Virus record (IMG/VR): IMGVR_UViG_3300023237_000720
Location: 1-29,927 of that record
Strand: one strand, 5' to 3'
DNA from: a virus
Length of the DNA: 29,927 nt
Position 1 is the stretch's first letter. Each line of letters opens with the position of its first letter. Positions 1-29,927 of this stretch are shown here, piece by piece. Under the pieces are notes generated by a model. That model saw only the letters and a list, made by a program, of their open reading frames with translations. It did no database searches and was not told where the DNA came from. The position numbers were made by a program, and so were the translations under genes.

Positions 1-428
1 ATTAACACATCACCGTATTCTTCTAATAGGTGCATCCAGGGATAGGTACAAAATGCCTTGTTATCCTGTAACAGGTCCCACATAAACTGTATGCTTTTTA
101 TATTTTCGTTATCTCTAAATTCTGTGGTATGCGCTAACTTCTCTAACTCTACCATGATTTTATATGTGCTTAGTAGAGCTTTCCAATGGCTCCATACTGC
201 AACAGGTTGGTCTAGCAACACAATCCTATCAAAGTTCTTAGCAACCTCAACAATACCACCCGCCCAGATATCTACTATAGTGGTATGATAGTATCCCGAA
301 TTGTCTGGTACAAATTTGCTGTCAGACACCAACCCATAATTAGTTGTGTTGTTGTTTTTGGCTATGTCTGTTACTAATTGATCTGTACTGGTGTCGTTTG
401 TTCCTAGGAACAGTACTTTGTTTAACAT
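1..428 (-). CDS. Twitch/radical-SAM-like phage protein, 5' part only
   Basis: An open frame starts at the ATG at 428 and runs off the left edge without a stop, so only about 142 N-terminal residues are visible. The N-terminus begins MLNKVLFLGTNDTSTDQLV and has alternating strand/helix character. The last visible residues read AFCTYPWMHLLEEYGDVL. A Cys-x-x-Pro-Trp segment followed by a Gly-Asp/Val stretch is typical of the Cys-ligand (twitch/SPASM-like) part of radical-SAM-related proteins, and I recall such proteins in marine T4-like phages. The downstream Cys ligands lie outside the window, so the family call is an inference. The gene is divergent from the + strand block at 495 and shares the palindromic promoter region 456-476. 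No clear Shine-Dalgarno precedes the ATG. Confidence 0.6.
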   Translation of the reverse strand, partial: MLNKVLFLGTNDTSTDQLVTDIAKNNNTTNYGLVSDSKFVPDNSGYYHTTIVDIWAGGIVEVAKNFDRIVLLDQPVAVWSHWKALLSTYKIMVELEKLAHTTEFRDNENIKSIQFMWDLLQDNKAFCTYPWMHLLEEYGDVL

Positions 429-455
429 TTGTTGTATTTGAAAGTTGCTATATTT

Positions 456-476
456 TATTTAGCTGACAGCTAAATA
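456..476. promoter_or_regulatory. Perfect palindrome carrying two opposed late-promoter-like CTAAATA boxes
   Basis: TATTTAGCTG and CAGCTAAATA form a perfect 10-bp inverted repeat around one central base, between the divergent starts at 428 (-) and 495 (+). Each arm reads GCTAAATA outward, close to the T4 late -10 box TATAAATA and to the CTAAATA form I recall from cyanophages. The right arm lies about 19 bases before the ATG at 495. The left arm lies about 28 bases before the ATG at 428. It may be a bidirectional late promoter, an operator, or both. Confidence 0.5.
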
Positions 477-494
477 CTTGTGAGGGAATTACAA

Positions 495-773
495 ATGGAA
501 ATATTCGAAGTAATTGGGGAGCTTGGTTTTCCAATAGCGGCGGCTATCGCTGGTGGATATTTTGTTTTTCTAAGCCTACGTTTCATACTTGAGGGAGTTA
601 TGGGCAGTGTGCGAGGATTAACTGGTATTATTAACGCCTTAGATAACCGTGTGCGTACAATGAATCACGACGTCATAAGAATTGATACTCTTATGTCAAA
701 CGCTCTACATGTCAAACCTGACTTAGATCGCATTGCACGAGCTGATGGGAAAAATGATGCCAGGAGAGATTAA
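495..773 (+). CDS. Small one-helix membrane protein, copy 1 of a tandem pair
   Basis: A 92-residue protein. The ATG at 495 is chosen over an in-frame GTG at 480 because GAGGGA sits at proper spacing before it. The N-terminal segment MEIFEVIGELGFPIAAAIAG runs into a hydrophobic stretch (about residues 11-30), followed by a basic/acidic helical tail with a heptad-like pattern (about residues 45-75). The GFPIA core before the membrane helix resembles the YvrJ family and some phage holin-like proteins. The next gene has the same plan (GFPVVAAVGLGYFVVY, then a helix rich in D, N, R and L), so these are tandem paralogues. The stop overlaps the next ATG (TAATG). A holin or membrane-anchor role is possible but not shown. 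Confidence 0.7.
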   Translation: MEIFEVIGELGFPIAAAIAGGYFVFLSLRFILEGVMGSVRGLTGIINALDNRVRTMNHDVIRIDTLMSNALHVKPDLDRIARADGKNDARRD

Positions 774-1066
774 TGGATATAGTAGAACTTATAAAGCAAT
801 ACGGATTTCCCGTAGTTGCGGCAGTTGGTCTTGGATATTTTGTAGTTTACGTCTGGAAGTGGGCGACCGAACAAGTTAAGCCTGTACTAAGCGAAGCACA
901 AACGACGCTGATTGCGTTGATTGATAGAATTCGTATGCTTGACAATGACTTAATTAGGCTCAATCAAAAACTAAATGTTGTATTACAGATGCGTGAAGAA
1001 GAACAGAGACGTAAAAATGAAGACAGGATAAGAGAAATAGAGAAAGACGGCAGTACGCAGAAGTGA
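773..1066 (+). CDS. Small one-helix membrane protein, copy 2 of a tandem pair
   Basis: A 97-residue protein starting with MDIVELIKQYGFPVVAAVGL. It has one transmembrane helix at about residues 11-31 and a long charged, probably coiled-coil tail that becomes very rich in E, R and K at the end (REEEQRRKNEDRIREIEK). It shares its layout and the YGFPV/LGFPI motif with the preceding gene, and the segments DNDLIRLNQKLN here and NHDVIRIDTLMS there correspond. GGAGAG precedes the ATG, which overlaps the previous stop, so translation is probably coupled. It resembles YvrJ-type or holin-like small phage membrane proteins. The function is not known. Confidence 0.7.
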   Translation: MDIVELIKQYGFPVVAAVGLGYFVVYVWKWATEQVKPVLSEAQTTLIALIDRIRMLDNDLIRLNQKLNVVLQMREEEQRRKNEDRIREIEKDGSTQK

Positions 1067-1695
1067 CAACATTAGAACTGGTTTACAGTAAACCACTCGA
1101 CCCCGTGGGATATTACACAAAACCCTGTGATGCATCAATGCTTTCTGACAATCCCACGGACCTAATGGATCCAAACAGTTTTGATCTTGTCGAATTAGAG
1201 ATAGCACTTGTTAAAGCAAATACAGGTGATATCTACAGCGAACGTTATCCCAGCGAAAAAGCGGACTGGTTTATCCAGGCAGAAACTAAGTTTGGAGTTG
1301 TGTTAAATCACAGCAACGTACTATATAGGAGAGGGTATCAGGGAGAAGCCAGAAAACAATTATGGCGTTTAGCAGAACAAGACGGTAGAATACATCGTGT
1401 GCTACAACAACGTCCTAGATGGGGACTAGATATTAGTTTGGAGTACATAAGTAGACAAGGTGACATGTTTGAAATATTACACTGGGAGTATGACAGTGAT
1501 AACTACGATGAGATAGAACAATATCGACAACAATACGAACCAGTAATACTGAATACAGACTGGGAAGATGGTGCGAAACAACTACTTAAACGCAAAGACG
1601 AATGGCATCACTTACACATGAAAGAACAAAACAAATATAAAACTAATTACTTTGGATTTGTAGGAGAAAACTACGGTCGTTTTTTATGGAATTAA
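1063..1695 (+). CDS. Conserved T4-like phage protein of unknown function
   Basis: A 210-residue soluble protein. It starts at a GTG that overlaps the previous TGA (GTGA), with only a weak ribosome site. No signal peptide or membrane segment is visible. Notable stretches are NPTDLMDPNSFDLVELEIAL, TGDIYSERYPSEKADWF and HSNVLYRRGYQGEARKQL; proteins with such stretches are familiar to me from marine T4-like phages without an assigned role. It is rich in W, Y, R and Q, and the C-terminus is aromatic (YFGFVGENYGRFLWN). It lies in a + strand operon of four genes and overlaps the next start by 10 bases, which suggests coupled translation. Confidence 0.75.
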   Translation: MTTLELVYSKPLDPVGYYTKPCDASMLSDNPTDLMDPNSFDLVELEIALVKANTGDIYSERYPSEKADWFIQAETKFGVVLNHSNVLYRRGYQGEARKQLWRLAEQDGRIHRVLQQRPRWGLDISLEYISRQGDMFEILHWEYDSDNYDEIEQYRQQYEPVILNTDWEDGAKQLLKRKDEWHHLHMKEQNKYKTNYFGFVGENYGRFLWN

Positions 1696-2468
1696 GCATA
1701 AAGTATAAAAACTTTCCTGCCTTACATTGTAACATTTTTAATACCGAACTTGGTACAAAATACTACGATTTAGTGCAGACAAACTATCAACAACAGTTCC
1801 CCATTTACCGAGATAGGCTAAAATTTACACCTGCATATCTCAGCGAACTGGCAGAACAGGTTAACAAACATTTTAATTGGTCATGGGATGCCAGTAACTT
1901 ATCATTAGAGAACACTGCTCGAATGCACAAGGACATAGAACGTCTTGTTGGCAAAGATTTTGATAGTGTACCAGAACACCTAGATAACACTGTACACGAC
2001 TTGCATTACGGGTTACATTTACTACAAGACGACACAGCACCTAGTAGGTTGGGTTGGCTACAAATAGAGTGGTACAACGATAGCGGGTTCGACAGTGTCG
2101 ATATAGAATTTAGTACTAGCATGTCTGTGGGAGATTTAAAGTTGCAGAATCCGTTTGTGGGTCACGGGCCTTTGCAAATTTACCTAGAAAACGATTACAA
2201 AAACATCAGTCAAACCTGTAAGTTTCATACGTTTGTTAAACCAGGTATAAACATTGCTACTATTAATTATGAAGAGTTTGCCGATATAGACAAACTGACA
2301 TCTGATTTTACTAAACATGCTCCTGAGTTTGTAGAGCAACATGGGTTAGATAAGATAGAACTGTATACTGGTTATCCGATTATAGGACAAGTGTTAAATT
2401 TAGACTTGTTAAACAAGTTTCTATCGTACCCAGTACCGCTAGAATTAGAAAGTATAGAGTTTAAGTAG
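1686..2468 (+). CDS. Unknown phage protein, last gene of the + block
   Basis: A 260-residue protein starting inside the end of the preceding gene. I do not recognise a family. It has no signal peptide or membrane helix. The N-terminal half is helical and aromatic (WSWDASNLSLENTARMHKDI). The middle has a tryptophan-rich strand region (RLGWLQIEWYNDSGFDSVDI). The C-terminal third contains KFHTFVKPGINIATINYEEF. The many D/N/W/Y residues would suit a cytosolic or virion protein. The gene ends only 2 bases before the stop of the convergent cyclase gene, and no terminator hairpin is visible between them. Confidence 0.65.
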   Translation: MELSIKYKNFPALHCNIFNTELGTKYYDLVQTNYQQQFPIYRDRLKFTPAYLSELAEQVNKHFNWSWDASNLSLENTARMHKDIERLVGKDFDSVPEHLDNTVHDLHYGLHLLQDDTAPSRLGWLQIEWYNDSGFDSVDIEFSTSMSVGDLKLQNPFVGHGPLQIYLENDYKNISQTCKFHTFVKPGINIATINYEEFADIDKLTSDFTKHAPEFVEQHGLDKIELYTGYPIIGQVLNLDLLNKFLSYPVPLELESIEFK

Positions 2469-2470
2469 TA

Positions 2471-4501
2471 CTACTTAGTTTGCGCTCTAAAAATTCCGTC
2501 CCAGATCTCTAAGTCGTTAATGTCAGACTTTTCAAGTTCCGTAATACGCTCGCTCATTAACACATAATACTGTTCAAGTTCTCCTGAAAAGGCCAACTTA
2601 TTACCGCCAGCAATCCTCTTAGCTTCGTTCCAGTCTCTGTTTCTATATGCGTCGAGATACTCCTGATGTTTCTTTATCTCGACATCAAATGATGAAGTTA
2701 CAGGAGTGTATATTGTTACTGGATCTTCTTTGCCTTTAACAGCAATTAAGTCTAGTTCGATTAATTGTGTGTCGGTTACCGACTTTGCTGTTTCTTCACC
2801 AATGATTGTGATGACTCCGTACGATTTGGATTGGCCTTCAAGCCTGCTTCCAAGATTGACAGCATCACCGAGTACACTGTAATCAAACCTTTGATCAGAA
2901 CCCATATTACCCACGACGCAGGCACCAGTGTTAATACCAATACCAATATTAATAGGTAGTAGATTATCTTTGGATAGTTCTTCATTAAGTCGCCTAACTC
3001 CATCAACCATGTCTTGCGCCGCCAGTACTGCTTTTTGTTCATGACCTTCTATCTCCAGTGGCGCATTCCAGAACGCCATAATACAGTCTCCCATATACTT
3101 ATCTATGGTTCCCCTATGCTCCATAATTATGTTAGTCATGGGAGTTAAGAACTTATTAATAAGTCGTGTTAGACCTTGTGGATCTGTTTTATACTGTTCA
3201 CTAATAGGGGTAAATCCTCTGATATCACAAAACAAGAATGTCATGACTCTGGTAACACCACCTAACTGCATCTTCTCAGGATGCTTCTGTAATTCTGCTA
3301 CCAGCTCTTTACTGATGTAAGTTCCAAACTGTTTCTTAATCTGTTGCTTCTGATAAAATTCGCTTAAGAACTTAACTGTATATGCATGCACATAAGTTAA
3401 CACCAAGGCAAATATAATTGCTGTTATGTCAAACAATAGTCGTTGTTCTGTGTAATAGTATTGAGCCGCATAATAAATGCCTACAACAACCGCTATTACA
3501 GGCACAAAGCCATATGTCCAACTTGATATAAAAATAGCAAGCAAGCCTAATACTACAATTGCCAGTAGTTCTGCACCGTCTGCCCAATCAGCACGTACAA
3601 TGTTTACACCATTGAACATTGTACCTACTACTGCGGCTTGTACTTCATGTGGCCAACTGCCACCTAATGCTGTTGCTACAGGCTGGTTAGTACCTGCCGC
3701 TGTTGGGCCAATAATAACTACGCCTCCACCAAAATCTTCTGGCAGATTAGTTAGACTATGTTTATAACTTTGTTGGCTCCAGTCTATCCAGATACGTCCC
3801 AGTGCATCAGTAGTTATAGTACCAAAGGCTGGTATACGCATTTTCTCAACACCGTATTCAAACAGTTTGATCTGAAAGGTTGTGTCTCCTGCGGCTGATC
3901 TTAATATCTCTAACGGTACGCCTGGGTATAAGTTTTCGCCCACTGCGGCAACTAATGGAATGCGTCTAGTAACACCATCTATCTCTGGTAATGTGTTAGC
4001 AATACCAACACCGTATGCACGTTGTTCTAGCTCTTCAGTGTTTGCTATTATGCCAGGATAGTTGATAATTGTGTTCATGTACTCTGGATTTAAAATCACT
4101 GCACCTGGTTTCTTAGGTGTGTTTTTGCTCCATTGGCTAGGTACACTTGTTAGTATGACAGGATAAGACTCCATTGCCTCTGCTAGTGCTAGGTCCTGAT
4201 CTGATGCTTCTGGCATGAGAACATTTAACACAACCAGCCCTGCATTCCTGTTATATAGGTCTACAATTAAGTCTGCATAATAGTCTCTGGGCACGGGCCA
4301 TGCGCCTATTTCGGTTAGTGCAAGGTCGTCTATATTAACAGTGTGTATGTTATTTTGTACTGGTTCTTGGCTTGTAATTAGAGTATCGAAGTAACGTAGC
4401 CTAACACTTTCCACAAATCCTGGATCCGACATTTTAATATATGCGCATATTAATAATGTGATTATTGCTGTCCAGGGACTCAGCAATATTTTTTTGAACA
4501 T
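2471..4501 (-). CDS. CHASE2-domain class III adenylate cyclase
   Basis: A 676-residue membrane enzyme predicted to make cAMP from ATP. Order: N-terminal transmembrane anchor (about residues 8-24); extracytoplasmic CHASE2 sensor (about 25-300, with IDDLALTEIGAWPVPRDYY and the HEVQAAVVGTMFNG end motif); three membrane helices (about 305-375); cytoplasmic class III cyclase domain (about 415-590). Catalytic features look intact: metal Asp in FCDIRGFT (near 425), second metal Asp and adenine-recognising Lys in DKYMGD (near 467-470), Asp in RFDYSVLGD and the Asn/Arg transition-state pair in NLGSRLEG (near 545). The Lys/Asp pair indicates adenylate rather than guanylate cyclase. It is 7 bases downstream of a glycosyltransferase-like gene in the same operon. 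A complete CHASE2 cyclase is unexpected in a phage. The sensed signal is unknown. Confidence 0.93.
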   Translation of the reverse strand: MFKKILLSPWTAIITLLICAYIKMSDPGFVESVRLRYFDTLITSQEPVQNNIHTVNIDDLALTEIGAWPVPRDYYADLIVDLYNRNAGLVVLNVLMPEASDQDLALAEAMESYPVILTSVPSQWSKNTPKKPGAVILNPEYMNTIINYPGIIANTEELEQRAYGVGIANTLPEIDGVTRRIPLVAAVGENLYPGVPLEILRSAAGDTTFQIKLFEYGVEKMRIPAFGTITTDALGRIWIDWSQQSYKHSLTNLPEDFGGGVVIIGPTAAGTNQPVATALGGSWPHEVQAAVVGTMFNGVNIVRADWADGAELLAIVVLGLLAIFISSWTYGFVPVIAVVVGIYYAAQYYYTEQRLLFDITAIIFALVLTYVHAYTVKFLSEFYQKQQIKKQFGTYISKELVAELQKHPEKMQLGGVTRVMTFLFCDIRGFTPISEQYKTDPQGLTRLINKFLTPMTNIIMEHRGTIDKYMGDCIMAFWNAPLEIEGHEQKAVLAAQDMVDGVRRLNEELSKDNLLPINIGIGINTGACVVGNMGSDQRFDYSVLGDAVNLGSRLEGQSKSYGVITIIGEETAKSVTDTQLIELDLIAVKGKEDPVTIYTPVTSSFDVEIKKHQEYLDAYRNRDWNEAKRIAGGNKLAFSGELEQYYVLMSERITELEKSDINDLEIWDGIFRAQTK

Positions 4502-4508
4502 AACGTAT

Positions 4509-5630
4509 TTACTCTATGTTATCTATTTTTTGTAGCAACTTGTTAAGCATGGCTTCTTTGGTCTTTTTAATAAGGTCCATAAACATAAAAAAGTTATATT
4601 GTGTTATAAACATAACTTTTTCGTAGACTCCTGCAGGATCTTGTTTAGCTAGATATTCAACTTGGTCAAATGCTCTATCAAATCTTTTTCTAGGATCTGC
4701 TATGTCGTCATAACTTTCATCTATAACCGAGTCAAAAGTTTCAAATCCTAGACTTTTTATGAATCGTAACGTATGCTGTGGTGCAAACATTATAAACATA
4801 CGTTGCGCCATAAACATCTTAGCAGTCTTCTCTGTCAGGAAGAAAGGTCCAGGATTTGTGTCATCTGGGTTGTTGCCAAAACTTTCACAACATATACTGT
4901 AGTGTGTCTTTTCGTATATGTCCCAGGGTGTGACTTCACTTATTTGATGTGGTTCTAAATCTTGTGGTTGTTCTTCTGTAAAGTTTTTGCTTACGTAAGG
5001 CCACAGCAACTCTTTGCCATCTAGTGTTTTTCGTACATGATCGTACAAGTACTTAGGGTTGTCTCCCCAATGATTAATAAACGTGTCTCTATAGTTTACA
5101 ATAGAGTTTGAGAGTAAATCTGGACGCTGTTGTAAACGTGCCATTACATAACTACGATGCAATTTACGGGATCCCAATAACGCATCAAACAGAAACTCAC
5201 GCTTATTATAACTACTCACTTGAATAGAGTTTAGGTTACGATGGTGAAACATCCACCAAGGTCTGTATATAAAGTCGGGGTCTGTTAGTTCAGTTGTAAC
5301 CCCACCAGCCGCAACCAGATAGTTTTTAATTCCAGCAGGTTGAATGCATTCTTCTATAATATAGTCTTGGCTATGACATTCTATATCACTTAACACCACC
5401 AGATCAAACTTGCTAAAGTCGTATTTTTTAAACTTCTCTCTATACGTATAACTGCCTGGACAATTAAACAATGCAGGCATCATAGCAATCTTACACGGTT
5501 GTGCTAGTGCTTCTGTGTAATCATCAGTAAACTGCCAGTTTACGTGATCGTGGCCTAACCAGTCACTAGCAACATTTATTGCACTGGTTGGGGTAACAAA
5601 ATTAAATATTTTGTGTTCAGATATTTTCAA
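4509..5630 (-). CDS. Glycosyltransferase-like protein (GT10/fucosyltransferase-like C-terminal half)
   Basis: A 373-residue protein with a TTG start. The frame is closed just upstream by TGA, so no longer start is possible, and the TTG overlaps the stop of the cupin remnant (TTGA), hinting at coupled translation. The C-terminal half has the pattern E-S...F-L-T-E-K-T-A-K-M, then LGFETFDSVIDESYDDIADP, then R-F-D. This matches the nucleotide-sugar-binding half of GT10-like glycosyltransferases seen in many marine phages. The + strand gene at 11025 is a paralogue with the same motifs (LTEKIFKPI, YGFKTFDGFIDESYD). Expected role: transfer of a sugar to a phage or host glycan. Donor and acceptor cannot be told from the sequence. 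Confidence 0.65.
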   Translation of the reverse strand: MKISEHKIFNFVTPTSAINVASDWLGHDHVNWQFTDDYTEALAQPCKIAMMPALFNCPGSYTYREKFKKYDFSKFDLVVLSDIECHSQDYIIEECIQPAGIKNYLVAAGGVTTELTDPDFIYRPWWMFHHRNLNSIQVSSYNKREFLFDALLGSRKLHRSYVMARLQQRPDLLSNSIVNYRDTFINHWGDNPKYLYDHVRKTLDGKELLWPYVSKNFTEEQPQDLEPHQISEVTPWDIYEKTHYSICCESFGNNPDDTNPGPFFLTEKTAKMFMAQRMFIMFAPQHTLRFIKSLGFETFDSVIDESYDDIADPRKRFDRAFDQVEYLAKQDPAGVYEKVMFITQYNFFMFMDLIKKTKEAMLNKLLQKIDNIE

Positions 5631-5765
5631 AGAACACCATCGTCACTAGTGTTATGGACTCGATGAAACGCACCATCCGGAATCAATATGGTGTCACCTC
5701 CTTATACATGAAACTGTCTGTCGTCCAATTTCATCGAATCCATATCCACTAATAAAATGATTCAT
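5627..5765 (-). pseudogene. Decayed cupin gene remnant
   Basis: After the DUF1289 gene, the minus strand reads MNHFISGYG, then, one frame over, MDSMKLDDRQFHV, a TAA at 5704-5702, then GGDTILIPDGAFHRVHNTSD in the same frame as MDSMK. The last segment fits cupin motif 2 exactly (G-x5-P-x-G-x2-H-x3-N). Motif 1 is missing. The simplest reading is a 5'-truncated cupin with one frameshift and one nonsense codon. An alternative is that a strong ribosome site at the stop (AAGGAGGTGA) restarts translation at TTG 5686 to make a short C-terminal peptide of 19 residues, ending TTGA on the start of the next gene. Assembly error could also explain the breaks. Confidence 0.6.
5654..5743. repeat. 15-bp inverted repeat enclosing the strong ribosome site
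   Basis: ATGGACTCGATGAAA (5654-5668) pairs with TTTCATCGAATCCAT (5729-5743) with one mismatch. A second small hairpin, CACCAT (5671-5676) with ATGGTG (5688-5693), lies inside. Together they could fold the mRNA around the AAGGAGGTGA site and modulate translation into the glycosyltransferase gene. Both arms lie in the cupin remnant, so the pairing may be chance. Confidence 0.4.
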
Positions 5766-5911
5766 ACTTCTCTGTCTTCTAGTTGTTGTACTATGCTGTC
5801 ACGTTGTGCATCTGTATAGCTAATCCAGTTGGCTATTTCTTCTTGTGTACGATTACAGCCCAAACAATAGCCATTTTCCATAACACAAATTTTCTGACAA
5901 GGTGATTGCAT
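5762..5911 (-). CDS. DUF1289 family mini-protein
   Basis: A 49-residue protein. It begins MQSPCQKICVMENGYCLGCN and continues with a segment of the form R-T-x-x-E-I-A-x-W, ending with a short acidic helix. This is the whole DUF1289 pattern: S-P-C-x-x-x-C, then C-L-G-C-x-R-T-x-x-E-I, then W-x-x-x-x-D-A-x-R. Four cysteines (5, 9, 16, 19) probably bind a metal. DUF1289 proteins are common in Proteobacteria; their role is unknown to me. The ATG overlaps the stop of the QueD-like gene (TAATG) and its own stop overlaps the ATG of the cupin remnant (ATGA), so it belongs to the same operon. Confidence 0.85.
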   Translation of the reverse strand: MQSPCQKICVMENGYCLGCNRTQEEIANWISYTDAQRDSIVQQLEDREV

Positions 5912-6411
5912 TACTCATACAAGTCCTCGTTCCATTCTCTGTGTCCCTCACGCCAAGCCATGTTGCTTTGTGTTTCACGTACTTCTACTCTGTAACACCA
6001 AAGTCTATCTGCTTCGCTTTGCCCCCACATGTCTGGGATATACACACCATTTACATATTTGTACAGTTGGTCTGCAAGGCCTTCGCAACCAAGTTTTGGT
6101 AAGATAGTTAGTTTAGCCAACTTCTTTGCTTGCAGTTGCTTGTACATTTCTATTTCTGGGTCGTCTTCAGCAACCAGTAGCGTATGGTCAAACTGATCCT
6201 GTAATATTTGCTTTAGTTCCGTTAATCCGCCGTAATCGGCAACCCAGTTTCTAACATCTAGGTCGTCTGTTCCAAAAAAGAAACGCATTGTAAACGCATA
6301 ACCGTGTATTACGTTGCAGTGACTGTCAGCTCTCCATTGTCTATATGCACACGGAAACTGATCAACGTATTCTTTTGTGCTCACGTACTTGTATTGTCTT
6401 GGTTCGTTCAT
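5911..6411 (-). CDS. QueD / 6-pyruvoyl-tetrahydropterin synthase-like protein
   Basis: A 166-residue member of the PTPS/QueD fold family, which in bacteria makes 6-carboxytetrahydropterin for preQ0/queuosine. Matching points are Cys32 with HGYAF (36-40), the WVADYGGL stretch with its Asp (59), FDHTLLV with the Asp-His pair (75-76), and the C-terminal Glu (VEVRET, near 146). Odd: two of the three usual zinc histidines appear replaced. AAHR of the bacterial enzyme is CAYR here, and HGH is HGY, so classical zinc-dependent chemistry may be lost or altered. Similar HGY proteins occur in cyanophages as I recall. No other queuosine or preQ0 genes lie in the window. It is the first gene of the operon leading to the cyclase, behind the promoters at 6435-6568. 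Confidence 0.75.
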   Translation of the reverse strand: MNEPRQYKYVSTKEYVDQFPCAYRQWRADSHCNVIHGYAFTMRFFFGTDDLDVRNWVADYGGLTELKQILQDQFDHTLLVAEDDPEIEMYKQLQAKKLAKLTILPKLGCEGLADQLYKYVNGVYIPDMWGQSEADRLWCYRVEVRETQSNMAWREGHREWNEDLYE

Positions 6412-6497
6412 TATTATGTCCTATATTAAAAGTAATTATAACATAGACTTGCAGAATTTGTATACCGGGTTGAATGCCAGAAAAGGCCGGTTGCAAC

Positions 6498-6505
6498 TAT
6501 TTATT
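6498..6505 (-). promoter_or_regulatory. Late-promoter-like box AATAAATA
   Basis: Minus strand AATAAATA, 7 of 8 matches to the T4 late box TATAAATA, about 87 bases before the QueD-like start. A separate TATAAT lies at 6435-6440 (minus), nearer the gene but with only a poor -35. Confidence 0.35.
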
Positions 6506-6539
6506 GCTCCAATGTTTGTAAAACTTTTAGACATGCATT

Positions 6540-6568
6540 ACTATAACACACTAGATCCGTGTAGTCAA
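6540..6568 (-). promoter_or_regulatory. Sigma-70-type promoter for the QueD-to-cyclase operon
   Basis: Minus strand TTGACT (-35, 6568-6563), a 17-base spacer, and TATAGT (-10, 6545-6540). Each hexamer matches consensus at 5 of 6 positions. It sits just after the stop of the PA14-curlin gene and would drive the QueD-like gene, DUF1289, the cupin remnant, the glycosyltransferase and the cyclase. The leader to the gene is about 120 bases; it also contains a possible 32-codon frame that I do not consider supported. Confidence 0.55.
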
Positions 6569-6573
6569 GACGT

Positions 6574-7800
6574 TTAGTCGCCTTGTGTTACAGTCAATGA
6601 GCATCCTGCACTGGTATAGCATGTTCCGCTTGTTGTTGATTCATCACTCATACTATGTGGTAAACTATATGTTTTATCGTTGGTGCCGTTCTGATCTAGA
6701 CTAAATGTCCAACTACCACCGCTCTCTGTTAGTTCAACAGTAGCCGCATGGTCACCAGCACCTTGCTGTGTTATTGTAGCAGTATTGTTGTCACCAATTA
6801 AATCCAATTGTAGATAATGGTTGCCCCCATCTTTCTGAATCAGTGTTGCTGAGTTACTATCTCCGTTAACATCAATAAATGCTGTATGGTTCCCACTGCC
6901 TGTTTGAGTTAAGTCTAGTATATTACTGTCGCCTAAAATTTCAGCTTCTGTATAATGCCCATAGCTGGTTGCTGACGTACTAGCATCTTGATCTATGTCG
7001 ATGTCGTTAAGGTTTCCTGTAACATTTAGCAACAAAAGACTTGGTTCACCTGCCTGCGAAATAAAAATATCATTGCTATCACCTGTTATATTAATATCTA
7101 TATCGTTACTAGAGCCTGAACTTATAGCTGATCTATTAGAGTTTATTCTAGTTTGTTGTGCAGAAGTTGGCCCAGAAGAATATGATGGCGTTGCTGAAGA
7201 ACTACTCGATGTAGAAGTTGTACTGAGCCAACTTGTGGGTATGTTTGCTTGATTAGAATACTGATAATCAGTTAAACTGTAATTGATATCAAGTTCTGCA
7301 CCGCCTCCCCACTCGTACCACCAAACTGTAATTGGATATTCTTGCCCGCCCGTAAGTGTAATAGAACCTTGAGCATTCCAAGTGGCACCACCTTGTTGTT
7401 GCCAGTCCTGGATTACGTTAGTGCCATCTATGTTCATAAACACGCCATCATCTGCTCTTACACCAAAGTACACAGTTGTTGATACACCTGCTGTGCCTGG
7501 CCATGTGATGTATCCTGTTATTTCTAATGCTACATAATCTGAACGACCACTGTCTAATACACTACCCCAATTATACCCACTTATGCCTGACATCGTTCCT
7601 GTGCTGAGTACACTGCTTAGATAAGATGGACTTGAGTTCGATCCATCACTATTATAGCCTGCTACGTTATCGTAGTATGGAAATTCAAGACTGGGTGCAT
7701 ATGAGGTTATGTAATATGAGGTATAATCTAAATCTGCCCATGTAGGAGTAGCAACAAATATTAACCAACTAAAGAGTATTAAGACAAGTCTTTTAAACAT
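6574..7800 (-). CDS. Secreted PA14-domain protein with curlin-like repeats
   Basis: A 408-residue exported protein. A signal peptide (MFKRLVLILFSWLIFVATPT, cut after TWA) is followed by a PA14/GLEYA-like beta domain (about residues 75-180) with VYFGVRADDGVFMNIDGTNV and a late VWWYEWGGGAELDINY strand. This fold usually binds carbohydrate. A Ser/Thr-rich linker (about 190-225) leads to some six curlin-type repeats (for example ITGDSNDIFISQAG, ILGDSNILDLTQTG, LIGDNNTATITQQGAG), each a strand-Q-x-G-x-x-N unit as in CsgA/CsgB. The last residues are CSLTVTQGD. Its ATG overlaps the stop of the FecR gene (TAATG). Likely role: a surface amyloid-like adhesin or cap exported through CsgG. Acceptor sugar and location are unknown. 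Confidence 0.8.
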   Translation of the reverse strand: MFKRLVLILFSWLIFVATPTWADLDYTSYYITSYAPSLEFPYYDNVAGYNSDGSNSSPSYLSSVLSTGTMSGISGYNWGSVLDSGRSDYVALEITGYITWPGTAGVSTTVYFGVRADDGVFMNIDGTNVIQDWQQQGGATWNAQGSITLTGGQEYPITVWWYEWGGGAELDINYSLTDYQYSNQANIPTSWLSTTSTSSSSSATPSYSSGPTSAQQTRINSNRSAISSGSSNDIDINITGDSNDIFISQAGEPSLLLLNVTGNLNDIDIDQDASTSATSYGHYTEAEILGDSNILDLTQTGSGNHTAFIDVNGDSNSATLIQKDGGNHYLQLDLIGDNNTATITQQGAGDHAATVELTESGGSWTFSLDQNGTNDKTYSLPHSMSDESTTSGTCYTSAGCSLTVTQGD

Positions 7801-8897
7801 TATTGACTCTGTATAATAGTTATTTCTGTTCCTGAACCACCTTGAACTTGTATTTGAGCTGGGACGTCATCCTGTGTAATATTTACGTTGCCTTCCATAA
7901 CTCGTTCCAGACTTATCTCAGCAACATGAGGTGGTCTCTCACTTCTCATAAAAATCTCTTCTTCGTTTGCATACCATAATATCCAACTGTACTGTTGTAT
8001 TGTTGGTAGCGTCTCGTTTGTTTCCAATTGGTCTCTGTTTAAGTCCACTGTGGTCAAGTCCAGCATATTGCCTAAGAAATCAAAATCTAAGTAATTTATG
8101 TCAAGTTCGTAATTATTTGCTAGTTCATCTTCTTCGTCTAACTGGTTAGTGTCTAAATCATCAAATTTTAATAAGTCTTTGTCTAGTGGATCTTTACTGC
8201 GCTCTTGCTCTTCTTGAGCTATCCTAACTTCTTCTGGTGGACTAATAATAAGAAAATTGTCAATCAATGCTTCTGTAATGTTAACAATTGTTGGTTCAGT
8301 AGGCATTGAATCACTGCTAGTTACCAATGTAGCCTGAAATGCCTGATTCATAATAACAGCACCCACGTCTGTTAGAACTTCAATCTCCCCCACATAACAG
8401 TCTACTTCATTGTCAGTTGGGCAACTAGGTAGTAGAATAACAAGACTACGTCCTATCTCGTCTACAGTCATTGTGAAGTCTGTTCCTCGAACAGCAATAG
8501 TAGCAGTTGGTGTTTGAATGTTAACATTCTCAGCATTGTCTTTTGCTATTTTACCAGATGCGTAGCGTACTGTGCCTAACACTACTTTCATGCCTAGTTT
8601 ACCTGGCGTTTCACTCCCTGGATCGTAGATAAATTCATCTACTATTAATTTACTTTGTTCGATAATGCGGATTTTGGTGTTATCTGCAAAAGTTATGCCT
8701 ACTTTTGACTTTGCTGTCTGTATAACATCTTGCATAAAGATGTCAGCACCTTTTTCGCTAGGTAGTTTTGATTTTGCTCTGCTTATCTCCGCAGGCCCAG
8801 TTTGTTCTGTAACATTCCCTATACCTTTTGCAAATACTGTAGAGGATATAAGAAATGTTACAGCAAATAGAGTCCTACTGAACTGTGATGTCAACAT
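7800..8897 (-). CDS. Exported FecR-domain protein with a curlin-like C-terminal tail
   Basis: A 365-residue protein. The ATG at 8897 is preferred because it begins a clean signal peptide (MLTSQFSRTLFAVTFLISST, cut after VFA). A FecR domain follows (about residues 35-150): IRIIEQSKLIVDEFIYDPG, GMKVVLGTVRYASGKIA and TPTATIAVRGTDFTM are the hallmark stretches. The middle is acidic and low-complexity (many D, L, E, N). The last 35 residues read as curlin-like strands, VNITQDDVPAQIQVQGG then GTEITIIQSQ. FecR proteins of this kind are not the TonB regulators but periplasmic or cell-wall beta domains. It overlaps the curlin gene by 23 bases and the PA14-curlin gene by 3. It could anchor or nucleate the fibre. 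Its exact role is inference. Confidence 0.8.
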   Translation of the reverse strand: MLTSQFSRTLFAVTFLISSTVFAKGIGNVTEQTGPAEISRAKSKLPSEKGADIFMQDVIQTAKSKVGITFADNTKIRIIEQSKLIVDEFIYDPGSETPGKLGMKVVLGTVRYASGKIAKDNAENVNIQTPTATIAVRGTDFTMTVDEIGRSLVILLPSCPTDNEVDCYVGEIEVLTDVGAVIMNQAFQATLVTSSDSMPTEPTIVNITEALIDNFLIISPPEEVRIAQEEQERSKDPLDKDLLKFDDLDTNQLDEEDELANNYELDINYLDFDFLGNMLDLTTVDLNRDQLETNETLPTIQQYSWILWYANEEEIFMRSERPPHVAEISLERVMEGNVNITQDDVPAQIQVQGGSGTEITIIQSQ

Positions 8898-9516
8898 CGT
8901 TGTCTTGCCCGTCGATGTTAAGAATAACATTTGAACCTGTAACATCATTTAAGATGTCAACAGTATTAGCATCGCTTAGGTCTAACGAATCTGCTCCAAT
9001 AGTTACTGTGTTAGTTTGACTTGCACCTGTTGCTTCAATGTTAACAGCGTTGGTATCACCTGTTATCGAAATAGTATTTGAAGTTGTACTGTCAGTAATA
9101 CCGCCTGTACAAGTCATTGCAACCCCTGATGCACTGTCGTTAGATCCACAAACTGTTGCCCAGTTTGTATCACCCGTAATGTCAATATCAACAGTTGTAC
9201 TGGATGCACCGTCAACACTAACGTTAGTTTCGTTACTGCTACCCAGAACATCAATATCAACATTTGATGAAGTTGCGCTATTTTCTAATTCAATGTCTGC
9301 ATTATTCAAATTACCGTCTTGGGTAATACTTAATGTAATACTATCACCACTGAGTGTTGCGGCATCTCCCGACGAGTTTACTGTGTTAGTCCCGTTCTGT
9401 TGTATAACTGTGATTGTTGAACTATCACCTGCCTGATCAATATACACGTCATTCGCAAAAACCGTGCCACAAGTTATCAGTAATATTGCACCTACAATAG
9501 TTCTTAAAATTTTCAT
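8875..9516 (-). CDS. Curlin-repeat protein (CsgA/CsgB-like major subunit candidate)
   Basis: A 213-residue exported protein. The ATG at 9516 is chosen for its AGAGGAAAA ribosome site and the clean signal peptide MKILRTIVGAILLITCGTVF (cut after VFA). The mature part starts with a good curlin repeat (VYIDQAGDSSTITVIQQNG), then less regular strands: LSITQDGNLNNADIE, DIDITGDTNWATV, SITGDTNAVNIEATG, ending GQDNDVDITVQ. It is rich in D, N, S, T and G and poor in charged basic residues, as in secreted amyloids. One Cys pair (near VCGSNDSASGVAMTC) may form a disulfide. It lies between csgG and the FecR gene. I expect it to be the main CsgG substrate, more diverged than E. coli CsgA. Confidence 0.8.
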   Translation of the reverse strand: MKILRTIVGAILLITCGTVFANDVYIDQAGDSSTITVIQQNGTNTVNSSGDAATLSGDSITLSITQDGNLNNADIELENSATSSNVDIDVLGSSNETNVSVDGASSTTVDIDITGDTNWATVCGSNDSASGVAMTCTGGITDSTTSNTISITGDTNAVNIEATGASQTNTVTIGADSLDLSDANTVDILNDVTGSNVILNIDGQDNDVDITVQ

Positions 9517-9548
9517 TTTTCCTCTTCCCTTGGCCATGTAGCCACACA

Positions 9549-9569
9549 TATCAGATCATAGTGATGATA
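9549..9569 (-). other. Leader hairpin before the curlin gene
   Basis: On the minus strand TATCA-TCA-CTA-TGA-TC-TGATA can form an 8-bp stem with a TC bulge, in the 106-base gap between csgG and the curlin gene. The gap also contains TTTAAATA, a weak late-like box. The hairpin may process or stabilise the mRNA so that the substrate is made in a different amount from the pore. Low certainty. Confidence 0.3.
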
Positions 9570-9622
9570 TAACACTTATTGCTATTTAAATAATACTGCA
9601 CAAATAAATACATAGCACTATT

Positions 9623-10513
9623 TCAAAGTGGGTTCTTTTCTATTAGTTTTAGCTGTTTTTCATACTCTTCTTGTAACATTTCGACCTCTGACAGCTGTTT
9701 TGACACATTTTCTATTCTGTCAGATGATACAGTGACCTCTGAGTTTTTAAAGTCCCAGTACCCATTTGCTTTGCCTTGCATAATCATTTCTATTACTGCG
9801 GCGTCAATAACTCGTTGAACTGCAACTGTGGTAGGCTCGTTTGTGTAGTTACCAGCTTCTATCTCTACGGCACGTGTTCCCATATCAATAAATCTAAATG
9901 CTGATAGACTAGTGCCATAACTTATAATAGTCTTACTAGCAGTAACTGCCACTAATACCTCACCAGTCTGAGTAGAAATAACTCGCATCGCAACTGTTAC
10001 TACATCCTCCCTATACTCCTGGTGTAATCCTATTCCTAAATATCTTGCACCACTACCGCCTGTTTTTATATTACTATCGTACCCTACTATAGCACCTTCC
10101 AGTAAAATTCCTGCATATTTTAATGGCTTAAGTGTACTTTGATCGTCAACTGCTTGTCTTTGTTGCCTAATAATCTGTCTCTCTTTAGTTAGGTTGTCTA
10201 AGCCAACACGCTCAATAACCTTAAACCACTCACCGTTGCCTACTTCTTTAAGACTTTTAATTACCCATTCAACCGACCCCTGTGTTACTGCTGTAGATAT
10301 GTTTGAAAAACGCTCACTGGGTTTACGTTGACCTGTTTTGTCTTCAAACGAATAAACAGCAATGTATATAGGTCCTTGTGCAGGAGGCGGGATATTATAA
10401 AACATTTCGTCTTGGCTCTGTACAATTGTAGGTGCTTCAAAGGATGTTTTACCAGCGACAGTTGCACATCCTGAAACTAACAGTGTTGCCATTAACATCA
10501 TCAAGATTTTCAT
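9623..10513 (-). CDS. csgG: CsgG, curli secretion pore lipoprotein
   Basis: A 296-residue outer-membrane lipoprotein that forms the curli export channel. The N-terminus MKILMMLMATLLVSGCATV has a perfect lipobox (LVSGC), cut before the Cys. The body follows CsgG: IYIAVYSFEDKTGQRKPS, then the serine/threonine channel region ISTAVTQGSVEWVIKSL, WFKVIERVGLDNLTKERQII, YAGILLEGAIVGYDSNIKTG, the ARYLGIGLHQEYREDVVTVA beta pair, ISTQTGEVLVAV, and a final helix after NEPTTVAVQRVIDAAVIEMI. E. coli CsgG is 277 residues, so the length fits. It sits one base after csgF and upstream of three curlin-like substrates. All key regions look intact, so a working pore is likely. Confidence 0.96.
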   Translation of the reverse strand: MKILMMLMATLLVSGCATVAGKTSFEAPTIVQSQDEMFYNIPPPAQGPIYIAVYSFEDKTGQRKPSERFSNISTAVTQGSVEWVIKSLKEVGNGEWFKVIERVGLDNLTKERQIIRQQRQAVDDQSTLKPLKYAGILLEGAIVGYDSNIKTGGSGARYLGIGLHQEYREDVVTVAMRVISTQTGEVLVAVTASKTIISYGTSLSAFRFIDMGTRAVEIEAGNYTNEPTTVAVQRVIDAAVIEMIMQGKANGYWDFKNSEVTVSSDRIENVSKQLSEVEMLQEEYEKQLKLIEKNPL

Positions 10514-10514
10514 A

Positions 10515-10964
10515 TTAGAAAGAAAAGTCTCCTACAGGTACAGAAAATGTGGATAATATCGACCCATTACTGTCAGACACTGTTACAGATATAACACCAT
10601 CAATACGAGACCATGCTACTGTGTCACCAAACGGTGTTGTTACTATTCCTTCAGCATCAGCTGCCGCCGCCGCCTCACCAAAAAGGCTATCACTAATTTG
10701 CTTACTGAGCTGACTGTAGATCCTAGATTCCAGGTTATTCTGAAACTTCCAGGTATTTGTGGCTCGCAAATCTCGCTCTGATTCATCAGACGAAGCCTTT
10801 GCTTTTTTATCGTTTTCAGTTCTTCTATTAGACTCTAACTGTTCAATAGTTAGCACATGCGCACTATACCCGTTTCCTGTAAACGCAGGGCTCTTATAAT
10901 TAAACGTTAAATTGTCTGCAGATGCCACTGAGGCCATAAATAAAAACATTAATAGGTACTTCAC
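10515..10964 (-). CDS. csgF: CsgF, curli assembly factor
   Basis: A 149-residue periplasmic/surface protein. The GTG at 10964 is chosen because GAGGAT sits 5-6 bases upstream; an upstream in-frame TTG at 10976 lacks such a site. Signal peptide MKYLLMFLFMASVASA, then the mature start DNLTFNYKSPAFTGNGYSAH, which matches the CsgF peptide that threads into CsgG. The rest shows the usual helical middle with an E/K/S-rich stretch (about residues 50-75) and the beta C-terminus (DGVISVTVSDSNG). In E. coli CsgF helps couple secretion to nucleation at the surface. The gene opens the operon csgF-csgG-curlin-FecR-PA14. csgE, csgC and csgD are not seen nearby. Confidence 0.93.
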   Translation of the reverse strand: MKYLLMFLFMASVASADNLTFNYKSPAFTGNGYSAHVLTIEQLESNRRTENDKKAKASSDESERDLRATNTWKFQNNLESRIYSQLSKQISDSLFGEAAAAADAEGIVTTPFGDTVAWSRIDGVISVTVSDSNGSILSTFSVPVGDFSF

Positions 10965-11024
10965 TTTTATCCTCAAATATACTACTTATTTGTATTTACT
11001 ACTTAATAGGCCCCAAACACTTGT

Positions 11025-12218
11025 ATGTTTAATATTGACCACCATTATGACATCCTATACGCCAACTTGTTATCAAATAAGCATTTACAAGGGCATGCTT
11101 TAAAGAGCTTTGATACGTGTGAATCAAATAACGACATGCTAAAGTATCCAGATTCTTCACTGTTTCAACTTGAAGATGTGTATTTTTATGACCAAGAACC
11201 TTTTGGGATTAGTACGCAGATACCGCAAAGTATGTATGACGTCGTGCGTAAACTACAAGATGGCAGGTGGGATTTAAAGTATAATATATGGGCAACTAGC
11301 GAGGTTAATAATCCCTTGTTAGATGCATTTTGTAACAAGAATAACTTAATTAAATGGTATTATTTTTATCATGCATTTGCTAGTCTTGACTGGTTTAGAA
11401 GTGCAAAATTTTCCCCCAGGGTCGATGTCAGTCAAGGAGCAAGTTATATAAGTTTAAATAACCTGTGCTCTGAATCAAGAATTTATAGATCGTTGTTTGT
11501 GGCAAAACTGTATGATCAAGGGCTGTTAGGGGAAGGTGTTGTTTCATACAATCTTAAGGACTATGACAATAACACATTTATTTCAGAGCAAGATAAAAAA
11601 CTTATTAAAAAGATGTCAGAGCGTAGTCCCACTTTTAGGATACAAAAGACCAATTACCTACGTGACAATGCAAGTGCTGAACTAGAGTACGATCTCTGGA
11701 CAAGTGGTTTTTGGCATATAGTCAGTGAGACCTGCTTTTACGAAAAAACAAATCATCTTACCGAAAAAATATTTAAACCTATCGTTGCTAGACAACCGTT
11801 TATGCTATTAGGCTGTACAGGCAACTTAGAGTACTTACGTTCATATGGTTTTAAGACATTTGACGGATTTATTGATGAGAGTTACGATACAGAAACAGAT
11901 CCCGCTATTAGATTAGATATGGTAATTAAACAGATAAAAAGTATATGTAACTTGTCAGCAACAGACAAACGTAGGATGTATCTAGAAATGTTGCCTATTT
12001 TAGATTATAACTTTAATCACTTTTATAATACATTATTTGATATATGTTGGCAAGAGCTATTGGATAACTTTGAAATAGCGGATAATCTGTTACAGAATAA
12101 GCAACAGCATTATGCAAGACACCCTGACTTAAAAGTAATAGATGGTGAACTGGGGAGTGTTAACACATTACCAGGTAATGCAGGGAAACAGTTTAGAGAA
12201 AGATGGAAATTTAAATAG
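11025..12218 (+). CDS. Glycosyltransferase-like protein, paralogue of the 4509-5630 gene
   Basis: A 397-residue cytosolic protein on the opposite strand from its neighbours, starting 60 bases from csgF. No clear ribosome site precedes the ATG. The C-terminal half carries GT10-like motifs: SETCFYEKTNHLTEKIFKPI, an aromatic/Pro turn QPFMLLG, then YGFKTFDGFIDESYDTETDP and RLDMVIKQI, the same order as in the 373-residue protein at 4509-5630. The N-terminal half is diverged (YFYDQEPFGISTQIPQSMYD). Together they would be two glycosyltransferases of related type, perhaps for different acceptors. Its last 8 bases overlap the end of the convergent gene at 12211. Confidence 0.65.
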   Translation: MFNIDHHYDILYANLLSNKHLQGHALKSFDTCESNNDMLKYPDSSLFQLEDVYFYDQEPFGISTQIPQSMYDVVRKLQDGRWDLKYNIWATSEVNNPLLDAFCNKNNLIKWYYFYHAFASLDWFRSAKFSPRVDVSQGASYISLNNLCSESRIYRSLFVAKLYDQGLLGEGVVSYNLKDYDNNTFISEQDKKLIKKMSERSPTFRIQKTNYLRDNASAELEYDLWTSGFWHIVSETCFYEKTNHLTEKIFKPIVARQPFMLLGCTGNLEYLRSYGFKTFDGFIDESYDTETDPAIRLDMVIKQIKSICNLSATDKRRMYLEMLPILDYNFNHFYNTLFDICWQELLDNFEIADNLLQNKQQHYARHPDLKVIDGELGSVNTLPGNAGKQFRERWKFK

Positions 12219-12867
12219 CCCACTTTTTAAATACATCACCAAGTTGTTTATACAGCAATGGTATATTATTATCAAAAGCAATCTCAAACGATATTATAAA
12301 AAATACAGATTTTTCTGAGTTGTCTGAGCGCAACGAATGCGGAACAGAACCGTTCCCTATAAAACCACAATTTTTATATGTCTCTAAAATTGGCATTTCG
12401 CTACTATCAAGCCACTTGTCAGATGGCTCAGCATCTGTTACTGGTTTAGAAAAGGCACAAAATGTGGGCCATGCTTCTGTTGTATAGTCTGGCCTACTAA
12501 CCTGTCGACGTCTAAAACCAGTTATGTCATGTATATTCCATGACACGCCACCTGTTGTCATATACAACCCTATATTATTTCTGTTTTCTTCGACGACCTC
12601 TTGTACAATAACACAATTTGTGTTGGGTGGTAAGGGATATATCTCTAAATGACTTATTTGCCAAGGTAACTCATTATGTATAAAAGACAAAAAGTCTGCA
12701 CTAAGTATTTTATAGGCGTATTCGGCTGGCAGGTTTGCACGGTTTTTTGAATCAACCACAAACCTAGATTTATATTTCTCAGACCAAACAATGTGTAAAC
12801 TGTCTAAGTCAACATCAGGATCGATTATATTGTCAAGGTATGGAAATTTATATCTGGTATATCTCAT
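12211..12867 (-). CDS. Unknown phage protein, paralogue-like to the gene at 12919
   Basis: A 218-residue protein of unknown function. Its middle (ADFLSFIHNELPWQISHLEI, then Y-P-L-P-P-N-T-N, then CVIVQE) matches the next gene upstream (YEFLQLIYGVGLSVDSIEIY, then K-I-P-Q-N, then CVIVEQ), so the two share a core. The C-terminal part contains GNGSVPHSLRSDNSEK followed by a strand FFIISFE. The His/Arg spacing recalls the distal metal and 2-oxoglutarate ligands of Fe(II) oxygenases, but no clear HxD is seen, so I do not assign it. It begins right after a terminator hairpin (12878-12902), with no clear ribosome site. Confidence 0.6.
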   Translation of the reverse strand: MRYTRYKFPYLDNIIDPDVDLDSLHIVWSEKYKSRFVVDSKNRANLPAEYAYKILSADFLSFIHNELPWQISHLEIYPLPPNTNCVIVQEVVEENRNNIGLYMTTGGVSWNIHDITGFRRRQVSRPDYTTEAWPTFCAFSKPVTDAEPSDKWLDSSEMPILETYKNCGFIGNGSVPHSLRSDNSEKSVFFIISFEIAFDNNIPLLYKQLGDVFKKWAI

Positions 12868-12877
12868 CGCAAAGAAT

Positions 12878-12902
12878 AAAAAGACACATCACGTGCCTTT
12901 TT
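12878..12902 (-). terminator. Intrinsic terminator after the 12919-13551 gene
   Basis: On the minus strand AAAAAGGCAC-GTGAT-GTGTCTTTTT forms a 10-bp stem with one G-U pair, followed by a short T-rich tail. The G-U pair forms only in the minus-strand RNA; on the plus strand it is a mismatch, which supports minus orientation. It ends the transcript of the preceding gene 17 bases after its stop. Confidence 0.7.
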
Positions 12903-12918
12903 ATTTTGTTAACAACGG

Positions 12919-13551
12919 TTAAATGTAATCAGCTAATGCTGTTTGATGTTCTGCCAGTGTAGTCGCCCCTATTAGGAACACACATACTGCCCAGCCTACT
13001 GCACCAGCGCCATTTGTGCTGTTAGTAGGCAGATTAAATTGCATTATGGTAGGTGTGCTATCAGTTACTGAGTCTATTGCTGTAAGTTCACTACAGTATT
13101 TCCAGTTTGCTTCTTCTGTGCCTGCGCCATCGTTAACATAAACATTGCAGGCGCCGCCCTGCTCAGTAGCAGTCTTACCAGTTACATCATAAGATCCTGT
13201 GACCAGGGCATCCCCGCCCCATTGTTCTACAATAACACACATTTCACCAGCAGTTGTTGAATTTTGTGGATATCCATCGTAGTTTTGAGGAATCTTATAT
13301 ATTTCTATAGAGTCAACACTTAATCCTACGCCATATATCAATTGCAAGAATTCATATGATAACGCATTACTAACAACAGCATTATCTGTAATTGTCTTGG
13401 TCATCCCATCGGTGGGGCCAGCCCCTAAGGCCAAGTAGGTATGTCCGTTTGCACCTTCCTGACTTGTAGTCTGACTTTCGAAATCGTAATCTACATTACG
13501 AACCGTAACACCTTCCCCTAAACTTAATACTTGCTTTGCCATGTCGGTCAA
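12919..13551 (-). CDS. Unknown, probably late or structural phage protein
   Basis: A 210-residue protein with a composition rich in G, T, V, N and A, typical of virion or decoration proteins. It has no signal peptide; the hydrophobic stretch AVGWAVCVFLIGATTL near the C-terminus is probably a core strand. It shares a core with the gene at 12211 (SIEIYKIPQNYDGYPQN then EMCVIVEQWGG). It has its own late-promoter-like box (CATAAATA, 13574-13581) and its own terminator (12878-12902), so it is probably transcribed as a single late unit and abundant. Ribosome site AAGGAT lies upstream, at slightly long spacing. The function is unknown. Confidence 0.65.
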   Translation of the reverse strand: MTDMAKQVLSLGEGVTVRNVDYDFESQTTSQEGANGHTYLALGAGPTDGMTKTITDNAVVSNALSYEFLQLIYGVGLSVDSIEIYKIPQNYDGYPQNSTTAGEMCVIVEQWGGDALVTGSYDVTGKTATEQGGACNVYVNDGAGTEEANWKYCSELTAIDSVTDSTPTIMQFNLPTNSTNGAGAVGWAVCVFLIGATTLAEHQTALADYI

Positions 13552-13573
13552 TCCTTAAATTAGTTATTCAATG

Positions 13574-13581
13574 TATTTATG
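13574..13581 (-). promoter_or_regulatory. Late-promoter-like box CATAAATA
   Basis: Minus strand CATAAATA, 7 of 8 matches to the T4 late box, 23 bases before the ATG of the 12919-13551 gene. It directly follows an inverted repeat that ends the upstream gene, so a promoter start here is plausible. Confidence 0.5.
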
Positions 13582-13598
13582 CCTATTTTGAAATAGGC
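13581..13598. repeat. Perfect 8-bp inverted repeat at a gene end
   Basis: GCCTATTT and AAATAGGC are separated by 2 bases and overlap the stop codon of the oxygenase-like gene. There is no T run, so it is not a classical terminator. It touches the late box at 13574, so it may act as a transcript end or regulator site. Confidence 0.5.
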
Positions 13599-14122
13599 AC
13601 ATTTCCATAGAATATAGGTTCTTCAGGTAATTGCCTTATTAAACATACTCTAATAGACTCTAAGTTTTCAACACTGTGTATCTCCTGTACTGATAACTTA
13701 TACCATTTATCACGCTTTAATACTTTAGAATACACTAGTTCTATCTCGTCTCTGGGTACTGCTTTAATTGGTAGATATTGTTTATCTAACAATTTTTTAT
13801 AAAAACAAGTACTAACATTATCCCCACCAGGATCAATAATATACGATATAGTAAAGTCTCTATGGTCGTCTCTGTGAGGCACAAGATAGGAACCTTTTTC
13901 CAGTATCTGTATTATCCAGTTAAACTTGTCCTGTCCATTATCTTTAAACCACGTTGTTTTAAGACGAGACAAATCCACGTTGTAAATTTTAAACGTTGCC
14001 ACATTACTGAACTCTGGATCAAACTTATAAGAGTATATACCGGTATCTGGATTTGTTTGTAACAGTTCTGATATTACTTCCTTAGGTATACTGGGGATAT
14101 CTAATTGCTCAATATACATCAT
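13583..14122 (-). CDS. 2-oxoglutarate-Fe(II) oxygenase-like protein
   Basis: A 179-residue protein with the double-stranded beta-helix ligand pattern. VPHRDDHRDF gives H83-x-D85 for iron, EIHSVENLESIRV gives distal H149 and the 2-oxoglutarate-binding R158, and FTISYIIDPGG sits between them as the core strand. This is close to the aspartyl/asparaginyl hydroxylase-like and phage 2OG-Fe(II) proteins that are common in marine phages. Substrate unknown; nucleic acid, peptide or small molecule are all possible. It overlaps the previous gene by 14 bases. It begins with two ATG codons in a row. Confidence 0.75.
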   Translation of the reverse strand: MMYIEQLDIPSIPKEVISELLQTNPDTGIYSYKFDPEFSNVATFKIYNVDLSRLKTTWFKDNGQDKFNWIIQILEKGSYLVPHRDDHRDFTISYIIDPGGDNVSTCFYKKLLDKQYLPIKAVPRDEIELVYSKVLKRDKWYKLSVQEIHSVENLESIRVCLIRQLPEEPIFYGNVPISK

Positions 14123-14444
14123 CAGATGAATTCCCCGCCTCTGTTAGTATGTGTTTATAATAACTGTCTAGTTCGCCTTTAAATTTCCCCATCAGATGAC
14201 TTATGGCTTGTTCACAAAAACTATAATCCTGTTTAATATGGTTCTTAACCACCTCTCTGTGTAGACCACACCATTCTTCTAGACTTGATATTTCTTGCAA
14301 TGGTACTTTATCCATGTCTATAATAACGTGAGGTTCCACTGTGACAGTTTTTTCTCCCTCTGTTTGTGTGATTGGGGGTAACGGTAATACTGTGTAAGTT
14401 TCCGCTAACTTGTCTGCCGATTCCTTAGTAAAAACTACATTCAT
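14109..14444 (-). CDS. Unknown phage protein
   Basis: A 111-residue protein. The start at 14444 forms an ATGA overlap with the stop of the upstream gene, and AAAAGGCGC precedes it. It begins MNVVFTKESADKLAETYTVL and continues with a Pro-rich loop, then acidic helices (QEISSLEEWCGLHREVVKNH). No family is recognised. It is soluble with no export signal. It sits in an operon with the signal-anchored protein upstream and the oxygenase-like protein downstream. The ending is rich in S, D and N. Confidence 0.65.
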   Translation of the reverse strand: MNVVFTKESADKLAETYTVLPLPPITQTEGEKTVTVEPHVIIDMDKVPLQEISSLEEWCGLHREVVKNHIKQDYSFCEQAISHLMGKFKGELDSYYKHILTEAGNSSDDVY

Positions 14445-15034
14445 GCGCCTTTTCCTATCTGTACATCTTCTATTGAAGCACCATGACATGCCACCGCTTT
14501 CATTGCCCATGCAATACTGCCTTTGGCTTTAGCAAAACTCCTTGCTTGTCCAGTTTCATAAATTGTTTGTGTTCTGATAACCCAGTCTTTGTCAACATAA
14601 TAATCTCGCAAAGGTTGCACTAGCCCACTTGAGCACTCAATAGTTGCTTCACTAACTACTTTGATAACACCCACGGCGTATCCTGGTATTACTTTTGGAC
14701 CATCTGTAAATTCAAACATTACCCAAACGTGTCTATATATTGTGACTTTCTCAATTTTATCTATGTTAAGATACAATCGTCTATTATCTACATGACCCAC
14801 TTGTCGCCAGCCTTTGGTGTCGTTCTCCAGTTGGCCGTATCTACTGGTAGGGTGTGGGGTAATATCTAATATGTCACCTGTTAGTTCCGTCCCATCTTCT
14901 AATTGAAGAGGGTTATCTTCTGTGTACTCTTGTGCCAACACTGACGTAGTAATTAACCAGCCAATAAACATTAACGCTGATATAAAAAATGCGATTAACA
15001 GTGCAAATCCAACTTTCTTTTGCGACTTAGTCAT
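14441..15034 (-). CDS. Exported or membrane-anchored protein, surface-adhesin-E-like pattern
   Basis: A 197-residue protein. The N-terminus has a basic start and a long hydrophobic stretch (FALLIAFFISALMFIGWLIT) ending TTSVLA-QEY, which suits a cleaved signal peptide or an anchor. The mature part has GWRQVGHVDNRRLYLNIDKI and YRHVWVMFEFTDGP strands and paired cysteines near 134 and 184. A Tyr-x-Asp strand followed by a V-W-V strand recalls the surface-adhesin-E domain, but the match is weak. It is probably periplasmic. It lies 28 bases after the exonuclease gene, in a short AT-rich gap that contains no clear promoter. Confidence 0.6.
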   Translation of the reverse strand: MTKSQKKVGFALLIAFFISALMFIGWLITTSVLAQEYTEDNPLQLEDGTELTGDILDITPHPTSRYGQLENDTKGWRQVGHVDNRRLYLNIDKIEKVTIYRHVWVMFEFTDGPKVIPGYAVGVIKVVSEATIECSSGLVQPLRDYYVDKDWVIRTQTIYETGQARSFAKAKGSIAWAMKAVACHGASIEDVQIGKGA

Positions 15035-15062
15035 TGTTTTTTCCTATATATTAATACAATAT

Positions 15063-15590
15063 TTAACGATTAAGGCCTAGTTGTCTAAAAACTTTTTGAA
15101 CTGCCTTGGCCTGATAGTAACAGTCAGTTAGTGCATTATGCGCACCTTCAAAATTTTTGGGTCTTGGATCTTCGTTGAGTAATTTGAATAATGTTCTAGA
15201 ATCTCTAATTTGCCAGTAGTGCCATGGACAAGGTCTTTTAACTTGACGCAATAGGTTCTCCATTAATGCAATATCAAATACCGGGCCTTGTGCCCATATA
15301 TTATCTACGCCAACCATAAATCTTGATATGCTGTCAAATACCACATCGAGTGGATCTCTGTTACTCGTTCCCAAAGCTTCTTCTCTAACTGCCAGTGTTT
15401 GTTTGCCCCACCAAGCACAAGTGTCTTCGTCGACACGACGTCCCATTTTAATTTGAGAATCTACATCTAGCCTATGGTAAATGGTGTTACCTTCAGCGTT
15501 TGATTTGGGATCAAACTTCAACGCACCTATTGTGAGTATAACTGCGTCGGGCTGAGTTGCCAGAGTTTCGATATCTATCATTACATCCAT
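15063..15590 (-). CDS. DexA-like 3'-5' exonuclease (DEDDh)
   Basis: A 175-residue nuclease of the RNase T/DexA-type fold. Exo I motif is MIDIETL (catalytic Asp and Glu at residues 5 and 7 or so), Exo II is WAQGPVFDIALMENLL with its Asp, and Exo III is EGAHNALTDCYYQAK, giving the H-x4-D pair of the DEDDh class. The sequence CAWWGKQ after the first motif matches the WW of T4 DexA. T4 DexA is 227 residues, so this is a shorter version. It probably trims single-stranded DNA or RNA 3' ends during phage replication. It starts 1 base after the ClpS stop and is likely co-translated with ClpS. Confidence 0.88.
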   Translation of the reverse strand: MDVMIDIETLATQPDAVILTIGALKFDPKSNAEGNTIYHRLDVDSQIKMGRRVDEDTCAWWGKQTLAVREEALGTSNRDPLDVVFDSISRFMVGVDNIWAQGPVFDIALMENLLRQVKRPCPWHYWQIRDSRTLFKLLNEDPRPKNFEGAHNALTDCYYQAKAVQKVFRQLGLNR

Positions 15591-15591
15591 A

Positions 15592-15897
15592 TTAATCTGC
15601 TTCTAGTTTTACTTGTAACGGAAAATTATGATTACGTGCAAGTAGTGTTACTTCCACGCCTTTTTGTTCTGCAATTTCGTATGGATAAGTTGCTACAATT
15701 GCACTGCCATACTCGTGTATTTTTTGTGTTATATCGGTAGCATCAGTTGGGTCGTAAGAAAATATTGAGATTAAAGTGGTAATTACAAATTCTACAGTGG
15801 TTTCGTTATCATTTAGATAGATAACATTAAACATTGACGGTTCTTTAACCTTCTCATTTACTGCTGGTTTTGAATCTACTTCTTTTATGTCTGGCAT
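15592..15897 (-). CDS. clpS: ClpS, N-end-rule adaptor
   Basis: A 101-residue adaptor. A GTG one codon earlier (15900) is an alternative start. A 25-residue flexible N-terminal arm leads to MFNVIYLNDNETTVEFVITT, matching E. coli VLVNDDYTPMEF. The pocket residues Asn and Asp (E. coli N34 and D35) are kept (N29, D30), the gate residue Met40 is Val35, and the pocket His (H66) is kept in KIHEYGSAIV (H61). ClpS binds proteins with bulky hydrophobic N-terminal residues and hands them to ClpA. No ClpA is seen here, so it would act on a host ClpA or compete with host ClpS. It shares its region with phage ClpX and Hsp20. A phage ClpS is uncommon as far as I know. Confidence 0.88.
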   Translation of the reverse strand: MPDIKEVDSKPAVNEKVKEPSMFNVIYLNDNETTVEFVITTLISIFSYDPTDATDITQKIHEYGSAIVATYPYEIAEQKGVEVTLLARNHNFPLQVKLEAD

Positions 15898-15915
15898 CAC
15901 TGTCTTTCTATATGT

Positions 15916-15937
15916 GGGGGAGATATTTCACTCCCCC
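15916..15937. other. Strong 7-bp hairpin between hsp20 and clpS
   Basis: GGGGGAG (15916-15922) pairs perfectly with CTCCCCC (15931-15937) around an 8-base loop. No T run follows on the minus strand, so it is a poor intrinsic terminator. It may set different mRNA levels for hsp20 and clpS by processing or attenuation. It lies 8 bases past the hsp20 stop. Confidence 0.55.
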
Positions 15938-15945
15938 TAGACTGT

Positions 15946-16398
15946 TTATTTGCTGTCGGTTACTGTTGAATCAGTGATCTTGATTGTTTTAGGTTTTAAT
16001 GCGTCTGGTACTTCACGCACTAAATGCACATTCAACATACCCAACTCAAGTGTAGCGTTTGCTACCTTAACATGGTCAGCGAGTGTGAACTCTCTGCGGA
16101 AGTTGCGGCCGCCAATACCTTTGTGTAGGTAGTTGACATCTTCGTCTCCTTTAGGAGCAGTTCCTTCAATCTTTAGTTGATCACCATCTGTAGTAACCTC
16201 AAGATTCTCCATACCAAAGCCAGCAACTGCTAACGAAATCATATACTCATCTTCGTTAATTTGTGCTATGTTGTATGGGGGGTAACCATTTCCATTTGGA
16301 CTATTTGCAAATTGTCTTTCCATTTCGTTAAACAGTCTATCAAAGCCAATAGTGGCTCTGTGGAAGTGTGGTAGGTCTAGAGTTGTTAGTCTTGTCAT
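15946..16398 (-). CDS. Small heat shock protein Hsp20 (IbpA-like)
   Basis: A 150-residue alpha-crystallin chaperone that holds unfolded proteins. The ATG at 16398 is set by the ribosome site AAGGAG six bases upstream; a longer reading upstream is just leader. Order: N-terminal arm with IGFDRLFNEMERQF as in IbpA/IbpB; NGYPPYNIAQINEDEYMISL opens the alpha-crystallin domain; GRNFRREFTLADHVKVANAT and GMLNVHLVREVP give the beta7-beta9 strands; the C-terminal I-x-I motif is IKI in KTIKITDS. All parts are present. It lies behind a late promoter and a ROSE-like leader, so it is probably made late and more at higher temperature. Hsp20 is common in T4-like cyanophages. Confidence 0.95.
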   Translation of the reverse strand: MTRLTTLDLPHFHRATIGFDRLFNEMERQFANSPNGNGYPPYNIAQINEDEYMISLAVAGFGMENLEVTTDGDQLKIEGTAPKGDEDVNYLHKGIGGRNFRREFTLADHVKVANATLELGMLNVHLVREVPDALKPKTIKITDSTVTDSK

Positions 16399-16404
16399 TG
16401 TTTT

Positions 16405-16450
16405 CTCCTTAATATTAAGCAAGATTAATTGTAGCACCCTTTCGGCGTGC
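16405..16450 (-). promoter_or_regulatory. ROSE-like RNA thermometer candidate in the hsp20 leader
   Basis: The about 80-base leader has two hairpins. The first (16434-16450, minus GCAC-G-CC-GAAA-GG-GTGC) is a 6-bp stem with a bulged G and a GAAA loop. The second (16405-16422, minus UUGCUUA-AUAU-UAAGGAG) pairs UUGCU with the Shine-Dalgarno AGGAG: U-G, U-A, G opposite G, C-G, U-A, then U-A and A-U. The U(U/C)GCU opposite AGGAG with a G opposite G is the hallmark of ROSE thermometers, which control small heat shock genes in Proteobacteria. Folding was done by eye only. Confidence 0.6.
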
Positions 16451-16486
16451 CGGTAAATGTACTCCGGTTCATCCTTTGTACACATT

Positions 16487-16494
16487 TATTTATA
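16487..16494 (-). promoter_or_regulatory. T4-type late promoter box TATAAATA for hsp20
   Basis: Minus strand has the exact T4 late consensus TATAAATA, 88 bases before the hsp20 ATG and just after the bS21 stop. The start site would lie near 16480, at the head of the ROSE-like leader. Confidence 0.65.
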
Positions 16495-16513
16495 CAGGGT
16501 CTTTCTGTATAAG

Positions 16514-16765
16514 TCAATATTTCTTTTCGGGTAATTTTTCCAAAGCAAGTTGTTTAAGCCAACGTTTACGTGCTTGGGCGGCTTTTCGTTTGCGGAGAGT
16601 TGTTGGTTTAATATACTCAGTTTTATCCTGCACCTGTTGTAATTTTCCGCTTTCTTGCACTTTTTTCTTTAGTTTGCGTAATGCTGTTTCCACATTACCA
16701 TCTTTAACGAACACTGATGTGCCTGATAGGTGTGCATCAAATTGATTATTTTTTTGGTATTTCAT
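16514..16765 (-). CDS. rpsU: Ribosomal protein bS21, phage-encoded
   Basis: An 83-residue homologue of small-subunit protein bS21, which sits near the anti-Shine-Dalgarno end of 16S rRNA. The ATG at 16765 gives MKYQKNNQFDAH; the frame is open further upstream but only inside clpX. The core VKDGNVETALRKLKKKVQES, then EYIKPTTLRKRKAAQARKRW, matches the bS21 pattern (x-x-x-E-x-A-L-R-x-x-K, then Y-x-K-P-T-x-x-R-K-R-K). E. coli bS21 has 71 residues; the extra length is N-terminal. It starts inside the last 20 bases of clpX. Phage bS21 is known from marine phages, including SAR11 phage HTVC008M as I recall. It probably replaces host bS21 to bias translation. Confidence 0.93.
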   Translation of the reverse strand: MKYQKNNQFDAHLSGTSVFVKDGNVETALRKLKKKVQESGKLQQVQDKTEYIKPTTLRKRKAAQARKRWLKQLALEKLPEKKY

Positions 16766-17969
16766 ATTTAAAGTTTGCTTTTTTGTTGTCCTTAATAACT
16801 TTTTCGGTAATAGTAATACTCTTAATGTGATTCTTTTTAATTTCGGCCATGTCAAACATATAAGGCTGTAATATTCGTTCTAACACAGCCTTAAGTCCTC
16901 GAGCACCTACTTTTAATTTTACTGCTTCTTCGGCAATGGCTCTTAATGAACCACTATCAAAGTTTAATTTAATGTTATCAACACCAAAGTAAAATTTCAT
17001 TTGTGCTAATAAATTGTGTTTAGGCTCTTTAAGTATAGCAACATAGTCGTCTAGTGTCAAGTCATTTGTATGCACTATAACAGGAAATCTGCCCGTAAAT
17101 TCTGGTATCATACCAAACTTAACAAAGTCCTCGTGTATAATCTGACTTCTATCTGTTCCTTTACTTTTAAGTTTGCTGCCAAAACCAATAGCAGTGGCAT
17201 TGATACGTTTTTCGATAATTTTCTCTAAGTCCACAAATGCACCACCAGCGATAAAGAGTATATTACTTGTGTCTATGTCTACACTCTCACTAACGACCAT
17301 TTTCTTGCTTGCTTTTACTGATATTTTGCATTTGGTGCCCTCAACGAGCTTTAAAAGTGCTTGTTGAACGCCCTCTCCTGAGACGTCCTTGCTAGTAGTA
17401 CTTGATTCGCCTTTACGTGCAATTTTATCTATCTCATCAATAAACACAATACCCTGTTCACATTTCCTGGGATCGAATCCTGCTTCTGCTAATAAACGCT
17501 CTATAACGTTCTCTACATCTTCGCCCACGTAACCAGCTTCGGTTAAACTAGTTGCATCAGTAATAACAAATGGCACCTTGAGGTATTCTGCGATAGTCTT
17601 AGCTAATAATGTTTTGCCTGTTCCCGTAGGACCAAACAATAATAAATTACTCTTATCCAACTTGATGTTGGTATTGTTAAACACTCTTTTATAATGATTG
17701 ACCACGGCTACAGCAATAGCTGTTTTTGCCTCATCCTGCCCAATAATGTGTTCGTCTAAATGTTTCTTTATTCCCACAGGGTCTAGGGTCTCAGCGATCT
17801 TTAATTCTGGTATGATTTTATCTTGTTTTTCTTTCGCTAAGATATTAGTACATAATTCTGTACATTCATCACAAATACCAACATCATTGCTTATTATTAA
17901 CGTTTCTACTTCACTTTTATTTTTGCCGCAGAAATTACATACTACTTCTGGCTTATCCTTGGTGTTCAT
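16746..17969 (-). CDS. clpX: ClpX-type AAA+ unfoldase
   Basis: A 407-residue unfoldase (E. coli 424). The ATG at 17969 gives an ATGA overlap with the upstream gene; an in-frame ATG two codons earlier (17975) is possible. Zinc domain with C11, C14, C33 and C36 (CNFCGK, CDECTE), Walker A GPTGTGKT (113-120), pore-1 loop GYVG (146-149), Walker B IVFIDEIDKI (D178, E179), pore-2 loop KDVSGEGVQQ, and the ClpP-docking IGF loop (261-263) are all present, as is the sensor-2 GARGLK. The RKH loop, which helps bind ssrA tags in E. coli, is replaced by KKM (222-224) with no gap in the alignment. It probably docks host ClpP with altered substrate choice. Close to ClpS and Hsp20. Confidence 0.95.
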   Translation of the reverse strand: MNTKDKPEVVCNFCGKNKSEVETLIISNDVGICDECTELCTNILAKEKQDKIIPELKIAETLDPVGIKKHLDEHIIGQDEAKTAIAVAVVNHYKRVFNNTNIKLDKSNLLLFGPTGTGKTLLAKTIAEYLKVPFVITDATSLTEAGYVGEDVENVIERLLAEAGFDPRKCEQGIVFIDEIDKIARKGESSTTSKDVSGEGVQQALLKLVEGTKCKISVKASKKMVVSESVDIDTSNILFIAGGAFVDLEKIIEKRINATAIGFGSKLKSKGTDRSQIIHEDFVKFGMIPEFTGRFPVIVHTNDLTLDDYVAILKEPKHNLLAQMKFYFGVDNIKLNFDSGSLRAIAEEAVKLKVGARGLKAVLERILQPYMFDMAEIKKNHIKSITITEKVIKDNKKANFKYEIPKK

Positions 17970-18298
17970 TGGCATCTTTCTAAAATTAGTTCTAAAACGG
18001 TTTGGCTGTCTGTTGAGATTGCTTTTTTACTCTTAAGTAACTCTGTTTTTAAATCTATATGTTCTGTTAACTGTGTATTGTTTACTATAGTGTAGTCCAC
18101 AATCTCAGCAACTTTACTTAGCCATTTTACATCATCGCTATAACTTCCGTATATATAAAAATCAATATTCATATCGAAGTTAGTAAAGGTTTCCTTAACT
18201 CCCATGAGCTCGTCCATGTTTATATCAAACAACAAAAACTTTTTACTGTCTCTGTCCAGTCTGTCTGGTGCCGATATAATATTAATTTCACTTACCAA
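17966..18298 (-). CDS. Unknown phage protein
   Basis: A 110-residue protein. The start is TTG with AAGGAG 7 bases upstream and lies inside the end of the previous gene. It reads MVSEINIISAPDRLDRDSKK and continues with alternating strands and helices (FLLFDINMDELMGVKETF, FYIYGSYSDDVKWLSKVAEI), a Rossmann-like alpha/beta appearance without a nucleotide motif. No export signal. I do not recognise a family. It is read just before clpX (ATGA overlap) and is part of the 20872-16514 operon. Confidence 0.65.
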   Translation of the reverse strand: MVSEINIISAPDRLDRDSKKFLLFDINMDELMGVKETFTNFDMNIDFYIYGSYSDDVKWLSKVAEIVDYTIVNNTQLTEHIDLKTELLKSKKAISTDSQTVLELILERCQ

Positions 18299-18827
18299 GG
18301 ACTGTCTCCTTTTTTAGATAACGTTTGAGTTGTTCTTGTTCAGTTACAGTTAGTTCTTCTAGTGTATAATCGCCTTTGTTAATACGATCTATTAAGTGCT
18401 TTAAATATTCTTCATCGTAAGTATAAATGTCTGTGTTATCTTTGTCAACTTCTATCCATTTATTACCATTGTATTTGAATAATTTAGTTGGTTTACTGTC
18501 GACACGTAAAAACATGTCGCCTTTGTTGGGGTGCTCTGGAAATTTAATACCAAAGCCTGTTTTACTAGCGTACCGAGCATCGTTATTGTCTGCTTGTAGA
18601 CCTAGTTCTTCTTTAACTAGTCTAAAGTATTCAGGTTTAACAACCTCTTTTATTTTTTCTACTTCTACCTCAACAAACTTTTCGATCTCTACAAACACCT
18701 CTACTACCTTTTCAACAACGACTTCTTTAGGCTTACGCTCTAGTTCGTCTAAAGCCTTATCTAATCGCTGTAGAGCTATTTGATATTTGCGCCAAATGCT
18801 CTCTACTGTTTCTTGATGCTTATGCAT
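18288..18827 (-). CDS. Coiled-coil protein sharing its N-terminal motif with the next gene upstream
   Basis: A 179-residue protein. The N-terminal helix ESIWRKYQIALQRLDKALDE matches the 75-residue protein (DGIWAKYKNTLAQLNEVLDD): I-W-x-K-Y, then L-x-x-L with an L-D end. A Val/Glu/Lys repeat follows (KEVVVEKVVEVFVEIEKFVE), which is a long amphipathic helix, then a globular part with GIKFPEHPNKGDMFLRVDSK and FKYNGNKWIEVDKD, reminiscent of the small beta domains on phage fibres and tail proteins. It starts inside the end of the preceding gene, with AGGA 5 bases upstream. Role unknown; perhaps a structural or membrane-linked assembly with its neighbours. Confidence 0.7.
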   Translation of the reverse strand: MHKHQETVESIWRKYQIALQRLDKALDELERKPKEVVVEKVVEVFVEIEKFVEVEVEKIKEVVKPEYFRLVKEELGLQADNNDARYASKTGFGIKFPEHPNKGDMFLRVDSKPTKLFKYNGNKWIEVDKDNTDIYTYDEEYLKHLIDRINKGDYTLEELTVTEQEQLKRYLKKETVLGK

Positions 18828-19047
18828 CTGTTCCTAAACGTGAATTGATTTTTGCTTCTAGTTCTGCAATATCTGCTGGCATTGTAAAGTCAAGATCAAG
18901 TTCACTTTTCAGTGCTTCATTCTCGTCCAAAGCCTCGTTGAGTTCATTTTTCAGTGCTTCATTATCGTCCAATACCTCGTTGAGTTGTGCCAGGGTATTC
19001 TTATACTTTGCCCAAATTCCATCAATTTCCTGTTGTGGCTTAGCCAT
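18820..19047 (-). CDS. Small coiled-coil protein sharing modules with both neighbours
   Basis: A 75-residue protein. Its N-terminus (GIWAKYKNTLAQLNEVLD) resembles that of the 179-residue protein downstream. Its C-terminus (TMPADIAELEAKINSRLG) resembles the C-terminus of the 455-residue membrane protein upstream (SMPADVADLEGNVNDKLR). Between them is a heptad coiled coil with an internal repeat (NEALKNELNEALDENEALKS). It overlaps both neighbours by 8 bases. It looks like an adaptor that carries one half of each partner. Function not recognised. Confidence 0.7.
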   Translation of the reverse strand: MAKPQQEIDGIWAKYKNTLAQLNEVLDDNEALKNELNEALDENEALKSELDLDFTMPADIAELEAKINSRLGTDA

Positions 19048-20407
19048 TATTCTTTTTCCTTAGTTTATCATTAACGTTACCCTCTAGATCTGCTACATCT
19101 GCAGGCATGGAAGTGTCTACGTTTGCCTCAACATAGACCCTTTCAATTTTTACTTCAGGTTCTATATTCGGAGGGTACATTTCATTCATAAGATCATCAT
19201 CTTCTTTAGTGTACTCTCTGTGTGCATGTGTGGGACTCTGTTTTTCCTCTCTAGCCCATTGGAATTGTTTGGTTGCGGCAAGTATCAGTGTAAGTGCCAA
19301 TGGATCAAATACCACAACCAGCAGTAAAATTACCCAACGAACAGCACGTTCCAACATATTAACATCAGGATTGTCACCGTAAATTACTGCGGCAACATAC
19401 TTAATTGGACCTACTTCTGCTTCTAGTTTACGATATTCCTTTTCGTAGACAGCAATTTCTTCATTAAGTTTGTCTATTTCCAACTGTTCAGAATCTACTA
19501 GGTTTTCAAATTCATCTATTTTGCCGTCTATGTCATCTGTTTTAGTAGTAGCGGCATTACGCAAATTTTGTATTCTAGCATTTGTTGATGCTAAACCATC
19601 AGCATACTTTTGGTCGATCGTATTAAGACGAGTATTCAGTGTTGTGTTGATGTTTTTAATTTCACGTTGGGCGGCGCTGGCAACACTTAGTTCGTTGCGT
19701 TTTGCTGTTTCTGTTGTTGCTAGTTCAGTTGTCTGGGCTTCTTTTATTGCGTCGTCTAGCCCTTTTTTATTAAAGGAGTTTTGATATCTAGCCTGTGCGG
19801 CCGCAATGTCTGCTGTCTTTCTGACCTGTGCCGCTTTGATGTCTGCGTCTTTACGATCTAAGGCTTGCTCTAAACGCTTTTGCTGTAATGCTATTTGTTT
19901 CTCTGCATCAGTACGAGCATTTGCTTTTTCCTGAGTAATCTGTCCCCGTACTTCGTTAAGTGTGTCTTGGTTCCGGTCTACCAGATTATCTACACGCTGA
20001 TCTTCACCTTTACTGAGTCTGCCAAGTTCTGTGTTCCATCTAGCAATCTTAGCCTCACTTCTGATTATTTTACTTGCTAACTGAGTTACTTCTGCACGTT
20101 GCTCATCGCTCATTGCAGTCTGTTCGATATGTGCTTTGGATAAGAAACCAAAGATACCCATACTGGTAACAAACATCAATATAGCAATTGCAGGTATTAG
20201 ATAAAGTTTGAATGCCACCGGCATTCGTTTCCAATTTTGGTGTAACCAAACTGTAGCAACAATCTTACCAGTTTCAAGTGCTCCGCCCATAACAATAACA
20301 GGTACGGCAGCCGCGGCAAATATTGCTATAAGCCCGATAATGCTATAAAAAGCGGCAATACCGCTAATAGCAAGTGCAACAGTTAATATAAATGCGGCAA
20401 AAATCAT
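19040..20407 (-). CDS. Large membrane protein with a long coiled coil
   Basis: A 455-residue protein. Three to four hydrophobic helices come first (about residues 1-47 and 66-90), then a very long Ala/Gln/Lys/Asp-rich coiled coil (about 95-345, with repeats such as DRKDADIKAAQVRKTADIAA and TKTDDIDGKIDEFENLVD), then another membrane segment (WVILLLVVVFDPLALTLILA, near 365-390) and an acidic tail. The C-terminal motif SMPADVADLEG is shared with the 75-residue protein. Proteins of this type are known to me from T4-like marine phages as membrane proteins of unknown function. It could cap, open or remodel the host inner membrane. It begins 11 bases after the preceding gene. Confidence 0.75.
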   Translation of the reverse strand: MIFAAFILTVALAISGIAAFYSIIGLIAIFAAAAVPVIVMGGALETGKIVATVWLHQNWKRMPVAFKLYLIPAIAILMFVTSMGIFGFLSKAHIEQTAMSDEQRAEVTQLASKIIRSEAKIARWNTELGRLSKGEDQRVDNLVDRNQDTLNEVRGQITQEKANARTDAEKQIALQQKRLEQALDRKDADIKAAQVRKTADIAAAQARYQNSFNKKGLDDAIKEAQTTELATTETAKRNELSVASAAQREIKNINTTLNTRLNTIDQKYADGLASTNARIQNLRNAATTKTDDIDGKIDEFENLVDSEQLEIDKLNEEIAVYEKEYRKLEAEVGPIKYVAAVIYGDNPDVNMLERAVRWVILLLVVVFDPLALTLILAATKQFQWAREEKQSPTHAHREYTKEDDDLMNEMYPPNIEPEVKIERVYVEANVDTSMPADVADLEGNVNDKLRKKNNG

Positions 20408-20418
20408 AGTATGAGTAT

Positions 20419-20625
20419 TTAATGTTCTTGTCGATTTCTTGGCAAATACATGTATAGGTCTCGTTGCTCTTGAGATATATTATCTGCATACCAAAACTTC
20501 TTGTGAGTATCGTATGTGTTTGCCGCAATGCTGGCAAGCATGTCCTGTAGTCCTGGCAATAGTTCTTCGTCAAAGTCTACAAGTTCTTCATCGTCCCAAT
20601 CTTCATCTAGTTTTTTATCAGTCAT
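20419..20625 (-). CDS. Small acidic phage protein of unknown function
   Basis: A 68-residue protein. The ATG at 20625 is chosen because it overlaps the stop of the zinc-ribbon mini-gene (ATGA). The N-terminus is strongly acidic (MTDKKLDEDWDDEELVDFDE), then a helical LLPGLQDMLASIAANTYDTH, then an aromatic segment with RDLYMYLP. No membrane segment. A DNA-mimic or adaptor role is imaginable from the charge, but nothing supports it directly. Confidence 0.65.
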   Translation of the reverse strand: MTDKKLDEDWDDEELVDFDEELLPGLQDMLASIAANTYDTHKKFWYADNISQEQRDLYMYLPRNRQEH

Positions 20626-20729
20626 TTTTTCTCTCCACAGTAAGGACAAGACTCACCATTTGGTATATACACCAATGGATGTCCATCCCATGATTCTTTG
20701 CCACCACTACATGCCCATTGATCTGACAT
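20622..20729 (-). CDS. Zinc-ribbon mini-protein (zf-CHCC-like)
   Basis: A 35-residue protein, MSDQWACSGGKESWDGHPLV and then YIPNGESCPYCGEKK. The H-P-x-V-Y, then C-P-Y-C-G pattern is that of the zf-CHCC zinc finger (as in the C-terminal zinc site of complex I subunit NDUFS6-like proteins), with Cys7, His17, Cys28 and Cys31 as likely ligands. It overlaps both neighbours (TAATG upstream, ATGA downstream), which argues strongly that it is real. Phages often carry such mini-proteins. Partner unknown. Confidence 0.8.
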   Translation of the reverse strand: MSDQWACSGGKESWDGHPLVYIPNGESCPYCGEKK

Positions 20730-20872
20730 TAGAGCTCCTGGTTCTTATGCTTAGTTTTACGAGTATGCTTGGTACGATCTTGCTCTACTTTAGCCTTGTA
20801 AGGACCCTGCCGATTTAGCAATTCTTTTGCATACGGATTACGTTTTTTTAGCCTGTTAATTACTGAAGTCAT
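20729..20872 (-). CDS. Small basic phage protein, first gene of the clpX operon
   Basis: A 47-residue protein, MTSVINRLKKRNPYAKELLN continuing with Q-G-P-Y-K-A-K-V and a Lys/Arg/His-rich end. The pattern RNPYAKELxxxxxYKxKVxxxxxxxxRK is familiar from many phage mini-proteins of unknown role. GAGGGG lies 5 bases before the ATG. The stop overlaps the next ATG (TAATG). It opens a run of nine overlapping genes ending with clpX and bS21, driven by the promoter at 20904-20932. The charge suggests nucleic acid binding. Confidence 0.8.
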   Translation of the reverse strand: MTSVINRLKKRNPYAKELLNRQGPYKAKVEQDRTKHTRKTKHKNQEL

Positions 20873-20903
20873 TTTTCCCCTCTAATAGTTTTTATATGTA
20901 AAT

Positions 20904-20932
20904 AGTGTACAGTCATTCTATTCATATGTCAA
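20904..20932 (-). promoter_or_regulatory. Sigma-70-type promoter for the 20872-16514 operon
   Basis: Minus strand TTGACA (20932-20927, exact -35), 17-base spacer, TACACT (20909-20904, 4 of 6 of the -10). Transcription would start near 20897, 25 bases before the ATG at 20872. The -35 overlaps the first codons of the + strand gene at 20926. Confidence 0.55.
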
Positions 20933-21171
20933 TACTTAACACATTACGTGCCGGGCATCTCGCAGACCACCGAATTAGAACAAGCGAAGGTGGTTACCGA
21001 TTCTGTCGTTTAATACAAGGCGAAGAAAAATCCATAAAGTGCTTTAAATGGTTTATGGAACATGCCAACGGTCGTTGGGCATGGCAACACACTCCCTGGC
21101 GATCCCAGGGCGAATACCTGATATTTTTAGATGATGAGGACGACATCTTGTACTTTACTTTGACGTACTAG
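20926..21171 (+). CDS. Small unknown protein on the opposite strand
   Basis: An 81-residue protein; an in-frame GTG at 20905 would add seven residues, and neither start has a good ribosome site. It reads MSILNTLRAGHLADHRIRTS, then WFMEHANGRWAWQHTPWRSQ, and ends with a strand-rich acidic part (YLIFLDDEDDILYFTLTY). The composition, dense in W, F, H and R, looks like real coding, and no minus-strand gene occupies 20933-21167. It converges on the wall-hydrolase gene and overlaps its stop by 4 bases. No family is recognised. Confidence 0.6.
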   Translation: MSILNTLRAGHLADHRIRTSEGGYRFCRLIQGEEKSIKCFKWFMEHANGRWAWQHTPWRSQGEYLIFLDDEDDILYFTLTY

Positions 21172-21728
21172 TTTTCCCAACGGTAAAAAATATGATCCTC
21201 GATTGCTACCGTCTTTGTTATAGTACGGGCCCACGATGGACTCACATAGGTAGCATGGTAATGGGTTGCACCGTCAGTTATGTCTATCATCTGTGTTTTA
21301 CCCAATAATACGTCGCCCACTAACATCTTAATAGCACCAAATGATGCAGAATTAATTAATGTATCTGACTTGCCATCACAGTACCAACTAAATTGGCACT
21401 GATGTTTGACGGGTACTAGTTTTTTTATGCTTTTCCAACTAGGTTGATGAGGACCTTGCATCACTACTTCACATATTGTGTTAGGATACCGATGGTCAGT
21501 AACACGGTTAAGTGTTACATACATTACTGCCAACTGCCCTGCTCTGGGTTGATTACGTGCTTCGTGGTATATGTTTTGGTAGAGGCACCCTAATTGCTCT
21601 TTGTTATAATACTTTAAGTCGACTACCGGTACATGTGATACCACATGCTGTACTTGTTGTTGTTGTACTACTACTAAGAAAGCCAGTAAACTCAATATTC
21701 CTGCACTAAGTGTAGCGTAAACCCTCAT
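21168..21728 (-). CDS. SleB-type cell wall hydrolase, probably endolysin
   Basis: A 186-residue exported hydrolase. One N-terminal hydrophobic helix (LSAGILSLLAFLVVV) acts as signal anchor or SAR-type signal, then a Gln/Val-rich link. The catalytic domain (Hydrolase_2, SleB/CwlJ family) has LYQNIYHEARNQPRAGQLAV with the likely catalytic Glu56, NRVTDHRYPNTICEVVMQGP, CQFSWYCDG, and GATHYHATYVSPSWARTIT as the end motif. It would cleave the peptidoglycan glycan strand to lyse the host. It has its own consensus promoter at 21759-21787. Ribosome site AAGGA is 8 bases before the ATG. Three Cys residues may form a disulfide in the periplasm. Confidence 0.9.
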   Translation of the reverse strand: MRVYATLSAGILSLLAFLVVVQQQQVQHVVSHVPVVDLKYYNKEQLGCLYQNIYHEARNQPRAGQLAVMYVTLNRVTDHRYPNTICEVVMQGPHQPSWKSIKKLVPVKHQCQFSWYCDGKSDTLINSASFGAIKMLVGDVLLGKTQMIDITDGATHYHATYVSPSWARTITKTVAIEDHIFYRWEN

Positions 21729-21758
21729 CTCCGCATCCTTTTGTAAGTATATAGTGTA

Positions 21759-21787
21759 ATTATATAACCGCTCGGCTAGCTTGTCAA
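21759..21787 (-). promoter_or_regulatory. Perfect-consensus sigma-70 promoter for the wall hydrolase
   Basis: Minus strand TTGACA (21787-21782), exactly 17 bases, TATAAT (21764-21759). Both hexamers match consensus fully. The -35 overlaps the stop of the 552-residue gene. Such a strong host-type promoter before a lysis gene suggests early or constant transcription, or a tightly controlled gene at another level. Confidence 0.85.
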
Positions 21788-23442
21788 CCTTGCATTGCGT
21801 TTGGTATTATGCCCGCAGTCGTCAGAACTGTCTGATTTTGTCCAGAGTATACACTTGATTTGATTGCATCACCTGTTATGTTTGATTCGACCATGCCTAA
21901 CAATATATCCCTAGTTCCCAGATCATCAAGATCAACACCGAAAGATTCAAGTGACCCGGCAAACGCAAGAATAGTGTTTTTATTTGATGAGAATTGTGCT
22001 GTATCTATACCAGCTTTAGACAATAATGACTTTGAGTCTGAAACTTGTTTTGCTATAGCATCGTAATCTGTGTGTACAGTTTCGCAGGCTTCTCTGAGTT
22101 CCAGACTGCCAATCGCAAGAAAAGAACGCAAGTTGTTGTAGTAGGCGTCTAGCCCTGTTTCGATAGCACTTATAGCATCCGAATAAGAGCCATATGATCC
22201 TGCACCAACACCTGCTGGTACTATTACTGACAGTGTTGACCCGTCTGGTTCCCCATATACATCTGTTGCTACATTAGTGATGCGCTCATATCCTGATATT
22301 AGATTAAGTCCATCTGAGCTTGCACTTATAACAGTTAAGGCGGTGGCAATACGAGTTAAACGTGCTTCAAGTAGCCAGCCTGATACAGGACCTATAATAT
22401 CTCTTAAAGTTGGTTGTCCATACAGCCCACTACCTGTTCCTAGTTGTGCTAACAGGGCAGTAAAAGTTGTTGTTTGTATAGGAGTAGTAACAACATCTAA
22501 ATTAGCAAGTGGTCCTGAAGTGGTAACTTGCCTAATGGTGTTTCCAAATGCAATATTATCTTGAAGTTTTAAAAATGTAAATGTGTTTAATGCTTGTGCC
22601 ACTTCGGTAAAACTACTAAATGTTACTAAATCTGAAGATGTACGTAGAGCCGTCGAAGGCAACAATACATCAACTACGTTTTCCAATCGTTCGTTGGGAG
22701 TGTACTGAAATGTCTGATAAAAAGAGGAGTCTATTGCTATCAGAGATAGTACATCATAGAGTATGTCTTCATATTGTTCATCATAATAATCTATTTCATC
22801 AACTAGATTAAGACCAGATATCCAGGTTTTAATTGGGTCTGACAGAGGCAATTCTGCGTCTATTAATTGTTTTGCTAATCCTCTTGCTGTGCCGTATAAC
22901 TCCAAATCCTTGTAATCAAATACAGTTCCCATAGCAATAAAATCATTGCCTAGTTTTGTTAAGTTTTCTTGCGAGTTCACAGTTAAAAACCCAGTTAATC
23001 CACCTGTACTGATGTCACTTTGCTTTGAAACCTTGGCGCCGTAGTCAGACAAATCAGTTGTATTCTTTTTTGTTGCGTCCTTGATTATGCGAAAGCACTG
23101 AGTTGCATACCCAGACGCTTGCATAAAAAACTGTCCAAAGCCTGAGATGTCACCTGAAGCAAATAGTGTTGTAGCATGGTTATAATATGCCGTACGTAAA
23201 CTACCTGTGGGTGTTACGGTAGTGTATGCACTTGGTATATTTCCCACTAGCCCTGGCATAATATTATTGCCTAGGTCACTTATATCTACGCTCACTGCAT
23301 TAGCATCTGTTATAGCCGCCTGTGCTTTAGATATAATATCAGTACTGTACATGGCAGCAAACAGCGTATTCACAAAAGCATTGTCTAAGCCGCCATCGGC
23401 TAACAATCCTTGCGTTGCTGTTAATGTGCTTGGTTGTGTCAT
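21784..23442 (-). CDS. Probable virion structural protein
   Basis: A 552-residue protein with no export signal. It is rich in A, T, S, G and L. It begins MTQPSTLTATQGLLADGGLD and has long helical-looking stretches, for example SLRTAYYNHATTLFASGDIS and LGNDFIAMGTVFDYKDLELY, and regular Gly-Leu turns. I recall large proteins of this composition next to baseplate genes in T4-like marine phages. It starts directly after the PAAR gene, without an intergenic gap, consistent with a shared baseplate or tail unit. It is not recognised as a named T4 protein. The gene end overlaps the -35 of the hydrolase promoter. Confidence 0.65.
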   Translation of the reverse strand: MTQPSTLTATQGLLADGGLDNAFVNTLFAAMYSTDIISKAQAAITDANAVSVDISDLGNNIMPGLVGNIPSAYTTVTPTGSLRTAYYNHATTLFASGDISGFGQFFMQASGYATQCFRIIKDATKKNTTDLSDYGAKVSKQSDISTGGLTGFLTVNSQENLTKLGNDFIAMGTVFDYKDLELYGTARGLAKQLIDAELPLSDPIKTWISGLNLVDEIDYYDEQYEDILYDVLSLIAIDSSFYQTFQYTPNERLENVVDVLLPSTALRTSSDLVTFSSFTEVAQALNTFTFLKLQDNIAFGNTIRQVTTSGPLANLDVVTTPIQTTTFTALLAQLGTGSGLYGQPTLRDIIGPVSGWLLEARLTRIATALTVISASSDGLNLISGYERITNVATDVYGEPDGSTLSVIVPAGVGAGSYGSYSDAISAIETGLDAYYNNLRSFLAIGSLELREACETVHTDYDAIAKQVSDSKSLLSKAGIDTAQFSSNKNTILAFAGSLESFGVDLDDLGTRDILLGMVESNITGDAIKSSVYSGQNQTVLTTAGIIPNAMQG

Positions 23443-23730
23443 TTATCCGCCTGTAATTACTGAGCCCGCACCACTTGCATTTGATGCACCACAGTTATTC
23501 GAATCACCTATTCTTGTTACCGGTCGGCCGCCTGCATTTACTGTGCCACTACCTGATACAACCACAGGACCACAATGGGCGCCACCGACTGGTGGGCATA
23601 GAGAATCAGGTGTTAATGTAGATCCTATAACTGCACAGGCTTGTCCTTCAACAATTACAGATTCAACCACTACACCCACAATTGTGCCGCCGTGTGAATT
23701 AACATCTGACCTTCTAGATGTTGCTGGCAT
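23443..23730 (-). CDS. PAAR-repeat tail-spike tip protein
   Basis: A 95-residue protein of the PAAR family, which forms the sharp tip on the phage spike (T4 gp5.4 is 97 residues). The three-fold beta turns show as HGGTIVGVVVESVIVEGQAC, then AVIGSTLTPDSLCPPVGG, then GHCGP-like AHCGPVVVSGSGTVNAGGRP, with paired His/Cys residues for the metal. The end GDSNNCGASNASGAGSVITGG (last residues) is Gly/Ser rich. It abuts the genes on both sides without spacing (99-residue protein upstream, 552-residue protein downstream), as expected for a small baseplate cluster. Confidence 0.88.
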   Translation of the reverse strand: MPATSRRSDVNSHGGTIVGVVVESVIVEGQACAVIGSTLTPDSLCPPVGGAHCGPVVVSGSGTVNAGGRPVTRIGDSNNCGASNASGAGSVITGG

Positions 23731-24030
23731 CTATACTCCTTTAACTATTTGTATACCCGAGGTGCTTTGTAAATATCCGTCAGCGGCTTCTTTGGCTGTT
23801 GGTCCATGAAACACAATATGCTGATTCTTTAGCACTACTGTATTTATTTGCGCTGTCATACCCAATTGTACCATAGCCATCCCTTGCCCGCTAGGCATTA
23901 AGGTCAGTGGTTTTGCTACTAAAAATCCGTCGTCCTGGCACTCTTCTACTCGTGCGATGCATTCCTGACCGGTAACTAACATAAATGTAGCGATGTCACC
24001 TTTGTTATATTCTGGCGTATTAATTAGCAT
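23731..24030 (-). CDS. Small conserved T4-like phage protein
   Basis: A 99-residue protein, with strands such as KGDIATFMLVTGQECIARVE and DDGFLVAKPLTLMPSGQGMA, then INTVVLKNQHIVFHGPTAKE. The beta-barrel-like pattern (Sm-like fold appearance) is what I recall from a T4-like cyanophage family without known function. It begins inside the end of the glutaredoxin gene (11-base overlap) and ends right before the PAAR gene. It may work with the tail tip or may be an RNA- or protein-binding module. Confidence 0.65.
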   Translation of the reverse strand: MLINTPEYNKGDIATFMLVTGQECIARVEECQDDGFLVAKPLTLMPSGQGMAMVQLGMTAQINTVVLKNQHIVFHGPTAKEAADGYLQSTSGIQIVKGV

Positions 24031-24280
24031 TTATTTCCTTAATTTTCTGTTTAACTGTGTTTTCATCTAACTTTGCTAGTCCTTGGTAACCACCTTCTAC
24101 CAGCAATGTATCTTTTACGTATAGTTGTGGCACTGTTCTATGGCCCTGTTCCTTTAACCAAGAACTTAGTTCTTGACTATGACTAATATTTTTCTCTTCG
24201 AATGTGATATCTGCCTTCTCTAGCCAGGCTTTCGCATACTGACAAAAAGGGCAATGATCTTTTGTGTACATTGTTATCAT
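24020..24280 (-). CDS. Glutaredoxin
   Basis: An 86-residue glutaredoxin. The redox site is CPFC near residue 10 (TMYTKDHCPFCQYAKAWLEK), the cis-Pro is in RTVPQLYV and the glutathione-side GG is in LVEGGYQGLAKL. It reduces the C-terminal cysteines of NrdA and so supplies electrons for dNTP synthesis. It lies in the same transcript as nrdA and nrdB but after a glycosyltransferase-like gene. The start overlaps the stop of that gene (ATGA). Confidence 0.95.
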   Translation of the reverse strand: MITMYTKDHCPFCQYAKAWLEKADITFEEKNISHSQELSSWLKEQGHRTVPQLYVKDTLLVEGGYQGLAKLDENTVKQKIKEINAN

Positions 24281-25143
24281 AAGAATTTTTTAACCTTTCC
24301 AAATATTTCATCAAAATTTATGACTATTTCTTCGTTATTGTCAAATACGATACTGTCTTCTAAATTTGGACAAGCATCACATATACAATTGTGATCTTCC
24401 GCTGTTGTGTTAGCAATATCGTCTATATGTGTGTAACTATAACGTTTTTGTTCCATTAGAGCAACTTCACGTTGTGTCATAATCCAGTTACCCAGTAGCT
24501 CATACTCACTAAACCATTTTATGTTTGGAGTAGGAACACTGAGTGGATCCTCAGGAACATTATTAATTATCGCATCAAACGGATCGCAGTTATTTCTTGC
24601 TATGAGCTCATGCTTGAGACTTAGCCAGTCCTCTTTATATACTGGCATGAATTCTGTAACAAAACTGTGTGGCACTTGTCTCTCAATACCTAATGCATTT
24701 TGCAGTGTTTGGTAGTAAGCAAGACTGTGAGTCTCGTTGGGTAGTATAAAATACTTAAGTAGGTCACCTTCCCACAAGTTATATGGATTAATACAGAATG
24801 TATCTGGATCTTGTATAAGGATTACGTCTGCATCTATGTAATCTAAACTGGCAAGTTTTAATGCTTGTTGGTACAACCAACTGTTCCTATAATCACCAGG
24901 TATCCACCAGTTACGCACACTGGGATATAGACTATCCATTTCGCCATCAAACACATATTTAAATTTTGATGTGTCTAGATACTTGGATAAAACTCTATCT
25001 AAGAATGGGTTAGCCTCAGTATTTTCACAATTTGTGAATATGTATGTTTCATCTATACCTTTGATATAGTGATCAAACTGTAGACTTAGACAAGCGTGTG
25101 GTATCCTATACCACGCAACAAATAACGCTCGAGCAACCTTCAC
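24277..25143 (-). CDS. Glycosyltransferase-like protein between nrdB and glutaredoxin
   Basis: A 288-residue protein. The GTG start overlaps the nrdB stop (GTGA). The fold looks GT-A-like: ARALFVAWYRIPHACLSLQF at the start, a D-x-D-type motif in DYIDADVILIQDPDTFCINP, and a later aromatic/acidic segment (KWFSEYELLGNW). It resembles the DUF6492-type glycosyltransferases known to me. It carries two Cys near CICDACPN. Why it sits between reductase and glutaredoxin is not clear; it may modify DNA bases, a virion protein or host glycans. Confidence in the enzyme class is moderate and in the substrate nil. Confidence 0.6.
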   Translation of the reverse strand: MKVARALFVAWYRIPHACLSLQFDHYIKGIDETYIFTNCENTEANPFLDRVLSKYLDTSKFKYVFDGEMDSLYPSVRNWWIPGDYRNSWLYQQALKLASLDYIDADVILIQDPDTFCINPYNLWEGDLLKYFILPNETHSLAYYQTLQNALGIERQVPHSFVTEFMPVYKEDWLSLKHELIARNNCDPFDAIINNVPEDPLSVPTPNIKWFSEYELLGNWIMTQREVALMEQKRYSYTHIDDIANTTAEDHNCICDACPNLEDSIVFDNNEEIVINFDEIFGKVKKFL

Positions 25144-26270
25144 AGAGTTATGCCCTTAAAGGTATCTTCGTCAACGTCTTGTTTAGTACCACCAATAACA
25201 TAACTACTCAGTTCAACTTCTTGCGGTGCTACTTGTACTTCTGCTCCTGCAATCCATTTTTGTGTCCAAGGTAAAGGATTACTTTGTCCTACTTTGTATG
25301 GTGAATATACACCAATAGAAGTCATGCGTTTGTTTGCCAACCACTCAACATATTCTGTTAGTAGTTGTTTATTAAGACCTATCATTGATCCGTCTTTAAA
25401 CAAATATTCTGCCCAGGAAGTCTCTTGTTCCACTGCACTAACAAAAATATCTGTTACTAGATGCTCACACTCTTTTTTAATTTTAGCAAAGTCTTTGTCA
25501 TCTGTAGGCAATATCTTAAGTAAAGTCTGTGTACTTGCCAAGTGGACATTCTCATCACGGGCGATAAACTTAATAATTTTAGCATTACCTTCCATCTTTT
25601 TAAGTTCAGCAAATGCCCAACTGCATGCAAACGATACATAGAAGCGTATGCCTTCCAGCGCATTAACACTGTTAATGGCTAACCATAGTTTCTTCTTAAG
25701 TTCATACTTGTTAATGTCATATTTCTTACCATTAACAATATGGTTTCCTTCTCCCAGTAAACCATAAAACTGTGAGTAGTTAATAAGGTCATCGTAGTAA
25801 CCTGTAATTGCTTCTGCGCAGGTCACAATCTCCTTAATGTCAGTTATACTATCAAACACTTTCGCAGGATCGCTGTACACATTGCGAATAATATGTGTGT
25901 AACTACGGCTGTGAATTGTTTCGTTAAACGCCCATGTCTGGATCCAGGTTTCAAGTTCTGGAATTGTGCATAGTGGCAGGAATGCTAAATTAGGAGAGCG
26001 TCCTTGAACACTGTCTAATAAAATTTGCCTCTTAAGATTACTGGTAAAGATGTGTTGCTCGTGTGATGTTAAGTCTTTAAAGTCTTTGGAGTCACGCATT
26101 ACATCAACTTCTTCTGGGCGCCAGAAGAACCCTAACTGCTTATCAGTTAACTTTTCAAACTGTCTATATTTTACGGTGTCATATCGTTGCACACTACTGC
26201 CACCGTTGGGGTCTAAGAATGCCAAAGCCTTAAGGTGGTTATCTTTTTTCTGTATATTAAAAACGCTCAT
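25140..26270 (-). CDS. nrdB: Ribonucleotide reductase class Ia small subunit NrdB
   Basis: A 376-residue beta subunit (E. coli 375), which makes the tyrosyl radical. Di-iron ligands are present: Asp86 in LLDSVQGRSPN, Glu117 and His120 in AFNETIHSRSYTHII, Glu206 in NALEGIRFYVSF, and Glu240 and His243 in ARDENVHLAS. The radical Tyr is Tyr124. The C-terminus (YVIGGTKQDVDEDTFKGITL) matches the NrdA-docking tail. It is 13 bases downstream of nrdA, and the glycosyltransferase gene overlaps its stop. All features agree with an active, E. coli-like enzyme. Confidence 0.97.
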   Translation of the reverse strand: MSVFNIQKKDNHLKALAFLDPNGGSSVQRYDTVKYRQFEKLTDKQLGFFWRPEEVDVMRDSKDFKDLTSHEQHIFTSNLKRQILLDSVQGRSPNLAFLPLCTIPELETWIQTWAFNETIHSRSYTHIIRNVYSDPAKVFDSITDIKEIVTCAEAITGYYDDLINYSQFYGLLGEGNHIVNGKKYDINKYELKKKLWLAINSVNALEGIRFYVSFACSWAFAELKKMEGNAKIIKFIARDENVHLASTQTLLKILPTDDKDFAKIKKECEHLVTDIFVSAVEQETSWAEYLFKDGSMIGLNKQLLTEYVEWLANKRMTSIGVYSPYKVGQSNPLPWTQKWIAGAEVQVAPQEVELSSYVIGGTKQDVDEDTFKGITL

Positions 26271-26283
26271 AATTACACTCGGG

Positions 26284-28578
26284 TTATATTACGCAACTTT
26301 CGCAGGCTTCGTCATCTAACTCACCAGGTTGTAGTTCTTCTAGTTTATTAACATCTATTTCACCTTGACCATCATAGGTGTTGAAGTAATACAACTGCTT
26401 GCCACCGTACTTATAAAACATCATAAGATGTTTTAGCATATCACTCATTGGTATCTTTTCATCTTCATACCACTGTGGATTGTAACTGGTGTTAACACTA
26501 ATACCTTGATCGATGTACTTCTGTAATACTGCCATGATTTTTATGTAACCAGTTGGATCTCTTTGATCCCACAGCAATTCATATTTATTCTTAAGTCGAC
26601 GATACTCAGGCACTACCTGCTTAAGTACCCCGTCCTTGCTCTGCTTAACGCTAACAAAACTACGTGGTGGCTCAATACCATTAGTAGCATTACTAATCTG
26701 AGCACTCGTTTCTGCAGGCATCAATGCCATTAGGGTTGCATTACGTATACCATGTTCTTTAATCTCTTTGCGCAAGTAGTCCCAATCAAACTGTCGTTTT
26801 TTGGGCTTAACAAGTTCATCCACATCACGTTTGTAAGTATCGATTGGTAGTATGCCATCTGCATACTTTAAGTTTTGGAACCCATCACATCGACCAAATT
26901 CTTTAGCAAGTTCCATGCTTGCTCTAATTAAATAGTAACTCCATGCTTCTGCATATTGATCTACTAATTCCAATGCTCGAGGATCACTGTAGCTCGTGTC
27001 GTTCTTTGCTAACCAGTAAGCAAGATTAATAATACCCACACCTAGTGGTCTGTATTCTCGGGTTGCTTCTTCTGCCGCCTTTACTGGATATCCCTGATAG
27101 CTCAGTAAGGCATCTAATCCACGTACTGCTAACCTACAGGGTTTCTCAAAATCTTCAGGTGTCTTAATAGCACCCCAGTTAATTGCACTTAGTGTACATA
27201 ATGCTATTCTACCGTCTGGATCCTCAAAACTTTTAAGAGGTTTAGTAGGCAAGTCAATTTCGCAACATAAGTTACTCTGCCTAATAGGTGCTACATCTGG
27301 TTTAAACGGTGAGTGTGTATTAGCATGGTCAACGTTCATTAAGTAGACACGCCCTGTATCCTTGCGTTCTTGCATAAAGGCAGTAAACAGATCAATTGCT
27401 TTAACTTTCTTTTTGCGTATACTTGTTTTACGCTCTGCTTGCTCATACAACTCTTTAAACTTGTCGGCGTTAACATAGAATGCTTCGTACAATTCCGGTA
27501 CATCGTTGGGCGAAAACAGGGTAATATCTCCCCCTTGGATAAGTCTTTCGTACATTAATTTGTTAAATTGAACCCCATAATCCATGTGGCGTACTCTGTT
27601 ATCTTCTGTGCCTTTGTTGTTCTTTAATACTAACAAATCTTCTACTTCTAGGTGCCATAATGGATAGTATATTGTTGCCGCTCCACCACGAACCCCGCCC
27701 TGACTACATGACTTCACTGCACTCTGGAATAATTTAAGAAACGGGATAACACCTGTGTGGGACGCATCACCATTACGCACTGGTGAGTTAATAGCACGGA
27801 TGCGACCTGCGCCGATGCCAATACCTGCCTTTTGCGAAACATATTTTACAATAGCACTCGCTGTTGCATTAATACTATCTAGACTGTCATCTGTTTCGAT
27901 TAATACACAACTGCTGAATTGTTTTTGCGGTGTGCGTACACCTGCCATAACAGGAGTTGGTAAACTAATCAAGTGGGTACTAATAGCATCGTAATAATCA
28001 TGTACCCATTGTAATCTTGTTTCTTTAGGATAGTTTTGGAACAGGGTTGCCGCAATTAACATGTAACACACTTGTGGAGTTTCGTACAAATCTTTAGTTA
28101 CACGATTCTGTACAAGATATTTTCCCCTAAACTGTTCCATAGCAACATAGGTAAAGTTTTCATCTCGCTCGTGATTAATGTAACTGTTTAACTTTTTCCA
28201 TTCTTCAGTTGAGTATACCTCTAACAATTCACTATCATAATAGCCACGTTTCACGTTTGCTTCCACAATACGCTTTAGGTCCCAGGGATCGTAATCGTTA
28301 TAAACTTGTTTTCTGATATGATAGTTTATTAGCCTACCAGCAACATACTGGTAGTTAGGGTTCTCCTCTGAAATAAGATCAGCGGCACTTTTAATAAGTG
28401 TTTCCTGGACATCTGATGTCTTAATACCATCATAAAACTGTAGGCTTGATTTTATTTCCACTTCGCTGGCACTTACGCCTGTAATTCCGTCGGTTGCCCA
28501 CATGACAACTTTATGCATTTTTTCTATGTTTAGAGGTTCTTTGTGACCTTCTCGTTTCGTTACTAAAATTTTGCTCAT
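26284..28578 (-). CDS. nrdA: Ribonucleotide reductase class Ia large subunit NrdA
   Basis: A 764-residue alpha subunit (E. coli 761) that reduces ribonucleoside diphosphates. An N-terminal ATP cone (about residues 3-95: ILVTKREGHKEPLNIEKMHK, then KTSDVQETLIKSAADLI) gives dATP/ATP regulation. Catalytic residues: Cys224 (FSSCVLIE), Asn436, Cys438 and Glu440 in SNLCCEIDLPT, Cys461 in ALCTLSAINWG, and the Tyr pair in QLYYFNTYDG near residue 731. The C-terminal redox pair is C759-x-x-C762 (ACESCVI), tighter than the CxxxxC of E. coli. GAGG stands 6-8 bases before the ATG. nrdB and glutaredoxin follow, forming the dNTP supply unit for phage replication. Confidence 0.97.
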   Translation of the reverse strand: MSKILVTKREGHKEPLNIEKMHKVVMWATDGITGVSASEVEIKSSLQFYDGIKTSDVQETLIKSAADLISEENPNYQYVAGRLINYHIRKQVYNDYDPWDLKRIVEANVKRGYYDSELLEVYSTEEWKKLNSYINHERDENFTYVAMEQFRGKYLVQNRVTKDLYETPQVCYMLIAATLFQNYPKETRLQWVHDYYDAISTHLISLPTPVMAGVRTPQKQFSSCVLIETDDSLDSINATASAIVKYVSQKAGIGIGAGRIRAINSPVRNGDASHTGVIPFLKLFQSAVKSCSQGGVRGGAATIYYPLWHLEVEDLLVLKNNKGTEDNRVRHMDYGVQFNKLMYERLIQGGDITLFSPNDVPELYEAFYVNADKFKELYEQAERKTSIRKKKVKAIDLFTAFMQERKDTGRVYLMNVDHANTHSPFKPDVAPIRQSNLCCEIDLPTKPLKSFEDPDGRIALCTLSAINWGAIKTPEDFEKPCRLAVRGLDALLSYQGYPVKAAEEATREYRPLGVGIINLAYWLAKNDTSYSDPRALELVDQYAEAWSYYLIRASMELAKEFGRCDGFQNLKYADGILPIDTYKRDVDELVKPKKRQFDWDYLRKEIKEHGIRNATLMALMPAETSAQISNATNGIEPPRSFVSVKQSKDGVLKQVVPEYRRLKNKYELLWDQRDPTGYIKIMAVLQKYIDQGISVNTSYNPQWYEDEKIPMSDMLKHLMMFYKYGGKQLYYFNTYDGQGEIDVNKLEELQPGELDDEACESCVI

Positions 28579-28585
28579 TGATGCC

Positions 28586-29131
28586 TCACATATATTGGTC
28601 TAAATGTAAATCTTGAGGAGTGTATTGGTACATTATTTTAACCCCTGGATCTATTTGTTGAGTATTTACTACACTGTCCCACTCATAATTAAGTATATAT
28701 TTTCCATCGTCTGACAGATACTATATAGTAATATTTTCCCTGGTCCCTGTTTAACCCTATTAATAATACATAGTGGGTTATATACAAGTTTTTTTGGATA
28801 CTATCCAAAAGATGCGGCTTAAATGTTACTATAACCCAATTAAGTAATATTATTATAACATAGCTGCTATGATCATCGTGTCCACTTAAAAACAAAGTAT
28901 ACAGCATACCAAGAGCTTTAGCAAATTCATCATAGCCAGAGTCCTCTAATAGTTCCCAGGGATCAGGCCAGGACTTATGACCCGTAAAGTCCATACAGGT
29001 GTTTATTATAGGAGCATATGACCATAGGCTGACTGTTTTCCGTAGTGCATCATCAAATGTTTTCTTTTGAATCTTGCGCCTAAAGGAAGATCACTCACGC
29101 ACTCTGAAATTTTTTGGTGCTGCCAGATCAT
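28586..29131 (-). pseudogene. Conserved phage gene broken by two single-base frameshifts
   Basis: Three frames together make one natural-looking protein of roughly 180 residues. From the ATG at 29131 the first frame reads SECVSDLPLGARFKRK. One base short in an A run near 29065, the next frame continues as TFDDALRKTVSLWSYAPIIN, KSWPDPWELLEDSGYDEFAK and ALGMLYTLFLSGH, on to KYYYI. After one surplus base at 28721 the third frame reads YLSDDGKYILNYEWDSVVNT and ends QYTPQDLHLDQYM with a TGA, 7 bases before nrdA. The W-P-D-P-W-x-L-L and D-G-K-Y-I-L-N-Y pieces are like conserved marine phage proteins I have seen. It could be decay, programmed shifting or assembly error. The unbroken part, 28689-28994, is a 101-residue frame from an internal ATG. 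Confidence 0.6.
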
Positions 29132-29140
29132 TTTGATCTA

Positions 29141-29927
29141 TTAATATAGGTATCTAATTGAATATTTCATTGTGGCGTTACTGCCGGTTGATGTTGTTGC
29201 ATAGTTAATGGTACTTGTGTTGGTAGCAAATGTAACAGTGAGTGTTACACCAGTTGCAGAATCTTCTGAAAAATCCTCGCTGTAACCAACAGTTGTGCCA
29301 TGGGCTATGTGTAATGTTCCTGTTCTAAAAGTTGTTGCACGAACAATGCTGTAGTCAATAATAGCACCGTGTGTATATTTGTTGTCTGCAAGTGTAATGC
29401 CTGTTAACGTTGTTGACTGATTATCATTAAGAGTTACTGACAGACCTGCTTCCTGTCTATGCGCACCATATTGGATGCTATTGCCAGCAACCTGGCCATA
29501 ATTAGAAACATTGGCTATACTAATTCTAGGCTGATCTAAATCGTCTGTGTCGTTACGTTCGAATGCATCACCTATACTAAAGTTACCACCGCTTGCAAAG
29601 AATATTACTGGAGCAGCCTGGTTACCAGCACCGTTAAAGTTGTTACCTACCTCGTAAAAATAGTTGTAAGCAGACACTACGTGTTTAATAGAGGAATATG
29701 TGTGAATACCCATGTTAGCAATTCTATCAAAGTAACTACCTGTTACTTTAAAACCACGTGGTCCTTCGTCCTGGGGAGAAGATCCTGTTAGACTTTCGCC
29801 CAACTTAACTCCTTTATAGAGTTCGTCGAAGTAACTATTCTGCACAACAACGTTTCTACAATTGTAGTCTACCTCAATACCAAATGTGTTGTTTGTAAAG
29901 TAGCAATTATCAAATGTAACGTGCTCT
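29141..29927 (-). CDS. Beta-helix fibre-like protein, 3' part only
   Basis: The frame stays open to the right edge, so the start is outside the window and at least 261 C-terminal residues are seen. An internal GTG at 29845 is not the start, because the reading continues upstream (FDNCYFTNNTFGIEV). Repeats of the type N-x-Y-F-x-x-N/D (VVVQNSYFDELYKGVKLG, VTGSYFDRIANMGIHTYS) are typical of a right-handed beta helix, followed by a strand-rich, Thr/Ser/Gly-rich C-terminal domain (SVTLNDNQSTTLTGITLADN, GVTLTVTFATNTST). This suggests a tail fibre, spike or other receptor-binding virion protein. Target unknown. No trimerisation or chaperone motif is recognised. Confidence 0.75.
   Translation of the reverse strand, partial: EHVTFDNCYFTNNTFGIEVDYNCRNVVVQNSYFDELYKGVKLGESLTGSSPQDEGPRGFKVTGSYFDRIANMGIHTYSSIKHVVSAYNYFYEVGNNFNGAGNQAAPVIFFASGGNFSIGDAFERNDTDDLDQPRISIANVSNYGQVAGNSIQYGAHRQEAGLSVTLNDNQSTTLTGITLADNKYTHGAIIDYSIVRATTFRTGTLHIAHGTTVGYSEDFSEDSATGVTLTVTFATNTSTINYATTSTGSNATMKYSIRYLY

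Follow-up and report, generated by a model that had tools for sequence, protein, structure and literature searches.

A gene for a complete CHASE2-containing class III adenylate cyclase was found in a jumbo (marine-type) phage, tightly linked to curli secretion genes and to a gene for a FecR-domain protein. The reading favored here, to which a probability of about 0.55 is assigned, is that the FecR protein and the cyclase constitute a sensor pair within the phage curli module, by which the cAMP level would follow the condition of the envelope or the export of curlin. The DNA analyzed (hereafter the window) is the whole of IMG/VR record IMGVR_UViG_3300023237_000720, 29,927 bases in length.

The entire window was 100% identical to bases 249,565–279,491 (reverse) of IMGVR_UViG_3300025502_001322, a contig of 289,070 bases, and a third IMG/VR contig, listed with a different metagenome number, shared 20.5 kb of identical sequence with it. 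The 289-kb contig encodes a terminase large subunit, a DNA polymerase, a tail tube protein, an endolysin and an SbcC-like gene product, and its GC content is even throughout, at 38–41%. Taken together, the identity, the phage hallmark genes and the even GC content indicate that the window belongs to a jumbo phage of at least 289 kb and not to a chimera, and that the cyclase is truly phage-borne. An assembly chimera or a contig from a bacterium, for which the bacterial origin of the cyclase family could be invoked, was ruled out by the identity to the 289-kb phage contig and, with the same module present in the cultured phages HTVC008M and Melnitz, retains practically no probability. The phage location claimed in the earlier note, which had proposed a check of the neighboring genes, was thus upheld.

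The cyclase ORF comprises 676 codons with an ATG start. Two Pfam domains were recognized above their curated cut-offs, CHASE2 at residues 21–322 (E 2.4e-32) and Guanylate_cyc (PF00211) at residues 420–596 (E 4.1e-18), and the protein matched PHROG 35576 with an E of 5e-217. An AlphaFold2 model built on a 46-sequence alignment had a mean pLDDT of 90.5. Hydropathy and the model together placed a first membrane helix at about residues 4–25, modeled as 9–25, followed by an extracytoplasmic domain of mixed alpha/beta structure and by three further membrane helices (307–325, 332–353 and 360–392), the last of which continues into the cyclase domain; this is the layout of a CHASE2 receptor with a cytoplasmic output. 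In Foldseek comparisons the cyclase domain matched the solved class III enzymes CyaB, CyaC and Cya2 with TMt values of 0.80–0.87, that for CyaB (3r5g) being 0.87, so that homology to PF00211 and fold both place it in class III. In a viral structure library, one full-length structural match is named as a COG4252 transmembrane sensor from an uncultured phage.

Alignment of active-site residues identified in the window cyclase the metal-binding residues Asp426 and Asp472, the adenine-selecting pair Lys468 and Asp540 and the transition-state pair Asn549 and Arg553, which make up the canonical class III set, as well as Lys589; roles were assigned after PMC4215837 and from what is generally known of class III enzymes. 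The earlier description of a complete CHASE2 adenylate cyclase, with all the residues needed for ATP cyclization, an extracytoplasmic sensor and a normal membrane layout, was therefore confirmed in each of these respects. Judged by its sequence, the gene is predicted to encode a complete canonical adenylate cyclase that would make cAMP from ATP.

A different active site was observed in 13 of 94 cyclases of the phage group (genes L002, L009–L013, L015, L016, L020, L029, L222, L253 and L258), in which Ser or Gly replaces Asp540 and Ser replaces Asn549. The Melnitz enzyme is one of these, with Ser at both positions, whereas the window enzyme has the canonical residues and lies outside this form. 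All 76 cellular relatives retained the equivalents of both Asp540 and Asn549 and kept all catalytic residues. The altered-site cyclases included in a phylogenetic tree (L002, L009, L020 and L253) formed one supported clade within the phage group, and pairs inside this subclade gave dN/dS values near 0.08–0.09, a sign of strong purifying selection. Since the class III enzyme Ma1120 functions with Ala replacing the transition-state Asn (PMC4215837), the altered-site phage cyclases may still have activity, possibly with a different substrate or with another cyclic nucleotide as product.

Table 1. The curli module of the window and the genes between it and the cyclase.
Product	Position	Strand	Evidence or remark
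CsgF	10515..10976	-	Pfam CsgF E 1.4e-13
CsgG outer-membrane secretion channel	9623..10513	-	Pfam CsgG E 1.1e-54
First curlin-like repeat protein (csgB/csgA position)	8875..9549	-	Synteny and phmmer
FecR-domain protein, signal-like N-terminus	7800..8948	-	Pfam FecR E 3.6e-10; PHROG 37870
Second curlin gene: secreted PA14-domain and curlin-repeat protein	6574..7800	-	Pfam PA14 E 2.6e-10, Curlin_rpt E 2.6e-11
QueD-like 6-pyruvoyl-tetrahydropterin synthase	5911..6411	-	Pfam PTPS E 2.3e-13; PHROG 2389
Unknown 373-aa protein	4509..5630	-	Stops 8 bases before cyclase start
CHASE2 class III adenylate cyclase, 676 aa	2471..4501	-	Pfam, PHROG, AlphaFold2, Foldseek

Read along the minus strand from csgF (10976–10515), the genes follow the order given in Table 1 and include the components of the pelagiphage curli (type VIII secretion) module, namely csgF, csgG, a curlin-repeat gene, the FecR gene and the cyclase. 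The NCBIfam CsgG model matched the window CsgG at E 6e-57, under the cut-off of the model, and a lipobox (LVSGC) is present at the N-terminus. The first curlin-like protein, whose N-terminus resembles a signal peptide, had no Pfam match and was matched by phmmer to its positional counterparts in HTVC008M and Melnitz, which bear the annotation curlin-associated. The second bears an N-terminal hydrophobic signal, and a PA14 domain and curlin repeats are fused in this single secreted protein. The QueD-like gene, which is not found at that position in HTVC008M or Melnitz, and the gene for the 373-aa protein, which gave no match in Pfam, PHROG or NCBIfam, are probably unrelated cargo. By eye, the 373-aa protein and that encoded at 11025–12218 look paralogous (common GFxTFDxxIDESYD region); the two genes flank the curli module and neither product had a Pfam or NCBIfam match. 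A scan for promoters and terminators gave matches at chance level. Elsewhere in the window, genes for HSP20, a ClpX-like protein and a small ClpS-like protein (the last recognized by eye) adjoin at 15592–17975 as a phage proteostasis set, and two adjacent genes (480–773 and 773–1066) encode small membrane proteins of 97 amino acids each that look alike by eye.

The earlier note had regarded a phage-encoded sensor cyclase as unusual and had suggested a search of viral sequences. Relatives of the cyclase were encoded in at least 599 IMG/VR stretches and, with HTVC008M, Melnitz and the phages of PMC9599517, the enzyme turned out to be common in marine myophages. Upstream sequence of at least 8 kb was available for 32 viral cyclase loci, and in 31 of them csgF, csgG, curlin and FecR genes lay upstream on the strand of the cyclase; in the sole exception (L004) the module is encoded on the strand opposite to the cyclase. 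Conversely, all 39 viral FecR loci of sufficient length contained the cyclase, a count biased towards close relatives by the use of the window's own FecR as query. In some of these loci the cyclase lay ahead of csgF or had switched strand, and the linkage therefore outlasts rearrangement, even if, according to PMC9599517, the cyclase is not present in every phage curli region. Co-inheritance was also reflected in distance correlations of 0.77 between cyclase and FecR and 0.73 between cyclase and CsgG. A scan for relatives of the window CsgG, made with over-specific patterns, returned only two contigs, both identical. A 1499-base record named Salmonella phage (OR851715.1) contains an unannotated csgG and is possibly host DNA.

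Comparison with a homolog of 86% protein identity (L198) yielded dN/dS values of 0.078 for the whole gene, 0.087 for CHASE2 and 0.071 for the cyclase domain, which are rough because synonymous sites are near saturation. The cyclase gene is under strong purifying selection. It is intact in dozens of divergent phages, in which the metal-binding and Arg residues are invariant. Both observations speak against passive cargo or a decaying remnant, a reading for which no supporting evidence was found and which is very improbable.

In a quick tree with a midpoint root, not an inferred one, a fully supported branch separated all phage cyclases and four MAG contigs from 33 alphaproteobacterial cyclases. 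The four contigs (L084, L085, L109 and L152, assigned to Caulobacteraceae, Flavobacteriaceae, Saprospirales and Synechococcus), two of which contain the full curli module, are probably phage contigs binned into MAGs. The nearest cellular cyclases were alphaproteobacterial, with 34–41% identity, and the tree and these relatives agree with the alphaproteobacterial origin of the phage curli gene set published in PMC9599517. Cellular relatives lying beside curli genes were sought as a ready-made donor and were not found: a CsgG match was obtained in only 2 of 14 cellular genomes with close cyclases, without curli genes beside those cyclases, and no curli genes were detected in the flanks of 76 cellular CHASE2-cyclase loci.

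Those same bacterial loci, which include related strains and are not independent of each other, had FecR in their flanks in 32 of 76 cases, against about one expected from FecR density (50 domains across about 51 Mb); in 10 of the 76, mostly from Thalassospira, FecR lay directly upstream on the same strand. In Campylobacterota, too, genes for FecR proteins and CHASE2 cyclases lie in clusters (PMC9239204), and in Burkholderia an operon that regulates biofilm encodes a FecR-LysM protein together with a CHASE2 histidine kinase (PMC5192318). The ligands of CHASE2 are not known (PMC5192318). CHASE2 and FecR thus appear, from their gene neighborhoods, to be a recurrent bacterial sensor pair, and the phage module consequently looks like curli secretion combined with a FecR-CHASE2-cyclase sensor. 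On the strength of the bacterial examples, the FecR protein encoded together with the CHASE2 receptor in the window is likely to be the periplasmic partner of CHASE2 rather than an iron regulator, although in the phage the two genes, lying in one operon, could be linked passively. A further combination was observed in a proteorhodopsin-bearing genome of 1.21 Mb and 32% GC that lacks a cNMP-binding domain (L314), where positions 9534–14416 encode a CHASE2-phosphatase, its phosphatase part read from the sequence and not from a family search, and, two genes downstream, a FecR-domain protein.

Class III cyclases function as dimers. For the window protein we infer an enzyme that, as a dimer in the inner membrane, would convert ATP to cAMP inside the infected cell; its gene belongs to a phage-borne curli secretion module that further comprises csgF, csgG and the genes for two curlin-like proteins and the FecR-domain protein. 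Once exported, the FecR protein would pair with the periplasmic CHASE2 domain as a sensor, as such pairs appear to do in bacteria, and a change in cAMP would inform the cytoplasm about the condition of the envelope or about curlin export. Among the observations that run against this model are the two extra genes that separate the curlin gene from the cyclase in the window and the phage subclade without two canonical catalytic residues. A phage-encoded cAMP receptor was searched for as a cNMP-binding domain (PF00027) in 25 phage records, including the complete HTVC008M and Melnitz genomes and the 289-kb contig, and none was found; the output path is therefore missing from the sensor model. A bolder form of the model, in which marine phages hold a complete transmembrane second-messenger circuit of FecR and CHASE2 cyclase monitoring curli export or the envelope, the message being read by something not of the CRP type and the Melnitz subclade perhaps making a different cyclic nucleotide or using a changed mechanism, is tentative and rather unlikely.

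The absence of PF00027 from these phage records also bears on the proposal of the earlier note that the enzyme would raise host cAMP and could tune host metabolism or catabolite control, a reading taken here to imply reprogramming through a CRP-type receptor. The enzyme is intact, and the alphaproteobacteria with the closest cellular cyclases have many cNMP-binding proteins. However, PF00027 was also absent from 10 of 15 small proteorhodopsin-bearing alphaproteobacterial genomes (1.2–1.6 Mb; 28–35% GC, estimated from about 3.6 kb each), a set picked by a profile fitting SAR11 that may not include the host of the window phage. Both absences weaken the catabolite-control reading, which we regard as doubtful; cAMP receptors of other kinds are possible. 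As to the surface traits that, in the earlier note, the cyclase could tune in concert with curli, linkage to the curli genes was verified, and the support for that idea is this synteny. A less probable proposal, suggested in PMC9599517, sees in cyclase and FecR regulators of an iron- or CsgD-related kind by which the phage curli genes are turned on. Cyclase, FecR and curli genes do share an operon and, according to the same paper, cAMP leads to csgD transcription in model gammaproteobacteria, but the phages are there described as lacking CsgD, and no PF00027 regulator was present in the 25 phage records. Furthermore, the FecR match is to a short domain that is also paired with CHASE2 proteins in bacterial loci devoid of curli, and an iron role therefore does not follow. 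The sensor pair of FecR and CHASE2 offers a concrete alternative to the label of iron regulator. If active, it would be a second-messenger sensor brought by the phage to cells possibly poor in cAMP machinery of their own, and tied to an amyloid secretion system of widespread marine phages.

A phage curli module including an adenylate cyclase is already known in phages of SAR11 and of methylotrophs. PMC9599517 (2022) reports, in the sections concerned, the pelagiphage type VIII secretion module with FecR, histidine kinase and adenylate cyclase, together with its ocean-wide spread and expression; the gene set is that of the window, which comes instead from a jumbo phage. The text of PMC9599517 does not mention CHASE2, and no mention of the FecR-CHASE2 pairing was found in those sections. 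To this knowledge are added here the FecR-CHASE2 sensor reading, the separation of the phage cyclases from their alphaproteobacterial relatives, the altered subclade and the absence of PF00027.

The cyclase of the Pelagibacter (SAR11) phage HTVC008M (AGE60353.1), annotated in its record as adenylate/guanylyl cyclase, is the same CHASE2-cyclase, with 40% identity over 88%, and the gene order there (csgF-csgG-curlin-hypothetical (FecR)-hypothetical (curlin)-cyclase) matches that of the window. In contrast, the HTVC008M genome has 147 kb, compared with at least 289 kb for the window phage, in which two genes also separate the curlin gene from the cyclase and the latter has a longer C-terminus. 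Melnitz, a phage of Methylophilales (OM43), has a full-length homolog (QZI95054.1, likewise annotated as a cyclase) of 35% identity in the same module and gene order, with the substitutions described above and without the two inserted genes. Since both phages are cultured, the question is open to direct test. Among cellular systems, the CHASE2 cyclases of Thalassospira, Sneathiella, Terasakiella and other Alphaproteobacteria share the domain order and all catalytic residues of the window enzyme, some with FecR directly upstream as pairing partner, but differ in their 34–41% identity, separate tree group and lack of adjoining curli genes. The CHASE2-cyclase/FecR/phosphodiesterase/TPR cluster of Campylobacterota (PMC9239204) and the FecR/CHASE2-kinase biofilm operon of Burkholderia (PMC5192318) place FecR beside a CHASE2 sensor as in the window, although both are cellular with no curli reported, and the latter has a kinase output. 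In view of HTVC008M, Melnitz and PMC9599517, the window therefore adds a further case to a phage system that is already known and is not in itself a discovery.

Follow-up and report, generated by a model that had tools for sequence, protein, structure and literature searches.

Results

A curli-type secretion locus in a T4-like phage

The window analyzed here, a 29,927-nucleotide stretch of viral DNA (IMG/VR record IMGVR_UViG_3300023237_000720), contains csgF, csgG, a plain curlin gene, a FecR gene and a PA14-curlin gene in one tight minus-strand block, at the positions and in the operon-like arrangement given in an initial annotation. Further along the window, queD and one unknown gene stand between the PA14-curlin gene (curlin 2) and a gene for an adenylate cyclase. 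The features are:

10515–10964, minus strand: csgF (Pfam CsgF, E = 1.4e-13; phrog_35372, 9e-37), predicted exported partner of the CsgG pore in the periplasm or at the surface
9623–10513, minus strand: csgG (Pfam CsgG, 1.1e-54; lipobox LVSGC), predicted outer-membrane lipoprotein pore
8875–9516 (ORF to 9549), minus strand: curlin 1, plain curlin-type subunit with a signal peptide
7800–8897, minus strand: FecR-domain protein (a signal peptide precedes the FecR fold, which a helical linker joins to a beta domain at the C terminus)
7803–7982, minus strand: curlin-like C-terminal domain of the FecR protein (residues 306–365), from conserved residues and hhalign
6574–7800, minus strand: curlin 2, the PA14-curlin (Pfam PA14, 2.6e-10; Curlin_rpt, 2.6e-11)
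about 7255–7542, minus strand: PA14 head of curlin 2 (residues 87–182)
about 6688–7107, minus strand: curlin solenoid tail of curlin 2 (residues 232–371)
2471–4501, minus strand: CHASE2 adenylate cyclase (Pfam CHASE2, 2.4e-32; Guanylate_cyc, 4.1e-18)

The cyclase, which the initial annotation left out of its locus, belongs to the conserved locus. The csgF gene starts at a GTG codon preceded by GAGGA; a longer ORF with a TTG start (to 10976) would begin within the ribosome-binding site, and the GTG start was therefore preferred. The T4 late promoter TATAAATA has a single match in the window, below chance expectation, and none upstream of csgF, and a scan of the window for promoters and terminators gave matches near chance level.

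The identities proposed for CsgF and CsgG hold, with the CsgG profile also matching solved CsgG in the PDB (E = 2.7e-65), and by sequence the locus has CsgG, CsgF and a curlin-repeat substrate, as in type VIII (curli) secretion. The CsgE plug, noted earlier as absent, indeed gave no match in eight phage records, the E. coli control being detected; CsgE is not universal and is not essential in E. coli (PMC7029224). The view that all three downstream proteins are curlin-like stands in graded form: profile searches gave matches to CsgF, CsgG, FecR, PA14 and Curlin_rpt, the last in the PA14 protein, and recognized curlin 1 only through its family. By itself, curlin 1 of the window has a non-significant Curlin_rpt E value of 0.85, the match being significant in 39 of 51 family members, and its family profile matches solved curli fibers (8c50, 2.4e-14; E. 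coli CsgA 8enq, 1.8e-5), as does that of curlin 2. In the FecR protein, the likeness is confined to the C-terminal end. Curlin 2 was modeled as a beta-solenoid of about 12 strands. Because of their signal peptides, curlin homology, this beta-solenoid model and co-occurrence with csgG, the downstream proteins are supported as candidate substrates of the CsgG channel.

Conservation of the locus and its carriers

Counting only distinct csgG-anchored loci that have enough flanking sequence, the gene set and its order are common to 28 of 28, with curlin, FecR and cyclase genes beside csgG in every one; the arrangement is therefore not a matter of chance. The synteny expected of substrate genes is thus seen in relatives. 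The earlier statement that phage csgG and csgF usually come without substrates is not supported: phage curlins, with FecR and cyclase in this order, had been published in 2022 (PMC9599517). In the cyclase, the metal, base-specifying and transition-state residues (D426, K468, D472, D546 and R553) are invariant in all 89 proteins compared. A FecR gene also stands beside a CHASE2 cyclase gene in bacteria without curli, and the layout of the phage locus recurs on a Hyphomonas chromosome.

The window is 100% identical to a stretch of a 289 kb contig encoding T4-type TerL, portal, capsid, sheath and polymerase (tblastn), which bears out the phage origin assigned initially; judged by these genes, the carrier is a very large T4-like (jumbo) phage. 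Its TerL, MCP and portal are 33.5%, 35% and 32% identical to those of an HTVC008M-group pelagimyophage, and the contig falls outside that group, which is defined by close structural genes and a genome of 140–150 kb. Curli operons occur widely in phages, with matches to hundreds of contigs; contigs bearing the locus range from 4 to 344 kb, and some measure 286–344 kb. The presence of a curli locus in giant phages appears to be unreported in the literature searched.

Curlin 2 joins exchangeable heads to a conserved tail

Across its family, curlin 2 keeps a conserved curlin tail, and the N-terminal head is exchangeable: it may be PA14, F5/8 type C, of another kind or missing altogether. The head-swap junction lies at residue 201; the nearest relative of the window has 75% of the tail in common and an unrelated head. 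Of 76 distinct curlin 2 proteins, the PA14 head is found in only 12, and about 30 are without a long head. PA14 searches used a profile trimmed to the domain, as the untrimmed iterated profile drifted into the curlin repeats, and single-linkage clustering, which lumps unlike heads, was left out of the results. Structurally, the PA14 head is nearest to the PA14 domain of a sugar-binding adhesin and to the Flo/Epa lectins (Foldseek, including sugar-bound PA14), and an Asp-Asp-Gly motif is present in 14 of 14 PA14 heads. We therefore predict, from the model and its matches, a sugar-binding head of the adhesin-type calcium lectin kind. Such a head on a phage curlin appears to be unreported, and exchangeable heads on a conserved curlin 2 tail were not found in the literature searched. 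The swapping of sugar-binding heads suggests a role in adhesion, with a target that varies.

An exported FecR protein with a curlin-like end

Comparison with a relative (L086) places the likely start of the FecR protein at Met18 of its ORF, and its signal peptide directly precedes the FecR domain (Pfam FecR, 3.6e-10). The model (pLDDT 85) has a FecR-like fold that matches the periplasmic domain of PupR; a cytoplasmic anti-sigma part and a membrane helix before the FecR domain were not found in the protein, and no Sigma70_r4_2 match above cut-off, indicative of an ECF sigma partner, was present in eight phage records.

The C-terminal end forms a conserved curlin-like strand pair in which Gln363 is invariant and Q342, I359 and I361 are at least 90% conserved. 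Aligned with curlin 1 by hhalign, this tail scores above all controls, at a probability of only 41%. Neither the FecR protein nor its relatives have a Pfam curlin match, and PDB profiles do not recognize the tail, so we claim a likeness only from the controlled profile comparison, together with the conserved motif, and for the C-terminal end alone. Rows from annotated phage records were left out of the structure-model alignments. On its sequence features, the protein is best read as an exported partner and not as an anti-sigma regulator. An exported FecR protein lacking the anti-sigma and membrane parts and ending in a curlin-like domain was not found in the literature searched, and the curlin-like tail appears to be unreported. 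In the one bacterial counterpart of identical layout, the FecR protein lacks the terminal Gln.

Comparison with known systems

The published pelagiphage module, csgF-csgG-curlin-FecR-curlin-adenylate cyclase (2022, PMC9599517; see also HTVC008M, KC465899, and PMC7029224), has a gene order like that of the window, and HTVC008M also carries a PA14-curlin gene. The window phage differs in having queD and the unknown gene between curlin 2 and the cyclase, and its 289 kb T4-like genome has only 33–35% TerL/MCP identity to the pelagiphage carriers. In the pelagiphage papers (PMC9599517, PMC7029224), FecR is taken as a regulator and PA14 is absent from the main text. Methylophilales phage Melnitz (PMC9004378) likewise has csgF, csgG, curlin, FecR, curlin and cyclase in order, but its second curlin lacks a PA14 head; its authors reported no csgA or csgB.

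Bacterial curli systems (E. coli csg; Pontibacter, 8c50) have the CsgG pore, CsgF and curlin-repeat subunits as in the phage, whereas the phage locus adds FecR and a CHASE2 cyclase, fuses a curlin to lectin heads and has no CsgE that we could find. An exported FecR protein beside a CHASE2 sensor is also known from the biofilm-linked FecR-LysM/CHASE2 histidine kinase operon of Burkholderia (PMC5192318), which differs in its kinase output and, as described, has no curli genes. Finally, the PA14 lectin adhesins (Marinomonas RTX adhesin, Flo5, Epa1) have the fold and Asp-Asp-Gly motif of the phage head, but only the latter is joined to a curlin solenoid tail and encoded with a CsgG pore.

Discussion

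The purpose of phage curli operons is unsettled across three published papers. Starting from what was observed (gene content, homology, order, conservation and structure models), we infer secretion, fiber formation, sugar binding, a FecR–CHASE2 contact and a benefit as follows. The T4-like jumbo phage would encode a self-contained type VIII (curli) secretion locus, in which CsgG with CsgF would form an outer-membrane pore made during infection. Two curlin-type subunits, one plain and the other with a curlin solenoid tail topped by a sugar-binding PA14 head, would exit through this pore and assemble on the infected cell. The curlin-like C terminus may let the FecR protein bind curlin subunits or the fiber base, while its FecR part would likely serve as the ligand for CHASE2 in the neighboring adenylate cyclase, so that the status of curli in the envelope could be converted into cAMP. 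The most likely benefit would be adhesion, the lectin-bearing amyloid sticking the infected cell to other cells or to glycan surfaces. In favor of the FecR–CHASE2 link, FecR stands beside a CHASE2 cyclase in bacteria lacking curli, and a FecR/CHASE2-kinase pair is known from a biofilm operon (PMC5192318). Against the reading as a whole count the missing CsgE, the low hhalign probability of the FecR tail, the bacterial counterpart without the terminal Gln, the small share of curlin 2 proteins with a PA14 head, and the infected Melnitz cultures, which did not clump (PMC9004378), although Melnitz has no PA14 head. To this reading, in which lectin-headed amyloid serves adhesion and a FecR/CHASE2/cAMP sensor works in the envelope, we give a probability of roughly one half.

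Exclusion and aggregation roles for phage curli have been proposed before. In superinfection exclusion (PMC9599517 and the initial annotation), the secreted amyloid would coat the infected cell and mask its receptors, the head decorating the cell's own glycans. Phages compete for hosts, and exchangeable heads could track host surface glycans; yet a late-acting coat is of little help if lysis comes soon, and the anatomy, being the same, does not distinguish exclusion from adhesion. We consider exclusion a real contender, though a clearly less probable one. Less credible still is that CsgG/CsgF is a gated pore or pinholin timing lysis (PMC9004378) or an uptake channel (PMC7029224), the curlins being incidental. 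The models and unclumped infected cultures of the Melnitz authors (PMC9004378) speak for such a pore, as does the missing CsgE plug; however, a bare pore needs none of the curlin, FecR and cyclase genes found with csgG in 28 of 28 loci, nor conserved curlin repeats, and the constant presence of curlins makes a pore used purely for lysis less likely. Regulation of the locus by FecR through a sigma factor, suggested in PMC9599517, agrees with the PupR-like fold but was rejected as very improbable on anatomy, given the missing cytoplasmic part and membrane helix, the lack of an ECF sigma domain above cut-off in the eight phage records and the conserved curlin-like end. Finally, we give hardly any credence to the idea that the locus is a passenger without function, picked up from an alphaproteobacterium, despite the Hyphomonas layout, given intact reading frames, cyclase catalytic residues kept in 89 of 89 proteins, reported expression in metatranscriptomes (PMC9599517) and a spread over contigs of 4 to 344 kb and phages only 33–35% identical in TerL/MCP.

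Within the adhesion reading, the view of FecR as a curlin-tailed, exported protein that partners the CHASE2 cyclase would replace the published regulator idea and predicts a measurable cAMP response. A closed circuit, in which FecR uses its curlin-like tail to monitor or cap curlin at the envelope and activates the cyclase, cAMP in the infected cell reports fiber assembly or contact and the exchangeable lectin head of curlin 2 sets the target, is a speculative extension that we hold to be less likely than not; if true, it would amount to a phage-run adhesion and contact-sensing organelle. Because the locus also occurs on contigs of 286–344 kb, re-coating of infected cells may extend to a broader range of phages.

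A weak Sigma70_r4_2 match lies about 236 kb from the locus on the 289 kb contig. MAG contigs with the operon (L164–L168 and L170; 3–36 kb) were treated as possible phage contamination and not as hosts; the names on operon-bearing MAG pieces are Flavobacteriaceae, Rhodobacteraceae, Pirellulales or Pelagibacter.

Gene content of the operon

The five genes that the initial annotation had read as a curli-type secretion locus with three substrates of its own are all recovered from open reading frames and Pfam, and csgF, csgG, curlin 1, FecR and PA14-curlin form a single minus-strand block whose annotated end, position 10964, coincides with a GTG that is the likely start of CsgF.

Genes of the operon region (window positions)
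10515-10964, minus strand: CsgF (Pfam support; GTG start, GAGGA just upstream)
9623-10513, minus strand: CsgG (Pfam support)
8875-9516, minus strand: curlin 1, the plain curlin-type subunit (family-level curlin match)
7800-8897, minus strand: FecR protein (Pfam FecR)
6574-7800, minus strand: curlin 2, PA14-curlin (Pfam PA14 and curlin repeats)
5911-6411, minus strand: QueD-like gene (Pfam PTPS, 2.3e-13; phrog_2389, 4.9e-34)
2471-4501, minus strand: CHASE2 adenylate cyclase (Pfam; belongs to the conserved curli locus)

In the window, queD and one gene of no known identity lie between curlin 2 and the cyclase. Taken alone, curlin 1 of the window matches Curlin_rpt weakly (Pfam, E 0.85); Pfam finds this repeat in 39 of the 51 family members, and the family profile matches solved curli fibres (8c50, 2.4e-14; E. 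coli CsgA 8enq, 1.8e-5). The operon is flanked by proteins at 4509-5630 (minus strand) and 11025-12218 (plus strand) that have no match in Pfam, PHROG or NCBIfam; they are distant kin of each other (BLASTP, 5e-14) and have a C-terminal LTEK...GF.TFD..IDESYD motif in common.

A curlin with a fixed tail and an exchangeable head

On sequence comparison, curlin 2 is a constant tail bearing a swappable head. Between the window and its nearest relative, phage locus L086 (FecR 80% identical), the curlin 2 tails share 156 of 208 aligned residues starting at window residue 201, but the heads give alignments no stronger than those of shuffled sequence. Pfam detects curlin repeats in 32 of 40 curlin 2 representatives, PA14 in 7 and F5/8 type C in 4; with a trimmed PA14 profile, a PA14 head is found in 12 of the 76 distinct proteins, about 30 of which have no long head. 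Structure prediction gives a partial PA14 sandwich for the head, poorly modelled before about residue 87, and, for the tail, 12 strands, each 6-8 residues long, between residues 232 and 371, corresponding to about six curlin repeats.

The solved structures nearest to the head include the Flo and Epa lectins as well as the PA14 domain of a Marinomonas adhesin with sugar bound. In PA14 lectins of the Flo/Epa/adhesin type, an Asp-Asp-Gly motif binds calcium and sugar. This motif is present in 14/14 PA14 heads and aligns with that of the adhesin PA14 (6m8m), and we infer by analogy that the PA14 head of curlin 2 would bind both ligands. Pelagibacter phage HTVC008M encodes a PA14-curlin, in a gene (AGE60352) unnamed in its record. 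Near the C-terminus of curlin 2, C394 and C400 are invariant in 40 representatives, which suggests that the curlin tail ends in a disulphide.

An exported FecR protein with a curlin-like tail, and the CHASE2 cyclase

In the FecR protein, by sequence comparison and model, a signal peptide leads directly into the FecR fold. The nearest structural matches to that fold are the periplasmic domain of PupR and an anti-sigma homologue from Bacteroidetes, but the protein has neither a cytoplasmic anti-sigma part nor a membrane helix, and in a domain search of eight phage records no ECF sigma domain scored above the cut-off. A low-confidence helical linker then precedes a high-confidence six-strand C-terminal domain, the last strands of which read xNxxQD...GGxxxIxIxQ, where the final Gln does not vary among 51 representatives and the first Gln is at least 90% conserved. 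The hydrophobic-x-hydrophobic-x-Gln ending, a motif set after inspection and counted in related, non-independent sequences, occurs in 114/115 FecR, 102/117 curlin 1 and 60/76 curlin 2 proteins, compared with 21/974 other ORFs and 0/121 CsgG proteins. In profile comparison the FecR tail aligns with the end of curlin 1 that is C-terminal, at a probability of 40.6 and a score of 27.1. The controls score lower: no more than 12.2 for twenty column shuffles, 12.7 for the reversed profile and no more than 14.0 for FecR windows lying upstream of the tail, with 16.3 or more for windows that reach into it. The tail is best described as curlin-like rather than as proven curlin. Of the curlin repeats initially annotated in all three downstream proteins, those of curlin 2 stand by Pfam and those of curlin 1 at family level, whereas the FecR tail is not recognized by Pfam or PDB profiles.

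The cyclase should make cAMP, since five residues (D426, K468, D472, D546, R553) do not vary among 89 distinct proteins. A reasonable inference by analogy is that FecR may serve as a ligand of CHASE2, because the FecR and CHASE2 cyclase genes adjoin in bacteria without curli (within about 100 bases in L186, L189, L196 and L198; within 1 kb in L172 and L173) and a Burkholderia biofilm operon holds a FecR/CHASE2-kinase pair (PMC5192318). A small protein at 14109-14510 (minus strand) has a match (3.4e-15) to the last ~100 residues, at the C-terminus, of CHASE2 cyclases; its relatives lie near the operon in L086, L095, L107, L127, L128, L131, L133, L147 and L150; it is possibly a regulator or a split-off cyclase domain.

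Carrier phage and conservation of the locus

The window is a virus record, and all its 29,927 bases recur without a difference within a contig of 289,070 bases. The T4-type proteins encoded there are TerL, portal, prohead protease, major capsid protein, sheath, polymerase, clamp loader, gp46/47, UvsW and gp55. Judged by its encoded proteins, the window's virus is a T4-like jumbo phage far from the pelagimyophages, its T4-type proteins being only about 26-39% identical to those of HTVC008M. csgG is also found on other contigs of 286, 330, 337, 338 and 344 kb.

Relatives were drawn from two IMG/VR scans (160 loci, the best 80 of each, a sample tilted to close relatives). Among the best 80 anchored on csgG, csgF, curlin, FecR, second curlin and cyclase are each present in 28/28 distinct loci with enough flank, so that curlins accompany csgG throughout, in line with the initial substrate assignment. 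Among the best 80 anchored on FecR, the loci with csgG contain csgF, curlin and FecR (the last by construction) in 41/41, the cyclase in 40/41 and the second curlin in 23/41. In some phages without the second curlin (L128, L129, L130), FecR immediately precedes the cyclase. A phage subgroup has about 2 kb of extra sequence between csgF and csgG (L097, 2586-5093; L100, 6284-8622; L103, 6132-8648).

Relation to earlier reports and bacterial counterparts

Phage curli loci that carry substrates of their own have been published before. In 2020, csgF/csgG and the 'sibling capture' idea were described for pelagimyophages (PMC7029224), and a T4-like virus, assigned to Bacteroidetes, was reported to have curli genes (PMC7198788). 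In 2022, curlins, FecR and the cyclase were named in podophages and myophages, with aggregation, exclusion and import as listed roles (PMC9599517), and a study of phage Melnitz proposed a lysis pore and saw no clumping (PMC9004378). The initial annotation was confirmed in its observation and in part of its interpretation, but overstated novelty in holding that such phage loci usually lack substrates, curlins with FecR and cyclase having been published (PMC9599517). PA14 or exchangeable heads, the FecR tail and jumbo phages with curli are unmentioned in the main texts of these four papers (supplements and many subscription papers lay outside the search). The most useful additions, with predicted functions in infection, are a curlin with exchangeable, lectin-type heads and an exported FecR protein that ends in a curlin-like tail, beside an intact CHASE2 cyclase.

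An alphaproteobacterial source of the phage locus has been proposed (PMC9599517). A 705 kb Hyphomonas contig carries csgF-csgG-curlin-FecR-cyclase amid metabolic genes, with a FecR tail lacking the terminal Gln; five other alphaproteobacterial csgG loci contain curlins and no FecR or cyclase within the 13-15 kb fetched. A csgG-like gene (39.5% identity) is also present in OR851715.1, a 1.5 kb record labelled Salmonella phage S.Kent 1-2-1, which may be host DNA.
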